NCBI GenBank assembly: GCA_026003335.1
Contig: BPHB01000001.1
Span: 1,138,591 to 1,202,590 of the forward strand
Direction of reading: 5' to 3'
Origin: Chitinophagales bacterium
Lineage (GTDB): Bacteria; Bacteroidota; Bacteroidia; Chitinophagales; CAIOSU01
DNA length: 64,000 nucleotides
Both the position numbers and the translations under genes were made by a program. Of this stretch, positions 1 through 64,000 are shown piece after piece; position 1 is the stretch's first letter; each line of letters starts with the position of its first letter. Under the pieces are notes generated by a model. That model did no database searches and was not told where the DNA came from. It was given only the letters and a program-made list of their open reading frames with translations.

Positions 1-9
1 GGGAGTAAG

Positions 10-1137
10 TCAATCTCTCTGCGGTAGTTGATTAAAGTAGTGCAGAATCAGGCTTGCTGCCCGCTGAGAGGCGCCCGGTTGTCCCAGCTTTTCACGCAAC
101 AGTCTATAGTCGGCAAATATCCGTTCCCTGGTTTTATTTTCCAGAATAGCCTGCAGCGCCTTCCTGAGATTGCTTTCATTTAAATCATATTGAATCAATT
201 CGGTAACCACCTGCTTTCCGCAAATCAAATTGACCAATGAAATAAACTGAACCTGTATCACAAAATACCCGATCACGTAAGAAATGAAGTTAGCGCAGTA
301 GCAAACTACCTGCGGAACATCAAAGAGAGCTGTTTCTAAAGTAGCGGTACCTGAAGTGACAAGGGCTGCAAAAGAATGGCTCAGCAGATCATAAGTCTGA
401 TCTATAACCAGCTTAACATTAGGATGATGTATATAGCTCTGATAAAAAGGTGCCCCGATGTGGCTTAACCCGGCCACTACAAACTGATAACCCGGAAAGT
501 GGTGTACCATCCTCAGCATAACCGGCAACATACGCTGTATTTCCTGCCTACGGCTGCCCGGTAAAAGGGCAATTATGCGTTTTTGCTCCAGATTGTTTTG
601 AATGAAAAAATTTTCATTCTGAGTATATGCAGACAGAGCATCCAGCAACGGATGACCGACAAAATCTACCCGATAGCCGTACTTCTGATAGAAGTCTTTC
701 TCAAAGGGAAGAATAACAAACATATGATCCACCCACTCTTTTATTTTTTTCACCCGGCTGATATTCCATGCCCAGACCTTCGGAGAGATGTAATAAAAAC
801 ATGGGATGCGCATTTTTCTCAGATAACGCGCCATGCGCATATTAAAACCCGGATAATCCACAAGAATGACTGCATGGGGCCTGAAAGCTGCAATATCTTC
901 CTTGCAATAGCGCAGATTCCTGCTAATGGTATGCAGATTGGTTAATACTTCCCAGAAACCCATAAAAGCCAACTCGCGATAATGGCGCACTATCTGAGCA
1001 CCTGCCTGTTGCATTTTGTCTCCGCCAAACCCACGAAAGACAATGCTCTTATCAGCCTTTTTTATTTCCCGGATGAGATTAGATGCATGTAAATCACCGG
1101 AAGCTTCTCCGACTATTATGTAAAAGCGCTTTTCCAC
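10..1137 (-). CDS. lpxB: Lipid-A-disaccharide synthase
   Basis: Glycosyltransferase family 19 enzyme that joins UDP-2,3-diacylglucosamine to lipid X to give the lipid A disaccharide, at the inner face of the inner membrane. The 375-residue length is normal for LpxB. The start carries the family signature GEASGDLHASNL (about residues 9-20). The middle has VLVDYPGFNMR, then the nucleotide-binding segment LLPGSRRQEI, and SGTATLETAL near residue 262. It is the last gene of a minus-strand group: surE, a small membrane protein, then lpxB with a 3-base gap, so the three are probably co-transcribed. Its stop codon lies 10 bases from the window edge. Identification is secure from motifs; the operon is inferred from spacing. 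Confidence 0.96.
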   Translation of the reverse strand: MEKRFYIIVGEASGDLHASNLIREIKKADKSIVFRGFGGDKMQQAGAQIVRHYRELAFMGFWEVLTNLHTISRNLRYCKEDIAAFRPHAVILVDYPGFNMRMARYLRKMRIPCFYYISPKVWAWNISRVKKIKEWVDHMFVILPFEKDFYQKYGYRVDFVGHPLLDALSAYTQNENFFIQNNLEQKRIIALLPGSRRQEIQRMLPVMLRMVHHFPGYQFVVAGLSHIGAPFYQSYIHHPNVKLVIDQTYDLLSHSFAALVTSGTATLETALFDVPQVVCYCANFISYVIGYFVIQVQFISLVNLICGKQVVTELIQYDLNESNLRKALQAILENKTRERIFADYRLLREKLGQPGASQRAASLILHYFNQLPQRD

Positions 1138-1140
1138 CGT

Positions 1141-1437
1141 TCACCCACCTGTAAGAAATTCTCTCCAAAAATAGGCAATGACTGCTGCGGTGAGCAGCAG
1201 CGTGGCGGTCATGACGCCACGCATAGCACGGGTGTTTCGACTCTGGTTGGCAATCAACAGGGGGATCAGGTTGGAGGCGATACTTAATATGCTGAGAAAT
1301 TTCAGGGATAGGCCGGGAGGACGGCCGAAGTAGTAGCGAATAAGTATCTGGTTAATTTCCTGCAGGATAAAAAAGAAAAGTACCGGGAACAGAAATCCCT
1401 GCAGAATACCGAAAAAAACCGTATTTCGCTTAAACAT
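1141..1437 (-). CDS. Small membrane protein between surE and lpxB
   Basis: A 98-residue protein with three likely membrane segments (about residues 8-28, 45-65 and 75-92) and a short basic loop (NQSRNTRAMRG) between the second and third. I do not recognise a named family. Its start overlaps the end of surE by 8 bases and its stop is 3 bases before lpxB, so it is almost certainly translated in the same operon. The context suggests an envelope role, but nothing in the sequence shows a catalytic function. Confidence 0.8.
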   Translation of the reverse strand: MFKRNTVFFGILQGFLFPVLFFFILQEINQILIRYYFGRPPGLSLKFLSILSIASNLIPLLIANQSRNTRAMRGVMTATLLLTAAVIAYFWREFLTGG

Positions 1438-2209
1438 GTAAATCCCATTTTTGATGCATGTGCTCCATAGCGTGAAAAGCTGTCAGGTCAAACTGCACCG
1501 GCACGATGGAAACATAGCCTTCTTTTAAAGCCCATTCATCGGTATCCTCGCGCTGATCATAGCTGACGAATTTACCTGTAAGCCAGTAGTATTTATGTCC
1601 GCGCGGGTCAACCCGTTCATCATAGTCTTCCTCCCATTTTGCATGTGCCTGCCTGCATACCTTCATACCTTTAATTTTTTCCAGCGGAAGCCTGGGTATG
1701 TTCACATTGAGCAATGTCCCCTGCGGAAGACCCTTCTCAAGCATCTGCCTGGCAATGATGTGGGCATAATGTTTAGATGCCGTAAAGTCGGCTTCAAAGG
1801 AATAGTCCAGCAACGAGAAGCCGATAGCTTTTATTCCCTCAATGCTGGCTTCTACCGCTGCTGACATAGTGCCGGAATAAATCACATTAATAGAAGAATT
1901 AGAACCATGATTGATGCCGGATACACACAGATCAGGGTTCTTACGCAATATCTTATCCTTAGCCAGCTTCACACAATCCACCGGTGTTCCGGAGCATTGA
2001 TAAGCCTCAATATCCCCAAAGAGGCTTACTTTTTCTACGCGTAAAGGATCACCAATGGTGATGGCATGCCCCATGCCCGATTGAGGTTTGTCGGGAGCTA
2101 CAACAACCACTTTGCCTAATGTGGTCATGGAGTCCACCAGAGCACGCAGCCCTGGGGCTGATACGCCATCATCGTTGGTAACCAAAATAAGCGGTGCCTC
2201 TGTGCTCAT
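1430..2209 (-). CDS. surE: 5'-nucleotidase SurE
   Basis: Metal-dependent cytoplasmic nucleoside 5'-monophosphate phosphatase (stationary-phase survival protein family). The N-terminus has the hallmark LVTNDDGVSAPGL, whose paired Asp residues bind the metal. The conserved Asn region SGINHGSNSS and SGTMSAAVEA follow at about residues 97-120. The length of 259 residues is typical. It is first in the surE - membrane protein - lpxB run on the minus strand, overlapping the next gene by 8 bases. About 80 bases separate it from the Rieske gene upstream, enough for its own promoter. Confidence 0.96.
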   Translation of the reverse strand: MSTEAPLILVTNDDGVSAPGLRALVDSMTTLGKVVVVAPDKPQSGMGHAITIGDPLRVEKVSLFGDIEAYQCSGTPVDCVKLAKDKILRKNPDLCVSGINHGSNSSINVIYSGTMSAAVEASIEGIKAIGFSLLDYSFEADFTASKHYAHIIARQMLEKGLPQGTLLNVNIPRLPLEKIKGMKVCRQAHAKWEEDYDERVDPRGHKYYWLTGKFVSYDQREDTDEWALKEGYVSIVPVQFDLTAFHAMEHMHQKWDLHV

Positions 2210-2290
2210 GGTAATCTTTCAGGCCGTTGTGCAAAGCTAACCGGATAAATGATTTAATGAGGAGCGACACACTTTGACCTCAAAAAACGG

Positions 2291-2701
2291 TCAGGATATT
2301 TTCACCACCACCTGGTCTTTGCGAATTTCTACGGGAAAGCGTTTGAGGTCTTCGGTTGCTTTACCGCTTTTTACAGAGCCGTCCGGGTTAAAGAGTGAGC
2401 CGTGTTTGGTGCATTTCAGTACTTTTCCGCTTTCTACTACCTTGCCGTTGCGATGGGTGCACACCAGCAGCAATGCCAGAAAGCTGTTGTCTTCGTTTTT
2501 CCGTATCAGAATATCGCCTTTATCAGGGTAAGGCATTATTACCGTGTTTTTCTTCTCAAAAGAAGCCAACGGCACCATTAGTTCATCGTCCTGAATTTTG
2601 AATACCGGCCGGGTGGCAATAAAACTTTGCAACATAAGGCCAGCTCCGGCAGCGGCAAGGCAGGTGCCGCATGCGGAAAGAAATTCTCTTCTGGTTGTCA
2701 T
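2291..2701 (-). CDS. Tat-exported Rieske [2Fe-2S] protein
   Basis: A 136-residue protein with a twin-arginine signal (TRREFL at residues 3-8) and a hydrophobic stretch, followed by one Rieske domain. The cluster ligands are visible as C-x-H (CTHRNG) and C-x-x-H (CTKHGSLFNPDGS), 13 residues apart. The usual extra Cys residues that form the disulfide of high-potential Rieske proteins (CTHLGC and CPCH forms) are replaced by non-Cys residues, so a lower-potential or less stable cluster is expected; that is inference. It sits between surE and a LysE carrier, not beside cytochrome bc genes, so its electron partner is unknown. Confidence 0.85.
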   Translation of the reverse strand: MTTRREFLSACGTCLAAAGAGLMLQSFIATRPVFKIQDDELMVPLASFEKKNTVIMPYPDKGDILIRKNEDNSFLALLLVCTHRNGKVVESGKVLKCTKHGSLFNPDGSVKSGKATEDLKRFPVEIRKDQVVVKIS

Positions 2702-2734
2702 AGAATGCAGTTTTATGATTAACGTTTTAAACGC

Positions 2735-3439
2735 TCACTCCGGGGTCCATATGATATGATGGATTGGGGCCCACATTTTCTTATGCATAAAACCTGTTGT
2801 TTCTTTTTTCAGATGGGTATCGTTGCCGTCTTTTTTAGTCATTACCAACCAAGCCATGCGCAATCCAAATATAATTAAGATAAGACCTATCACACGGTAA
2901 ATTTTTGTTAGCAAAGCCGGCTGTACAATGTTCTTGAACTTATGAGAAAACAATACTTTGATGATGTCTCCGGTAAAAATGCCACTCACTATACCTCCCA
3001 AAAAAAAAAGAATTTCATGCAGATTTTCGTAGTTGGCGCGCGCCAGGGTGATTAAACCGATCCATACTACAAACACAAACGGATTTACGAAGTTTACCAG
3101 AAAGCCCTTTGCAAAAAACGCAGAATAACCGGCAGAGGATAAAGCGATTCTATTCTCGTCATATAAAACAGGTTTCAACAGATATCTCAGTCCAAGTGCA
3201 AGCAGGATCACTGTGCCTGCGATACCCAGCCAGAACTGATTCACCGGATTTTTAAAAAATGGCATGGCTCCGAAAAGGCAGAGCATCAGGCAAAGTACAT
3301 CGCTGGCTAAAATACCCAAAGCAACCGTGATACCCGCTTTAAAGCCATATTGCAAAGAGCTTTTGAGCAGGGTAAAAAATACCGGACCAAGAAATATAAT
3401 CATGGCCAATCCAATCCCATATCCTTTCAAATACACCAT
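2735..3439 (-). CDS. LysE-family exporter
   Basis: Inner-membrane carrier of the LysE/RhtB superfamily, which exports amino acids or similar small molecules. About six membrane segments are visible. The first carries the family glycine-proline motif FLGPVFFTLLKSSLQYG (about residues 16-32). The C-terminal 30 residues are polar and basic, longer than in typical LysE proteins. It has 234 residues against about 200-210 for the family. It is upstream of the Rieske gene on the same strand with a 33-base gap. Substrate cannot be inferred. Confidence 0.85.
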   Translation of the reverse strand: MVYLKGYGIGLAMIIFLGPVFFTLLKSSLQYGFKAGITVALGILASDVLCLMLCLFGAMPFFKNPVNQFWLGIAGTVILLALGLRYLLKPVLYDENRIALSSAGYSAFFAKGFLVNFVNPFVFVVWIGLITLARANYENLHEILFFLGGIVSGIFTGDIIKVLFSHKFKNIVQPALLTKIYRVIGLILIIFGLRMAWLVMTKKDGNDTHLKKETTGFMHKKMWAPIHHIIWTPE

Positions 3440-3496
3440 TAAGCGAAATTGACCTTTTAGAACTAATCCGTTTTGGCAGAGCCGGTAAAAACTGTA

Positions 3497-6433
3497 TCAA
3501 TCATCCAGAATCACCACCTTAACAGTCTGCTGTGCCTTATTATTCCATACCCTCAGGAGGTAGACTCCCGGTGAGCAACGTTCGGTATTTACTACTATCG
3601 TTTGGAGGGTTGCAGGAAGGTTTTGAGCGAATACCGGTACCCCCTGAGGGCAAATGAATTGCACGTATCGTTCACCTGTATCTTCATCTATGATTACGTA
3701 GAGAGGATTATTCCGGCTTGCAGGATTGGGAAACACCTGTACCTTTTTATCCCGTAGCCTAAAAATGCCGGTAGCGCTGTCCTCAATATAGATGTCAAAA
3801 ACATCGGCCTCATAAAAAGGTATCAGTTGGTTACCAGCCAGGTCTTCACATATATCCACTGCCACATCTATATCTGCAATAATCTGCGGCACATAAGCCA
3901 CATCAAAAACGGAAATAAATGTTTGCACATCCGTCCACTTACTTGCGCCCACATCGGCTGTTAGCACTGTACCTAAAGGATTTTCTGCCGGAAACCTGAC
4001 CAGCGGCTTGAAGAAGGTGTCCATTGGCTCATTAAAAAACAAGGTAACGTGAAAGGTGCCCATGCCTGTCAGGGAAGCAGTTACGGTGTCATGGCTTGTC
4101 TGTATATGAGTGATGTATGGATCTTTGGTATCTATACTAAATACGTTCATTGCGGTGTAATCGACTTGTTCGTTTGCGACCACATCCCTGGCTCCGCTTA
4201 CTTTTACATCAATATCGCGGAGGTTCAGCTCCGCATCCGCAACATCATAATAGGCTCTAAAAACCGAATCATCCACCCACCTGCTACCAGATGCATGGTA
4301 AGTCAGGGACACACCAGGATTCTCCACAGGGAAAGCGATGACCGGAGTAAGAGTTGTATCCATGGGTTCATTAAATACCACGGCTAGTGAAAAGGATGCC
4401 TCTCCCGTATCAGTATCGGCAACCAAGTGTTTTGACGGTAAAATGTGTAATACCCTCGGTCTTCGCGTATCAAAGTAGGTTTCGGCAAATTCTACAACAC
4501 GCGGACCCAGAACCATGCCGATAAGCCGGCCGGGCATATCATCAGCAGGCGGATGAATACCGCCAAAAATGCGCGAAAGGCTGCATTGATCGGAGGCATC
4601 ACGATACGTAGCCCATTGCAAGGTGACATCTACACTCGGGCCGTCTTCAAATACAAGAAACTGGTTTTTAGGTGCATGAAACTCGCCTATGCCTCCAGGG
4701 AAATAGGCATCTCCGGTGATGGCCGTCAACACTTCGGCAGCCGTACGCGAGTAGGTAGAGTGGCCGGATATGTATCCGGCAAAGGGGGGAGTAATAAAAG
4801 TAGGACGCTGGTAGGGCCACCAGTTTTCGGCTAATATCCAATCCACTCCTGCCACATCCGTAGCCGGATCATGGATATAAGACGGACCCCGCCATGCCTT
4901 CAGTTTGATTTTGTTGACATGCTGATTGCCCGGCCCGGCAAGCGAATCGCCCGGCTGTACAAGCTCTATGAATCCCGGCACCAGCGGAATGCCGTTTCGC
5001 GAATAGTTGGGCAATAAGGAATCTGAGCTCTGTCCCTGCTGACACATATACCGTATCGCAGATATGGGACGCACATAGTCATACCATCCTTTTATGCTCC
5101 ATGCCGTGATGGCCGCATCATGCATGGCACCTCCCAAAGTGAAATAGGACTTCACATCCCATTCCAGCGGATCTATTACATCACCCCGCCCCCGCCATTT
5201 GCGAACAAACAGCGGATGATCCGCTACATAGTTTAATATGGTAAACCAATGCCCCGGTGGTGTTTCCGAGTGAGGGCCGTCAGCCCAAAACTCAGCCAGC
5301 ACACGCGTATAATCTCCTCTTGGAACAATCTGAGGTACATAGGGCAAACCGGTTTTAGGATTGAGGCTGTGCCCAGGACTATAGTCCCCGCCTCCCAGCA
5401 AATCATAAAAGTTTCTCTGGTCGGGAATAGTTGTCGGGTAATGCTGCAGATTTCCAATACTTCCTGGCGATATATCCCACATTACACTATCAGAAGGGTC
5501 CAGCATGGATGACCAGATGGCAACCAGCGCAAAGGTCCATTTATACTCTTCACTCAGGCCACCACCTGAAGCCGTATCCAGCAAAGGAGGCGGGCCGGGA
5601 TCAAGATACACCAGGTAGGGGTTTGCATCGCGTATATGGATAGTGCGGTCAGAATCCCTGAGAGAAAAAGGCTGCACATCGCCCCATTCAGGACTGAGAA
5701 ATTCAGGAGTATTACCCGGAATAATGTTCCCGCTCTGGTCAATAAAAATGTCCAGGGTTAAGGGCTGCCATAAATTGGGGTCCTGAATGGAAGGATTACC
5801 GGGTAAGACAGGAATGAGGGGAGGGTTGCGCGGTTGATAATATGTATTGGCGTAGTTGTTCTGTTCATTGGAGCCATCCTGAAGCCCGAATCCGATATAT
5901 TGCTGCGCAATATAATTGCCCAGGGCGGCAGGTGTATCGGTGTAGTTCGTGGAGTGGTAAGAGGAGTCATATCCCAGAGCGAGAAAGAGTGAATCCACAG
6001 CAGCCATGGTCAAACTGCTGTTGGGTGAGGTGCGAAAGCGGTGTTTCAGTAACCTGTATGCCGCATAACTGATTGCTTCTTCCCGGGCGGCTTGCATGTC
6101 AGCTGGCGTGTTTACTCCGCTAAAGGGGCAAAAAAAACTACCCACCGTATCCCCGAGCAGGTAAGGTACCGCAACACTATCGTAAGCTGCCCATGCATCA
6201 TACATAGCAGCCGACAAATGGAACAGATTGCGCGCATGAACAGTAGGGCGGGCATAATCTTTTCGGATTGCATTCAACAAAGCTTCGTTCCATTTCCTGG
6301 CTACGGAATGCTGCGCATAAATCGGGTGTAGTACTGTTCCGCCGAGTATCAGCATGCCGGTAAATACAAATACTGCTGCCGGCCAGCAATAGAGGATAAG
6401 ACCATTTTGGGCACTATTCCGTTCCACGATCAA
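3497..6433 (-). CDS. T9SS-secreted vanadium haloperoxidase/PAP2-like enzyme
   Basis: A 978-residue secreted protein. A membrane-type signal lies at residues 14-40, then a vanadium-dependent haloperoxidase/PAP2 domain (about 50-640). Oxyanion-binding residues fit the family: an Arg in YDYVRPISAIRYM, then GYISGHSTYSRTAAEVL with the Gly-His-Ser core, and a late His in GGIHPPADD. Two ~105-residue beta-sandwich repeats follow, each with the phrase FNEPMDT, and the end is a T9SS type A sorting domain (VFPNPASRN, final VVILDD). Relatives are either vanadate haloperoxidases or acid phosphatases; the sequence does not decide which. The sorting domain predicts export across the outer membrane and attachment or release at the surface. 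It appears monocistronic. Confidence 0.88.
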   Translation of the reverse strand: MIVERNSAQNGLILYCWPAAVFVFTGMLILGGTVLHPIYAQHSVARKWNEALLNAIRKDYARPTVHARNLFHLSAAMYDAWAAYDSVAVPYLLGDTVGSFFCPFSGVNTPADMQAAREEAISYAAYRLLKHRFRTSPNSSLTMAAVDSLFLALGYDSSYHSTNYTDTPAALGNYIAQQYIGFGLQDGSNEQNNYANTYYQPRNPPLIPVLPGNPSIQDPNLWQPLTLDIFIDQSGNIIPGNTPEFLSPEWGDVQPFSLRDSDRTIHIRDANPYLVYLDPGPPPLLDTASGGGLSEEYKWTFALVAIWSSMLDPSDSVMWDISPGSIGNLQHYPTTIPDQRNFYDLLGGGDYSPGHSLNPKTGLPYVPQIVPRGDYTRVLAEFWADGPHSETPPGHWFTILNYVADHPLFVRKWRGRGDVIDPLEWDVKSYFTLGGAMHDAAITAWSIKGWYDYVRPISAIRYMCQQGQSSDSLLPNYSRNGIPLVPGFIELVQPGDSLAGPGNQHVNKIKLKAWRGPSYIHDPATDVAGVDWILAENWWPYQRPTFITPPFAGYISGHSTYSRTAAEVLTAITGDAYFPGGIGEFHAPKNQFLVFEDGPSVDVTLQWATYRDASDQCSLSRIFGGIHPPADDMPGRLIGMVLGPRVVEFAETYFDTRRPRVLHILPSKHLVADTDTGEASFSLAVVFNEPMDTTLTPVIAFPVENPGVSLTYHASGSRWVDDSVFRAYYDVADAELNLRDIDVKVSGARDVVANEQVDYTAMNVFSIDTKDPYITHIQTSHDTVTASLTGMGTFHVTLFFNEPMDTFFKPLVRFPAENPLGTVLTADVGASKWTDVQTFISVFDVAYVPQIIADIDVAVDICEDLAGNQLIPFYEADVFDIYIEDSATGIFRLRDKKVQVFPNPASRNNPLYVIIDEDTGERYVQFICPQGVPVFAQNLPATLQTIVVNTERCSPGVYLLRVWNNKAQQTVKVVILDD

Positions 6434-6504
6434 AAAAAACTAATGCGGCTTAATGTAACAGCACATGTGCACTTACTGAACTCAAAGCGAAAACCCATTA
6501 TCCT

Positions 6505-7002
6505 CTATTCTTTTTTTATATAAACCTCTGCATCTTTATCAAAAAAGAAACTCAGATGCATGTACTTCTGGAAAAAAGCTCTCAGGTCTTTTGAGGAATC
6601 AAACTTCTCATCAATATTATCCGTTACTGGAGTGAGCGCTACCTTGCGCCCGTCCGGAGCCATTTCGTATTTGTAAAACAGATAAGACTTTTTTACGGTA
6701 TCAGGTGCGTAAACGGTAAAAAACAGAATAGAATCCAGATTCGTCAGGTAGGCATTGTAAGTGAGAGTGTCGTCTTTATGTCCGTGTCCATTAACTTTTA
6801 TTTTCAGAATCGTGTAGGTGTACTCATCGCCCGGGGAAACACGATACAGGTATTCTTTATCAGCGGTATTGACCCACTCGCCCAGCAACCGCTTATCAAT
6901 CCTGACGAAAGGTTTATCCAAGGGTACTTCTGAGCCATAGGGGCAACCGGTCAGCAGCAATAATGACAATATACCCACCATCCATGCGGTTATTCTACCC
7001 AT
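6505..7002 (-). CDS. Putative lipoprotein, unknown function
   Basis: A 165-residue protein with a lipoprotein signal: hydrophobic core LSLLLLTG followed by Cys20, so signal peptidase II cleavage and lipid anchoring are expected. The mature part is rich in Tyr, Asp and Lys and looks like a small all-beta domain; I do not recognise a family. It lies 71 bases upstream of the haloperoxidase-like gene on the same strand and could share its transcript. A candidate structured RNA begins about 60 bases upstream of its start on the same strand. Confidence 0.75.
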   Translation of the reverse strand: MGRITAWMVGILSLLLLTGCPYGSEVPLDKPFVRIDKRLLGEWVNTADKEYLYRVSPGDEYTYTILKIKVNGHGHKDDTLTYNAYLTNLDSILFFTVYAPDTVKKSYLFYKYEMAPDGRKVALTPVTDNIDEKFDSSKDLRAFFQKYMHLSFFFDKDAEVYIKKE

Positions 7003-7059
7003 TTCAATACGCTTTAATACAAAAATACAAATTTTACCGGTGCTGCTGTAAAGAAATAA

Positions 7060-7294
7060 AAAAGCCCATACAGTAAGTGCTGGTTTAGAAAAAGCCCCTT
7101 ATAACGAACGATAAGGTTACCGGCTGGGGTTGAGTATCCTCTGCCACCTCAAGGCGGATCCGGAAAGCAGCGCTGGACGAACCAGTTTATTTTCCGGTTG
7201 AGGCCCGCTCTTGCCCAGCCTTGGCTTCCTCAATGGTTTACTGTTGAGCTTTTCAAACGTCACTTACCGTATGGACCTGTTACTTTGTTTTCCA
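7060..7294 (-). ncRNA. Candidate 6S-like rod-shaped RNA
   Basis: The only stretch over 300 bases without a protein gene (7003-7475) contains nested inverted repeats. 7066-7079 pairs with 7261-7274 (13 of 14 positions). 7083-7095 pairs with 7248-7258 through GTTT/AAAC, GAAAA/TTTTC and GC/GC with two single-base bulges. 7122-7128 (GGCTGGG) pairs with 7214-7220. Inside these, 7147-7152 pairs with 7198-7203, 7160-7163 with 7194-7197, and 7173-7176 with 7182-7185. An unpaired zone of about 26 bases per side separates the outer and inner stems, giving the stem - large bubble - terminal stem plan of 6S RNA. On the minus strand the closing stem runs straight into GGGCTTTTTTA, and a promoter-like GTTCTTTG lies at 7301-7308, so the minus strand is favoured. 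The exact ends and the 6S identity are inference. Confidence 0.45.
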
Positions 7295-7433
7295 TTCTTG
7301 CAAAGAACGCTGCATCTAATTTATGAAAGCAGTTTAAAAATCACAAATGAATCCTGAAAATTTCACATACTCCAAACTTTGCCATTCAAAAAAAAAAAAG
7401 ATAAAAATTTAACACTGTATTTTAAAAACTTTT

Positions 7434-7441
7434 TAGCTTTG
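7434..7441 (+). promoter_or_regulatory. Promoter -7 box TAGCTTTG
   Basis: Perfect match to the Bacteroidota housekeeping -7 element TAnnTTTG, 35 bases before the ATG of the small lipoprotein gene at 7476 and preceded by an A/T-rich tract. No clear -33 TTG element is seen. Confidence 0.5.
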
Positions 7442-7475
7442 CACCGGACATTAAAAATCTGTCCTGCTTTTTATT

Positions 7476-7679
7476 ATGGAAAAATTGGTTTTTGCCCTTC
7501 TTATTTCCGGAATGCTGGTTGCCTGTAACTCGCAAACAGCTTCCGAATCATCCAACACATCAACCGAGACCGAGCAGGTCACTACCCCCGCTGAAACGCC
7601 TGCAGCGCAGACACCTGCAGATACCACAGTGGCGGACAGTGTTGCTGTACCGGCGGACACAACTGCCGTTGCACAGTAA
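7476..7679 (+). CDS. Small Thr/Ala-rich lipoprotein
   Basis: A 67-residue protein with a short signal ending LVAC (Cys17 is the lipid anchor). The rest is low-complexity, rich in Thr, Ala, Pro, Glu and Asp, for example TPAETPAAQTPADTT. No fold is expected beyond a flexible acidic tail, so it is probably a surface or periplasmic anchor peptide of unknown role. It stands alone, with a good -7 box upstream and an intrinsic terminator 20 bases after the stop, which together support a real short transcription unit. Confidence 0.75.
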   Translation: MEKLVFALLISGMLVACNSQTASESSNTSTETEQVTTPAETPAAQTPADTTVADSVAVPADTTAVAQ

Positions 7680-7698
7680 AGGCTCTGATTCGGATAGG

Positions 7699-7733
7699 AA
7701 AAAACCTGCCTCAGTTGAGGGGCAGGTTTTTTT
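7699..7733 (+). terminator. Intrinsic terminator after small lipoprotein gene
   Basis: AAAAAACCTGCC (7699-7710), a ten-base loop, then GGCAGGTTTTTTT (7721-7733). The stem is flanked by A and T runs, so it could work in both directions and also stop transcription from the right. Confidence 0.8.
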
Positions 7734-7808
7734 GTACTTGTTGTAAAAGCTCCGGTTAAAATACCACAGGAAGAATAATCACTTATCTATTGTAACGTAG
7801 CGCTTGCG

Positions 7809-7880
7809 TGACCCAGCCGGGATTTGAACCCGGGACCCCTTGCTTAAAAGGCAAATGCTCTACCGCTGAGCTACTGGGTC
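7809..7880 (-). tRNA. tRNA-Lys (anticodon TTT)
   Basis: A complete 72-base cloverleaf on the minus strand. The acceptor stem is GACCCAG/CTGGGTC and the discriminator base is A. The D arm contains AGCTCAGCGGTAGAGC. The anticodon loop CTTTTAA gives anticodon TTT, and the T arm is CCGGG-TTCAAAT-CCCGG. The 3' CCA is not encoded, so it must be added by the CCA-adding enzyme, for which a gene lies at 26779-28212. Confidence 0.97.
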
Positions 7881-7971
7881 GGAAATTTACCGTTGTGCAA
7901 TGTAAACGGAGCGGCAAATTTAAGCATCCATTTTTCCATAGCAAAAGGAAAATGGAAAATTGATTGCAAGT

Positions 7972-8574
7972 TTATTCTCTTACCCATCGGATTTTTTCAT
8001 CTATCGGTCGCCTCGTGCCGCTCGGCCATTCGTCCTTTGCAAAGCCCACATATAAAAAACCCATCAACCGATCTTCAGGATTGTGCAGCCCAAAATAGGG
8101 TTTAGCTTCCTCAGCATAGGTTATGCCTCCGGTGGTCCAATAAGTCGCCACCCCGTAGGCTGTTGCAGTAAGCATCATGTTTTGCACAGCACAGGCCACT
8201 GATGCAATTTCCTCAATGAGGGGAATTTTTTGCGATGGTTGCCTTATCATGCCAAGAGCTATCACATGGGAAGCCAGCATGGGTCTTTGAACCAGCTTGT
8301 CATATTTAGTCTGCTTAAATTCCGTAACAGGGGTGATTTGCTTATACAGGGAAGCCTGGTATTCTCCCAGTTTGCTTAGTCCCTTTCCGGTGAAAACAAC
8401 AAATCGCCAAGGCTCGGTCAGTCCATGGGTGGGAGCCCAGTTGGCACTATCCAACATATACTCTATTATGCTATCTTCTACCTTGCGGTGGGGATGAAAT
8501 GATTCCGGAGGAATGCTTCTACGCTGCCGGATAACCTGCAGCACGGATGCGGCTATATTGTGCACGTGTGACAA
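7972..8574 (-). CDS. Nitroreductase-family flavoprotein
   Basis: A 200-residue member of the FMN-dependent nitroreductase superfamily, predicted cytoplasmic, reducing nitro groups, quinones or similar with NAD(P)H. The N-terminal RQRRSIPPESF and SANWAPTHGLTEPWRFVVF match the flavin-binding start of the family, and the later GVATYWTTGG and GFLYVGFAKDE match its C-terminal half. The physiological substrate is not evident. It follows the BamE-like lipoprotein gene by 14 bases on the same strand, so the two are likely co-transcribed. Confidence 0.92.
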   Translation of the reverse strand: MSHVHNIAASVLQVIRQRRSIPPESFHPHRKVEDSIIEYMLDSANWAPTHGLTEPWRFVVFTGKGLSKLGEYQASLYKQITPVTEFKQTKYDKLVQRPMLASHVIALGMIRQPSQKIPLIEEIASVACAVQNMMLTATAYGVATYWTTGGITYAEEAKPYFGLHNPEDRLMGFLYVGFAKDEWPSGTRRPIDEKIRWVRE

Positions 8575-8588
8575 ATTACAAAACCCAC

Positions 8589-9020
8589 TCAGTTTCCGGT
8601 AAGCTCTTCCATGAGACGCCTTACTTCCGCCTCATCTTTCTTTTTCTTGGCTTCCACAATCTTCTTTAAAATCTCCTGCTCGCGTTTCACATCCTTCACG
8701 ATGCGATTTACCTTACCGTTAATCATCCTGATTTTCTGATTGTCTCCATACCACCAGTCCTCAATGACCGTATCCGGATTGGAGTCCAGCGAATCCACCT
8801 GCGTGGGTTTCCCCAGCATGGCTACAACTTCATCAGCACTCATACCCGGCAATAGATTCTCAAAACTGCCTTTTGCCTTGCCATCTTCTAAATTACCCGC
8901 CCCCTTGCCAGTGGTATCGGCAACCGCAACCGTATTCTTTTCCGTTGCTTCCTGGCTCCCCGAAGAGCAGGAAAAAAGCAAGGCTACCACCGGAAAAAGC
9001 GCAATAATCATTGTTTTCAT
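8589..9020 (-). CDS. BamE/SmpA-like lipoprotein
   Basis: A 143-residue lipoprotein (signal ending LLFSC, Cys18 anchor). After an acidic linker comes a short alpha/beta domain with GMSADEVVAMLGKPTQVDS and WWYGDNQKIRMINGKVNRI, the pattern of the SmpA/OmlA (BamE-like) fold used in outer-membrane assembly and other lipoproteins. The end is a charged helix rich in Lys and Glu. The fold assignment is by pattern; a role in the BAM complex is not shown. It is the first gene of the pair with the nitroreductase. Confidence 0.7.
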   Translation of the reverse strand: MKTMIIALFPVVALLFSCSSGSQEATEKNTVAVADTTGKGAGNLEDGKAKGSFENLLPGMSADEVVAMLGKPTQVDSLDSNPDTVIEDWWYGDNQKIRMINGKVNRIVKDVKREQEILKKIVEAKKKKDEAEVRRLMEELTGN

Positions 9021-9180
9021 ATGACAGGTTTTAAGTTAAACTACAGAGGCAAAAATGGCACAAAATGAACAATATGCCAATATACCTGAAAGTTAAGGCA
9101 AGCACATTGCAAGGCAGGCAAAACTTCTTTTAAAAACTTCTATTATTCTGAATTTTTTCAGATTTTTACCCTCCGCTATT

Positions 9181-10209
9181 ATGAAAAAGATTCTGACGGC
9201 AAGTTTCCTACTCTGCTTTTACCTGCTTGGGAACGCACAGGATGTGCACTTTTCCCAGTTTTACAACTCCCCCTTATCGCTCAATCCGGCCCTCACGGGA
9301 AAGCTCAATGGGGTTTTTCGTTTTTCCCTCACTTATCGCAACCAATGGTTTTCCCTGATAAAAGGCACGCCTTATGCCACCTATGCCGGCTCCTTTGATG
9401 CCCCGCTGCAATTTCGTAATGACGCTGTAGGGCTCGGTCTGTTGATTATTCATGATCGTGCCGGAGACGGGCTGCTGAACAACTTCATGGCTATGGCTTC
9501 AGTAGCCTACCATAAGTCGCTGGATAAAAAAGGCCGCCATGTTATTTCGCTGGGCGTTCAGGCTGGATATAACCAAAAGCATCTGGATATGACCAGGGCG
9601 GTTTTCTACACTCAACTGGACCCCCTGAATCCTAACTATCCCAGCGGAGAGAACATTACCGAAGACACCAAAAGATTCTTTGACCTGAATCTTGGCCTTA
9701 TGGCCAATTCAAAATTTTCGGAAAAAGCCAGCGCATACCTGGGATTTTCGGTTTTTCATCTCACCCAGCCCAATGAATCATTCCTGCAAGGGGATGACAA
9801 TCTCCCCGTGCGCTATGTAGCCCATGGCGGAGCAGAATATTTGTTCCATAAAAGAATTGCCTTGCTGCCGTCTCTGATTTACATGAGGCAACGTCAGGCT
9901 GATGAACTCAATCTTGGCACTGCCTGTGTTTTCAAGCTAACAGAAACAGAAAATACACTCTTTTATCTGGGCGCTTTCTTCCGTATGCTGCCCTCATCTA
10001 AAGCCAATGGCAGTAATCTGGACGATGCTTTTGTTGCTTATACGGCTTTTGAATACCGCAACTTCAGGCTGGCTTTTAGTTTTGATGCCACCACCTCCGA
10101 TCTGGCAGCCACTCCGAAAGCAGCAGGTGCCTTTGAGGTTTCCCTTATGTATGTGCATCCTTTTCCGTATCCGCAGTTGAAACAATTATTATTCTGTCCG
10201 AGATTTTAA
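9181..10209 (+). CDS. PorP/SprF-family outer-membrane protein
   Basis: A 342-residue protein with a signal peptide (cleavage after about residue 19) and the PorP/SprF signature at the mature N-terminus: HFSQFYNSPLSLNPALTG, then YRNQWFSL. The rest alternates short beta strands as in an outer-membrane barrel. Family members work with T9SS: some bind the PorK/PorL/PorM machinery through PorE, while others help place large type B adhesins on the surface. It is followed after 24 bases by an OmpA/PD40 gene, the usual partner arrangement. Confidence 0.93.
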   Translation: MKKILTASFLLCFYLLGNAQDVHFSQFYNSPLSLNPALTGKLNGVFRFSLTYRNQWFSLIKGTPYATYAGSFDAPLQFRNDAVGLGLLIIHDRAGDGLLNNFMAMASVAYHKSLDKKGRHVISLGVQAGYNQKHLDMTRAVFYTQLDPLNPNYPSGENITEDTKRFFDLNLGLMANSKFSEKASAYLGFSVFHLTQPNESFLQGDDNLPVRYVAHGGAEYLFHKRIALLPSLIYMRQRQADELNLGTACVFKLTETENTLFYLGAFFRMLPSSKANGSNLDDAFVAYTAFEYRNFRLAFSFDATTSDLAATPKAAGAFEVSLMYVHPFPYPQLKQLLFCPRF

Positions 10210-10233
10210 ATAAAAACTTGCATTCTTGTAGCT

Positions 10234-12300
10234 ATGCAAACGCTTGCTTTCTGGATGACCCTGGGTCTGATACTAAACTCCTTAGGGGGCGTAAAGGCTC
10301 AGGAAACCCCAACAGATACCGTAGCCATGACTGCCCAGGACTCCCTCCTGATGCGTGTGGCCAACATGCGATGGAAAAAAAAAATACTCTTTGCTGATAA
10401 TCTTCTCAGCTCAGGCGACCACCTGAATGCCATTCTCGTCTACCAGATGGCACAGGAGGAAAAACCCAAGGACACATACACCCTCCATCAACTGGCTGAA
10501 GCCAACTATGCTATTCGTTACTATCCTGAAGTTATTCGCTGGTATGAAAACCTCCTGGCTATTGACTCCCTGCGCTATCCCTATGCCCGATATTATCTGG
10601 CAAAAAGTCTTAAATACAACGGAGACTACCAGAAGGCTATTGAACAGTTTGAACGTTTTCACAAAACCGAATTCAAAAAAATAAAGCGCAAGGCCGACCT
10701 GGAAAGAATGGCTGAAATTAAAAGTACCATAGCTGATGAAGTGGAAGGTTGCCGGATGGCGCTTTCTTATCAGCTGGAAAAACCTAAAAACATATACCTT
10801 AAAAATCTGGGTCCTCAAGTCAATCATCCGCTAACCGACCTTTCTCCCCGCCTGCTGAATGACTCTCTGCTGCTGTATGCCGCCTTGCTGCCAGATTCTG
10901 CTTTTGCCATTGACGACACCACACTTATCCGGCACACTCGCCTGCTTTTGGCTTCCCTTCATGACAGCATATGGAGCAATTCCCGGCTCTATGACGTGCC
11001 TTTTAACACGGGCGATTATCACATAGGCAATGCAAGCCCTTCCCCTGACGGCAAGCGATTGTATTTTACTCGCTGTAAAGAAACTTCCATGGCCTCTATG
11101 CGCTGCCAGATTTACGAAACTGCCTTCACAGACACCGGGTGGAGCCAACCTGTTCTGCTCGGAGAAGGAATAAACGGTGATTTTTCATCTAGCCATCCGA
11201 TGGCTGCCCTTGACAGAAACGGTAATGAAGTGTTGTATTATGCTTCCACCTCCCCCGGAGGAAGAGGCGGTTATGACCTGTGGTTCACCATCCGCGATGC
11301 ATCCGGGAAATATAGTGCCCCACAAAACCTGGGTTTTGATCTCAACACTTACGCAGATGATATCACCCCCTTCTATGATACCGCCACGCATACGCTCTAC
11401 TTCAGCTCAGAAGGAAGAATCAACATCGGAGGCTTTGATATATACTCCAGTAAGCAGGATGCACAAGGCAATTGGAGCGCTCCTCAGCATCTAGGCATAC
11501 CTCTCAACTCCAGCGTGGACGACCTTTACTACGCCAGGGGTACAAACAAACGCAAAGGATTCATTGTATCCAACCGCCCCGGAGGGTTATCCCCCAAAAG
11601 CCCCACCTGCTGTGATGACATCTGGGAGTTCAGATTACCAACGGCCTATGCCTATGTGGAGGGCTGGGTAACCGATGACAGTCTCGGGGAAAGAATACGG
11701 CAAGGCACCATCTATGTCTATGACGCAGCTACAGACAGTCTTATAGCCAGCGTACCTGTTGCCGATGACGGCTATTTCAAAGTAAAACTGCCGGGTGACC
11801 GGCAATTTAAGCTCAAGGCTACCAGCCCTGATTTCTTTGACGCAGAATCAGCCGTGAGCACCATTGACCGCGAAGACGGAGAATTGATTCGGAAGGACAT
11901 AAAAATGAAGAAAAAACCTTACCGGGTTGGCTTTCCTCTGGGTGTAGTGTACTACGACTTTGATAAATCCAAACTTCGGGATGATGCCCGTCCGGTACTG
12001 AGCAATGTGTTGGCTATTATGAAAAATTATCCGATCATTATTGAAATCGGAGGGCATACCGATGCGGTGGGAACAGAAGAATATAACCAAAAGCTGTCCG
12101 AAAGACGGGCTGAGGCAGTTTACAATTATCTGGTACGGGAAGGCATTGCCCCCGAGCGGCTCTACCAAAAAGGCTATGGCGAAAAGAAAAATGTAGCGCC
12201 CAATCGTCTGCCTAACGGAAAAGACAATCCAGAAGGCAGACAGTTAAACCGCAGGGCTGAGTTTGTCGTCATCGGTGAACTGGCCCCTGCGTCAAAATAG
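10234..12300 (+). CDS. OmpA-family protein with PD40 and TPR-like repeats
   Basis: A 688-residue envelope protein. A signal peptide is followed by TPR-like helices (about 45-150), a beta-propeller-like region with PD40 repeats (about 255-455; for example SPSPDGKRLYFTR and DIYSSKQDAQGNWS), a carboxypeptidase-regulatory-like beta sandwich (about 470-555) and an OmpA C-terminal peptidoglycan-binding domain (about 570-685) with GGHTDAVGTEEYNQKLSERR. This is the layout of PorE and related proteins that link T9SS or PorP-type proteins to the cell wall. It lies directly after the PorP/SprF gene in the same operon. Which of the two PorP-like genes in the window it serves cannot be told. Confidence 0.92.
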   Translation: MQTLAFWMTLGLILNSLGGVKAQETPTDTVAMTAQDSLLMRVANMRWKKKILFADNLLSSGDHLNAILVYQMAQEEKPKDTYTLHQLAEANYAIRYYPEVIRWYENLLAIDSLRYPYARYYLAKSLKYNGDYQKAIEQFERFHKTEFKKIKRKADLERMAEIKSTIADEVEGCRMALSYQLEKPKNIYLKNLGPQVNHPLTDLSPRLLNDSLLLYAALLPDSAFAIDDTTLIRHTRLLLASLHDSIWSNSRLYDVPFNTGDYHIGNASPSPDGKRLYFTRCKETSMASMRCQIYETAFTDTGWSQPVLLGEGINGDFSSSHPMAALDRNGNEVLYYASTSPGGRGGYDLWFTIRDASGKYSAPQNLGFDLNTYADDITPFYDTATHTLYFSSEGRINIGGFDIYSSKQDAQGNWSAPQHLGIPLNSSVDDLYYARGTNKRKGFIVSNRPGGLSPKSPTCCDDIWEFRLPTAYAYVEGWVTDDSLGERIRQGTIYVYDAATDSLIASVPVADDGYFKVKLPGDRQFKLKATSPDFFDAESAVSTIDREDGELIRKDIKMKKKPYRVGFPLGVVYYDFDKSKLRDDARPVLSNVLAIMKNYPIIIEIGGHTDAVGTEEYNQKLSERRAEAVYNYLVREGIAPERLYQKGYGEKKNVAPNRLPNGKDNPEGRQLNRRAEFVVIGELAPASK

Positions 12301-12356
12301 CACACAGACTATAGTTCGCGGTAATTCCTTTGTGGGAATACATCTAGTTGTAAAAA

Positions 12357-13445
12357 ATGGCAGGTAACAGCTTTGGAGATCTTTTCCGTATAACCACTTT
12401 CGGTGAATCGCATGGCCCTGCTATAGGCGTGGTTATTGACGGATGTCCTGCCGGTCTTCAGATCAACACGCACTTCATTCAACAGGAGCTTGCCCGCAGA
12501 AGGCCCGGTCAATCAAAAATTACCACCACAAGACAGGAGTCAGATGCCGTAGAAATACTCTCCGGCTTGTATGAAGGCTATAGCACCGGGGCTCCTATTG
12601 CCATGTTAATAAGAAACGTGGACCAGCGCCCGGCAGACTATCAGCCGATGAAAACTGCCTTTCGGCCTTCACATGCAGACTTTACTTATCATGAAAAATA
12701 TGGTATCCGGGACCATCGCGGAGGGGGGCGCTCCTCAGCACGGGAAACAGCTGCCCGCGTTGCAGCAGGTGCTGTGGCAAAACTGTTGCTGAAGGAAAAA
12801 AAGATGCACATACAGGCTTACGTCTCAGCAGTAGGGTCTATATCGGTAAAAAAAAACTATAGTGAGCTAAACCTTGACGAAACTGAAAACAATATCATCC
12901 GCTGCCCCGATCAGACCGTAGCCAACCGAATGATCCGGTTGATTGAAAAAATCCGGAAGCAAGGTGATACCATTGGAGGCATTATCACCTGCGTGATAAG
13001 AAATTGTCCGGCAGGACTGGGTGAGCCGGTTTTCAGCAAGCTGCATGCCGACCTGGCCCGCGCTATGCTGAGCATCAATGCGGCCAAAGGATTTGACTAC
13101 GGTTCGGGGTTTGAGGGAATACAGATGAAAGGCTCAGAGCAGAATGATGTATTTGAAACCCGAAAAGGCAAAGTAATCACCCGAACCAACTTTTCGGGTG
13201 GCATCCAGGGTGGCATATCAAACGGTATGGATATTTACTTCAGAGTGGCCTTTAAGCCGATTTCCACGCTCATGCAAAAACAGCAAACGATAAACGAAGA
13301 AGGGCAACCCGTTGAACTTACCGCCAAAGGCAGGCATGACCCGTGTGTACTTCCCAGGGCTGTGCCCATTGTGGAAGCCATGGCTGCCCTGGTGCTGGCA
13401 GATCATCTGTTAAAAAGCAAACTCAGCCGCCTGAATAACATTTAA
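12357..13445 (+). CDS. aroC: Chorismate synthase
   Basis: Final shikimate-pathway enzyme, converting EPSP to chorismate with reduced FMN in the cytoplasm. At 362 residues it has the usual size. Signatures present are [19 protein letters not shown] near the start, then [17 protein letters not shown] (about 122-138), and [10 protein letters not shown] near residue 280. It is followed after 4 bases by a symporter gene. A Bacteroidota-like start region precedes the ATG without a Shine-Dalgarno sequence. Confidence 0.97.
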
Positions 13446-13449
13446 CCGG

Positions 13450-14877
13450 ATGCGGAAAATCCCTCTACACTGGCAAATCATCCTTGGCCTCATTGCCGGG
13501 ATAATATATGCCCTGCTATCAAGCCGGTTGGGGTGGTCCGCATTTACGCTTTCCTGGATTGAACCATGGGGCAGGATATTTATCAATCTGCTGAAATTGA
13601 TTGCCGTTCCGCTTGTATTATTTTCCATCATCAGCGGCATAGCAGGACTTAAAGACGCCACGCGGCTGGGTCGGCTTGCCGGCAAAACCCTGCTGCTGTA
13701 TTTGTTTACCACAGTGCTGGCAATAACAGTGGGTTTGATGTTGGCTAATCTTATAAAGCCTGGTGCCTTTGCCTCTATGGAGCAACGGGTAAAAAACCGC
13801 CTGCACTATGAATTGTGGGCGTTGAACAACAATAAAACCATAAAAGACCATAAGTTGCTGCTGCATGACCCACAACATGCAGCCCTGGCGGCTGAAGCCA
13901 CCAAGGAATTTTCCCAACGTCCATCCGATATGCCATTGCATTCAAAAATCAAACTGGCTGAAGAGAAGAAAAAAAAGGGGCCTCTGGAATTTCTGGTTGA
14001 TATTGTGCCTTCCAACATTTTTTTCTCTCTGAATGATAACAGCCTCATGCTGCAAGTAATTTTTTTCGCCATTTTTTTCGGAGTAACGCTTTTGCTTATT
14101 CCTCAGGAAAGAGCCCATCCGTTGCTGGAAGTCATCCAGTCAGCCAATGAGGTGTTTCTGAAAATGGTAGATGTGGTAATGCTCGCTGCTCCCTTCTTTG
14201 TATTTGCTCTGATGGCAGGAAAAATCGCTGAAATGGCTGGTGACAATCCCAGGAATGTTATTGAAATTTTTAAAGGACTAGGCATCTATGCACTGGTAGT
14301 CGTTGTCGGCCTGACCTTGCTGCTCTTTATAGTCTATCCGCTGCTCATTACATTATTTTCAAAAAACAAAATCAGCTACCGGCACTTTTTCAGGGGCATG
14401 GGACCAGCACAACTGTTGGCTTTTTCTACAAGCTCCAGTGCAGCCACCCTGCCGGTTACGATGGAGTGTGTAACCCGTAACCTGGGAGTTTCCGAAAAAG
14501 TAGCCGGTTTCGTTTTACCTATAGGCGCAACCGTAAACATGGACGGCACCAGTCTCTATCAGGCCGTTGCAGTAGTCTTTCTGGCTCAGTTTCATCTCAT
14601 AGAGCTTGACCTTGCCCAACAGCTTACGGTGGTAACAACAGCTGTGCTTGCTTCTATCGGTGCAGCCGCCATACCGGGCGCAGGACTGGTGATGATGGTT
14701 CTGATATTAGAGTCTGTAGGACTTGACCCTTCGTGGATTGCCATCATTCTGCCCGTTGACCGCATACTGGACATGTGCAGAACCGTAGTGAACGTAAGCG
14801 GTGATGCGGTATGCTCGGTGTTTGTTGCAGATGCAGATAATCAGATTAGCCCTATAAGTTTTAAAACTCCCTCATGA
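13450..14877 (+). CDS. Dicarboxylate/amino acid:cation symporter (DAACS)
   Basis: A 475-residue inner-membrane carrier of the glutamate/aspartate/C4-dicarboxylate:Na+ or H+ family. The substrate-site motifs are clear: SSSAATLPVT in hairpin 1, NMDGTSLYQAVAVVF in TM7, and the C-terminal DRILDMCRTVVNVSGDA in TM8. A polar loop of about 85 residues at 115-200 (KNRLHYELWALNNN...) is longer than in the E. coli homologues. It is 4 bases after aroC and overlaps the DinB gene by 4 bases (ATGA), so the three are an operon. Confidence 0.93.
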   Translation: MRKIPLHWQIILGLIAGIIYALLSSRLGWSAFTLSWIEPWGRIFINLLKLIAVPLVLFSIISGIAGLKDATRLGRLAGKTLLLYLFTTVLAITVGLMLANLIKPGAFASMEQRVKNRLHYELWALNNNKTIKDHKLLLHDPQHAALAAEATKEFSQRPSDMPLHSKIKLAEEKKKKGPLEFLVDIVPSNIFFSLNDNSLMLQVIFFAIFFGVTLLLIPQERAHPLLEVIQSANEVFLKMVDVVMLAAPFFVFALMAGKIAEMAGDNPRNVIEIFKGLGIYALVVVVGLTLLLFIVYPLLITLFSKNKISYRHFFRGMGPAQLLAFSTSSSAATLPVTMECVTRNLGVSEKVAGFVLPIGATVNMDGTSLYQAVAVVFLAQFHLIELDLAQQLTVVTTAVLASIGAAAIPGAGLVMMVLILESVGLDPSWIAIILPVDRILDMCRTVVNVSGDAVCSVFVADADNQISPISFKTPS

Positions 14878-15386
14878 ACCATCCACAAATTATCGCCCAA
14901 CTGGAATCAAACATACCTGTTTTTGAAGGCCTGCTTGCACATGCCTCTGACGAAGAAGTCAGCTGGCGCCCCACAGAAAAAAAATGGTGCCTGCTGGAGA
15001 TTGTTTGTCATCTTTATGATGAAGAGCGTGAAGATTTTCGTGCACGATTGAAACATATTCTTGAGCAACCAGCAGAAAAACTTCCACCCATAGACCCTGT
15101 AGGATGGGTCACCGCGAGAAAATATGCAGAACAAGATTACAGCCAGAAGGTCCATGCTTTTCTGCATGAACGTAAAGCTTCTGTAAGGTGGCTTCAAAGC
15201 CTCAGCAATCCTCCGTGGCAAAATGCATTTCACCACCCCCGGTTAGGACCTTTATCGGCTGAAATGTTTCTGATAAACTGGGTAGCCCATGATTATTTAC
15301 ACATCAGGCAGATTGTGCGAACAAAATATCAATATCTGAAGCAAACAACTGCCGGCATTTCATTGGCTTATGCAGGTCGCTGGTAA
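14874..15386 (+). CDS. DinB/YfiT-like metal-dependent protein
   Basis: A 170-residue four-helix-bundle protein of the DinB/YfiT superfamily. The three metal-binding His positions of the family are visible: CHLYDEER (about residue 47) and the pair in AHDYLHIRQI (about 139 and 143). Relatives include thiol transferases such as bacillithiol S-transferase, but the substrate here is unknown. The ATG overlaps the stop of the symporter gene by 4 bases, indicating translational coupling. Confidence 0.85.
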   Translation: MNHPQIIAQLESNIPVFEGLLAHASDEEVSWRPTEKKWCLLEIVCHLYDEEREDFRARLKHILEQPAEKLPPIDPVGWVTARKYAEQDYSQKVHAFLHERKASVRWLQSLSNPPWQNAFHHPRLGPLSAEMFLINWVAHDYLHIRQIVRTKYQYLKQTTAGISLAYAGRW

Positions 15387-15461
15387 CGGCTGCCCGTGTT
15401 GATTTTGATTTTTAACCTATCAAAAAGGGAACCACAGCATAGTTTGATTTCTATAGCCTTT

Positions 15462-16055
15462 TCAGGCTCTTTTGTTTATTTCATCCTGCAACTCGCGTTT
15501 GAGTAGCTGCTCCCGCTCACGGGCTCTTTTTCTGAAAGCTTCAAATTCAGCCTTGGTTTCTTTCAGGGTCTGCAGGGTTTCAACGGTTATCCGGTTGCTT
15601 TGCTTAAAGCGGTAAATGAAGAAAGCAAGCAGTAGAAAAAGGGCAGCCACTATTCCCCACATCATACGTTTATAGCTGCTTTTAGGCATTTGTGCTTTGA
15701 TAAAGGTAATGCTATCCCGCTCCTGCGAGGTTTTCGCCAGGCTGTCGCGGCTTGCAGCCAAGCTCGCCTGCAAGGCTTGTAACTGATTTTTCAGATCCAC
15801 AATATTCTGCTGGTTATCTCTGATCTGTTTGTGCAGGGCAGCCAGAGAATCTGTTACCTGCTTTTTTAGATTTTCGAGCCAGACAATTTTCACCACCTTG
15901 TAATCCTGGTAGCGGTTTGATTTTTCCATGATATCGTCAAACTGATTTGCAAGAGTAGCTGCTTTATCAGGCTCTTCTGTTGCTGTCAATTCATAACCCC
16001 ACACCGCCCCCACAAGCAGGCATGTAAGACTCAGAACCGCAGGAAGTTTGTTCAT
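15462..16055 (-). CDS. Membrane-anchored coiled-coil protein, unknown
   Basis: A 197-residue protein with a signal peptide (about 1-20), a long coiled coil (about 60-118, rich in Leu, Gln and Asn), one membrane helix (about 132-150) and a second charged coiled coil at the C-terminus. So the first coil should be periplasmic and the last cytoplasmic, or the reverse. I do not recognise a family. It stands alone on the minus strand, downstream of the adhesin gene but separated from it by a strong terminator, so it is its own unit. Codon use is like its neighbours. Confidence 0.72.
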   Translation of the reverse strand: MNKLPAVLSLTCLLVGAVWGYELTATEEPDKAATLANQFDDIMEKSNRYQDYKVVKIVWLENLKKQVTDSLAALHKQIRDNQQNIVDLKNQLQALQASLAASRDSLAKTSQERDSITFIKAQMPKSSYKRMMWGIVAALFLLLAFFIYRFKQSNRITVETLQTLKETKAEFEAFRKRAREREQLLKRELQDEINKRA

Positions 16056-16220
16056 GGCAGTTGGTTTTAAGTTATGTATTTAACAGGTACGATAAATTTA
16101 GTGTACACGATTCCGTTCCCCAGATATGCACAGCTTGAGTTACTCAGAAAAAGCTGTGGATATTAGCTGAATGACAACAAACCGCACCGATTAATTACTG
16201 CCAGATTTGAATTTTCCTTG

Positions 16221-16253
16221 AAAAAAAAGGGCTGCCTGTTTGCAGGCAGCCCC
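16221..16253 (-). terminator. Intrinsic terminator of the giant adhesin gene
   Basis: A perfect 10 bp stem (16229-16238 with 16243-16252, GGGCTGCCTG on the top strand) with a 4-base loop, followed on the minus strand by eight T residues. It sits 26 bases beyond the adhesin stop codon. Confidence 0.93.
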
Positions 16254-16278
16254 GTAGGATAATACATCAGGTTGTTTG

Positions 16279-19200
16279 TTAGTTTTTAAATACCCTGCGC
16301 GTTTCACGCTTCAGGACATTGTCTTCCGGAATCAGCTCAATGATATAAATTCCCTCAGCCCAACCGGCCATATCCACCTTAAACTGACTCAGCCCTTCCC
16401 GAATCACCACCTTTTGATGCAGGAGTTTTCTTCCGAGCATGTCATGTACGGTAATAAATCCGGTACGTTCCTTATAGGCTTCCACCTCTACATATATCCA
16501 GCGCTCAATCTGATGATTGGGGAATACACGTACCTCAAACCTTTCGTGGGGATCATGGTTAACCTGTTCCCTAACAGGGAATGGCAGTATCTCAAAAGAG
16601 GCCAAGGCTGTACACCCGTTGTCATCGGTTACAGTGACAGTATAGAAGCCCGGAACAAGGCCCTGAACATCCTCTGAAGTCTGACCGGATGACCAGGCAT
16701 ACGTATAAGGTGCAACCCCTCCGCTCACGGTTAAATCAATGGCGCCATCATTAGCACCCTGCGCAGATTCATGCGATACAGTACCGCTAAGCACCAGACT
16801 ATCAGGACCCGGCACAACAATAATTACCGTTGCCATGCATCCATTGGCATCTGTCACCGTCACGGTGTCGTTTCCGGCCGGCAGACCAGACACATCTTCA
16901 GTAGTTTGGCCGGATGTCCATTGGAAACTATAGGGTTCAGTTCCTCCGAAAACAGTCAGATCAATAGCCCCATCACTGGCATAGCTGCAACTTACCGGAG
17001 TTGGCACACCACCCAGGGCCAAAGGCAAAGGCTGTTCCACAAAGAAGCTTGCTGTGGCAGAGCATCCGTTTGCATCGGTTACAGTGACCGAGTAACTTCC
17101 TCCCGCTAATCCTGTAGGATCTTCACCGATGAAGCCATGCATCCATGTGTATATGTAAGGAGAGCTGCCTCCTGTAACCTGGAGATCAATACTTCCGTCA
17201 TGCGCTCCGAAGCAGCTGACACCAAATGTCTCTCCTTCCAAATCAAGATGGACTACAGTGAGCAGGGTAACTACTACGCTGTCACAGCCATTCAATGAAG
17301 TATAGGTATCCACGTAAGTTCCGCTTTCTGTCTGGAAAGCTCCTCCGGCAAAGTAACTCTCCCCTTCGCAAATCTCTACCGACAGTGAATCTATAGAGGA
17401 TGGCAACACTGTTAGCTGCGTTATCACCACACTGTCACAGCCATTTGTTCCGATAAGCGTATCCGAATAGGTTCCGCTCTGCGTTTGAAGAGCGCCTCCG
17501 GCAAAGTAGCTCTCCCCTTCGCAGATAGACACAGCCACCGTGTCAACAGACACCGCCAACACCGTCAGGGTGGTGACAACGATACTATCGCAACCATTGA
17601 CAGAGGTAAATGTATCGGTATACACACCGCTTTCCGTCTGCAATGCCCCGCCTGCAAAGTAGCTTTCACCCTCGCAGATCTGAACGTCATTAGTGATAGT
17701 GTACACCGGATGTACGATGAGCTCTGTGAATACAATACTGTCACACCCGCCCACTGCGGTAAATGTGTCTGTATAAACCCCGGGCTCAATCTGGAATGCG
17801 CCCCCGACAAAATAGCCCTCCCCTTCACAGATTTCAACGGTTATATTAGTTACAATAGATTGCTCAACTGTCAACAACGTGGTAAGTATGCTATCACACC
17901 CTTCAATGGTGGTGAAACTGTCCACATAAACTCCCGACACGGTTTGATAAGCACCTCCTGCAAAGAAGCTGTCTCCGTTGCAAATGGTAACCTCCTGTAA
18001 AATGCTATAAGATGGATTTACTATCAGTTCAGTGATTACCACACTGTCACAACCGCTGGCCGCAGTGAGTGTATCATAGTACGTACCACTGACAGTCTGG
18101 AACGTGCCTCCGGCAAAGTAGCTCTCCCCTTCGCAGATGGTGGCTTCTATGATTACCGGTTCGGGCACCGGATACACCACTACCGTCAAAACCAAAGTGT
18201 CGGCACATCCGGTACTATTCACTACCACCACGCCTATTGGCACGATGCCCGCTATCGGTGATATCAGGGATGTGTCTGGCGGCAACACATCGGCAGGGAT
18301 GGTCACATCTACGCTTCCGTCATTGAAAAAGTCTATGTAATACACTGCGCCCGCATCTACACCGGTTGAAAGATTATGAATCGTAGTAGCCTGCCCCTGG
18401 CATACCGTATCTATACTAAAGGCCAACTGCGGAGTGGTATGTACGGTTAATTGTGTTATCACCACACTGTCGCAACCATTGGCTGCGGTGAGTGTATCGT
18501 AATAAGTGCCCGCGGTGGTCTGGAAGGCGCCTCCGGCAAAATAGCTCTCCCCTTCGCAGATCTCAGCGTTCAGCATGGTATGCGGAACCGCAAGCACCGT
18601 AAGCTCGGTGATTACAACACTGTCACAACCGTTGGCCGCAGTGAGTGTATCATAGTACGTACCACTGACAGTCTGGAAGGCGCCTCCGGCAAAGTAGCTC
18701 TCCCCTTCGCAGATGGTGGCTTCTATAATTACCGGTTCGGGTACCGGAAACACCACTACCGTTAGAACCAGAGTGTCGGCACATCCGGTGCTATTCACTA
18801 CAACTACACTTATGGGTACGGTGCCCGCTATCGGTGATATCAGCGATGTGTCTGGCGGCAACACATCGGCAGGGATGGTCACATCTACGCTTCCGTCATT
18901 GAAAAAGTCTATGTAATACACTGCGCCCGCATCTACACCGGTTGAAAGATTATGAATCGTAGTAGCCTGCCCCTGGCATACCGTATCTATACTAAAGGCC
19001 AACTGCGGAGTGGTATGCACGGTTAATTGTGTTATCACCACACTGTCGCAACCATTGGCTGCGGTGAGTGTATCGTAATAAGTGCCCGCGGTGGTCTGGA
19101 AGGCGCCTCCGGCAAAATAGCTCTCCCCTTCGCAGATCTCAGCGTTCAGCATGGTATGCGGAACCGCAAGTACCGTAAGCTCGGTGATTACCACACTGTC

Positions 19201-22200
19201 ACAACCGTTGGCCGCAGTGAGTGTATCATAGTACGTACCACTGACAGTCTGGAACGCGCCTCCGGCAAAGTAGCTCTCCCCTTCGCAGATGGTGGCTTCT
19301 ATCAAATTCTCAGAAGAGGGAAGAACGGTTAGTTCCGTAATGATTACACTATCACAACCGGCACCTGTAACGAAAGAATCTATATACGTGCCGGAAACAG
19401 TTTGCGGTGCGCCTCCGGCAACATAGGCTTCACCTGCACAAATGGTTACCTGTGTGGTGTCAAGATAAGTCGGATGTACAGTAAGTTCAGTAACAACAAT
19501 GCTATCGCATCCAGCTGCGGTAAGCAATGAATCCACGAATGTGCCTGAAACAGTCTGGAAGGCACCTCCGGCAAAATAGCTCTCCCCTTGACAGATTTCA
19601 GCCTGCACTGTCTGGTTATATGTCGGAAGGACTATGAGTTCGGTTACCAGAACCTGGAAGCACCCTATATCATTAGTTCCCAGCGTATCATAGTAGGTGC
19701 CGGAAACAGTTTGATCAGCACCTCCGGCAAAAAACGATTCTCCTGCACAAATGGTTACCGTCTGCATCGTATAATCGGCATCATCCCGCCCAATGGTGAC
19801 GGAATCTACAATGCTGCAACCGAGTTGGTCAGTCACCGTAACGATATAAGTACCTTCACAAAGGTTTGTTAAGTCTTCAGATATGGCCCCGTTACTCCAG
19901 AGATAGGAATATGGTGGCACTCCTCCGCCCACAATGGCTGAAGCTTCACCGTCACAACATTGTTCGCAATCCAGCAGGAGATTGGTGACGCCACGTGAGT
20001 CATAATAGTTAAGCTCCAGTCTCCGCACTCCTGATACATTAATCGGAATGAGTTGAATCCCACCATTGCCATTGCTCACAGTAGTTATAGAAATCAGTTG
20101 GGTTCCGTTGGCGTCAAAAGCTTTAACAGTTCCATTGTTTCTGTCATTATCTACCAGCGTGAGGGAAAAGACGGTACGGTCGCGGTCAAAGGTAAAAATC
20201 ATCTTTCCGCCTACCGGAGAATCGCTCACCCGGTCAATGAGGCCATCTCCATTAGTATCGGCAATGAATTCAGGCAGAATAAGAAGATTTCCAATTCCCA
20301 CTTGCAAATCGGGATCCAGCGTGCCGGATAGGTTGGAATTGAATACAGCCACCGCATTAGGATGCTGAGCAGGTTTGTTGGATATACCTGTCACCGTAAC
20401 TCCCGGAGCAATCTGCAAGCCAGTAACAATAGCACCATGGCCATAGCGGCTGATGTCTGCCATGCAACTTTGTGGCGGACAGCTGAAACGTATATTAGTA
20501 ATGGCTCTGGAGTCATTATAGGAGACAACAAACTTTTTCACACCCGGTATATTCAGGGCAATATCCTGTACCGAGCCATCAGCACCACTGGGCGTATTTA
20601 CTACCGCTATGACATTATTGCTTTCATCATAAGCTGTAATTGTTCCGTTGTTGCGATCATTATCAATGAGGGTAATACCATAAAGGGTGCGCACCTGATC
20701 AAATGTAAATACTATGGTGCCTCCCACATTCTGGTCATCGGGGTTATCCACGCGACCGTTATTATTGGCATCTGTCAGGTTTGTAGGGAATATAACCGCA
20801 TTGCCTATCCTTGCCTGCAGATCCGGGTCAGGGGTATTGGTCAGGTTCGTATTGAATACCACCAGCTTATCAGGATAAACGCCATTAGCATCAGGGGTAA
20901 TGGTGACACCCAGTTCAGCAAAGTATTCATTGAGAATAGTTCCGTGTGGCAAACCGGCAAAATTCAGCACACAGGTAGTGCTGTCATTGTTATTTCCTTC
21001 ATTAATGCAGGAGCAGCTCAGATCTTTTTTATTAAACTGAATCGTCAGCGGATCAGCAACCATCAGGTGGGTAATCACCACACTGTCGCAGCCGTTGGCT
21101 GATGCTCCCGGGATGGTGTCATAGTAAGTGCCTGAAACAGTTTGATTGGCTCCTCCGGCAAAATAACTTTCTCCGGCACATACCTGAACATCACGCGTAA
21201 AAGTACCCAGAGGCAAACAGGTTAAATTCGTGATAACCACACTGTCACAACCACTGGCAGCAATAAAGGTATCTGTATAAATACCGGAAGTCGTTTGCAG
21301 CGCTCCTCCCACGAAGTAACTTCCACAGGCTGTCACATCTACTGTGGTTGGAGGTATGGAAATTACCTCCAGTTGTGTGGTAATGAAGCTGTCACAGCCA
21401 ACGCTATTGGTAACCACATCCAGATAGGTCCCCGCCTGGGTTTGCCATGCCCCTTCCAGAAAAATACTGTCTCCCTCACATATCTGCACTACCGAGAAGG
21501 ATTCAAAACGAGGGAGTACCGTAAGATGGGTGATCACGAGGCTGTCGCAGCCAAAAGCCGTTGTGAAAGAATCCACATAGGTTCCGGAAACGGTTTGATC
21601 AGCTCCACCGGCAAAGTAGCTCTCTCCGTTGCAAATGGTGACATGCGTTTCTATATCATATCTGGGATGCACAATGAGCTGGGTCGCAATAATACTATCA
21701 CAGCCATTAGCTGCCGGTAAGGTGTCATAGTAGGTGCCTGAAACGGTTTGCTCTGCTCCGCCCGCAAAATAGCTCTCGCCCTCGCAGATTTCAGCAGTGA
21801 GGAAGGTTCTTGCATTGGGTAATACCGTCAGGAAAGTAGTAAGGATACTATCGCAGTCATTCACAGATTCCAAACGATCAACATAGGTACCTGAAACATA
21901 CTGGAAAGCTCCTCCGGCAAAAAAGCTATCTCCTTCACATATCGTAACGGCAATGGTATCAAAGGTGTTGGGCGACACTGACAGGTTAAAGGAGTAGATG
22001 GTAGTACATCCACTGAAAGTAACCACAGTATCGTAATAAGTGCCCGGCTGATTTCTCCACACACCAGCAATCAATACACTGTCATCGTCACAAATCCGAA
22101 TATCAACAGGCACTTGCGCAGCGGGAACTACCGTGAGGTTTGTGATGATGGTGCTGTCGCAGCCAAGCACTGAAGTAAATACGTCCACATAGGTGCCCGA

Positions 22201-24894
22201 GGTAGTTTGATTAGCCCCTCCGGCAAAGTATGACTGCCCTTCGCAGATTTCTACATTTCGCGTGGTGGAGTAGCTGGGCTTCACAGTGAGTGTTACCGGC
22301 ACAATGCTGTCACAGCCATTTGCTGCAATCAGGGTGTCATAGTAAGTACCGGCCACCGTGCGGGGAACACCTCCGATCACATAGCTTTGTCCGGCACAGA
22401 TACTTACACTGGAGGCAGGGCCGGTTGAAGACGGTAGTACGGTGAGAATAGTAGTAACAATACTGTCACAGCCATTGGGCAGAGGATAAAAATCCTGATA
22501 AGTGCCCGAAGTGGTTTGATTGGCGCCTCCGGCAAAATAGCTCTCGCCCTGGCAAATGGTTACGTTTTGTGTAAACACGGCAGCCGGCAACACAGTAAGA
22601 TTAGTGGTAACGATGCTGTCACAACCAAAGGTGGTGATCAGTGTATCTACATAAATTCCGGATGTGTTTTGGGGTGCTCCTCCGGCAAAATAAGTTTCAT
22701 TGTCACAGATGGTGACATCCACTGTCACTGCTACTTGCGGATGCACGGTAAGCTGTGTAATACGCACTACGGTGTCGCAACCTCCCTGATTCAGGAGAGT
22801 ATCATAGTAGGTACCCGATGTGGTTTGATTGGCTCCTCCGGCAAAATAGCTCTCGCCCTGGCAGATATCTACCTGTAAAACTTCGGTTCTCTGTTGAACT
22901 TCCAGAATGGTTACCACCACACTATCGCAGCCTTGTGCCGTAGTAAAAGTGTCATAATAGGTACCGCTTGTAGTTTGAAATGCTCCTCCGGCAAACACCC
23001 CTTCTCCCTCACACACAGCATAATTGAGCGTAGTAACCAGAGCCGGAGGCCCGCCAATAACGAAAGTGTATAAAGAGTTCGGCAGACATCCAAAAGCATC
23101 ATTTGCCGTAACTACATAGGTGCCGGGGCACAGACCCGTAATCGTGGGGGTAGTTTGGCCGGTGTTCCACAAAAATGAATAAGGCGGTGTACCTCCGGTA
23201 ATGGTTACCGTTGCCGAGCCGTTGCACGAACTACCACAAGTGGAATTGGTAAAGCTGGTGGTAACCGAAACAGGAGGCGGAGCAACCAGATTAATGCTTG
23301 CCACATCACCGCAGCCGGCCGGGTCGGTAACCGTAACCTCATAAAAGCCCGGACCCAGCTGAGTAATGGTCTGGCTTGTGGCACCCGTGTTCCATTGATA
23401 ACTCAGCAAGGCTGTGCCCCCTGAAAAGGCTCCGGGAGGGATGGAGTTTAGGTAAGCGGTCGCCAAACCGTCAAACTGCCCTCCGCAGGTGCTGTTATCG
23501 GCAACAATAGTTGCGTCAAAAACATATTCTTGTTGTACGGTAACTGTCTTTGTCAGAGTACATTGGTTAGCATCGGTTACCGTTACCGTGTAGTTGCCCG
23601 GAGGCAGGTTGTTTGCCACATCAGTAGTGCTGCCGCTGCTCCATTGATAGCTGAAGGGAAAGGTACCCCCAGTCATTTGAATGAAAGCCACCCCATTGGC
23701 AGACTCCACACAGCGCGATGGCAGCGCCTGCGCATTTCCGGCAATCTGGTTACAGCCGCGATCTACGATGATTGTGTAGGAATAAACCTGCACCCCGTTT
23801 ATAGGACAGGCATTGTCTTTTACCGTAACGGTAAAAGTGTATGTACCCACCTGGCTTAATGCGGGGGTCCAGCAGATAGTACCTGTTTGGAAGGGGCTGC
23901 CTGAGCTGAAGAAAATGGCACCGTTGATAGCATTGTTCCATGATATGGAAACGATTTGCCCCGGATCAATATCATTAGTTAAAATGTTGGCGCAGTTGTT
24001 TTGATTGGCTATAAAAGTCGTGGTAAAACTGTTGGTGCCATTAAAGCCGGTTGCCGTGGGCAGGTTGTTATTGCAGCTCAACACCCACACCTGCATGTCA
24101 CGGATGATGGAACCTACAAGCTGACCGTTTCTATATTGTTCTATACGCACAGCCATTACGGTAATCTGCTGAGCCGTGGGGCGCATGGTAATATCACCTG
24201 TGTTGGAATTAAGCGATAAAGGTGGATTAGAAGCCAGCGGATTAGTCGGGGAGTATGGCGACACATACGACACTCCTGATCCGGAGGCCACAAGGGGGCT
24301 TACCAGAGAATATACCAGCACATCTCCATCCGGATCCACTACCCCGTGGTTGTATGTAAAACTCTGATTTGCACATACAAACAGCACGGGGTCGTTGGTA
24401 AACTGGGGCGAACTGTTGCAAGGGAAATCCAGGTTATTAAGGGTAGCTTCCACGTACATATAAGAGTTCCCCGGATTATTGATATTCGTGATGGCATAAT
24501 TGCGGCAGCAGTCCGTAGTGCTGAATATCCAATCCCGGCAGGGGGCAAGATTCACCGTATTGCGGTACACCCATTTTTGAATGCCGGGTTGTCCGCCTCC
24601 CTGACAGGTGGATGGATTACCCGGACAGGGTGTAGTAATTTCATACGGTGTGCCTGCAACCAGATACAGTGTGATAGAGCTGTTGATACCGCAACTGGCG
24701 GAGCGGTAGTTTAAGGTAACAGAACTAGGAGCCTGAATACCGCTGCAGTCGCGGTAAAAAGAATAGGTGATTTCATAGGTGTTGCCTCCCAGGCAGCGGT
24801 AGGTCAGGTCACCTCCGGCCATGTGGGTTGCCCACACAATGGGCACCAGAAAAAAAAACAGGACGAGGGTAAAAAAAATCTTTAGTTTATTCAT
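16279..24894 (-). CDS. Giant T9SS-secreted repeat adhesin (2871 residues)
   Basis: The start is placed at the ATG at 24894, which begins a clear signal peptide (MNKLKIFFTLVLFFFLVPIVWA); an upstream in-frame Met gives no sensible signal. Order: a Cys-rich N-terminal domain of Bacteroidota adhesins (THMAGGDLTYRC; about 23-400), SprB repeats (for example GGTPPYSFLWNTGQTT), thirteen ~51-residue repeats with the core CEGESYFAGG and a second Cys in GCDSVV, two related ~165-residue domains, one SprB repeat, thirteen more 51-residue repeats interrupted twice by a PKD-like ~88-residue insert, three SprB repeats, and a T9SS type A sorting domain. Cell-surface adhesion or gliding is inferred from SprB relatives. 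Each repeat has two Cys that could form a disulfide after export. Confidence 0.92.
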   Translation of the reverse strand: MNKLKIFFTLVLFFFLVPIVWATHMAGGDLTYRCLGGNTYEITYSFYRDCSGIQAPSSVTLNYRSASCGINSSITLYLVAGTPYEITTPCPGNPSTCQGGGQPGIQKWVYRNTVNLAPCRDWIFSTTDCCRNYAITNINNPGNSYMYVEATLNNLDFPCNSSPQFTNDPVLFVCANQSFTYNHGVVDPDGDVLVYSLVSPLVASGSGVSYVSPYSPTNPLASNPPLSLNSNTGDITMRPTAQQITVMAVRIEQYRNGQLVGSIIRDMQVWVLSCNNNLPTATGFNGTNSFTTTFIANQNNCANILTNDIDPGQIVSISWNNAINGAIFFSSGSPFQTGTICWTPALSQVGTYTFTVTVKDNACPINGVQVYSYTIIVDRGCNQIAGNAQALPSRCVESANGVAFIQMTGGTFPFSYQWSSGSTTDVANNLPPGNYTVTVTDANQCTLTKTVTVQQEYVFDATIVADNSTCGGQFDGLATAYLNSIPPGAFSGGTALLSYQWNTGATSQTITQLGPGFYEVTVTDPAGCGDVASINLVAPPPVSVTTSFTNSTCGSSCNGSATVTITGGTPPYSFLWNTGQTTPTITGLCPGTYVVTANDAFGCLPNSLYTFVIGGPPALVTTLNYAVCEGEGVFAGGAFQTTSGTYYDTFTTAQGCDSVVVTILEVQQRTEVLQVDICQGESYFAGGANQTTSGTYYDTLLNQGGCDTVVRITQLTVHPQVAVTVDVTICDNETYFAGGAPQNTSGIYVDTLITTFGCDSIVTTNLTVLPAAVFTQNVTICQGESYFAGGANQTTSGTYQDFYPLPNGCDSIVTTILTVLPSSTGPASSVSICAGQSYVIGGVPRTVAGTYYDTLIAANGCDSIVPVTLTVKPSYSTTRNVEICEGQSYFAGGANQTTSGTYVDVFTSVLGCDSTIITNLTVVPAAQVPVDIRICDDDSVLIAGVWRNQPGTYYDTVVTFSGCTTIYSFNLSVSPNTFDTIAVTICEGDSFFAGGAFQYVSGTYVDRLESVNDCDSILTTFLTVLPNARTFLTAEICEGESYFAGGAEQTVSGTYYDTLPAANGCDSIIATQLIVHPRYDIETHVTICNGESYFAGGADQTVSGTYVDSFTTAFGCDSLVITHLTVLPRFESFSVVQICEGDSIFLEGAWQTQAGTYLDVVTNSVGCDSFITTQLEVISIPPTTVDVTACGSYFVGGALQTTSGIYTDTFIAASGCDSVVITNLTCLPLGTFTRDVQVCAGESYFAGGANQTVSGTYYDTIPGASANGCDSVVITHLMVADPLTIQFNKKDLSCSCINEGNNNDSTTCVLNFAGLPHGTILNEYFAELGVTITPDANGVYPDKLVVFNTNLTNTPDPDLQARIGNAVIFPTNLTDANNNGRVDNPDDQNVGGTIVFTFDQVRTLYGITLIDNDRNNGTITAYDESNNVIAVVNTPSGADGSVQDIALNIPGVKKFVVSYNDSRAITNIRFSCPPQSCMADISRYGHGAIVTGLQIAPGVTVTGISNKPAQHPNAVAVFNSNLSGTLDPDLQVGIGNLLILPEFIADTNGDGLIDRVSDSPVGGKMIFTFDRDRTVFSLTLVDNDRNNGTVKAFDANGTQLISITTVSNGNGGIQLIPINVSGVRRLELNYYDSRGVTNLLLDCEQCCDGEASAIVGGGVPPYSYLWSNGAISEDLTNLCEGTYIVTVTDQLGCSIVDSVTIGRDDADYTMQTVTICAGESFFAGGADQTVSGTYYDTLGTNDIGCFQVLVTELIVLPTYNQTVQAEICQGESYFAGGAFQTVSGTFVDSLLTAAGCDSIVVTELTVHPTYLDTTQVTICAGEAYVAGGAPQTVSGTYIDSFVTGAGCDSVIITELTVLPSSENLIEATICEGESYFAGGAFQTVSGTYYDTLTAANGCDSVVITELTVLAVPHTMLNAEICEGESYFAGGAFQTTAGTYYDTLTAANGCDSVVITQLTVHTTPQLAFSIDTVCQGQATTIHNLSTGVDAGAVYYIDFFNDGSVDVTIPADVLPPDTSLISPIAGTVPISVVVVNSTGCADTLVLTVVVFPVPEPVIIEATICEGESYFAGGAFQTVSGTYYDTLTAANGCDSVVITELTVLAVPHTMLNAEICEGESYFAGGAFQTTAGTYYDTLTAANGCDSVVITQLTVHTTPQLAFSIDTVCQGQATTIHNLSTGVDAGAVYYIDFFNDGSVDVTIPADVLPPDTSLISPIAGIVPIGVVVVNSTGCADTLVLTVVVYPVPEPVIIEATICEGESYFAGGTFQTVSGTYYDTLTAASGCDSVVITELIVNPSYSILQEVTICNGDSFFAGGAYQTVSGVYVDSFTTIEGCDSILTTLLTVEQSIVTNITVEICEGEGYFVGGAFQIEPGVYTDTFTAVGGCDSIVFTELIVHPVYTITNDVQICEGESYFAGGALQTESGVYTDTFTSVNGCDSIVVTTLTVLAVSVDTVAVSICEGESYFAGGALQTQSGTYSDTLIGTNGCDSVVITQLTVLPSSIDSLSVEICEGESYFAGGAFQTESGTYVDTYTSLNGCDSVVVTLLTVVHLDLEGETFGVSCFGAHDGSIDLQVTGGSSPYIYTWMHGFIGEDPTGLAGGSYSVTVTDANGCSATASFFVEQPLPLALGGVPTPVSCSYASDGAIDLTVFGGTEPYSFQWTSGQTTEDVSGLPAGNDTVTVTDANGCMATVIIVVPGPDSLVLSGTVSHESAQGANDGAIDLTVSGGVAPYTYAWSSGQTSEDVQGLVPGFYTVTVTDDNGCTALASFEILPFPVREQVNHDPHERFEVRVFPNHQIERWIYVEVEAYKERTGFITVHDMLGRKLLHQKVVIREGLSQFKVDMAGWAEGIYIIELIPEDNVLKRETRRVFKN
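17230..19775 (-). repeat. Second array of 51-residue Cys repeats
   Basis: Thirteen coding repeats of about 153 bp, with the core C-x-G-x-S-Y-F-A-G-G and GCDS about 28 residues later. Two PKD-like inserts (about 18143-18440 and 18719-19018) interrupt the array. Boundaries are approximate because the repeats are continuous in reading frame. Confidence 0.88.
18137..19288 (-). repeat. 576 bp tandem duplication within the adhesin gene
   Basis: 18137-18712 and 18713-19288 are near-identical copies of exactly 576 bp (192 codons), each with two 51-residue repeats and one PKD-like insert. Only scattered substitutions separate them; for example the inserts read IAGTVPISVV in one copy and IAGIVPIGVV in the other. 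The same junction sequence (GCAGATGGTGGCTTCTAT) recurs at 18134, 18710 and 19286, which fits unequal crossing-over. Confidence 0.93.
21050..23035 (-). repeat. First array of 51-residue Cys repeats
   Basis: Thirteen more divergent coding repeats of the same family, period about 153 bp. Copy 7 has lost the FAGG core (DDDSVLIAGVW), and copy 12 lacks the spacer after its first Cys. The greater divergence suggests this array is older than the second one. Confidence 0.85.
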
Positions 24895-25056
24895 AGCATG
24901 GGTATTAATCAGGTTAACATAAACAGACTGGCTAAAGTCGGGGCACAATATACACACTCAACCCCGTAAGATATAGTGTCATCCAAAGGCTATCCACGAA
25001 ATACGCGGAAACTAATAATTATACACAAAAAAGTAAAGAAAAATACCAGAAGCGGT

Positions 25057-25854
25057 TTATTGTGGCAGTCTGTGGTTGATAACTTCCGGTAGTCCGTTGC
25101 GATAGTAAATGGTCTGGGTGGAATCTCCTTGTTCATTATAACGCTTCTCCCTGGCATTTTCAAAGCCGTTTTTATAATTGCCTTCCGCCATCAGTTTTCC
25201 ATTTTCATAATAGTATTTCCATGCGCCTTCTTTTAATCCGTTTTTGAATGTTCCTTCGGCATCCAATTGCCCGTTTTCATAATAGCTGCGGTAGCTGCCG
25301 TTTTCCACATTATCCTTATATTCCACTTCTTCTTTCAGCTTACCGCTTTCATAATAAAACTTCCACAAGCCCCCCATAGCCCCATTGACGTATTGCCCCT
25401 GCTGACGCAAATTGCCGTTTTCATAATATCCGGTATAAGGCCCTTCAAACTGGTCATTGGCATAGGTTTCTTCAATCTCAGGCTTTCCGTTTGGAAAGAA
25501 GAGGGTTCTTTTACCGTGCAACCGGCCCCCTTTGTATTCAGCTTCTTCCTTTTTATTGCCTTCTTCATCATACAACACAACCCTGCCCTCCAGCCTGCCA
25601 TTGTCATAATATTTTTCTTCCATAAGATTTCCATTTCTGTAAAATTGCCGGTAAGGACCCTGGCGCACTTCCGGATCGGTTTGTTTCACATAATATTCTT
25701 CCTTTATCACGGTCTTCTGTTCATCATACCAGGTTTGAATCTTTTTGGCTTCCTGACGGCAACCACTCACCAAAATCAGAAAAAGAAATACGCCCGCAGC
25801 TGATACTGTTTTGCTCCACCTTGTAACTGCACAGAAGCACTCCTGTGTTTTCAT
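25057..25854 (-). CDS. YwqK/MORN-repeat lipoprotein
   Basis: A 265-residue lipoprotein with hydrophobic core VFLFLILVSG followed by Cys. It is built of about eight ~23-residue aromatic repeats of the form YYENGKLxxEGxYKNGxxxGxWKxYY, the pattern of the YwqK (toxin-immunity-like) and MORN families. The start is taken at the second Met (25854), since the first (25869) runs into the gene on the other strand. In Bacteroidota such proteins are common surface or periplasmic lipoproteins and are not evidence of a toxin system here: no toxin gene is adjacent. It is 162 bases upstream of the adhesin gene on the same strand. Confidence 0.85.
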   Translation of the reverse strand: MKTQECFCAVTRWSKTVSAAGVFLFLILVSGCRQEAKKIQTWYDEQKTVIKEEYYVKQTDPEVRQGPYRQFYRNGNLMEEKYYDNGRLEGRVVLYDEEGNKKEEAEYKGGRLHGKRTLFFPNGKPEIEETYANDQFEGPYTGYYENGNLRQQGQYVNGAMGGLWKFYYESGKLKEEVEYKDNVENGSYRSYYENGQLDAEGTFKNGLKEGAWKYYYENGKLMAEGNYKNGFENAREKRYNEQGDSTQTIYYRNGLPEVINHRLPQ

Positions 25855-25901
25855 GATTATTGAAAACATTTTTGGATTTTTACAGCAAAATTAAGGAAGC
25901 T

Positions 25902-26720
25902 ATGCTTGACGAATACCGGCAGCATGTTGAAGAGGCATGGAACGACCGGAAGCTACTCACCTACAAAGATGTACAGCAATCCATCCGCAATGTTATTGAT
26001 CTGCTCGATCGTGGGGAACTGCGGGTAGCCGAGCCGGATGGCGACCAATGGAAGGTCAATGACTGGGTAAAAAAAGCGGTCATTCTCTATTTCCCTATCC
26101 AGGATATGACGGTTACCGAAATAGGCCCGTTTGAGTTTCATGATAAAATAAAACTCAAAAGAAACTACAAGGAGCTGGGTGTGCGTGTAGTGCCGCATGC
26201 CATTGCCCGATACGGCTCCTTCATCGGGCGGGGCGCCATATTGATGCCTTCCTATGTCAACATCGGAGCATACGTTGACCAGCATACCATGGTAGATACA
26301 TGGGCTACGGTGGGCTCTTGTGCGCAAATCGGGAAAAATGTGCACCTCAGCGGTGGAGTAGGCATAGGCGGAGTGCTCGAGCCGCCCCAGGCTTCACCGG
26401 TAATTATTGAAGACAACTGCTTCATCGGGTCACGATGCATTGTCGTTGAGGGTGTGCGTGTCAGAAGAGAGGCCGTTCTGGGAGCCAATGTAGTGCTGAC
26501 AGCCTCCACCAAAATACTGGATGTAAGCGGCAGCAACACAGTTGAATATAAAATGGAAATACCGGAGCGCTCGGTGGTTATTCCGGGAAGCTATCCCCGC
26601 TCCTATCCGGCAGGAACGTTTCAGGTGCCCTGTGCCCTGATTATAGGAAAACGAAAAAAATCAACCGACATGAAAACTTCGCTGAATGAGGCTTTGCGGG
26701 AATATCAGGTGGCCGTTTGA
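25902..26720 (+). CDS. dapD: 2,3,4,5-tetrahydropyridine-2,6-dicarboxylate N-succinyltransferase
   Basis: Lysine and diaminopimelate pathway enzyme that succinylates tetrahydrodipicolinate; a left-handed beta-helix trimer. The start is the ATG at 25902 (MLDEYRQHVEEAW), preceded by AGGAA and giving 272 residues, the usual length; an upstream TTG at 25860 would overlap the divergent gene. Family signatures include WVKKAVILYFPI, PSYVNIGAYVDQHTMVDTWA, GSCAQIGKNVHLSGG and IGGVLEPPQASPVIIED, with hexapeptide repeats through the centre. It supplies precursor for peptidoglycan. Confidence 0.96.
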   Translation: MLDEYRQHVEEAWNDRKLLTYKDVQQSIRNVIDLLDRGELRVAEPDGDQWKVNDWVKKAVILYFPIQDMTVTEIGPFEFHDKIKLKRNYKELGVRVVPHAIARYGSFIGRGAILMPSYVNIGAYVDQHTMVDTWATVGSCAQIGKNVHLSGGVGIGGVLEPPQASPVIIEDNCFIGSRCIVVEGVRVRREAVLGANVVLTASTKILDVSGSNTVEYKMEIPERSVVIPGSYPRSYPAGTFQVPCALIIGKRKKSTDMKTSLNEALREYQVAV

Positions 26721-26778
26721 GTCTTAACAGCATAGAAGGTTCTTTCTTTCATTTTAATTCTCAACCCCTTGAAACCTG

Positions 26779-28212
26779 TTGGACTTGTTTGATAAAGAGC
26801 TGCTTAAAAACATACGCCCGCGGGAGCGGGTAATCCTGGAAGCTATCAGTGAGGTTACGCGGGAAACCGGTGTAGCAAGCTATGCTGTAGGCGGCTACGT
26901 GCGTGACCTGCTGCTGCAGCGTCCTACCAAAGACATTGACATTGTCTGCCTGGGCAGCGGCATTGAGTTCGCCCGAAAAGCAGCCCAAAAGTTTTCTCCG
27001 GTGCCCCCGGTAACGGTATTTAAAAACTTCGGAACTGCCATGTTTAAGCTGGACGATCTGGAGATAGAGTTTGTCGGGGCACGCAAGGAATCCTACTCCC
27101 GTAGCTCCCGCAAACCCATTGTAGAAAGCGGCACCCTGCAGGATGACCTCAGCCGCAGAGACTTCACCATCAATGCTCTGGCCATAAGCCTCAATCCTGA
27201 AGATCAGGGAAAGCTGCTTGATCCCTTCGGGGGCCTCAAAGACCTGGAAAAGAAAATCATTCGCACCCCGCTCGACCCTGACATTACCTTTTCGGATGAC
27301 CCCCTGCGCATGATGCGGGCTGTCCGCTTTGCCGCTCAGCTACATTTTCGCATTGAATCGGCTACCCTGTATGCCATTCAACGCAATGCCGGCCGCATTG
27401 AAATCGTCTCTATGGAGCGCATCACCGATGAACTCAATAAAATCATCATGACCGACAAGCCCTCCATCGGATTTAAGCTATTGTTTGACACCGGCCTTCT
27501 TAAACGCATTTTTCCTGAAATGGCCGCCCTTCAGGGTGCCGAACATATTGACGGACGGGGACATAAAGACAACTTCTATCACACCCTGCAGGTGCTCGAC
27601 AACGTCTGTCGGGTCAGCGATAACCTGTGGCTGCGCTGGGCTGCCATTCTGCACGACATCGGCAAGCCCGCTACAAAAAGATATGACCCCAGGCTCGGAT
27701 GGACCTTCCACGGTCACGAAGTAGTGGGAGCGCGTATGGTTCCCCGCATCTTCCGCAAACTCAAACTTCCGCTGAATGAAAAAATGAAGTTCGTGGAGAA
27801 AATGGTACGTCTGCACCTGCGCCCCATTGGGCTCAACCGTAAAGACATTACCGACTCAGCTATTCGCAGACTGCTGTTTGATGCCGGTGACGATATTGAC
27901 GATCTCATGACACTCTGCAATGCCGACATCACTACCAAGAATCCGGCAAAAATGAAACGCTACCTCGCCAATTTTGAAGTTGTAAGACAAAAGCTGCGGG
28001 AAATTGAAGAAAAAGACCGCATCCGCAACTTTCAACCTCCTATTAGCGGTGAGGATATCATGCAATATTTTAACATTCCTCCTTCCAAACCTGTGGGAAT
28101 TATAAAAGACGCTATAAAGGATGCCATACTGGATGGCATTATACGCAATGACCGCAAAGAAGCCTTTCAATTTATGATACAAAAGGGCAAGGAGCTGGGG
28201 CTAACAAAATAA
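26779..28212 (+). CDS. cca: CCA-adding tRNA nucleotidyltransferase / poly(A) polymerase family
   Basis: A 477-residue class II nucleotidyltransferase with an HD domain. The catalytic part has AVGGYVRDLLLQRPTKDIDIV (about 33-53), which holds the Gly-Gly and Asp-x-Asp metal site, and RRDFTINALA. The HD motif is ILHDIGKPATKRY (about 290). This adds or repairs the 3' CCA of tRNAs, needed here because tRNA-Lys in this window lacks an encoded CCA. The start is a TTG (26779); no ATG fits the conserved N-terminus. It lies 58 bases after dapD. Confidence 0.93.
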   Translation: MDLFDKELLKNIRPRERVILEAISEVTRETGVASYAVGGYVRDLLLQRPTKDIDIVCLGSGIEFARKAAQKFSPVPPVTVFKNFGTAMFKLDDLEIEFVGARKESYSRSSRKPIVESGTLQDDLSRRDFTINALAISLNPEDQGKLLDPFGGLKDLEKKIIRTPLDPDITFSDDPLRMMRAVRFAAQLHFRIESATLYAIQRNAGRIEIVSMERITDELNKIIMTDKPSIGFKLLFDTGLLKRIFPEMAALQGAEHIDGRGHKDNFYHTLQVLDNVCRVSDNLWLRWAAILHDIGKPATKRYDPRLGWTFHGHEVVGARMVPRIFRKLKLPLNEKMKFVEKMVRLHLRPIGLNRKDITDSAIRRLLFDAGDDIDDLMTLCNADITTKNPAKMKRYLANFEVVRQKLREIEEKDRIRNFQPPISGEDIMQYFNIPPSKPVGIIKDAIKDAILDGIIRNDRKEAFQFMIQKGKELGLTK

Positions 28213-28243
28213 TATTTACTTTGCAGTAACAATTTTGCTTTGC

Positions 28244-28756
28244 ATGAAGGTAATCAAATTTGAAATTCAGGTAGATGAGCTGGATGACGTGGTACGGGAA
28301 ATTGAAATGAAGCCCGATAACACTTTTAAAGACCTGCACTCCCTATTGCAGAAAACCTTTGGCATAAAGGGTGAAAGAGGAGCCTCCTTCTTTATCAGCA
28401 ACAAACGATGGCAAAAGCTCAACGAAATCACACTGGGACGCGAAAGCCGCTTTGAACGTTCTATTGACGGACTTAAAACTCCGGTTGATAAAATTCTGAA
28501 TGAAACCGACAGGCTCATATACAGCAGCGATGATGTGCCGCAATTCACCTTTCTGATGGCAGCACAGGAAGCTGAGGCTCCGGTGAAAGCCCAAAGCCTG
28601 CCCCGTATCACACGGGCAGAAGGCAATCTGCCTCAGCCGGCCAAATCGAAATTTGCCGATCATATCTTTCAGGATGACTATCTGCAGCAAACCGGTGAAG
28701 GCCTGGATGATTCCGACACTGAAGACCTCTTTGAAGCCGATGAAAGCGAACCGTGA
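28244..28756 (+). CDS. pRiA4b ORF-3-like (TnpR-passenger family) protein
   Basis: A 170-residue soluble protein. The first ~110 residues (FEIQVDELDDVVREIEMKP, then TFKDLHSLLQKTFGI and ASFFISNKRWQKL) follow the pattern of the plasmid pRiA4b ORF-3-like fold, common as a stand-alone gene in Bacteroidota. The C-terminal 60 residues are acidic and disordered. The family name comes from a transposon passenger, but no transposase or inverted repeats are nearby, so this is an ordinary chromosomal gene. The stop overlaps the miaA start (GTGA). The ATG at 28244 is chosen over a TTG at 28235; a TTACTTTG box lies at 28216-28223. Confidence 0.8.
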   Translation: MKVIKFEIQVDELDDVVREIEMKPDNTFKDLHSLLQKTFGIKGERGASFFISNKRWQKLNEITLGRESRFERSIDGLKTPVDKILNETDRLIYSSDDVPQFTFLMAAQEAEAPVKAQSLPRITRAEGNLPQPAKSKFADHIFQDDYLQQTGEGLDDSDTEDLFEADESEP

Positions 28757-29685
28757 ATGACCGAGTACTGATCACCATCGTTGGTCCGACAGCCTCCGGA
28801 AAGACCGATCTTGCAGCGGCTATTGCCCGTTATTACCAAACCGAAATTATCTCGGCAGATTCGCGTCAGGTTTATAAAGAATTGAACATCGGGGTTGCCA
28901 GGCCCGATCCTCAGCTCTTGGCAGAAATAAAGCATCATTTCATCGCCAGCCACTCTGTGCTGGATGATTTTAATGCCGGAAAGTTTGAAATAGCTGCCAT
29001 CGCTGTTCTTGAACAGGTTTTCCGTAACCATCCCGTAGCTGTGATGGTAGGCGGCTCAGGACTGTATATTAAGGCCGTATGCGAAGGGCTGGATGAAATT
29101 CCTGCTGACAGCCGGGTAAGAAAAATACTGCAGCAGGAACTAAAATCCCGGGGATTGCCGGCATTGGTTGACAAACTGCGCAGCGTAGATCCGGCTTATT
29201 GCTCGGTTGCTGACCTTGCCAACCCGCGAAGGGTCTTGCGGGCTCTGGAAGTAGCCTTATCCACCGGCCGACCCTACTCCTCTTTTCGCCAGGGTCATCG
29301 TAAATCACGCAATTTCAGGATAATTAAAATAGGATTGGCCCTCCCCCGCAACGAGCTCTATACACGCATCCAACAGCGGGTGGATGAAATGATGAAAAAA
29401 GGTCTCCTGGAAGAATGTCGCAAGCTGTTGCACTACAAAGAAATCCCAGCACTACAGACGGTGGGCTATAAGGAGCTTTTTGACTATCTGGAAGGGAAAA
29501 CCAGTCTGCCGGATGCGGTAGAAAACATCAAACAAAATACCCGAAACTTTGCCAAAAGGCAGATGACCTGGTTTCGAAAAGATGCCGGCATACGGTGGTT
29601 TAACCCTGAACAGCCGCAAGTGATTTTGTGGTATTTGGATAATTTGTTGGGTAATATGCGGTCTTTGGCCGGTGAGCGCACTTAA
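28753..29685 (+). CDS. miaA: tRNA dimethylallyltransferase
   Basis: Transfers a dimethylallyl group to A37 of tRNAs that read UNN codons; cytoplasmic. At 310 residues it has the usual size. The P-loop GPTASGKTDLAAA is at residues 10-22, followed by the family signature ISADSRQVYKELNIGVARP and the C-terminal TVGYKELFDYLEG and NFAKRQMTWFRKD. The start is a GTG that overlaps the upstream stop by 4 bases. The promoter for the next gene appears to sit over its stop codon. Confidence 0.96.
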   Translation: MNDRVLITIVGPTASGKTDLAAAIARYYQTEIISADSRQVYKELNIGVARPDPQLLAEIKHHFIASHSVLDDFNAGKFEIAAIAVLEQVFRNHPVAVMVGGSGLYIKAVCEGLDEIPADSRVRKILQQELKSRGLPALVDKLRSVDPAYCSVADLANPRRVLRALEVALSTGRPYSSFRQGHRKSRNFRIIKIGLALPRNELYTRIQQRVDEMMKKGLLEECRKLLHYKEIPALQTVGYKELFDYLEGKTSLPDAVENIKQNTRNFAKRQMTWFRKDAGIRWFNPEQPQVILWYLDNLLGNMRSLAGERT

Positions 29686-29690
29686 CTTTG
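29683..29690 (+). promoter_or_regulatory. Promoter -7 box TAACTTTG
   Basis: Perfect TAnnTTTG match that begins in the stop codon of miaA, with a TTTG at 29664-29667 as a possible -33 element (15 bases between them, a little short). It would drive the MFS carrier gene that follows. Confidence 0.45.
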
Positions 29691-29761
29691 GGCACCAAAT
29701 TTTATAAGCTCTGTTAAGCATACTGCGTCCTTACACCGCCATTGAGCCGCATATCCGCAAG

Positions 29762-30955
29762 GTGCTGCTTGCTGATTTTTTTATTCAGCTTATCAACGCA
29801 TCTTTTTTTCTGCTGCTCAACTATCACATGGATAACCACGGCTACAAAGACTACGAAATAGCCCGTTTCCGCGCCTATCAATATGTAGCTGTTATGCTAT
29901 TTGCCTTTCCCCTCGGAGTTTTCATTCGCGGACGCAGGAAGAAACCCTTCTTTTATGCAGCCACTTTGCTGATGCCCGCAATATCGCTTATCATTATCTA
30001 TGGCATAGCACATCGTATGGACACGCTGCTCCACTGGGGTTTTGCCCTTTGGGGTATGTCCTATGCCTGCATGCAGTTGCCGGCAATGCCCTACATCCTG
30101 CAAAATGCAAAGCCCGAAACCCATACTGAGGCTATTGTAGTCTATTTTCTGACTAACAGCACCAGCATAGCCCTTTGTGGATTTGTGGGTTTTATACTCA
30201 ACAGATCTCTGCCCGAAATTTTTGATACACGCCTGCTTATGGAAGGCTTTACGCTGCTGGGTTTTATCAGCTTTTATTTTATCAGCCGTATGCGCAAGGC
30301 CGAGGTCACCGGCACGAAAATCCGTGTGTTGAACTTCAAAAAGCATTACGATTGGGACCTTATCGCCCGGGCTCTCATCCCCACGCTGATCATTGCTGTG
30401 GGGGCAGGTTTTACTATTCCTTTTATAAATCTTTTCTTTCTGAATGTTCATAACATGCAGCCGGATGCATTCAGCCTTCTGGGTGCATCTACATTTTTGA
30501 CCGTAGCATGCAGCATGCTCATGGTGCCGGCTATAAAAAGGAAATTCGGCTATTCCATTGCGGTCACTCTGGTACAGTCACTGTCCGTTTTCTGCCTGAT
30601 AATGATGACGCTCACCCAGTATTACAGCCAATGGACCTATGCCGTCTATGTTGCAGGATTTTTTTATCTGCTGCGTCAGCCACTGATGAATATAGCTTCA
30701 CCGGTTACTTCTGAACTTGGAATGCACTATGTAGGCAGACGCAACCACGAACTGATGAGCGCTTTTAACTCCTCCATCTGGTCAGGAAGCTGGTTTATCA
30801 GTTCCCTTTTTTTCGGAGTACTCCGAAAGGCCGGAATGAGCTATGCCGGAGTATTTTTTATCACCGCAGCGCTCTATTCTCTTGGCGTCCTTATGTACCA
30901 CCTACTGATTAAAGACTTTAAAAAACGCAAGGCTGCCGGACTTATTGATTACTAA
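29762..30955 (+). CDS. Major facilitator superfamily transporter
   Basis: A polytopic inner-membrane carrier with about twelve membrane segments and MFS-type basic loops (RGRRKK after TM2 and a repeat KRKFGY in the second half). The substrate is unknown. The first standard start is GTG at 29762, but the frame stays open back to 29708, and that stretch reads LLSILRPYTAIEPHIRK, which looks like real N-terminal coding sequence of this family. The true start may therefore be a non-standard codon such as CTG at 29711. It stands alone, about 150 bases before the M16 pair. Confidence 0.85.
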   Translation: MLLADFFIQLINASFFLLLNYHMDNHGYKDYEIARFRAYQYVAVMLFAFPLGVFIRGRRKKPFFYAATLLMPAISLIIIYGIAHRMDTLLHWGFALWGMSYACMQLPAMPYILQNAKPETHTEAIVVYFLTNSTSIALCGFVGFILNRSLPEIFDTRLLMEGFTLLGFISFYFISRMRKAEVTGTKIRVLNFKKHYDWDLIARALIPTLIIAVGAGFTIPFINLFFLNVHNMQPDAFSLLGASTFLTVACSMLMVPAIKRKFGYSIAVTLVQSLSVFCLIMMTLTQYYSQWTYAVYVAGFFYLLRQPLMNIASPVTSELGMHYVGRRNHELMSAFNSSIWSGSWFISSLFFGVLRKAGMSYAGVFFITAALYSLGVLMYHLLIKDFKKRKAAGLIDY

Positions 30956-31103
30956 AAAATTGAAATAGTGTGTTTGCTCACCATCCATCTGACAGCATAT
31001 CTGCATTTGCCCATACCGATAGCGTCCGGGATATAAAAGCAGAGTGGGATTAAAACAATAAGTTTACCGCTAAATTTTAACTTCGGAACCCTAAATCCTT
31101 TTC

Positions 31104-32468
31104 ATGCGAAGTATTCTGTTGTTCTTCCTGCTGCTACTCCGTACAGGTGTGTTTTGCGGCACATTACCGGATAATTTTTTTCTGCAAAAACTGGACAACG
31201 GCCTGGACGTGCTGGTCATTGAAGATAACTCTGTGCCCCTGGCTACCATAGAAATCACCGTACGCAACGGCTCGTTCTGCGAGGACCCCGAATATAACGG
31301 CCTCTCTCACCTGTATGAACATATGTTTTTCAAAGCCAATCGCGACCTGCCTTCCCAAGAAGCTTTCATGGATAAAGTGATTGAGCTGGGCATTGTCTTC
31401 AACGGAACAACTTCCAACGAGCGGGTGAACTACTTCATTACCCTAAGCAATAAAAAGCTGGAAGAAGGATTGCGCTTTATGCACTCAGCAATTCGTTACC
31501 CGTTGTTTCTGGAAGAAGAAATGAAAAAAGAAAACGCTGTAGTGGATGCGGAGTTTCAGCGCAATGAATCCAACCCCTTCTTTTTTCTGCAGGACGATAT
31601 GAATCGGCATTTGTGGGGCGCCCTTTACAGCCGTAAAAATGTCATCGGCAATCACGACATTATTCTTTCAGCCACTCCGGAAAAAATGCAGGTAATCAAA
31701 GACAAATATTACCATCCCAACAATGCCATTCTGGTAGTGGCAGGGGATGTGCGCCATGAAGACGTATTCAGTCGGGTGCAGCAGATTTATGGCGAATGGC
31801 CGCACCCGGGCTTTGACCCTATGCAAAGATGGCCTATACCCGAATTTGATCCTCTGCCGGCATCACAGTATTTTATCACCGTCAATGAAAATGCACGTAC
31901 CCCGATTTTCATGATTGCCTGGCACGGGCCGGATACGCGCAACGATATACCCGCCACTTATGCTGCTGACGTATTCTCTTTCATTATGCAGCAAAAATCT
32001 TCCAAACTGCAACAGGAACTGGTGGATAAAGGTCTTGCACTTCAGGTAGATGTCAGTTATCAAACCTGCAAATACACCGGGCCTATCTATGTGATAATGG
32101 TTCCTCATCCGGAAAAAATAAAACAAGCCTATGCCGCCCTCATGCAACAGATTGACCAGTGGGACAGTGCAGATTACTTTACCGACCAACAACTTGCAAC
32201 AGCCAAAACCCTGCTTACCATTGAAGATGCCTATTCAAAAGAAAGCACTTCGGATTATGTGCATACGGTTACTTACTGGTGGGCGTCTGCCAGCATTGAG
32301 TATTATACCGCCTATACGAACAATCTGAACAAGGTGACCCGGGAGGATATTCAACGCTACGTACGAACTTACATAAAAGGTAAGCCCCATGTAACGGGAT
32401 TGCTTCTTCCCGCAACTATGGCTGAGGAACTTGCCATCACAGATCTGGAAAAATTTCTAAACCCGTAA
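31104..32468 (+). CDS. M16-family zinc peptidase (active subunit)
   Basis: A 454-residue periplasmic or surface protease of the insulysin/PqqL-like M16 family, with a signal peptide (about 1-18). The zinc site is the inverted HxxEH motif HLYEH at residues 69-73, followed by the downstream Glu in KKENAVVDAEFQRNE about 75 residues later. The half-size form works as a heterodimer with an inactive partner, and the next gene is that partner, separated by one base. A TAACTTCG box 19 bases before the ATG is a near-consensus promoter. Confidence 0.92.
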   Translation: MRSILLFFLLLLRTGVFCGTLPDNFFLQKLDNGLDVLVIEDNSVPLATIEITVRNGSFCEDPEYNGLSHLYEHMFFKANRDLPSQEAFMDKVIELGIVFNGTTSNERVNYFITLSNKKLEEGLRFMHSAIRYPLFLEEEMKKENAVVDAEFQRNESNPFFFLQDDMNRHLWGALYSRKNVIGNHDIILSATPEKMQVIKDKYYHPNNAILVVAGDVRHEDVFSRVQQIYGEWPHPGFDPMQRWPIPEFDPLPASQYFITVNENARTPIFMIAWHGPDTRNDIPATYAADVFSFIMQQKSSKLQQELVDKGLALQVDVSYQTCKYTGPIYVIMVPHPEKIKQAYAALMQQIDQWDSADYFTDQQLATAKTLLTIEDAYSKESTSDYVHTVTYWWASASIEYYTAYTNNLNKVTREDIQRYVRTYIKGKPHVTGLLLPATMAEELAITDLEKFLNP

Positions 32469-32469
32469 A

Positions 32470-33771
32470 ATGTTACCGATGAAAAAACTTCTTCCGGTGA
32501 TTTTTCTGCTGGGCATCTGCTTCTGCCTGCAGGCTGCTGATGTAAAAGAATTTCAGATAAACGGGTTAAAGGTTATTTTCAAAACTTCCCCCAAGGAAGT
32601 AATTAGTGTCCGGTTGTTTGTGCTGGGGGGCACGGCAAATTATCCCAAGGAAAAAGAGGGCATTGAGGCACTTGCCTTCAAGGTGGCTCTTGAGGGGGGA
32701 ACATTAAATTTAAGTAAGACTGCCTTCCATACCGAAGCCGAAAAAATGGGCCTGCGGCTGAGCAGTTCCTCTACCTATGATTACGGCACCTTAAGCATGA
32801 CCTGTGTGCGCATGTTCTGGGACGAGTCATGGAATCTGTTCACAGATGCAGTGATGCATCCGGCTTTTGAAGAAAACGCATTCAACCTCATACGTGACCA
32901 GCTTGTCTCTGCTGCAAAAATGGCTGAATCAGATCCGGACAACCACCTGCGCAACCTGGCTATGCAAAGCGTTTTTAAAGGGAAAAACTATGCTAAAATA
33001 CCGGACGGTTCTCCTGCCACCCTCCAAGCACTTTCTTTGAACGAGGCAATGGAATACTACAGGTTCGTGCTGGGGAAGCAACGGTGTTTTCTTGTAGTAG
33101 TCGGCAACATCCGCGAAGATGACCTTGTAAGCAAGATAGAGACCACCCTGGCCCGTTTACCCGAAGGTCAGCCCGTGGCTTGGGAACAACCTTTGCGGTT
33201 TACCCGGCCCGCTGTTTACATGGAAGCCCGCGACATCGCTACCAATTACATCCGCGGGTTGATGAATGCCCCTCACATAAGCACCAAAGAGGGAATAGCC
33301 ATGCAGGTGGCCATGAGTATCGTGCAAGACCGTTTTTTTGTAGAGCTGCGAACCAAAAGAAGCCTATCCTATGCCCCCTCCGCTTTTTATGCTACCGGTG
33401 TGATACATAATCCTTACAGTGTGATTTACATTTCTACCCAGCAGCCGGTGCAATCGGTCACTGTGATGACCGACATCATCAGTACCTTACGTAGGCAGGG
33501 CTTTACCCAGAAAGATATCCAGCATAAGCGGCAATCGTTTCTGACTCATTATTACCTGGAGCAGGAAACCTCCAGTGCCCAGTCGCTGTCGCTGGGGATG
33601 GCTGAAATTGCCGGCAGCTATAACCTTGCCGAAACATTAACAGACCGGGTTAATGCCCTTACCTTAACAGACCTCAATGAGGCTTTCAGAAAACATACAA
33701 ACGTTATTCAATGGGTTTATCTGGGTAAACCCGAAGCAATAACCGCAAAAGACTTTAAGCAGCCTGAATAA
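32470..33771 (+). CDS. M16-family peptidase-like protein (inactive partner)
   Basis: A 433-residue paralogue of the preceding gene, with a signal peptide after a short MLPMKKLL start (the Met at 32479 may be the true start). The position equivalent to HxxEH reads ALAFKVALEGG, so the zinc ligands are gone. It keeps the arginine/tyrosine substrate-binding part typical of the family, here ELRTKRSLSYAPSAF (about residues 290-304). This is the non-catalytic subunit of a heterodimeric M16 protease. It starts 2 bases after the stop of the active subunit. Confidence 0.9.
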   Translation: MLPMKKLLPVIFLLGICFCLQAADVKEFQINGLKVIFKTSPKEVISVRLFVLGGTANYPKEKEGIEALAFKVALEGGTLNLSKTAFHTEAEKMGLRLSSSSTYDYGTLSMTCVRMFWDESWNLFTDAVMHPAFEENAFNLIRDQLVSAAKMAESDPDNHLRNLAMQSVFKGKNYAKIPDGSPATLQALSLNEAMEYYRFVLGKQRCFLVVVGNIREDDLVSKIETTLARLPEGQPVAWEQPLRFTRPAVYMEARDIATNYIRGLMNAPHISTKEGIAMQVAMSIVQDRFFVELRTKRSLSYAPSAFYATGVIHNPYSVIYISTQQPVQSVTVMTDIISTLRRQGFTQKDIQHKRQSFLTHYYLEQETSSAQSLSLGMAEIAGSYNLAETLTDRVNALTLTDLNEAFRKHTNVIQWVYLGKPEAITAKDFKQPE

Positions 33772-33853
33772 ATGCTCAGACGCCATTCTCAACTCTATTT
33801 TAATTGCCGATATATGCATAGCTTAAGGTATTAAAATATACCGTGTAAAAATT

Positions 33854-34906
33854 ATGGCAGACCTACTCATATACGGAGCCAACGGCTACACCGGCCAACT
33901 TATCGTACAGCGCGCTCTCTTCAGAGGACTAAAACCCATCATTGCAGGAAGAAATGAAGCTGAGATAAAAAAGCTGGCGCAGCAATATCAGCTGGAATAC
34001 CGCATTTTCGGATTATCAGAATCTGAAGCTATCTGCAGGGGACTTCAGGGGGTGAAGGTAGTTATTCATGCAGCAGGCCCATTTATGTACACCGCGCAGC
34101 CTATGCTGGAGGCCTGTCTTAAAACAAAAACCCATTACCTTGACATTACCGGAGAGATAGAAGTATTTGAACGGTGTGCCGGCTACGATGCTCCAGCAAA
34201 AGAAGCAGGCATCATGGTAATGCCGGGAACAGGGTTTGACGTTGTCCCTTCCGACTGTTTGGCTGCGCATCTGAAAAGGCGACTTCCCGATGCGCACCTG
34301 CTTCAACTGGCTTTTGCCTCCCTGGGTGGAGGCTTCTCAAGAGGTACAGCAAAAACCATGGTAGAAAATCTGGGAAGGGGAGGAGCTATCCGCAAAGACG
34401 GCAAAATCATTCCTGTGCCGAACGCCTTTAAAACGATGACGATAGACTACGGTGACTTTAAAATGCAGTCGGTATGTATCCCGTGGGGCGATGTATCCAC
34501 AGCCTGGCGCAGCACGGGCATTGCCAACATTGAAGTGTATATGGGCGCCAACACCCGGATGATAAGGGCTATGAAAGCAGCAAACTGGCTGGGCTGGCTG
34601 CTGAAAACCCGCATGGTAAAAAATTTTCTGAAAAATAGAATTGATGCCGGACCTCCGGGTCCGTCTGAAGCAAAAAGAAAAAAGGCACAAAGCCATCTTT
34701 GGGGTCGCGTAACCAATCTGGCCGGACAATCCTGCACCTCCCTGCTCATCACTCCGGAAGGCTACACCCTTACAGCCTTAACCTCTGTACACATTGCAGA
34801 AAAAACGCTTTCAGGAAATTTTAAAACCGGTTACCAAACTCCTTCCCTGGCTTACGGGCCCGATTTAATCCTGGAAACGGAAGGATGCATCAGGAAAGAT
34901 CTGTAA
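33854..34906 (+). CDS. Saccharopine dehydrogenase-like / trans-acting enoyl reductase family oxidoreductase
   Basis: A 350-residue NADP-binding oxidoreductase. The Rossmann motif is YGANGYTGQLIVQRAL at residues 7-22, followed by IIAGRNEAEIKKL. The sequence then follows the family used for trans-acting enoyl reductases of lipid and polyketide synthesis (PGTGFDVVPSDCLAAHL, about residues 121-137). The substrate is unknown. It stands alone between the M16 pair and yraN. A link to the ketosynthase region about 4 kb away is speculative. Confidence 0.85.
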   Translation: MADLLIYGANGYTGQLIVQRALFRGLKPIIAGRNEAEIKKLAQQYQLEYRIFGLSESEAICRGLQGVKVVIHAAGPFMYTAQPMLEACLKTKTHYLDITGEIEVFERCAGYDAPAKEAGIMVMPGTGFDVVPSDCLAAHLKRRLPDAHLLQLAFASLGGGFSRGTAKTMVENLGRGGAIRKDGKIIPVPNAFKTMTIDYGDFKMQSVCIPWGDVSTAWRSTGIANIEVYMGANTRMIRAMKAANWLGWLLKTRMVKNFLKNRIDAGPPGPSEAKRKKAQSHLWGRVTNLAGQSCTSLLITPEGYTLTALTSVHIAEKTLSGNFKTGYQTPSLAYGPDLILETEGCIRKDL

Positions 34907-34984
34907 TTAAGAACAACCCATTGCATTCAAGCTTTGATCAGGGTTATCCGCGGTGGTAAGCCGCAATCAAAGCAATTATTTGCT

Positions 34985-35350
34985 CTATTCCTGATATGGG
35001 TAAAAGGCGTCTTTTATGTGCTTTATTTTTTCCCGGTTATCCTGAATAATGACGGCAATCACATCAAAGCGCACCTCCCCGATCATGTCGTTGGTTTGAA
35101 CAAAATTTTCTGCCGCTCTTACCAGCTTCTGCTGTTTTTTAACTTCCACTGATTCCTCCGGCTCGCCATACTCCTGCCCCGAACGGGTTTTCACTTCTAC
35201 AAAAACAAGTGTTTTATTATACCGGCAGATAATGTCTATTTCCGTTTTTTCAAAGCGGTAATTGGTTGCCAGTATTTCATAACCTTTTTTCCGAAGGAAG
35301 TTGCAGGCCAGCTTTTCTCCTTTGCGACCCAGCTCATTATGGTCAGCCAT
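34985..35350 (-). CDS. YraN/UPF0102-family nuclease-like protein
   Basis: A 121-residue protein of the UPF0102 (YraN) family, an endonuclease-like fold related to Holliday-junction resolvases. The start is at the Met of MADHNELGRKGEKLACNFL (35350); a longer frame upstream does not match the family. Visible nuclease-type residues are KTEIDIICR and FVEVKTRSGQEYG, giving the Asp and Glu-x-Lys pattern. Function is not known for certain in any member. Its start faces the flippase gene, and the two must share the short region 35350-35435 for their promoters. Confidence 0.92.
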   Translation of the reverse strand: MADHNELGRKGEKLACNFLRKKGYEILATNYRFEKTEIDIICRYNKTLVFVEVKTRSGQEYGEPEESVEVKKQQKLVRAAENFVQTNDMIGEVRFDVIAVIIQDNREKIKHIKDAFYPYQE

Positions 35351-35434
35351 TTCTCTGAACAGCAGTTTAACCTGGAAAGGTGCAATTTCAGAAAAATTTC
35401 CGTTTATTTTCACACGCCAAAATGGGCAGCAGCT

Positions 35435-36715
35435 TTGCTTGCGAAAATTATTCATACCTACTGGACCCGTTTACTGGCCACTGCTCTGGTATTTATCACC
35501 GTGCTGCTTACCTCACGTCACCTGGGGGCGGATGGTAAAGGACTTACCAGCCTGATTACCACCAATATTCTCCTTATCAATCTGGTGAATGAAATGATAG
35601 GAGGAGTTTCGCTCATTTACCTCATACCTCGCTTTAGCATGGCTCCCCTGTTAATCCCCGTAGTGGTTTTTACGCTGACGAGCTCTCTGGCATTAGCGAT
35701 TGTGTTTCACTATTTACAGATTATCCCCCCAGCTTACTCCATGCATCTTTATTTGCTGGCCGTGCTCCAAACCCTGAGCAACACTGCTCTGTATGTTTTG
35801 CTTGCCAGGGAAAAGGTAAAAGCACACAATTATATTTTTCTTCTGAAAACAGCGATAGGAGCGGCTTATCTGGCGTTGTTCTTTGTCTATCTGGGAAAAG
35901 CCTCCGTCATGGTATTTGTGGAATCACTTTATGCTTCCAACAGTATTCCCCTGCTGGTGAGTATGGGGGTGCTTGTTGCCTCAGGCAACCGGATTACCAT
36001 CAGCATGCGTGCTAAGGATATATGGCAGGCTATACGGGTAATGTTTTCCTTCAGCAGTCAGGCTCAGATGGCCAACATTATTCAAACACTCAATTACCGT
36101 CTGAGCTTTTACCTGCTAAACCTGTTTATCGGCACCGATGCCGTGGGTATTTACTCAGTAACCCTTGCCCTTTGTGATGTGGTATGGATGATGAGTAAAA
36201 GCATAGGCACCGTTCAGCTTGCCCGCATAGCCAACACTTCAGAAGAAGCAGCCCGGTATCAGCTCACGCGAAGAGTTGTAAGGTTTAGTATTTTGAGCTG
36301 CCTGCTGCTGCTGATACCGCTACTGCTGATGCCGGGTAAAGTTTTCGGATTTTTTTTCGGGCCTGACTTTAGCGGGGTTAGCCCGCTGCTGCTGGCAATG
36401 AGTCCGGGAATAGCGTTGTTCAGCATAAACATTATTCTGGCTAATTATTTTGCAGGCACGGGCCAGTATTTCGTCAATCTCATTGCCTCAGCCATCGGGC
36501 TGGCGGTGAACAGTGCGGCTAACATGCTTCTCATTCCGCTCATAGGTTTAACCGGAGCCGCCTGGTCAGCAACCCTCACCTATGCCGCCATCACTCTCTA
36601 CACATGGCTGAAGTTTAATAAGGAATCGCCTCTTGCCTTGCAGGACCTTATACTCAATCGCAACGACCTGGCCAAAATTGCAGCGGTATTAGGCTTCCGC
36701 AATGACAGTCTTTAG
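35435..36715 (+). CDS. Polysaccharide flippase (MATE/Wzx-like)
   Basis: A membrane protein of the oligosaccharide-lipid flippase superfamily with about twelve to fourteen membrane segments. The start is placed at the TTG at 35435 (LAKIIHTYWTRLLATALVF), which is how family members usually begin. An ATG at 35339 would add 32 polar residues that are antisense to yraN. It should move lipid-linked glycan units across the inner membrane and opens the surface-glycan region. The 3' end overlaps the convergent GT4 gene by 27 bases. Confidence 0.85.
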   Translation: MLAKIIHTYWTRLLATALVFITVLLTSRHLGADGKGLTSLITTNILLINLVNEMIGGVSLIYLIPRFSMAPLLIPVVVFTLTSSLALAIVFHYLQIIPPAYSMHLYLLAVLQTLSNTALYVLLAREKVKAHNYIFLLKTAIGAAYLALFFVYLGKASVMVFVESLYASNSIPLLVSMGVLVASGNRITISMRAKDIWQAIRVMFSFSSQAQMANIIQTLNYRLSFYLLNLFIGTDAVGIYSVTLALCDVVWMMSKSIGTVQLARIANTSEEAARYQLTRRVVRFSILSCLLLLIPLLLMPGKVFGFFFGPDFSGVSPLLLAMSPGIALFSINIILANYFAGTGQYFVNLIASAIGLAVNSAANMLLIPLIGLTGAAWSATLTYAAITLYTWLKFNKESPLALQDLILNRNDLAKIAAVLGFRNDSL

Positions 36716-37849
36716 CACTCCTGCCTTGCTATAAAACCGTTCCATGGTTTGAGCCACAGCCTGCAAACTAAATTGATGAGGAACGGAAAGCCGTACCCGC
36801 TCAGGAGGATAGCGATGATAGTTCTCATAGATGCTTATCATCGCTTCGGCAAGGGCAATCTCGTTACCGGGAGGAATGAGCATGCCATTGTCCGCATGTA
36901 CAAACTGTTCAGGACCGCCACAACGGGTAGCTATCACCGGCCTACCCGTAAAAATGGCCTCCAGAGTAATGACCGAAAACGTTTCTGTGAAGCTGTTTAC
37001 TATCACCACATGACAGGCAGCTATCAACTCCTGCACCTGTTGATTGTGCAGACGCCCTTTAAAAATTACGGCTTCTGCTATGCCTGTTTGGTGCACTAGA
37101 TTCAGCAGCCGGGTGCGATCCGGACCATCTCCTGCAATCACCAGGCGCATATTTTTATTATCCTGATATACCCGGGCAAAAGCTCTGATAATCCCACTGA
37201 TATTTTTCACTTCATCGCGAAGGTCAGCCACTACAAGGAAGGTAAATTTTTCGCTGACAGGCGCCATCTTACTTTGGGTAAGCACTTCTACTACATTTGG
37301 AAGAATACAATAATCCATGCGCAAGCCACAGGCCGCCATGCCTTTTTTCAATATTTCCGAAACAACAGAAACCGCAGCGGCTCTCCTGAGTACCCATGCG
37401 CTAAACCATCGGGCAATGAGGGCTTTACGCTGAAATTGACCGGTAAGATAGCCTGACCAATGCTCGGTAACCACATAGGGCACCTGATGCCGGTAATACA
37501 GCCAAAGGGCAAGCAAAGCCTGCCGGCCAATAACCTCCACATGAGACAGCTGCGGGGAAAAACCGCTCTGACGGATGATCTGCCATCCCTGTCTTAGCGC
37601 CAGCAGATAAGCAAGTATTTTTCCAAGACCCAACTTTCGTTTGGGATAATACACGATAATTTCCGTGAGATTTTCCTGGCGAGCTATCGTTATCCGCCCG
37701 GGCCCCTGAACAGGCTCCGCTATCAGCACAACCACTTCGTTCAGCAAAGCTGCCGCCTGGGCGTGCTTGCGGATAAAAACCCCGTTTTGCGGATCATTGT
37801 CGGAAGGATACCAGCGCGGCAAAAACAGTATTTTTCTTCCCGAAGCCAT
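36689..37849 (-). CDS. Glycosyltransferase family 4
   Basis: A 386-residue GT-B glycosyltransferase, retaining, predicted cytoplasmic or membrane-associated. The N-terminal domain begins with ILFLPRWYPSDNDPQNGVFIRKHA. The C-terminal donor site has LVIAGDGPDRTRL and ETFSVITLEAIFTGRPVIAT, which holds the E-x7-E motif. The ATG at 37849 is used; a TTG 9 bases upstream is possible. It is divergent from the ACP gene across a 52-base gap with promoter-like boxes on both strands, and its 3' end overlaps that of the flippase gene. The sugar donor is unknown. Confidence 0.92.
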   Translation of the reverse strand: MASGRKILFLPRWYPSDNDPQNGVFIRKHAQAAALLNEVVVLIAEPVQGPGRITIARQENLTEIIVYYPKRKLGLGKILAYLLALRQGWQIIRQSGFSPQLSHVEVIGRQALLALWLYYRHQVPYVVTEHWSGYLTGQFQRKALIARWFSAWVLRRAAAVSVVSEILKKGMAACGLRMDYCILPNVVEVLTQSKMAPVSEKFTFLVVADLRDEVKNISGIIRAFARVYQDNKNMRLVIAGDGPDRTRLLNLVHQTGIAEAVIFKGRLHNQQVQELIAACHVVIVNSFTETFSVITLEAIFTGRPVIATRCGGPEQFVHADNGMLIPPGNEIALAEAMISIYENYHRYPPERVRLSVPHQFSLQAVAQTMERFYSKAGVLKTVIAEA

Positions 37850-37901
37850 TGTACACAAAGTAAGATTATTTTTATCTTTATTGTTTTAAACGGGCTTATC
37901 T

Positions 37902-38138
37902 ATGATGCAGGCTTCGGAGTTTATTGCAAGAATTGAGAAGGAATTTGAAGATGTAAAGCCGGGAACCATTACCCCGGAAACTGAATTCCGCAAGCTGGAA
38001 GGATGGAGCTCTATGATGGCTCTGATTGTGATTGCCTGCATTGATGAGGCCTACGGAGTCACTCTAACGGCTGAGGAGTTGAACAGATGCCACTCCATCA
38101 GTGATCTGTTTCAGCTGGTAATGTCCAAAGCTGCTTAA
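37902..38138 (+). CDS. Stand-alone acyl carrier protein
   Basis: A 78-residue four-helix acyl carrier protein. The phosphopantetheine site reads GWSSMMAL, with Ser37 as the attachment residue. The usual Asp before that Ser is replaced by Ser, which marks it as a specialised ACP rather than the fatty-acid synthase AcpP. It is divergent from GT4 and directly upstream of a FabH-like ketosynthase (50 bases), so it is probably that enzyme's carrier. Two Met codons open the frame; either could start it. Confidence 0.92.
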   Translation: MMQASEFIARIEKEFEDVKPGTITPETEFRKLEGWSSMMALIVIACIDEAYGVTLTAEELNRCHSISDLFQLVMSKAA

Positions 38139-38175
38139 GGCGGTTTTTCATTTTGCTTCCCCGGCTACTGATTGA

Positions 38176-38183
38176 TAGCTTTG
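38176..38183 (+). promoter_or_regulatory. Promoter -7 box TAGCTTTG, near-leaderless
   Basis: Perfect TAnnTTTG match only 6 bases before the ATG of the ketosynthase at 38189. The transcript should begin at or within a few bases of the start codon, so it would be leaderless, and separate from the ACP transcript. Confidence 0.45.
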
Positions 38184-38188
38184 CATGA

Positions 38189-39244
38189 ATGGCTTTGTTT
38201 GCGCTTAAAAATGCACGTTTCTGCGGTGTAGCCTCCTGTGTACCTGTGCATACAGAATCTAATTATGATTTGCCCCTGCTAACCCCCAAAGAACGGGAAC
38301 TGTTGGTAAAGAGCACCGGCATTGAAAAACGCAGGGTTGCCCCCGGTGGAATTTGTAGTTCTGATTTGTGTGTGGAAGGTGCCAGGGAATTGCTGAAACA
38401 ACTTAACTGGGCTCCGGAAGAAATCAGTATTCTGTTATTTATTACGCAAACCCCCGATTACATCACCCCGGCCAGCAGTGCACTCATTCAGGATCGGCTG
38501 TCCCTTTCCCATGGCTGTATAGCACTGGACATTAACCTCGGGTGTTCAGGTTATGTGTATGGTTTGGCGATAACGGCCAGTCTGCTCAACGCCCTGGGTG
38601 GCGGCAAAGCACTTCTTTTGGCCGGTGATATTTCTACGGCTACAATTTCCCAACAGGATAAAAGCACCGTCCCCATCTTTTCGGATGCCGGATCAGCCAC
38701 CGCCCTGGAGTATGACCCGCAGGCACCGGAAATGTTCTTCAATCTGGAAGGGGATGGCAGCCGTTTTGAAACAATCATCATTCCTGCAGGAGGCTATCGC
38801 AAGCCTGTGGATACCGCAGCGCTGGAATACAGACAACGGGGAGAAGGTATTGTCCGTAATGATACGCATCTGATTTTAAACGGCATTGATGTGTTTAACT
38901 TTTCGGTAAGGGAGGTGCCCCGCAACGTGAATAAGCTGCTGACATTTGCCGGAACGGCAAAAAACGACATTGACTATTATGTTTTTCATCAGGCCAACCT
39001 GATTATTAACGAAGCCATTCGTAAGAAACTGCAGCTCCCCGCTGACCGTGTACCTTACTCGCTTCATGATTTCGGGAATACCAGCTCGGCCACTATCCCG
39101 GTAACCCTCACTACCTGTCTGCGCGAAAAACTGCAAACCAGCAATGTAAAAATGTTACTGAGCGGCTTTGGCGTAGGGCTATCCTGGGGTTCGGCTTTGA
39201 TTCAAACCAGACAAATATGCTGCCCGCAACTCATTGAAATTTGA
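38189..39244 (+). CDS. Ketoacyl-ACP synthase III-like (FabH family) enzyme
   Basis: A 351-residue thiolase-fold condensing enzyme. The catalytic triad of FabH-type enzymes is complete: Cys119 in LDINLGCSGYVYGL, His267 in VFHQANLIINEAI and Asn297 in HDFGNTSSATIP. It joins an acyl-CoA or acyl-ACP starter to a carrier-bound extender. With its own ACP next door and glycosyl- and acyltransferases downstream, it looks like a specialised condensing enzyme for a surface lipid or acyl group rather than the housekeeping FabH; that is inference. Confidence 0.92.
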   Translation: MALFALKNARFCGVASCVPVHTESNYDLPLLTPKERELLVKSTGIEKRRVAPGGICSSDLCVEGARELLKQLNWAPEEISILLFITQTPDYITPASSALIQDRLSLSHGCIALDINLGCSGYVYGLAITASLLNALGGGKALLLAGDISTATISQQDKSTVPIFSDAGSATALEYDPQAPEMFFNLEGDGSRFETIIIPAGGYRKPVDTAALEYRQRGEGIVRNDTHLILNGIDVFNFSVREVPRNVNKLLTFAGTAKNDIDYYVFHQANLIINEAIRKKLQLPADRVPYSLHDFGNTSSATIPVTLTTCLREKLQTSNVKMLLSGFGVGLSWGSALIQTRQICCPQLIEI

Positions 39245-39313
39245 ATTAAATCAACCGATGATTTACCTTTCCGGTCATCGTTAACCACTATCATTTTTTT
39301 TAAATTGTGAGGC

Positions 39314-40234
39314 GTGAAACCCTATGATTATTCGGTTGTAGTGCCTGTTTTTAATAGTGCCGGAACTCTCAGATTGCTTTTTGACCGTATCCGGTCTTTT
39401 TTTGAAAAGAGGGGAAGCTCCTACCAGGTCATTTTTGTGGATGACGGCAGCAACGATACCAGCTGGAGTGAGATACTCAAAATCAAAGAAGCCTTTCCCG
39501 ATCATGTTACCGGCATCCGATTATCTACAAACAGCGGACAGCAGAAAGCCACTTTATGTGGGCTCAATCATGCGCGCGGCAAGATGATTATCACCATTGA
39601 TGATGACCTGCAGATTCCGCCCGAAGAAATCGCCAAGCTGATTAAAACGCAGGAAGAAACCGGAGCCGACCTCGTGTTTGGGCTGTTTGACGTGAAAAGA
39701 CATTCTCTCATACGCAGAATAGGCAGTTGGCTATTTGTAAAAATATTTGCTCCCTACTCCAGCATTATCAGCAAGGGATCGTCCTTTCGTCTGATATCGC
39801 ATGAAATAACCTCCAGACTCGGAGGTATCAACCAGAAATATCTTTTGCTCGATGAAGTTTTGCATTGGTACACAAATAACATCGCTTATTGCACGGTGGA
39901 ACACCAGAAACGCATGAAGGGGCAATCGGGTTATTCTATTTTCAAACTGATCAGTATCTCCATCAATTATATTATTTATTACACGGTGATTCCGCTTCGT
40001 CTTATGACTTATATCGGGTTGCTTTCCTCGTTTGCGGTTATCATTGTAGCCATGATTTATTTTTACCGCTGGCTGGTGCTGGATGTGCCGGCAGGGTATA
40101 CGTCCACGCTGCTGGCTATTTTTTTTACTTCCAGTATTATCCTGTTTTCTTTAGGCATTATCGGTGAATACATCAGCCGGATATATGTACAGGAAATTTC
40201 AAAGCCGCCTTACGTGATAAAAGAAATACGCTGA
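39314..40234 (+). CDS. Polyprenyl-phosphate glycosyltransferase, GT2 (GtrB/ArnC-like)
   Basis: A 306-residue GT-A enzyme with two C-terminal membrane segments (about residues 225-250 and 262-285). The donor site has VVPVFNSAGTLRLLF at the start, FVDDGSNDTSWSEI and IDDDLQIPPEEI, which holds the metal-binding Asp motif. This layout matches enzymes that charge undecaprenyl phosphate with a sugar for transfer on the outer face of the membrane. The start is a GTG. Its TGA overlaps the ATG of the acetyltransferase gene. Confidence 0.93.
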   Translation: MKPYDYSVVVPVFNSAGTLRLLFDRIRSFFEKRGSSYQVIFVDDGSNDTSWSEILKIKEAFPDHVTGIRLSTNSGQQKATLCGLNHARGKMIITIDDDLQIPPEEIAKLIKTQEETGADLVFGLFDVKRHSLIRRIGSWLFVKIFAPYSSIISKGSSFRLISHEITSRLGGINQKYLLLDEVLHWYTNNIAYCTVEHQKRMKGQSGYSIFKLISISINYIIYYTVIPLRLMTYIGLLSSFAVIIVAMIYFYRWLVLDVPAGYTSTLLAIFFTSSIILFSLGIIGEYISRIYVQEISKPPYVIKEIR

Positions 40235-40866
40235 TGGTCATCAAAAGGTATGGAATCCGGCTGATAAGGCTCCGCGAGGCTGACATTGAAACGGTGCGGC
40301 AATGGCGTAATGCTCCTCATATTCGCAACTTCATGGAATATCGGGAATATATCACTCCGGCAATGCAACAAAAGTGGTTTCGCTCTTTGGATGCCGTCAG
40401 GGATTTTTATTTTATCATTGAATACCGGGATAAACCGGTAGGGTTGATTCATACTTCCGGTATCTGCTGGGAAAGTGGTACCGGCCACTCCGGCCTTTTT
40501 ATCTGGGAAAAACATTTGCAGGGAAGCCCGGTCCCTGTTTTGGCATCGCTCAGTATGGTTGACTTTTTCTTTTTGTCTTGCCGGCTGCATCGCCTATATG
40601 CCAAAATTATGAAAGCCAACAAAGTAGCCATAAAATACAACCAGCGCCTGGGATTCAGACCCATCCCCGATGATTCGGAAAGTAATTTTCAACAATACGT
40701 TCTTGAAAAAGACCACTACCTGCAGGCATCAGCTCCTCTGCACGCCATGGCCAGAGCTTTCGGCAATGAAAAACCCGAACTGCATATTGAAAACGATCTG
40801 TTGCTTTTACTGAAGCAGCAAGACGCATTCCTACCCTCCGGACTAACGCTGATGGTTGTAAATTAA
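40234..40866 (+). CDS. GNAT-family (amino-sugar-type) N-acyltransferase
   Basis: A 210-residue protein with the N-terminal GNAT domain: IRLIRLREADIETVRQWRN at the start, the acyl-CoA region with HSGLFIWE, and MKANKVAIKYNQRLGFRPI at about residues 128-146. This is the pattern of N-acetyltransferases that act on nucleotide-linked amino sugars (PseH- and WecD-like). The last 50 residues are an unmatched extension. It overlaps the GT2 gene by 1 base and precedes the NUDIX gene by 10 bases, so it is part of one transcript. A sugar acylation role is inferred from context. Confidence 0.85.
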   Translation: MVIKRYGIRLIRLREADIETVRQWRNAPHIRNFMEYREYITPAMQQKWFRSLDAVRDFYFIIEYRDKPVGLIHTSGICWESGTGHSGLFIWEKHLQGSPVPVLASLSMVDFFFLSCRLHRLYAKIMKANKVAIKYNQRLGFRPIPDDSESNFQQYVLEKDHYLQASAPLHAMARAFGNEKPELHIENDLLLLLKQQDAFLPSGLTLMVVN

Positions 40867-40876
40867 ATAGCCTTAC

Positions 40877-41323
40877 ATGGTGAAACCTGAGCGTATCATT
40901 ATTCGCGTGTATGGGCTTCTGATTGAAAACCATCACATTTTACTGCTTGACGAAATAGCCTCCGGCATGCCGGTAACCAAATTTCCCGGTGGAGGGCTTG
41001 AACCCGGAGAAGGTCCTGCCGATTGTCTGGTACGCGAATTCAAAGAAGAGCTCGGACTGGATATCGTTGTTAAAGAGCACTTCTATACAACTGATTTTTT
41101 TCAACGCTCTGCCTTCAATCCGCGGGATCAGTTGATCAGCATTTATTACCTTGTCAATCGGCTGAATGACTTTAATCCTGCTCACAAACTTCCGATAAAC
41201 GACCAGGAGATACTTCTGCAAATGAAATGGGTTAACCTCAATGTCCTGAATGAAGACAGCGTTACACTGCCGGTTGATAAAGTTGTAGTGCGTAAGCTCA
41301 AGGCTGCTTACTCTGCAGCCTGA
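40877..41323 (+). CDS. NUDIX hydrolase
   Basis: A 148-residue enzyme with a complete NUDIX box, GGGLEPGEGPADCLVREFKE followed by ELGL, at about residues 37-60. It hydrolyses a nucleoside-diphosphate-linked substrate; the sugar-nucleotide context suggests but does not prove a GDP- or UDP-sugar. It follows the acetyltransferase by 10 bases and overlaps the convergent GT-C gene by 26 bases. Confidence 0.9.
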   Translation: MVKPERIIIRVYGLLIENHHILLLDEIASGMPVTKFPGGGLEPGEGPADCLVREFKEELGLDIVVKEHFYTTDFFQRSAFNPRDQLISIYYLVNRLNDFNPAHKLPINDQEILLQMKWVNLNVLNEDSVTLPVDKVVVRKLKAAYSAA

Positions 41324-42851
41324 GCCGCCCATGCAGGAAATACTGCATGAGGCATAAGGGAAACAGCACTATAAATATCTCCGTAGGATAGACATAGCGA
41401 AGCAGCGGAATGACACTGAGGGAAATCAACAGGTTGTTCAGTAAAGGCATGGACCCGGGAATGAGCAACAGCCACGCCTCATAATTTTTAAAACGGCTCC
41501 TCACCAGCTCAACCAGCACTATTGCCAGCGCAACAAAATATAGAATCACCCACGCCACACTGCTGAACACCTTCGCAAAAAGAATCTGATAATAATGATT
41601 CAGGCGGATAACCCATTTTTCCCTGCTGAAGTGGTCCGTGTAATTGTTATCTGCAGTAATGATACCTCTTTTTTCAACAGGTTTTCGCTTTTGAATCAGG
41701 TCGGTGTACTCTCCGAAAGTCTGGCGATACACAGAATCAGGCAGGGGCAAAAAAGTAAATTCTTCACTTTGCTCAATGTAATATTTCCGGTTGACCAGCT
41801 CATTGTAGTAAAAGAAATAGTCGCTCACTCCGTTCAGAAAGCTATTCACAAAGTTGACATAGATAAACTTTAAATAGCCGGTGAAATTTTTCCGCTTTGA
41901 CTCAGCCGTCAGCTTTTCAAACTCATCGCGATTGTTTTTATAGATATCCATAAACCAGTATTCCTTATCAAAATGTGTTGTATTATAGATGGGGCTCAGC
42001 TTCCGGAATGACCATGAATGCCGGAGTAGTTGTTTTTCTGTATCGGTAAATGAGTTTTGAACTTTCATAATCAAAACACGTGTAGAGTCGGAGTAGTCAC
42101 CCTCGGTATCCAGAAAAAACATGGCGCTACCCAGGGCGATGAAAGTTCTGAAATTGCCGTAGGCCAATTTTCCGAAAGTAGCCTTATTATACATAAGCAG
42201 GCTCAGCATGAGCAAACCTCCCGGGACCAGCAATGCCAACATCCTGCGCCAGCTTTTACGATAGGCCAGAAAACCCAGTAGCCCGGCTGCAGCGGGAATA
42301 ACAAAAAATCCCTGAGGCCGGATGAGTATCAGGGCTGCTATAGACAGCGATGCCAGCAGATAATGTGTCGTTTTGCCGGAAACGGCAGCCGCCACCAACA
42401 GCACAGCTGCACACAGCGCGAAGCCGGTGAATAACGTAAACGGTGTGATGCTGGTGTCAAAACTGAGGTACTGCCCGCTTGCAAAAAATGCCAGCGATAC
42501 CAGCAGAAATACCCACCGGTAAGCGGTAAGAGAGCGGTTCACCAGATATTGACAGAAAACAAAGCACCCCAATGTAAACAGCGACTGCACGATAAACACA
42601 TCGCGCACACCCATGTTCAGCAGGCGGCAAACCAGCAGCAACAGCGGATAACCCGGAGTGCGGAAGTCAAAAAGCGGCAATTCACCGGCAAGAAGCTTGA
42701 TGACCGGCTCGTAATATCCGAAGGTGTCGCGGTTAAAACCGGGAATGTCATAGTAAAGGAAATAACTCAGCCGGGTGAAAAGGAAAACAAGCAGGTAGAG
42801 GGCGGAAAAGCCGAGAAAACCATGATTAAAAGCATGCAGACGGGCCAGCAT
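41298..42851 (-). CDS. GT-C-fold membrane glycosyltransferase-like protein (GT39/GT83 type)
   Basis: A 517-residue polytopic protein with about ten to twelve membrane segments. Near the start, a periplasmic loop carries DTFGYYEPVIKLLAGELPLF and then FRTPGYPLLLLVCRLL, the acidic and PGYP pattern of lipid-linked-sugar-dependent transferases. The ATG at 42851 is used, 4 bases after the stop of the FAD gene; an earlier Met at 42941 would overlap that gene. It probably transfers a sugar from polyprenyl phosphate, and the GT2 gene nearby could supply that donor. Confidence 0.8.
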   Translation of the reverse strand: MLARLHAFNHGFLGFSALYLLVFLFTRLSYFLYYDIPGFNRDTFGYYEPVIKLLAGELPLFDFRTPGYPLLLLVCRLLNMGVRDVFIVQSLFTLGCFVFCQYLVNRSLTAYRWVFLLVSLAFFASGQYLSFDTSITPFTLFTGFALCAAVLLVAAAVSGKTTHYLLASLSIAALILIRPQGFFVIPAAAGLLGFLAYRKSWRRMLALLVPGGLLMLSLLMYNKATFGKLAYGNFRTFIALGSAMFFLDTEGDYSDSTRVLIMKVQNSFTDTEKQLLRHSWSFRKLSPIYNTTHFDKEYWFMDIYKNNRDEFEKLTAESKRKNFTGYLKFIYVNFVNSFLNGVSDYFFYYNELVNRKYYIEQSEEFTFLPLPDSVYRQTFGEYTDLIQKRKPVEKRGIITADNNYTDHFSREKWVIRLNHYYQILFAKVFSSVAWVILYFVALAIVLVELVRSRFKNYEAWLLLIPGSMPLLNNLLISLSVIPLLRYVYPTEIFIVLFPLCLMQYFLHGRLRLQSKQP

Positions 42852-42855
42852 GTGT

Positions 42856-44349
42856 TTAAGCCGAAGAAACCTTTTTGGGTATTTGCCGGCCTGCTTCAAA
42901 GGATTCTTCACCGGCAACACCGGCTTCATGATATTCAGCATCTTCGTTCACATTCCACACATCATACAACTGCTGTCCGGCAAGAATGTTACGTGCCGCA
43001 AGCATAGCCGTCATCATGGAGTGATCCTGATTATTGTACTTATGCATGCCATTGCGCCCTACCAGATAAAGACCTTCATAGCTCTGAAGCCCTTCTTTTA
43101 TCGCACGCACGTTTTCCCGATACAGGTCGTCATATACAGGGTATGCCTTTTTCTGCCGTACCACACAACCATCCACAATTTCAGAAGCCTTCGCTATTCC
43201 AATCTTTTCAATTTCGGTTTTTGCCAGCTCAATAAGGTCTTCGTCTTTGCTGGTCCATAAACCATCTCCTTCAAAACAAAAATATTCCAACCCATAACAG
43301 CAGTATTGGGGATCGGGTATCATCTCAGGCGACCAAGATTTAAAATTCTGTACCCTTCCCACTTTCACATTGGGGTCGTGAATATAAATCCAGTTGTCGT
43401 CAAACCGGTTTTTGTCTTCCAGGATAAGCATGACCGTTAAAAAGTCGCGATACTTGAGCTTTTCAGCAGCTTCCTGCACTTTTTTATCCGGGGAGGGATG
43501 CAGAATACGCACTAACTCCCGCATAGGCATGGACGAAATCACGTTATCAAAATCCTGAAGAAATTCTTTTTTACCGTTTCGCTCAACTTCTACACGCCAT
43601 GTACGCGAACCGGCATTATAATAAAGCCCTCTGACGCCTGTGCCCATTTCTACACGTCCACCCATCTGAATGATTTTCTGAGCGCATACTTCCCACATCA
43701 TGCCCGGTCCTTTGCGGGGATAGCGGAAAGAGTCAATCAGGGTTTTGATTACTTTGGAACTATCACCTTCGGTTTTGCTACCACTTTTGAAGAGGGCGTT
43801 ATAAATGGCCTGAGTGAGCGACAATCCTTTTATCCGTTGGGCAGCCCAGTCTGCTGAAATTTCCCGGCAACTCATGCCCCACACCTTTTCCGTATAGGTC
43901 TTGAAAAAAATATTAAACAATCGCCTTCCAAACTGATTGCTCACCCAATCCTCAAAATTTTTGGGATTTTTGACCGGAAACATTCTGGCTTTGGCATAAG
44001 ACAAAATGCATAGGGCTGCTTCCAGCATACCCAGGTTGGTAAGTGCCTCCATGGCCTTCAAAGGGTATGAGTAGAATTTACCTTTGTAAAAAATTCTGGA
44101 TTTCCGGGGCCTGTGAAGCATATCATCGCCCAAAATCTCTGTCCAGAAATCTTCTACTTCTTTGGATTTGGAGAAAAAGCGGTGCCCTCCGATGTCAAAA
44201 TGAAAGCCCTTATATTTTTCAGTTCGGGAAATACCTCCCACATAAACAGGATGTTCCTCAAAAACCGTAACATCCGCCTGGGCTTTAGCAAGCAAATAAC
44301 CTGCCGTCAACCCAGCCGGCCCCGCTCCTATGATGGCAACTTTATTCAT
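42856..44349 (-). CDS. FAD-dependent oxidoreductase (amine oxidase / UDP-galactopyranose mutase-like)
   Basis: A 497-residue flavoprotein. It begins [20 protein letters not shown], the FAD-binding Rossmann motif, which fixes the start at 44349 rather than an upstream Met. It then carries [20 protein letters not shown] and [19 protein letters not shown], the pattern of the Bacteroidota amine-oxidase/UDP-galactopyranose-mutase-like family. Such enzymes are often found in glycan and carotenoid loci. It is co-directional with the GT-C gene, 4 bases apart. The substrate is not certain. Confidence 0.86.
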
Positions 44350-44468
44350 CCGATTATCTATGATTTTGCCCGAAGCAGCGCAATTTACTGAAATCCTATT
44401 AATTGGATGGCTTCTAAATAATCTCCATGGCATTCGCAAAACAGATTTTCACTTTTTTCCGATATTGC

Positions 44469-44651
44469 ATGTCCATGCAGGAAGAGGATATCAAACGGCT
44501 GAAAGACTTTGAGGATGTCTTCAAATTGCTGGATGGTATGATTAAAATGCTGGACGAAATGATGCAGCTGCTGGAGGATAAAGAAAAAAAAGTCTCTGAT
44601 GCCAGACGCAGAGATAACAAACCCGGTTCTGCCCAAAAACTCAATTTCTGA
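44469..44651 (+). CDS. Small coiled-coil protein, unknown
   Basis: A possible 60-residue protein (MSMQEEDIKRLKDFEDVFKL at the start) with Leu/Met at heptad spacing (LLDGMIKMLDEMMQLL) and a polar, basic tail. The codon use looks like real coding sequence. There is no recognised family and no clear ribosome-binding site, and an in-frame ATG at 44427 would add 14 residues. It lies between the divergent FAD gene and the haem-binding gene. Confidence 0.45.
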   Translation: MSMQEEDIKRLKDFEDVFKLLDGMIKMLDEMMQLLEDKEKKVSDARRRDNKPGSAQKLNF

Positions 44652-44705
44652 TTTCAGCGGGGATGACTTTAAATAATTTGTATTCATTCAAAATTTCTAA
44701 ATCCT

Positions 44706-45215
44706 ATGGCCAAGAAAATACTCTGGATACTGATTGCCGTACTGATCATCATGCAGTTTTTCAGACCGGGAAAAAATATCACCGACAAAGCTTCTCCTCA
44801 GGCCATTGGGAATCATTATCCCTTACCCGCTGAGGTTAAGGATATTCTGCAGGTATCCTGCTTTGATTGTCACAGCAATAATACCCGCTATCCCTGGTAT
44901 GCAGAAATACAGCCTTTCGGCTGGCTGCTGGCTAATCATATTAAAGAAGGAAAAGAACACCTGAATTTTGATGAGTTTGCAAGCTACAGCCGCGATGATC
45001 AGCTGGACTACTTTGAGGATATTGAGGAAGTGATTCAGAAAAAAGAAATGCCCCTTAAATCCTATACTTTCATACACAGAGATGCCCGGCTGAACGATAG
45101 CAAAATGGCTCAGCTGCTGCGCTGGACCGCTGACTGCCGGACGTATGCACAAAAAGCTGCTTCCACCCACCCGCAACTGGATGAACCTGATGAGGAACAT
45201 GAAGAAGAAAGATAG
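44706..45215 (+). CDS. Haem-binding domain (c-type CxxCH) membrane protein
   Basis: A 169-residue protein with an N-terminal membrane anchor (about 4-20) and one c-type haem motif, SCFDCHSN (Cys52-Cys55-His56). The body matches the Bacteroidota haem-binding domain (Haem_bd family), with RYPWYAEIQPFGWLLANHIKEG and the His/Arg-rich C-terminal part. It is periplasmic, haem attached covalently; an electron-transfer or redox-sensor role is possible. It stands as a single gene. Confidence 0.9.
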   Translation: MAKKILWILIAVLIIMQFFRPGKNITDKASPQAIGNHYPLPAEVKDILQVSCFDCHSNNTRYPWYAEIQPFGWLLANHIKEGKEHLNFDEFASYSRDDQLDYFEDIEEVIQKKEMPLKSYTFIHRDARLNDSKMAQLLRWTADCRTYAQKAASTHPQLDEPDEEHEEER

Positions 45216-45306
45216 TTGCCTTCCTGTTTCCTGTGCGCAAATTGTATAATCTGTTTATCCACTCTGAGAATCTTGTAATGCATAAGCACTTGCGCTTCGG
45301 CAATTG

Positions 45307-45549
45307 CTATCTGTTTTGCAGTTTTTTCCACAAGGCCACCAAAGCAATGAGCGCCCAGATTAAATTCAGTGCCGTTGCCGGATAGGCTTTTAAACAGTAA
45401 GTATAAACCACCAGGCATCCGGCTCCGATAGCATTTGCTACCTGAAATTGTATAGAGTCTCCTTTGAGCTTCCCGCGGGATACCATGAAATACCCATATA
45501 AGACAGCTATCGCTCCAAACCAGCCGACAAAATCCAGCAGAGTAGGCAT
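45307..45549 (-). CDS. CBU_0592-like small membrane protein
   Basis: An 80-residue protein with three membrane segments, matching the short CBU_0592-type membrane family (LLDFVGWFGAIAVLYGYF; then IGAGCLVVYTYCLKAYPATA). Function unknown. The start is the ATG at 45549 rather than one 42 bases upstream that gives a non-family extension. It lies 66 bases after the ferredoxin gene on the same strand and may be read through from it. Confidence 0.75.
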   Translation of the reverse strand: MPTLLDFVGWFGAIAVLYGYFMVSRGKLKGDSIQFQVANAIGAGCLVVYTYCLKAYPATALNLIWALIALVALWKKLQNR

Positions 45550-45615
45550 TATGAAAAGCGGGGAATTTCTTGCCTGAGCCCTTCTTACCAAAAGGAACAG
45601 GCGCTAGGACACCAG

Positions 45616-45963
45616 CTACAAATGCAGCTTTTCCTTTTTGGCCATGAGTTGTTCTTTGGTTTCAACTCTGTCAGGATCGGGAACACAACAATCTACCGGG
45701 CACACAGCTGCACATTGGGGCTCTTCGTGAAATCCGGTACATTCCGTGCACTTTTCCGGAACTATATAATAATAGTCATTGGATAGTGGAGGAAATTTCT
45801 GTTCGGCATCTACTACGGTGCCATCGGTAAGTTGCACGGGCCCTCTTACGGTAGTGCCATCGGCAATAGACCATTCCACCCCGCCTTCATAAATAGCGTG
45901 ATTAGGGCATTCGGGTTCACAGGCTCCGCAGTTTATGCATTCATCTGTAATTTTTATCGCCAT
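45616..45963 (-). CDS. Dicluster 4Fe-4S ferredoxin
   Basis: A 115-residue cytoplasmic ferredoxin with two [4Fe-4S] sites. The first group is C9-x2-C12-x2-C15-x3-C19P; the second is C72-x2-C75, then C84-x3-C88P. An insert of about 40 residues between them gives the Alvin-type arrangement. It carries low-potential electrons. It is divergent from the acyl-CoA reductase gene, with a 68-base gap, a pairing seen widely in Bacteroidota, so it may be that enzyme's electron partner. Confidence 0.94.
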
Positions 45964-45984
45964 ACCTGCAGCTTTGGGTTAGAT

Positions 45985-45992
45985 TAAATTTG
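45985..45992 (+). promoter_or_regulatory. Promoter -7 box TAAATTTG
   Basis: Perfect TAnnTTTG match, 40 bases before the start of the acyl-CoA reductase gene, within the divergent gap to the ferredoxin gene. A near-consensus box on the opposite strand (TAACTTAG, about 46006-46013) could serve the ferredoxin. Confidence 0.4.
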
Positions 45993-46031
45993 CTGCGCCT
46001 AAGTTAGCAATTAACTGTTAAACTGATAACG

Positions 46032-47066
46032 TTGAACGTGGCTATTCCTACTGAAAAAAAAATTGAAGCATTAGCGCAGCTGGGACGGTATATTTTGTAT
46101 GAAAGGGCTGCGGTGAATGCTCTCACGGAGCAGGCCTTTCGTCACAACAAATGGTTTACCCCCGACAATGTGAACTATGCGCTGAAAGCTATTGCTTCCG
46201 AATATCTGGAAGAGTCAAAACTGCGGCAGTGGCTTGCCGGCTATTCCATCCCTGAGTACGTAAACCCCAAACGGGTTGGGTTGATCATGGCAGGCAACAT
46301 TCCTCTTGCAGGCTTCCATGATTTTCTTTGCGTACTGCTGACTCATCACCATGCCGTGGTGAAGCTTTCTTCCAAAGATGACGTGCTGCTGCCTTTTCTG
46401 GCCGGGCGTCTATGTGCAATAGAACCTTCTTTCAGAGAGCATTTTGAGTTTGCCGAACGACTTACTGCGCTGGATGCCGTGATTGCCACCGGCAGTAACA
46501 ATTCCTCACGCTATTTTGAGTATTATTTTGGAAAGTATCCACACATTTTCCGCAAAAACCGCAATTCAATAGCTATCTTGAGCGGACGGGAGTCGCGCGG
46601 CAATCTGATGCATTTAGGGGATGACATTTTTCTGTATTTCGGCATGGGTTGCCGCAATGTCTCTAAGATTTATGTGCCGACAAATTTTCAGTTTGATGTT
46701 TTTCTGCAGGCCCTCTCGCCCTTCAGTACGCTGCTGATGCATGACGGTTACAGAAACAATTATGACTATCAGCGTGCGGTGTTGCTGATGAACAACATAC
46801 CCCATTATGCCAACGAATTCATGATGCTGAGAGAAAGCGCTAGTTTCTCTGCTCCCCTGGCTACGCTGCATTTTGAATACTACGATGACCTGTTTACACT
46901 GAAAGAAACTCTATCATTGCATAGTGATAAGATTCAGTGTATCGTAGGAAATGAAGATCTGCAGAGCATTTTTCCGAATATTGTTCCATGGGGCAAATCA
47001 CAGCGACCCGCACTTCACGATTTTGCCGATGGAGTGGACACCATGCGCTTCCTGACTGCATTGTAA
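46032..47066 (+). CDS. LuxC-like acyl-CoA reductase
   Basis: A 344-residue member of the aldehyde-dehydrogenase superfamily, the short LuxC-type acyl-CoA/acyl-protein reductase. NAD(P) binding is suggested by RVGLIMAGNIPLAGFHD and VIATGSNNSSRYF, and the candidate catalytic Cys is Cys207 in YFGMGCRNVSKIYVP. It should reduce an activated fatty acid to the aldehyde. The start is a TTG at 46032; a GTG 6 bases later is also possible. It is divergent from the ferredoxin gene and is not near any luciferase. Confidence 0.88.
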   Translation: MNVAIPTEKKIEALAQLGRYILYERAAVNALTEQAFRHNKWFTPDNVNYALKAIASEYLEESKLRQWLAGYSIPEYVNPKRVGLIMAGNIPLAGFHDFLCVLLTHHHAVVKLSSKDDVLLPFLAGRLCAIEPSFREHFEFAERLTALDAVIATGSNNSSRYFEYYFGKYPHIFRKNRNSIAILSGRESRGNLMHLGDDIFLYFGMGCRNVSKIYVPTNFQFDVFLQALSPFSTLLMHDGYRNNYDYQRAVLLMNNIPHYANEFMMLRESASFSAPLATLHFEYYDDLFTLKETLSLHSDKIQCIVGNEDLQSIFPNIVPWGKSQRPALHDFADGVDTMRFLTAL

Positions 47067-47110
47067 AACATCCGCTCTTTCCATGCTGAATAGTGGTACA
47101 GGATATAAAA

Positions 47111-47136
47111 GAAAAAGGCAGGTTTCTTAACCTGCC
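47111..47136 (-). terminator. Intrinsic terminator of CocE/NonD gene
   Basis: A perfect 8 bp stem, 47117-47124 with 47129-47136 (GGCAGGTT on the top strand), 4-base loop, followed by TTTTTC on the minus strand. On the plus strand it is followed by a weaker pyrimidine run, so it may also help to end the reductase transcript. Confidence 0.82.
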
Positions 47137-47161
47137 CTCTTATCTCTTATTTAAAAAAGTT

Positions 47162-50100
47162 TTACTGGATGGTTATCTTCTGCGTAACGGACTCCCCCGC
47201 GCGCACGTCTTTCACCTCTACAAAGTAAAGGCCTTTACTGAACTTTCCGGTCGGTAGAGTAACCTGCTCGGTGAAGCGAGTTTGGTAAACTTCTTCGCCC
47301 AGTTCATTATACACGAGCAGGTCATAGTCCCGAGATTTGCTTGCATAAATGTTTACATATTCCGTAGCCGGGTTAGGCCATACTACTATATCCAGCTGAG
47401 AACCGGGCTTTGCCGGGAGCTGCACTTCATCCACTCCCGTGTAGGTTTTGTCATAAACCGGCAGAGAGATATGGGAAGGATACTGAGGAGAATGGGCTAT
47501 ACGCTGTACGGCAATGCGGGCCGCCATTTCTTCTCCCTGGAAGATGTATTTCTGCCCGTCCAGTGGCTGTCTGCGGAAAAAGTCACCGTCTTCAATGGGC
47601 AGGTTAGGATTAACCTGATAACGATTGTAGTTGCTGCTGCTGATGAGGATTTTCAGGCGATGCCCTTTACCCCAGGTGTAGCCTATGGGCATTATGCGGA
47701 AATGATATTCATAAATCTTTCCTATTTCAATATTGGTGAAAGGAATGTTGGGGTTTTCCAGCCCGTCATTTACAGCCATGTAGGCAGCATAATCCCGTGC
47801 CCGGGCATTCACGCAGCCTTCGGTCACAAAAAACTGACGTCCATCCGGATATACATCCAACACCCTGACGAAGAAATCTGTGTCGGTAGGGCCTTCATTT
47901 TTACCGGCCGGATTGGATTTTGCATAAAGCTTAACCACCGGGAAGCCTATGACGCTTAATGTATCCTGCAGCACTTCCGTTTCAAAGGCTATAACCCCGT
48001 GCCGGTCCATAGTAGTGTGCCTCCAGCGGGGATCAGCCAGGTTAATCTGACCATGACTTCTGGAGGTGTTTTCTTTCAGGTTTTTATATCCGAAGGGCAG
48101 GTCAACAATCATATTGGCTCCGCCAATGGTGAGTACAGGGTCGTCCGGGTCATGCACATACACGCTGTACCCTTCGTCTTCTGTAGGCGGATTGTAGTCC
48201 AGACTTCCGTTTTGATGCATGTAGAGGTTTTTCCATCTGATATTTTTCACAATTGGAAATGTGTCGGAGTGGAACCAGTAGTTGCCCGTAGTGGCATTAA
48301 CCGTATCCCATTGCCCGGTATTCGGATTGTATTGGACGTACCCGTCATCAATAGGACCGATTACATAAAACCTTACATCGGCAACTTTTTCAAAGTCAAT
48401 GGAATCTACCAGCGAGCTGATGGGTTTGCCATCTAATTCAGGCACGATAGGTTCGTTCAGGGGTGGTATGTTTAAGACTGTGTCAATAGGAATGAACCCG
48501 AGGATGCGCCCCTGGGCTTTCACTCCTTTCAGATCCCCGGTGCCGTTAATGAAGTTGATCAGCTCATTAAAAGTAATGATGTAATCTTCTGAAGGCACAC
48601 GTACCTCCAGCAATCCTCCTGCCACGGGCTGCCACACTTTGCTTTCGGGAATTTTCACTTTGGGAAGGCCTATATTGGCAAACTCGTTGTAGTTAAGATT
48701 GTAGCGAAACCAGCTGACAATTTCAGACCGCAGAATATCTTCCACTGCAAGGTCTTCCAGATCCTGCGTGCCAATGTCAAAGCCAAGAATATCATTTACA
48801 TTGTCTTTATATTCCAAATCTCCGGTAAGCGTGCTCCCTATGGTCTGATGTACCCACGGGCCGATGACCAGCTTCTGCAATTTGGCGCTCTTGGAGCCTA
48901 TTTCATACTGCGCTTCCCGCATAAGTCTCCATGTTTCAATCTGACCATCGGTGAAAATATCCCACCATCCGGTGAGGTGATAGGCAGGAACGTCCATGTT
49001 TCTGTAGCGGCTGTAAATGAGATTGGGGCGCGGGGAGTTGCCAAAGCCAAGTATGCCTTCCGGGTCGCTGTCAGGCACGTCAATAACCTTCCCGAAGGTG
49101 GGGCTGTTCGGATCCCGGTCAATTTTGCCTTTCATTACGGATTCTCCGTTCACGTCCACGGGAGCAAAGCTGCCATCCATGTCGCCTCTTCCGTCTGAGT
49201 TAGGGTAATAGCCGGGTAACCCTTCCACACCATCACTTTTCGCATAGCGCATTCTGACGAAGTGATCTATAGCCAGGGCGGAGGCATCAAACTGGTTGGG
49301 CTGATAGACCCGGGTTCTATTGTTAATGGTTATGGATTTGGGCAGATCATAATCGGCTGAGGTGTGGATGTTATTTTGCTTGTCAAAGTCTATAGGGATG
49401 AGGTCATCTTCAACGTCAAAAATCTGTCCCTTGAGCCAGCCGGTCACGATACGCTCGCGGAATACTCCGTTTTGATAGCCTGTGTATTTGTAATGTTCCA
49501 ACGTGGCGACAATGGGTAACAGAGCCTTCAGCCCACGGGACATCGGATCAATTTTATGGGCAGCAGCCGCCTGATACTGCGTGTTACCGAGGGCTGAGGC
49601 GCCAAACATCCCTAAACTCCCGTTGCAGACAGGGAAGGTTTCCAGAGTGCCGTCATTGTTGATGTCATATTGCCGGTAGAGGCGGTTTACCAAGAATTGC
49701 ACACTATTGTAGCCATCTTCATGGCGGTTGCCGTTTTTGGGATCTTTCATGTCCGTATCATCCAGAATGTGTTTGAAATGAGGATGAATGGAGTTTTTAT
49801 TCCAGCTGTCACTCATCATCGGGAAATACACTCCTTCGGAGCTGTAGCGTCCGCGCATGTCCTGAAGGGCATACGCATATCCGAACAGGGAAATAATTCT
49901 TCCGGCCACGTCTCCGTATTTGTCATAGGGGGTGCGGGTAAATATCATCGGCAGCGAATAGGGATCAGGGTTGGGAGCTCCATTGAGGCTATCATAGAAA
50001 AAAAGCTGAATCCCTTTGGGAATAAGTGTTATCGTTTCACCTGCCGGTATTTCAAAACCAGGGCTGATTTCAATGCTGCCAGGTAGTTGAATGGTCATAC

Positions 50101-50323
50101 TGTCTTGAGTAACCGGCAGGGTAATGTCGGTCATCAGTTTTATGCCATCCGGCATTTCTATGGGCACTACATAGAGCGTTGAAAACTCATCCAGCATGTC
50201 CAGTTTACCGTTAATGTTGACTTTGCCGGGTATAGTATTTACTGCTCCAATAACGCCCTGGGCGAAAACTGAGGCATTGTAAACCAGTGCCGCAACGAGA
50301 ACTCCCCTAATCAGTCTTTTCAT
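47162..50323 (-). CDS. T9SS-secreted CocE/NonD-family hydrolase (X-Pro dipeptidyl-peptidase-like)
   Basis: A 1053-residue secreted alpha/beta-hydrolase with a signal peptide. The N-terminal part has TRTPYDKYG and the nucleophile elbow GASALG with Ser243. The family DPxDP motif is in VYVHDPDDPVLTIGG, and the C-terminal jelly-roll domain includes FRIMPIGYTWGKGHRLKI. The end is a T9SS type A sorting domain (VVWPNPATEYVNIYASKSRD ... VTQKITIQ). The family includes cocaine esterase, glutaryl-7-ACA acylase and Xaa-Pro peptidases; which activity applies is not evident. A large insertion (about 170-230 and 320-420) is not typical of the family. Confidence 0.92.
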   Translation of the reverse strand: MKRLIRGVLVAALVYNASVFAQGVIGAVNTIPGKVNINGKLDMLDEFSTLYVVPIEMPDGIKLMTDITLPVTQDSMTIQLPGSIEISPGFEIPAGETITLIPKGIQLFFYDSLNGAPNPDPYSLPMIFTRTPYDKYGDVAGRIISLFGYAYALQDMRGRYSSEGVYFPMMSDSWNKNSIHPHFKHILDDTDMKDPKNGNRHEDGYNSVQFLVNRLYRQYDINNDGTLETFPVCNGSLGMFGASALGNTQYQAAAAHKIDPMSRGLKALLPIVATLEHYKYTGYQNGVFRERIVTGWLKGQIFDVEDDLIPIDFDKQNNIHTSADYDLPKSITINNRTRVYQPNQFDASALAIDHFVRMRYAKSDGVEGLPGYYPNSDGRGDMDGSFAPVDVNGESVMKGKIDRDPNSPTFGKVIDVPDSDPEGILGFGNSPRPNLIYSRYRNMDVPAYHLTGWWDIFTDGQIETWRLMREAQYEIGSKSAKLQKLVIGPWVHQTIGSTLTGDLEYKDNVNDILGFDIGTQDLEDLAVEDILRSEIVSWFRYNLNYNEFANIGLPKVKIPESKVWQPVAGGLLEVRVPSEDYIITFNELINFINGTGDLKGVKAQGRILGFIPIDTVLNIPPLNEPIVPELDGKPISSLVDSIDFEKVADVRFYVIGPIDDGYVQYNPNTGQWDTVNATTGNYWFHSDTFPIVKNIRWKNLYMHQNGSLDYNPPTEDEGYSVYVHDPDDPVLTIGGANMIVDLPFGYKNLKENTSRSHGQINLADPRWRHTTMDRHGVIAFETEVLQDTLSVIGFPVVKLYAKSNPAGKNEGPTDTDFFVRVLDVYPDGRQFFVTEGCVNARARDYAAYMAVNDGLENPNIPFTNIEIGKIYEYHFRIMPIGYTWGKGHRLKILISSSNYNRYQVNPNLPIEDGDFFRRQPLDGQKYIFQGEEMAARIAVQRIAHSPQYPSHISLPVYDKTYTGVDEVQLPAKPGSQLDIVVWPNPATEYVNIYASKSRDYDLLVYNELGEEVYQTRFTEQVTLPTGKFSKGLYFVEVKDVRAGESVTQKITIQ

Positions 50324-50450
50324 TGTGTTAATAATTTTTAAGGTGGGTTTATCAGGAAAACATTAAACGTTTATCACCACAATATTAAGGATTTTAAATT
50401 CTTTATCCAAGATAGAAAAAGGGAAACTCCCGTTGTGAGAATGTACGGTT

Positions 50451-52241
50451 TCAAAAGATTTCCCGGCTTCGGTCAATTTCCTTGCGCAGCCTATCTAGAA
50501 TAGTAGACTTAGACACAAATCCGGCAAATTTGCCGTCTTTTAGCACCGGGAGGTTCCAGTAGTTGGTGCGGTCAAATTTTTCAAGGGCCGAAAACAAACC
50601 CTCGTTATATTCCAGATAGTCCGGTGGTAAGTGCATGAGGTTTTTGGCTCTCAGGTTACTATGTTGTTCAGGATTGAACATCACCGAGCGCAGATCATCC
50701 AGAGTAATTACTCCGAGTAAGATTTGATCGTCACTGATTACGGGGAAAAAGTTTCTGCGGCTTTTTGAAACGATATCCACCATTTCTTTCAGAGTATAAT
50801 CTGGTTTGAAAACACTGTAGTCCTTATCGGTAAGGCCCATGAGATCAATGGCATCCAGAGTGGCCAGTTCTTGCCGCGAAAGATCATAAGGCGCACCTTC
50901 TCTATCAAAGTGTATAGGACGCTTGTCAATACGATATTTGGTAAGAAAGGCAATAGCCGAAACCAGCATTAGCGGAACCAGCAAACTATAGCTCCCTGTA
51001 ATTTCAGCTACCAGAAATATACCTGTCAGCGGAGCATGCATCACTCCTGAAAGCACCGAAGACATGCCCAATAAAATACATACCGGGGCAGAAAGGCCCA
51101 CCGAAGGGAAAAAGTGATCAGCCAGGATAAAAAACAAATATCCCAGGTATCCTCCGGTGATAAAAGAAGGCGCAAAGTTTCCACCCTCGCCTCCTGCATG
51201 AATGGTGATATTAGCAGCAAGAGGTTTTAGAAGGAGTAAAGCCGCAAAAACCAGTGGCAGCCACAGGTCCAGACTGTAAGGTGAATCCTTCAGAAACGGA
51301 GGCAGCAGCTCTATCCCACTTTTATTGAAGAGCATACTGATACCCACATACCCTTCACCATAAAGGCGGGGAAAACAAAAAATCAGAATACCCAGCAAAA
51401 CGCCTCCTGTAATTGCCTTCTGGTATACATTGCGGATTTTTAGAAACCAGGATTTGAGTACCCACGAGCTGTACGTGAAATACAGGGAAACAAAACCTCC
51501 GGCAACGCCCAAAAGCACAATGAAGGGTAAATGATTATACGCATACGTGAGGTCAAGGTGCGCAATGGAGAAGATACTTCTCGGAGAAAAAACCGTTACC
51601 AGCAAGGCTCCGGATGCTGAAGCCAGCAAGGTGGGAATAAAATAGGTTGCCGTAAACCGCGGCATAATTACTTCCATGGCAAACACCACTCCTGCTATCG
51701 GGGCGTTAAATATGGCAGCTATACCTGCGGCAGCACCACAGCCGATAAACAGCACGCGATAATTCACATCCATTTTGAAAAGCCTCCCCACATTGGAGCC
51801 GATGGCTGAGCCGGTAACCACTATCGGTGACTCCAGCCCGGAACTGCCGCCAAAACCCACCGTAATAGCAGAAGTTATCAGCTTTGCGTATACGAGATGA
51901 AAGTCCATGATACCGGACTTGCGTATAATGGAAACGATGATATCTCCAACTCCGTGGAAAAGACCTGCTTTTTTGAATACGGTCTGATTCAGCAACACGG
52001 CAAGCAATATTCCAGTAATAGGTGTCAGAAACAACTGGTAGGACGGAATGAAGCCGACACCATAAGCTTCAATGTAATGAATGAATGACTTCAGCACGAT
52101 GGCAGCTATACCTGACAACAGGCCGATAGCCACACTTAACCCTATAACCAGTTGATACGGGCCCCCGCTTCTTTGAAGCCACTTTAATGCATACTGATAA
52201 ATCTTTGTTTGCTTCAATGCTGATTGTTCGGCAAAATTCAC
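50451..52241 (-). CDS. CLC-type chloride channel/antiporter with CBS domains
   Basis: A 596-residue membrane protein of the CLC family. The anion path is visible as GGSSGLESP (residues 131-139), with Glu137 at the gating-glutamate position, and GGEGGNFAPSFITGG in the second half. The C-terminal 130 residues hold two CBS domains (ISDDQILLGVITLDDLR and LKDGKFAGFVSKSTIL). The start is a GTG. A strong hairpin-terminator lies 43 bases upstream in its leader. This is the long CBS-bearing form, not the short fluoride-exporting type. Confidence 0.92.
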   Translation of the reverse strand: MNFAEQSALKQTKIYQYALKWLQRSGGPYQLVIGLSVAIGLLSGIAAIVLKSFIHYIEAYGVGFIPSYQLFLTPITGILLAVLLNQTVFKKAGLFHGVGDIIVSIIRKSGIMDFHLVYAKLITSAITVGFGGSSGLESPIVVTGSAIGSNVGRLFKMDVNYRVLFIGCGAAAGIAAIFNAPIAGVVFAMEVIMPRFTATYFIPTLLASASGALLVTVFSPRSIFSIAHLDLTYAYNHLPFIVLLGVAGGFVSLYFTYSSWVLKSWFLKIRNVYQKAITGGVLLGILIFCFPRLYGEGYVGISMLFNKSGIELLPPFLKDSPYSLDLWLPLVFAALLLLKPLAANITIHAGGEGGNFAPSFITGGYLGYLFFILADHFFPSVGLSAPVCILLGMSSVLSGVMHAPLTGIFLVAEITGSYSLLVPLMLVSAIAFLTKYRIDKRPIHFDREGAPYDLSRQELATLDAIDLMGLTDKDYSVFKPDYTLKEMVDIVSKSRRNFFPVISDDQILLGVITLDDLRSVMFNPEQHSNLRAKNLMHLPPDYLEYNEGLFSALEKFDRTNYWNLPVLKDGKFAGFVSKSTILDRLRKEIDRSREIF

Positions 52242-52283
52242 AAAAAGCCGCCAATGATAATTTCAGAAAGATATCCAGCAGAA

Positions 52284-52318
52284 AAAAAATACCATCCCGT
52301 GCAGGGATGGTATTTTTT
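52284..52318 (-). terminator. Strong intrinsic terminator in the CLC leader
   Basis: A perfect 15 bp stem, 52284-52298 with 52304-52318, built on ACCATCCC/GGGATGGT with A/T flanks and a 5-base loop. It sits 43 bases before the CLC start codon, where no protein gene ends on either side. Confidence 0.88.
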
Positions 52319-52431
52319 GACATCAGGTCGGCCATGGTCCGCCCGAAGTCTGATTCCTTTAATGAGGAATGGACCTATCTTTACGATGTCTCCGCAGAGA
52401 AGGTTTCGCCAGAATGAATTTGGAGTTCCAC
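52319..52431 (-). ncRNA. Candidate structured leader RNA or small RNA
   Basis: On the strand of the CLC gene, between a promoter-like TGGTTTTG (52438-52445) and the terminator just described, lie nested inverted repeats: 52319-52324 with 52385-52390 (GACATC/GATGTC), 52336-52340 with 52371-52375 (GGTCC/GGACC), and 52353-52358 with 52365-52370 (ATTCCT/AGGAAT), plus a small hairpin TCTC-TGCG-GAGA. Read from about 52431 it would be a transcript of about 150 bases ending at the terminator, or a regulated leader of the CLC gene. The identity is unknown. Confidence 0.35.
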
Positions 52432-52532
52432 GTCAGGCAAAACCATTTTTTATCGGGCTAAAAACATTATCCTGAGCCTCCATATAACGACCGGTAAGCC
52501 AATTATACTTAAGTTGCGAATTGATTTCAAAG

Positions 52533-53543
52533 ATGCCTGAACAATACTTAAAAGCAGAACCCACTTCCGACAGTCCGCCTTATGCACAAAACCCAAAAGA
52601 CGGAATCATGCGCTTCACTCATCGTCCCTCGATTCGTACACGCATGTTTCAGTGGCTAACCGGAAAGATGGTAAGGGTAAACAAAATCAAGGAGCATAAT
52701 TGCCGCAAAGCTCGTCAGGCCCTGGAGACCTGGGCAAACAGACAAAAGCTGCCCCCTTCTGTGAAAACCATGAGCGGAACTCTCGATGGCTTTTCTTATA
52801 TGTGGGTAATACCACCCGGATGTTCGGAACATAAAATTCTTTACTATCTGCATGGTGGCGGGTATTCTCTTTGTTCGGCCAATACCCATAAAAGACTCAT
52901 AGCGGCCCTTGCCGGGTATGCCGGAATGAAGGCCTTAGCCATCAATTATCGCCTTGCCCCGGAATTTCGGTTTCCGACAGCCGTAACCGATGCCATTAAG
53001 GGATATGAGTTTCTGCTGCAAAGTGGTTTCAACGCTCAACATATTGTATTTGCTGGTGATTCAGCGGGAGGAGGACTGGCTTTGTCAGTGCTCTTCAGTC
53101 TTAAGGAGCGGAAAATTCCCATGCCTGCCGCAGCGGTGCTGATTTCTCCCTGGACAGACCTGACAGGCAGCGGACAATCCCTTTTTGCCAACAAAAAAAC
53201 AGATCCGCTGCTTACTCCCGAAGCTGTCAAACTATGGGGAGCAATTTATGCAGGACCTCAGGTGAAGCATCCACTGGCTTCCCCGATCTACGGAGATTTC
53301 AGCGGCCTGCCGCCCTTATGCATTCAGGTAAGTGACTCCGAAATCCTGTTGGATGATGCTTTAAGAGCTTATCAGTGCGCACGGGACGCTGCGGTGCCCT
53401 GCACGCTGGAAATATGGCACGGGCTTATGCACGTCTGGCAAATACATACCTTTCTCCCGGAAGCCCGTAAGGCACTTCAACGTTTGGCGGCTTTTATTCA
53501 TAGCACCCTGCGACTGGTAATGCAGCAGCAGACTTTCGCATAA
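52533..53543 (+). CDS. HSL-family alpha/beta-hydrolase (esterase/lipase)
   Basis: A 336-residue esterase of the hormone-sensitive-lipase family (start at the ATG at 52533, 12 bases after an in-frame TTG). The oxyanion motif HGGGYSLCS lies at about 107-115, and the nucleophile is Ser177 in FAGDSAGGGLALS. The Asp and His of the triad are in the C-terminal part, with His in WHGLMHVWQ. No signal peptide is evident, so it is probably cytoplasmic. It stands alone. Confidence 0.9.
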   Translation: MPEQYLKAEPTSDSPPYAQNPKDGIMRFTHRPSIRTRMFQWLTGKMVRVNKIKEHNCRKARQALETWANRQKLPPSVKTMSGTLDGFSYMWVIPPGCSEHKILYYLHGGGYSLCSANTHKRLIAALAGYAGMKALAINYRLAPEFRFPTAVTDAIKGYEFLLQSGFNAQHIVFAGDSAGGGLALSVLFSLKERKIPMPAAAVLISPWTDLTGSGQSLFANKKTDPLLTPEAVKLWGAIYAGPQVKHPLASPIYGDFSGLPPLCIQVSDSEILLDDALRAYQCARDAAVPCTLEIWHGLMHVWQIHTFLPEARKALQRLAAFIHSTLRLVMQQQTFA

Positions 53544-53574
53544 CTTTATCCGTTATTGGGTTAAAATTTTGTTC

Positions 53575-54855
53575 ATGCGCATTGCCTATATTCTGACACT
53601 TTGCATAAATATTCATATTGTGTCAGCACAGAAAACCCCAATCGTTTTTGAAAAATCTGTATTTGATTTTGGCGAGATCTCCAACTGGAATAATCCACCA
53701 GCTATTTTTGTTTTTTCTAACAGGAGCACATCGGAAATACTGTTTCTGCCCACCTTTCCTGCCCATGACGTTTACGTGGAATTACCGAAAGGGAAAATCC
53801 CGGCCGGTGCTGTTGACACGGTTAAAATATACTATTTCACACCCGGCATCGGTGAGTTTGAAAAGAAAGTCAGTCTTTATATTAATGCCAGTGATGACGC
53901 TATTCCGCTCACCGTGAAAGGAAAGATTCTTTCACTGGACAAACATGCTTACATCTCCTGTCCGGGATTTGCCCCACCGGGTGAACGCAGTGCTGCAGCA
54001 AAACAGGATACCGTAAAGAGCATGACCTCTGCTCCCGGTTTTATCCATGACCAATCTTCGCGGATATCGCAGCAGGCTGCCCAGGTAACTATTTCCGTGC
54101 GTATAGCGGAAGCTGAGATAGAAAAAGACCATATAGAATTTGAAGAGCCAGACGAAAAGCAGGAACCTAAGCAGACAAGCCCACCTGTGCCTCCAATGGA
54201 TGTGGTTGCTCCTGCAATACAGTCGCCATCTGCGCCGGCAGAATCCATGTACGGGTCAGTGCCCTCTGATACATTATTACCTGAAAATCTGTACGGCCCC
54301 AACAATATCATCTTTTTGATAGATGTCTCTGCATCTATGAAAAAGCCTGATAAACTACCCCTACTGAAATTATCCATGATTAACCTCGCTCATGCACTCC
54401 GAAACATTGACCGCCTGAGCATCATTACGTACTCTGTCCATTCCCAGGTAATGCTGCCCTCGGTTACAGCAAATAACAAAAAGATAATAACCCAAATCAT
54501 AGACAGCCTGACAGCCCGTGGATATACTAATGGCGTTAAAGGTCTGCAAACCGCCTACGAAATTGCTGAGCAGAATTTTGTTCCCGATGGCAACAACCAG
54601 ATCATTCTTGCCACAGATGGCCTTTTCAATAACCCTGGGCATTCGGAAAAGGAGCTTTTTGATCTGGTTAAAGAAAAATCAAAAAACAATATTATCCTTT
54701 CGGTGATAGGATTCGGCCAGGATAAGTCTGCGCTAAGGCTGATGAAACAGATGGCCAAAGAAGGCAGCGGCAGCTTCATCCGCATAACCAACAGCGAAGC
54801 TGCCCGCCAAATTTTGATAGATGAAATCAAGTATCAGTCAGCTTTTAATAAGTAA
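53575..54855 (+). CDS. DUF1573-like / VWA-domain secreted protein
   Basis: A 426-residue protein with a signal peptide (MRIAYILTLCINIHIVSA) and three parts. Residues about 25-115 match the DUF1573 beta-sandwich (VFDFGEISNWNNPPAIFVFS, then FLPTFPAHDVYVELP). A linker follows, rich in Pro, Glu and Gln. The last ~175 residues are a von Willebrand A domain with the metal-binding DVSAS and a later ATDG. The start is taken at the ATG at 53575, 6 bases after a TTG. The domain pairing is unusual. It is followed by a reductase gene 23 bases later. Confidence 0.82.
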   Translation: MRIAYILTLCINIHIVSAQKTPIVFEKSVFDFGEISNWNNPPAIFVFSNRSTSEILFLPTFPAHDVYVELPKGKIPAGAVDTVKIYYFTPGIGEFEKKVSLYINASDDAIPLTVKGKILSLDKHAYISCPGFAPPGERSAAAKQDTVKSMTSAPGFIHDQSSRISQQAAQVTISVRIAEAEIEKDHIEFEEPDEKQEPKQTSPPVPPMDVVAPAIQSPSAPAESMYGSVPSDTLLPENLYGPNNIIFLIDVSASMKKPDKLPLLKLSMINLAHALRNIDRLSIITYSVHSQVMLPSVTANNKKIITQIIDSLTARGYTNGVKGLQTAYEIAEQNFVPDGNNQIILATDGLFNNPGHSEKELFDLVKEKSKNNIILSVIGFGQDKSALRLMKQMAKEGSGSFIRITNSEAARQILIDEIKYQSAFNK

Positions 54856-54878
54856 CATTGCCCCGAAAAAGCTAAACT

Positions 54879-55628
54879 TTGACCGTACAAACCTTCATTT
54901 ATTTCAACTACGGGTGGATAGCGCTGGCTATTGTTGTGTTCTTAATTCTGCTGAAAGTATCCGCTCCCTACGGACGCCACCTGCGCAACAACTGGGGACC
55001 GGCCATACACGCTACTACGGGTTGGATAATTATGGAGCTGGTTTCTCCGTTGGTGTTTGCTTTCTTCTTCCTGCAGGGGCAACAAACCGGCTATATTAAC
55101 TGGGTATTCTTCAGCCTCTGGATTCTGCATTATTTTAACCGTAGCATCATATACCCCTTACGGGCATCAGGTAAGTATAAGCAGATACCGCTTGTTATCT
55201 GTGTATTCGCTATTCTGTTCAATTCGGTCAATGGCTATCTGAACGGATATTATCTGGGTGTTTTTAAAACCTATGATTCCGCATGGCTGAAGGATATGCG
55301 CTTTATTGCAGGCTTAAGCCTGTTCTTTATTGGTTTTGCCATGAATAATTATTCAGACGAGATTCTTCTGCGGCTGCGGAAAAAGTCAGCCGGCTATAGC
55401 ATACCTCATGGTGGGTTGTATCGCTGGATTTCCTGCCCTAACTATCTTGGCGAAATACTGGAGTGGTGCGGCTGGGCAATAGCCACATGGTCGCTGCCGG
55501 GGCTTGCATTTGCTGCGTGGACATTTGCTAATCTGTTTCCCCGTGCCCTCTCGCACCATAAATGGTATAAAACCCGATTTAAAGATTATCCGGCAAACAG
55601 GAAAGCCATAATCCCTTTTCTGATTTAG
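54879..55628 (+). CDS. Steroid 5-alpha-reductase-like (DUF1295-type) membrane protein
   Basis: A 249-residue membrane protein of the steroid-5-alpha-reductase/DUF1295 family, with about five to six membrane segments. The C-terminal signature is GGLYRWISCPNYLGEILEWC, then TWSLPGLAFAAWTFANL and the closing YPANRKAIIPFL. In eukaryotes this family reduces 3-oxo-delta4 steroids; the bacterial substrate is not known. The start is a TTG; no better codon fits. It may be co-transcribed with the DUF1573-VWA gene. Confidence 0.85.
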   Translation: MTVQTFIYFNYGWIALAIVVFLILLKVSAPYGRHLRNNWGPAIHATTGWIIMELVSPLVFAFFFLQGQQTGYINWVFFSLWILHYFNRSIIYPLRASGKYKQIPLVICVFAILFNSVNGYLNGYYLGVFKTYDSAWLKDMRFIAGLSLFFIGFAMNNYSDEILLRLRKKSAGYSIPHGGLYRWISCPNYLGEILEWCGWAIATWSLPGLAFAAWTFANLFPRALSHHKWYKTRFKDYPANRKAIIPFLI

Positions 55629-55787
55629 GGTTTTTCTTATGTGAGTTATTTTTTTACTCTTACCCTACAAGCGGATAAGGATCATCTCGCTGCCTTGACC
55701 AGAATGTGGATTATCCAGCATTTTGTTTAAATCACATTTTCCCTGTGTGTATGTTACCTGACCGACTTAAATACACACGCCTAGTTT

Positions 55788-56216
55788 TTGCAACGTAAAC
55801 ACGATGTTTTCGTAAAAAACTTCTATCAACCTTTTCATTTATGCTATCGCATCTGGCCAAAACCCTGGAAAACCAAATACCCGTTTTTTTTTTTCAAAGA
55901 GTATAAAGTGCTTTCTGCAGCTGAATTCCGTCAGCGCCTGAGGCTTTCTAAAAGGGCAAAACTGATAGATATCCGCTCGCGCGAGGAATTTCGTGAGCTG
56001 CATATTCCCGGATCGGTTAACTATGATGTTCTAAGTCCATCCTTTGTGACAAGACTTTCCAGGATGGAAAAGGGACGACCTTATTTCATTTATTGTCATA
56101 ACGGCAAACGGTGTGAAACGGCAATGCGCTTAATGGAAGAGCTCGGATTCAGAAAAGTTTACAGTTTAGCAACCGGATTGATGTCGTGGAAAGGCACTTT
56201 GGAGAGGTCTTACTGA
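55788..56216 (+). CDS. Rhodanese-like domain protein
   Basis: The C-terminal ~100 residues form a single rhodanese domain with LIDIRSREEFRELHIPGSVNYD and the active-site loop CHNGKR (Cys103). It should carry a persulfide sulfur. The N-terminal ~40 residues (from a TTG at 55788) are not family-like; a GTG at 55908 would give a compact 102-residue domain and is a plausible true start. An 8 bp inverted repeat lies just upstream at 55745-55752 and 55771-55778. Confidence 0.8.
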   Translation: MQRKHDVFVKNFYQPFHLCYRIWPKPWKTKYPFFFFKEYKVLSAAEFRQRLRLSKRAKLIDIRSREEFRELHIPGSVNYDVLSPSFVTRLSRMEKGRPYFIYCHNGKRCETAMRLMEELGFRKVYSLATGLMSWKGTLERSY

Positions 56217-56243
56217 GTTTTTCTTACGGCACACCACCGTTTA

Positions 56244-58055
56244 TTAAAAACGGGCAACATTCCTTGTCCCACGCACGATAAGTTCACGTTCAGTATAGCC
56301 CGGCCGGGCAGTATATGCCTTCGCATTTTCAAAACGCTTACTCATAACAATGCGGGCATTCGGTGAGTATAAAAAGATGTAAGGCACCTGAGCCTCCACA
56401 GCGCTCTGAAACTGCTTGTATAATGCATTTCTTTTTTCTTCATCTATTTCTCTGCGTATTGCCTCAATGAGCAGGTCGGTCTGAGCATCCCCAAACCCTA
56501 CGTAGTTGCTGCCACCCTGGTAAGATTCGGTGTGCCAGAGTTGCTTGGGATCATCTTCCGTAGGATCCTGAATCCATGCACCGCAGTACAAATCAAAATT
56601 GTGGTTTTTGATTTCATCCAGAAAAACCGTCCATTCCCTTGCAATGACTTCTATATTCACACCTATTTTCCGGCAGTTATCTTTAAAAAACAAGCCGATT
56701 TTTTCACGGGTGTCATTGCCGGCATTGTACTTAAAGACCAGCTTGAGCGGATATTTTTTGCCATTAATTACTTTATCTCTGATGCCATCGCCATCCGTAT
56801 CTTTCCAACCGGCCTCTTCCAGCAGCTGTTGTGCCCGTTGCAGGTCAAATGCATAGCCCTTGAGTTCGGTGTTATAATATTTTTTAGTTGGATGAAAAGG
56901 TCCATTGATAGGTATGCCCAGGCCATACACCAACACATCAATAATCTGCTTGCGGTCAACAGCATGGGCAAGTGCTTTTCTGACATTCAGATCAGAGAGA
57001 ATAGGGTGCTTCATATTTAACCCGATATATGTATATGCTAACTGCATAGGATCAAAGAGGTGATACATGCGCGTAAAATCCACATTCTTTCTCAGGTCAA
57101 AAAAATCTTTTTCACGAAGGGCATCCGATATGTCAATGGTTTCATCCTTCATAGCAGCAAGGGCTGTGGTGCGATCGTTGATAATTTCATAAATCAGCTT
57201 TTCCGGATAAGCCGCAAAGTTTACGGCCGTTCCGGCCAGTTGATCACCCCACCAGTTTTTCTTCTTTTCCAGGATAATGCGCTGCCCGGTAGTCCAGCTT
57301 ACAAATGCATAAGGCCCGCACCCCACCACGTAGCCTCTCTCTCGCTGGTATTTTTCGGAATTAAAGTTTCTGGCAAATTCCATCATCTTTGGGTGCTCCC
57401 GCAATCTGGCTGCCTGGAGGGGGTCACTCAGTTCTCTGAGCGTAAACGCACGCATGAGCCCATCGGGGTCATAGACGTACTCGGGAATGATAGGTGCCTG
57501 ATAAGCACTATGGCTTTCAGCGGCAAAAAACACATCCTTCGTGTAGAAAGTAAATTTTTTCGGATTGTCTTTGTCAATTTCTATATGCCAGATAAAGTCT
57601 AAATAAGGTCTGAGATGCTCGCAGTCCACATGCGGGTTTTTTACTGCCTTAAATGTAAACGCCACATCATGACCGGTAACAGGCTGCCCGTTATCCCATA
57701 CAGCTTCGGGACGAATTTCATAACTAATCGCCAAACCACCGGCAAACTCTCCGTCTGTGACCGGAGTAATCACGGGTCGTGCAACAGCTAGGGAAGGATT
57801 CAGCTCAAGGGTCTCTTTATTGATGTCCAGCAGATACATAAAAATATTGTATTCCACATAGGTGGAACTCGCATCGGTAGAGGTAAGCGGATTCAGTTTG
57901 TCACAGTCACTCAGTTCATGTATAATTACTTCCTTAACGCCTTCGCGCTTACTGTGCCATTCTGCAGAATCACCTTTTTTGGCAGAAGGACATCCGGTAA
58001 GTATAAAGCCGGCTGCCATAAACAGAGTAGGCAATGCCACAGATTTCATTTCCAT
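56244..58055 (-). CDS. Oligopeptide-type (SBP_bac_5) binding lipoprotein
   Basis: A 603-residue substrate-binding lipoprotein (FILTGCPSAKKG; Cys22) of the family-5 extracellular solute-binding proteins. It contains LNVRKALAHAVDRKQIIDVL and KAYTARPGY near the end, and the family pattern of alternating beta strands. It binds peptides, nickel or other large ligands. No ABC permease or ATPase gene is next to it, so any partner must lie elsewhere. It stands alone on the minus strand. Confidence 0.88.
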   Translation of the reverse strand: MEMKSVALPTLFMAAGFILTGCPSAKKGDSAEWHSKREGVKEVIIHELSDCDKLNPLTSTDASSTYVEYNIFMYLLDINKETLELNPSLAVARPVITPVTDGEFAGGLAISYEIRPEAVWDNGQPVTGHDVAFTFKAVKNPHVDCEHLRPYLDFIWHIEIDKDNPKKFTFYTKDVFFAAESHSAYQAPIIPEYVYDPDGLMRAFTLRELSDPLQAARLREHPKMMEFARNFNSEKYQRERGYVVGCGPYAFVSWTTGQRIILEKKKNWWGDQLAGTAVNFAAYPEKLIYEIINDRTTALAAMKDETIDISDALREKDFFDLRKNVDFTRMYHLFDPMQLAYTYIGLNMKHPILSDLNVRKALAHAVDRKQIIDVLVYGLGIPINGPFHPTKKYYNTELKGYAFDLQRAQQLLEEAGWKDTDGDGIRDKVINGKKYPLKLVFKYNAGNDTREKIGLFFKDNCRKIGVNIEVIAREWTVFLDEIKNHNFDLYCGAWIQDPTEDDPKQLWHTESYQGGSNYVGFGDAQTDLLIEAIRREIDEEKRNALYKQFQSAVEAQVPYIFLYSPNARIVMSKRFENAKAYTARPGYTERELIVRGTRNVARF

Positions 58056-58204
58056 TTATTTTATTATTATGAAGTATGTGCCAGCAACTTTTTACATAAA
58101 ACGGACTATTCCGCAAGGTTAACACAATTTAACGCCCGATAAACTTTCTTTAAACTTTTGCCGCTTAACTGCATCTTAATTTTACGATAAACAAAATCTG
58201 AATT

Positions 58205-59695
58205 ATGAAAAAACTATTGCTTTCCCCCCTCAGCGCCATTGCAGCCGCCTTATACCTGACTATAGCTCTTACACCGATTCCGGTTCATGCTCAGCAGCTA
58301 AAACAAAACAATGAAGGAGAAATACGGGTAAAAATAACTCAAAAGTCTAACGGGAAATCCCATACGATTGAAAAGGTATTTTCCGCAGAAGATAAAGAAG
58401 CTTTAAATGCATTTCTGAAAGAATACCATATTGACCTGAGTGCAGATGACCTGCGAGACCAGCAGCAATTGGAAATCCACATCCGTAAAGGGACAGGCTC
58501 CAAAACTTACGATGATGTGTATTTGCAGGCGTGGGAAGATGAGCCCGAAGCCATCACACAACAAAGCCAAGCCTTTCTGGGAGTGTTAACGATAGCCCTG
58601 CACGAGGAGAACTCTGCAATATCCAAAGGAGTGAAAGTAACAGGTGTGATACCCGGATCCGCTGCGGAGGAAGCCGGATTACAGGAAGGTGATATTATAA
58701 CACGTGTAGGCGACAAGGATATAACCGATCCGGAGCAATTCAGGCAAACCATCCGTTCCTTCAAACCGGGCGAAAAAGTAGAGATCGTGTTCTTCCGCAA
58801 TGGCAGCAGAAACCAGATCACGGCCACATTGGGTAAAAAAGACGAATTCAGAAACCACAGATTTATGCAACCTTTCGTTCCATGGGGGGAGCATCCTGTT
58901 CCGCCTATGTTAAAATCTGACCGGTTGGATGACATACCTTTCCTGGGGGTGGCTCCAGCAGACACCGATGACTCTTTGGAAGGCGTTAGGGTAGGAAAGG
59001 TATTTGAGGAATCCACAGCTGAAGAGCTGGGTTTACAGCAGGGTGATGTGATTGTAAAAGTAAATGAACAGCCGGTAAAACACTTTAAAGAGTTGAAAGC
59101 CATCATTGCGGCAGCAAAACCAGGAGAAACCATTACGGTGGAATGGATCAGAGATGGCAAAAGCATGGTTGCTTCGGCAGTGTTAAAAAGTAAAGCTGAG
59201 AGCGGAGTATTCGGCTTCTGGAGAGATGATCGGTTTCCGTTTGAACCCATGCCCTGGACTCCAAAGATGTGGAGGGAGCCGGATGAAATGACCCCGAATG
59301 AAATTCAGCGTGCTATTGAACAGCTTGAAAAAAGGATTGAAGAGCTAAAAAATCAACTCAAAAACCTGAGCGGTGATGACGAAGCAGAGGAAGAAACACA
59401 TATCGTCATTTCCATGGAAGATACCGAACCTGCCACCCTAAAAATAGAGGATCTGACTTTCTCTCCTAACCCCAGCAAAGGGCAATTTACCTTGCGGTTT
59501 ACACTACCCGAAAAGGGAAAGACAACCGTAAAAATCTTTGACCTGCAAAACAAGGAAGTCTATTCCGAAACGCTAGGCAGGTTTACAGGTAAGTATGAAA
59601 AGCAAATTGACCTGAGCAATCAGGCCAAAGGCATTTACTTACTACATATAACACAAAACGACAAATCACTCCACAAAAAAATCGTCATTCAATAA
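58205..59695 (+). CDS. T9SS-secreted double-PDZ protein
   Basis: A 496-residue protein with a signal peptide (about 1-30). Its two PDZ domains (about 115-205 with VIPGSAAEEAGLQEGDIITRVGD; about 240-330 with ESTAEELGLQQGDVIVKVNE) resemble those of HtrA and C-terminal proteases, but there is no protease domain. A charged coiled coil (IQRAIEQLEKRIEELKNQLK) and a T9SS type A sorting domain (FSPNPSKGQFTLRF ... KKIVIQ) follow. It is surface-exposed or released and may be a scaffold. Confidence 0.9.
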   Translation: MKKLLLSPLSAIAAALYLTIALTPIPVHAQQLKQNNEGEIRVKITQKSNGKSHTIEKVFSAEDKEALNAFLKEYHIDLSADDLRDQQQLEIHIRKGTGSKTYDDVYLQAWEDEPEAITQQSQAFLGVLTIALHEENSAISKGVKVTGVIPGSAAEEAGLQEGDIITRVGDKDITDPEQFRQTIRSFKPGEKVEIVFFRNGSRNQITATLGKKDEFRNHRFMQPFVPWGEHPVPPMLKSDRLDDIPFLGVAPADTDDSLEGVRVGKVFEESTAEELGLQQGDVIVKVNEQPVKHFKELKAIIAAAKPGETITVEWIRDGKSMVASAVLKSKAESGVFGFWRDDRFPFEPMPWTPKMWREPDEMTPNEIQRAIEQLEKRIEELKNQLKNLSGDDEAEEETHIVISMEDTEPATLKIEDLTFSPNPSKGQFTLRFTLPEKGKTTVKIFDLQNKEVYSETLGRFTGKYEKQIDLSNQAKGIYLLHITQNDKSLHKKIVIQ

Positions 59696-59877
59696 CGTCA
59701 TTAGCTGTTTTTTCTCAAAAAGCAAGGCTGTTGATGCGATGACCGTTTTTTCTGGCCGCCTGAAAATTCGCCATAGCGAAAGAAACTGTTTAACACTGGC
59801 GAAGCTGACAACTGTATCCTTGCATGCCGTGACCCTGGCATAAGCAAGAATATCTATTTTTACATTTCAATTCATTC

Positions 59878-61074
59878 ATGTCACTCGCTACAGCTTATAC
59901 CTCCCCGTTTGAAGACACAGCAACCGCTTTTGCCAGCAAAAGCAACGAAGAACTTCGCAGGATTTACTTCATATTCCGATCATTCAACCAGCCCCTGCTT
60001 TTACATACTGGCACTGCTCTGGCCAATGCTGCCCTCTGGCTGCGTCTTCCGGTTAATGCCCTCATAAAAAAGACCGTCTATCGCCAGTTTTGCGGAGGAG
60101 AAACGCTTGCTGAATGTGAAGCCGTGATAACTACCTTAGCCCGATCAGGCATAAAAACCGTTTTACAGTATTGTGTGGAAACCCAGTCATCCGAAAAAGA
60201 TTTTGACCGTATTACTGCCGAACTGGTACACGCAGCAGAATTTGCGGCAAGCCATAAAGCTGTACAAGCAATCTCCTGTAAATTCACCGGCATAGCCAGC
60301 TTTCGTCTGCTGGAGAAGATACAATCAGGCGGGGTTTTGTCGGAATCCGAAAAAACTGCGCTCCAGCGTGTACGCCATCGTATGCATCAGATGTGCCACG
60401 CAGCAGAACAGGCCGGAATACAAATCTTTTTTGATGCAGAGGAAAGCTGGATTCAGCAGCCGATGGACGAGCTGGTTAGTGAGATGATGGCTCTCTACAA
60501 CACGGGCCGGGCAGTGGTCTTCAACACTTTTCAGCTTTACCGGACAGATCGCCTCAATTACCTGATGGTTTCGCATCAAAAAGCAATAAAAGGAAAATAC
60601 ATACTCGGAGCCAAACTGGTGCGCGGAGCATATCTGGAGAAAGAGCGCATCCGCGCAAAACGGATGGGCTACCCGTCACCTCTGCATCCCACCAAACAAG
60701 AAACCGACAAAGCATATAATGCAGCCCTACACTACTGTCTTAGTCATATACATGAAATATCCTTTTATGCGGCTACACACAATGAGCAAAGCTGTTTGCT
60801 CGTGATGAATTACCTGACTGAAAATGGCCTCCCTCCCGCACATCCCCATATCTATTTTTCACAGCTCTACGGTATGGGAGAACACATTACTTATAATCTG
60901 GCCCGCCTGGGCTTCCATGCCACTAAGCTTGTACCCTACGGACCTGTGAGAGAGGCTATCCCCTACCTGATTCGCAGAGCCTATGAAAACAGTTCGGTGA
61001 AAGGGCAGGTCAGCCGTGAACTCCAGCAAATAGAGCGTGAAATGAAGCGCAGAAAAATGAAACTGGTATTATAA
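59878..61074 (+). CDS. Proline dehydrogenase
   Basis: A 398-residue monofunctional FAD-dependent proline dehydrogenase (PutA-like PRODH, TIM barrel), oxidising proline to pyrroline-5-carboxylate. Signatures include ILGAKLVRGAYLEKER (about residues 243-258), SFYAATHNEQSC and LYGMGEHITYNLA, and the C-terminal YLIRRAYENSSVKG with the substrate-binding paired Arg residues. No P5C dehydrogenase gene is next to it. Confidence 0.93.
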   Translation: MSLATAYTSPFEDTATAFASKSNEELRRIYFIFRSFNQPLLLHTGTALANAALWLRLPVNALIKKTVYRQFCGGETLAECEAVITTLARSGIKTVLQYCVETQSSEKDFDRITAELVHAAEFAASHKAVQAISCKFTGIASFRLLEKIQSGGVLSESEKTALQRVRHRMHQMCHAAEQAGIQIFFDAEESWIQQPMDELVSEMMALYNTGRAVVFNTFQLYRTDRLNYLMVSHQKAIKGKYILGAKLVRGAYLEKERIRAKRMGYPSPLHPTKQETDKAYNAALHYCLSHIHEISFYAATHNEQSCLLVMNYLTENGLPPAHPHIYFSQLYGMGEHITYNLARLGFHATKLVPYGPVREAIPYLIRRAYENSSVKGQVSRELQQIEREMKRRKMKLVL

Positions 61075-61235
61075 AACTCTCAAAGGCTTTCCACATCTGT
61101 TGAAACTATTTTTGCTATCTGAAAAATTACGCCTGCTATCTTTATTATAAAAACTTGCCTGTTCTATCATTTCACATGCATCTTTAGCCGAACAGGAAGA
61201 AAGGGTAAATTAGTTTGCACGAAACTTCAGCTACC

Positions 61236-62030
61236 ATGCAGCAATACCTGAATCTTTTACAAGACATTCTGGACAAAGGAGTAAAAAAAGAAGATCGCAC
61301 CGGAACCGGCACCTACAGTCTTTTCGGTTACCAGATGCGTTTTGACCTGCAGCAGGGCTTCCCGCTACTGACCACCAAGAAACTGCACGTCAAATCTATC
61401 ATCTATGAACTGCTTTGGTTTCTTCGGGGCGATACGAATATAAAATACCTGAAAGAAAACGGAGTATCTATCTGGGATGAATGGGCTGATGAAAAAGGCG
61501 ATCTGGGGCCAATTTATGGCTATCAGTGGCGATCCTGGCCTACACCCGATGGGCGGCACATAGACCAAATCAGCAACGTGATAAAGGAAATAAAAACCAA
61601 TCCGGATTCACGCAGACTCCTTGTTTCAGCTTGGAATGTAGCAGATATTGAAAAAATGGCTCTCCCACCCTGCCATTGCCTGTTCCAGTTTTATGTGGCC
61701 AACGGCAAACTTTCCTGCCAGCTTTATCAGCGCAGTGCAGACGTATTTCTAGGCGTGCCGTTCAACATTGCTTCTTACTCACTACTAACGCTAATGATTG
61801 CACATGTCACCCATCTTGAACCCGGAGAATTTATCCACACCTTTGGAGACGTACATCTGTATCTGAATCATATTGAGCAGGCACAAGAGCAGCTTACCCG
61901 CAAACCCAAACCACTGCCCAAAATGTTGTTAAATGAAAAGGTAAAATCCATTTTTGACTTTACGTATGCGGATTTTCACCTGACCAACTATGACCCGCAT
62001 CCGCACATTCCGGCAAAAGTGGCCGTATAG
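61236..62030 (+). CDS. thyA: Thymidylate synthase
   Basis: Folate-dependent methylation of dUMP to dTMP. The start is at the ATG at 61236 ([15 protein letters not shown]), giving 264 residues as in E. coli, rather than a TTG 21 bases upstream. The catalytic Cys146 is in [11 protein letters not shown], and [11 protein letters not shown] and the C-terminal [13 protein letters not shown] are present. It is 18 bases ahead of folA, so dTMP synthesis and folate recycling are co-expressed. A near-consensus box TTAGTTTG is at 61210-61217. Confidence 0.97.
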
Positions 62031-62048
62031 GGCAGAAGCCACTGAACC

Positions 62049-62540
62049 ATGATTGCCCTCATTCTTGCTGTCAGCGAAAACCAGGTTATTGGTAAGGATA
62101 ATAAGCTGCCCTGGCATCTGCCGGCTGATATGAAGCACTTTGTGCAGTTAACCAAAGGACATGTTGTAATCATGGGCAGAAAAACCTTTGAATCTCTGCA
62201 AAAGCCTTTGCCCGATCGCATCAACCTGGTGGTTACACGGCAGCATGATTTTCATGCACCCGGAACCATTATTTGCCATTCCCTTGAAGAAGCCCTTCAA
62301 AAAGCTGCGCATTATGAATCCAAAGATATTTTTATTATTGGCGGCAGTGAAATTTATCGGCAAAGCCTCCCCCTCGCTGACCGCATTTACCTTACCCGCA
62401 TACATCACCAGTTCGAAGGAGATACTTTTTTTCCTGACCCTGACCCGCAGCAATGGCAAATTGTCTCCCGTGCCTTCCATCTCCCGGATGAAAAAAATCC
62501 ATATCCTTATACTTTTATTACCTACGCAAAAATTAAATGA
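62049..62540 (+). CDS. folA: Dihydrofolate reductase
   Basis: A 163-residue enzyme that reduces dihydrofolate to tetrahydrofolate with NADPH. It has the family N-terminus LILAVSENQVIGKDNKLPWHL, VIMGRKTFESL and IIGGSEIYRQSLPLADRIYL. It follows thyA in an operon. Confidence 0.96.
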   Translation: MIALILAVSENQVIGKDNKLPWHLPADMKHFVQLTKGHVVIMGRKTFESLQKPLPDRINLVVTRQHDFHAPGTIICHSLEEALQKAAHYESKDIFIIGGSEIYRQSLPLADRIYLTRIHHQFEGDTFFPDPDPQQWQIVSRAFHLPDEKNPYPYTFITYAKIK

Positions 62541-62576
62541 TAACGAGCCGGCTTATCTTTATTTAAAAATAAATAG

Positions 62577-63377
62577 ATGAACCCAGATAGATACATTGTC
62601 GTCCTCGTGTGTATTCTCGCTGCCTTTTGCAATTCCTGTGAAAAGTATTTTGACAACCGTGAAGTGCTTACGTCTCAGAATCATGCGCTGGCAGAATGCA
62701 CTTTTCTGTTTGCTGCCCATAGTGCATTGACTGCGGTGAGCCCGGAAGGTGCATTACTGCACAACAACTGCTTTATGCCGGTGAGCAATGGAAACATGGT
62801 GAGCATTGATTTTGGCTACCCGGGTTGCGAGGGGCTAATGCAGATGCCGGCCAGTGGCAAAATAGATGTAGAGTTGCGAGCCGACACCATGATTCTCACG
62901 TTCAAGAATTTTCTTCTCAAAGGATATGCCCCGGACGGTACGGTATGGCTGATTAATGAAGGCTTGAACAATCAGGGCAATCCGGTTTACCATATGTTGG
63001 TCAAAGACGGCACCCTGACAGCTACACGCGAACAATCCGGTGAGGAATATCAGCTAAAGTGGAGTTGCGACTATTATCTGGAGCGTGTGGATACCGGGGC
63101 ATCGTCCCTTTCAACCGATGACATGTATAAGATCACAGGGCACGCATCAGGCGTCAATCAGGAAGGGAGAAGCTTTGAAGCTACAATTGAACAGGCACTT
63201 CAGAAATTTGTAAACTGTCGCTGGGTTGGCAGCGGAATCAGCCGCATCCGGCCAGAAGGATTAAGAACGCGCCAGCTCAATTACGGCTCAGCATGCAGTA
63301 CCACCGCTAACTGCTGTGATAATTATGCAAGGGAAGAAGACATGCCCTGGGCTGATCCTACCGTGTTAATGAAATAA
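62577..63377 (+). CDS. Putative lipoprotein, unknown
   Basis: A 266-residue protein with a signal and probable lipid-anchor Cys (FCNSC near residue 21). Its body is rich in Tyr, Cys and Gly and includes GYPGCEGLMQMPASG and a C-terminal CSTTANCCDNYA. A small beta-rich domain is likely. I do not recognise the family. It follows folA by 36 bases and may be read through from thyA-folA; a TATCTTTA box just upstream is a near-consensus promoter. Confidence 0.75.
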   Translation: MNPDRYIVVLVCILAAFCNSCEKYFDNREVLTSQNHALAECTFLFAAHSALTAVSPEGALLHNNCFMPVSNGNMVSIDFGYPGCEGLMQMPASGKIDVELRADTMILTFKNFLLKGYAPDGTVWLINEGLNNQGNPVYHMLVKDGTLTATREQSGEEYQLKWSCDYYLERVDTGASSLSTDDMYKITGHASGVNQEGRSFEATIEQALQKFVNCRWVGSGISRIRPEGLRTRQLNYGSACSTTANCCDNYAREEDMPWADPTVLMK

Positions 63378-63435
63378 AAACCGCTTAGGCCCCTCTCTAA
63401 CCCGGTCCTTATCCAAATACCTATGCCGGCCGCCA

Positions 63436-63750
63436 CTAAGCCTGAGCCGTTGGGCCGCCAAAATTCATAGGAATACCTACTGAACCGGTGTCTCTGATTT
63501 CGCCATGTACCTGCTCATACTTCTTTATATTATCCGCTAAAGCGCCAAGCAACCTTTTGGCGTGCTGAGGCGTGAGCAATATTCTGGATTTCACTTTTGC
63601 CTTCGGTACACCCGGCATCACCCGGACAAAATCAATCACAAACTCTGCATTGGAATGGGTAATTATTGCGAGATTAGAATACACCCCTTCTGCTACTTCT
63701 TCCGGCAGCTCAATATTGATTTGATTAGGCCTGTTCTTCTGATCATCCAT
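63436..63750 (-). CDS. DUF3467-family protein
   Basis: A 104-residue protein matching DUF3467 (INIELPEEVAEGVYSNLAII; then LTPQHAKRLLGALADNIKKYE), a small conserved beta/alpha protein common in Bacteroidota. The function is unknown. It is just downstream, on the same strand, of a PorP/SprF-family gene that runs off the window, about 60 bases apart. Confidence 0.9.
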   Translation of the reverse strand: MDDQKNRPNQINIELPEEVAEGVYSNLAIITHSNAEFVIDFVRVMPGVPKAKVKSRILLTPQHAKRLLGALADNIKKYEQVHGEIRDTGSVGIPMNFGGPTAQA

Positions 63751-63810
63751 GTATTTTAAATTTTTGATGAAAAAATAAATTCACACACCCGAAATAACGG
63801 AAAGTATGCA

Positions 63811-64000
63811 TTACCTGTTAAAGTGATATGAAACGAACACCTCATGGGATCCGCCCAGATACGAGGCAATATCTGAAAAGGAAAGGTCATAAGCATACCC
63901 TATCTTAAATTGCCTTTTTATCATTACGCCTGCGTCAACCACAATGTTAGTCATGGAGCGGTAGCCAGCACCTATCCATAGCGTATTCTTATAGCGGAAA
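63811..64000 (-). CDS. PorP/SprF-family outer-membrane protein (partial, C-terminus)
   Basis: An open frame from the right window edge to a TAA at 63811-63813, encoding 62 residues. It reads WIGAGYRSMTNIVVDAGVMI then FKIGYAYDLSFSDIASYLGG and HEVFVSYHF, the C-terminal strands of a PorP/SprF-type barrel like the gene at 9181. The N-terminus is outside the window. It adds a second PorP-like protein to this chromosome. Confidence 0.82.
   Translation of the reverse strand, partial: FRYKNTLWIGAGYRSMTNIVVDAGVMIKRQFKIGYAYDLSFSDIASYLGGSHEVFVSYHFNR

Follow-up and report, generated by a model that had tools for sequence, protein, structure and literature searches.

A diverged 6S RNA gene away from zapA and rny in a Chitinophagales bacterium

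Introduction

6S RNA, a near-universal small RNA, imitates an open promoter in its shape and so parks RNA polymerase. Bacteroides thetaiotaomicron is reported to have 6S RNA and pRNAs (PMC7366714), and Flavobacterium psychrophilum to have 6S RNA (PMC9723704). The gene order zapA-ssrS is known from proteobacteria (PMC7641849). A limited literature search, outside which the 2014 6S survey of Wehner et al. fell, returned no paper on 6S RNA in Chitinophaga.

Here, we describe a locus in the genome of a Chitinophagales bacterium. All coordinates refer to the window, which is the whole stretch of 64,000 nucleotides that was analysed. The locus, at 7279–7058 on the minus strand, is a diverged member of the 6S RNAs. 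It is very probably a 6S RNA gene, the counterpart of ssrS, and by homology its product should function like other 6S RNAs. The closest described system is 6S-Flavo (RF01685; Weinberg et al. 2010, PMC2864571), with which the RNA shares the closing stem, a second stem (P2) with AAACTC/GAGTTT-type arms, the CTCAACA sequence on the 5′ side of the bubble, an apical arm, and an end in a U-run. It differs from 6S-Flavo in that it lies below Rfam detection, has a longer apical arm with a GCGGGCCTCA core, and is encoded outside the zapA–rny site. With 6S RNA of family RF00013 it shares the overall plan, and with the Bacteroidales members of that family (sub-threshold here) the CTAACACTA/CTCAACA block of the bubble; however, the RF00013 model has no match at this locus, and the gene is not linked to zapA. 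Ms1 RNA of Actinobacteria (PMC9130861) is a 6S-like RNA that binds RNA polymerase, as the RNA described here would, but it binds the core enzyme and belongs to another phylum.

Results and Discussion

Positions 7003–7450 of the window have no overlapping open reading frame of 60 or more amino acids. Within this gap, the minus strand of 7058–7279 is predicted to fold into a long rod with a minimum free energy (MFE) of −88.7 kcal mol−1 that ends in TTTTTT. Shuffled sequences had a mean of −63.7 kcal mol−1 (standard deviation 4.3; z −5.8), and none of the 200 shuffles was as stable. The preliminary description had called for folding in both directions, and the plus strand gave the weaker fold (z −3.9). 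The closing stem it had proposed (7066–7079 with 7261–7274) is present and is lengthened in the MFE structure to 18 pairs, 7062–7079 with 7261–7278. Both arms of its nested GGCTGGG/CCCAGCC stem were located, at 7122–7128 and near 7214–7220, and the T-run that it placed after the closing stem occupies 7063–7058. The rod has a closing stem, a large central bubble, and an apical arm, as 6S RNAs do.

Rfam 15 gave a single match in the window, a tRNA-Lys at 7809–7880, and none at the locus, either at the gathering threshold or at E≤10. The RNA is a 6S homologue, yet the proposed check with the Rfam 6S model finds nothing here. Neither RF00013 nor RF01685 has a significant match anywhere in the genome. 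The best RF00013 score in it (13.8 bits, E 3.1) lies elsewhere than the locus and was taken as noise. The curated gathering score of either family is not reached, and this score is a database threshold and not a biological definition. Across the phylum, 53 of 296 genomes had RF00013 matches that stayed below threshold and were mostly of full length, and RF01685 matched 30 of 247, including one (G024) from the window's own order. By eye, AAAAGCTCAACAGTAAACCATTGAGG of the window resembles the 5′ bubble of the RF00013 and RF01685 reference RNAs. A joint MAFFT alignment of the Bacteroidales and Flavo types produced a poor consensus fold, so the covariance model used here (R1) was restricted to the Flavo type. 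For R1, 12 6S-Flavo-type RNAs detected by RF01685 in other Bacteroidota genomes were aligned (A1), with the window excluded. R1 matches 7279–7058 of the minus strand over 171 of its 171 positions (64.8 bits, E 4.9e-11). Although the E-values rest on a brief calibration, the bit score greatly exceeds the 20–21 bits of the weakest matches listed. This match is the only one in the 3.9-Mb genome, which has no better 6S candidate elsewhere. The parts of the RNA are as follows.

7058..7279, minus strand: 6S RNA gene, model extent (R1 match 1–171/171, 64.8 bits, E 4.9e-11); the ends are those of the model, not mapped transcript ends
7261..7278, minus strand: closing stem P1, 5′ arm, pairing with 7062–7079 (MFE)
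7062..7079, minus strand: closing stem P1, 3′ arm (MFE and R1 consensus)
7246..7258, minus strand: P2, 5′ arm, containing AAAAGCTC (AAACTC in 6S-Flavo), pairing with 7083–7097 (R1 match)
7083..7097, minus strand: P2, 3′ arm (R1 match)
7228..7245, minus strand: central bubble, 5′ side, AACAGTAAACCATTGAGG, with the conserved CTCAACA block
7098..7112, minus strand: central bubble, 3′ side (sequence and R1 structure)
7113..7227, minus strand: apical arm, GCGGGCCTCA core and variable tip; the GCGGGC block is common to the homologues of the order
7058..7063, minus strand: run of six T directly after the closing stem, terminator-like (sequence)

All 12 P1 pairs and all 13 P2 pairs of the R1 consensus form in the window. 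P3 contains two non-standard pairs (7223, 7224), and in P4 three pairs coincide with gaps. The open region is two-sided in the R1 structure (5′ side 7245–7228, 3′ side 7112–7098), as had been described. Judging from the letters, CCTTAT and ATAAGG overlapping the 3′ side could form a local hairpin; such a hairpin in this strand showed no clear conservation across the order. Most homologues have T-rich ends similar to that of the window.

A different rod-like structured small RNA with no kinship to 6S would explain why the Rfam 6S models have no match and why the apical arm departs from the 6S-Flavo consensus. We consider this improbable, as the match to a 6S-Flavo-type model is full-length and includes the CTCAACA block together with the stems that bound it, and the genome has no other 6S candidate.

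The gene, read as 6S RNA, is presumably transcribed, and the transcript is predicted to fold into a rod of closing stem, second stem, central bubble, and apical arm. By homology with other 6S RNAs, that of Bacteroides thetaiotaomicron among them, the bubble would mimic an open promoter and bind the sigma-A RNA polymerase holoenzyme as growth slows. On recovery, the polymerase would copy the bubble's 5′ strand into a short pRNA, 5′-GUUGAGCUUUUC..., probably starting opposite C7243. Synthesis of the pRNA would then unfold the RNA and release the enzyme.

R1 found one match each in G001–G005, five of the six genomes of the same family; the sixth, G006, is 78% complete and lay outside the R1 genome sample. 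Within the order, 31 of 150 genomes match at E≤1. A refined order-level model (R2), made from 27 order sequences with the window included, found one copy each in 74 of 199 genomes, which is a lower bound as the filters were strict. To Rfam, the genomes of this order appear to be without 6S RNA, and at least 74 of the 199 carry the gene; R1 and R2 would fill this gap in the 6S census. The neighbours of the RNA bear on another explanation, a cis-acting leader or attenuator of the gene at 6505–7002, located downstream of the RNA and on its strand. The RNA ends in a U-run before this gene, the other family genomes have the RNA but no relative of the gene, and no such common neighbour was found among the homologous loci elsewhere, all of which makes a cis-acting role very unlikely.

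The preliminary description had named conservation and covariation in relatives as a check of the stems, and both were found. When the 27 order sequences were fitted to R1, 90.2% of the cells were standard pairs (60.9% when shuffled), and 42 of the 44 pairs showed two-sided changes, including all 12 in P1. The covariation score was 0.75, compared to 0.23 for shuffled sequences and 0.07–0.13 with the partners slid. An alignment fitted to R1 is biased towards the R1 structure. A sequence-only MAFFT alignment of the order (A3) gave 28 pairs, 27 of them with two-sided changes and including an 11-pair P1, and it agrees with the R1 structure in P1 and in stretches of the arm. A chance fold or decayed repeat would fit the direct DNA similarity search against 60 relatives, which returned chance-level pieces only and no close relative, but it is very unlikely given the z of −5.8, the covariation, and the single-copy conservation across the order. 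With a model free of the window matching end to end, a sole match in the genome, and pairs kept by two-sided changes, the proposal that the minus strand encodes a 6S RNA is supported. Four homologues in one family (f9; L104, L106, L115, L116) differ in the bubble and apical arm (GTTGGATA, AAAACAGGTTAAC) and possibly represent a sub-type of 6S RNA.

In 59 of 60 reference Bacteroidota loci, zapA and rny adjoin the 6S gene; the exception (G024) is from the window's order. The zapA genes of these loci were identified by Pfam PF05164, and an assignment of the upstream gene as xseB was rejected on this basis. Neither zapA nor rny was found in the flanks of the order 6S loci (up to 1.5 kb) or in the 64-kb window. 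This linkage, which is frequent in 6S but does not define it, is thus absent here. In the window's genome, zapA lies on contig C2, followed after 66 nt by rny. This zapA–rny interval (G000:C2; L146, 1477–1843) has no 6S match, and five family genomes have none at the corresponding site either (L141–L145). This is most simply read as a departure of the 6S gene from the zapA–rny site in the window's lineage, where the models reveal it elsewhere; the 28 order loci suggest that the move is shared by the whole order. The zapA–rny gap of L142–L145 measures 158–173 nt and contains a TATATTTG-type box and a ACTGCCTG that resembles a 6S 5′ end, with no 6S model match.

Around the locus, synteny with a nitroreductase gene was not seen, as the relatives' copies have no tRNA gene nearby, and a neighbouring protein of 165 amino acids has no relative within the family. 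Type IX secretion genes lie near the 6S locus; together with the 6S-Flavo matches in other genomes of the phylum, they place the window in Bacteroidota. The minus-strand gene at 3497–6433 encodes a vanadium-haloperoxidase-like protein (Pfam DUF6851, VCPO_2nd, and Por_Secre_tail, the type IX secretion tail match being weak). On the plus strand, a short lipoprotein-like open reading frame (7476–7679) encodes 67 amino acids, with T, A, and P abundant among them; a terminator-like hairpin with a T-run comes after it (about 7707–7735).

Two elements were noted upstream of the RNA.

7300..7309, minus strand: CGTTCTTTGC, boxA-like leader element, containing GTTCTTTG (7308–7301); GTTCTTT occurs upstream of 6S loci, and GTTCTTTGAA in 16S leaders
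7344..7351, minus strand: possible, weak −7 box TTCATTTG, one mismatch to TAnnTTTG (sequence only)

GTTCTTTG had been described as promoter-like, which is doubtful. GTTCTTTGAA is present in all seven readable 16S leaders (L130–L136), which were taken from relatives, no 16S gene having been found in the window's own genome. The recurrence of the motif there is better explained by a boxA-like element, and GTTCTTTG is probably not a promoter. In several 16S leaders, GTTCTTTGAA visibly follows a TAnnTTTG-type box, which places it in the transcribed leader. We name 7309–7300 boxA for what we take to be its resemblance to the E. coli element. TAnnTTTG has been reported as the sigma-A −7 box of flavobacteria (PMC9723704). 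In the window, a TTTG at 7373–7376, 21 nt upstream of the possible −7 box on the minus strand, is also weak.

GTTCTTT was found within 160 nt upstream of 21 of 29 flavobacterial-type 6S loci (shuffle expectation 0.18), where it lies 21–26 nt before the RNA, and of 10 of 28 order loci (expected 0.38). Four genomes of the family (g3) count as close relatives, so the order loci amount to fewer than 10 independent cases. Among Bacteroidales 6S loci, the motif is limited to 3 of 30. The boxA-like element may have a role in 6S synthesis. We tentatively suggest that in much of Bacteroidota the 6S leader carries the boxA-like element of the rRNA leader, and that 6S and rRNA may share a Nus-type antitermination complex. 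No paper linking 6S with boxA and NusB came up in a limited literature search. If true, synthesis of the polymerase-parking RNA would be tied to the ribosome-making machinery, and the link between the two kinds of leader is testable. The 6S loci with GTTCTTT(G/A) upstream are, besides the window (7300–7309, minus strand), L070–L076, L079–L083, L085–L088, L091–L095, L104, L106, L107, L112–L116, and L118.
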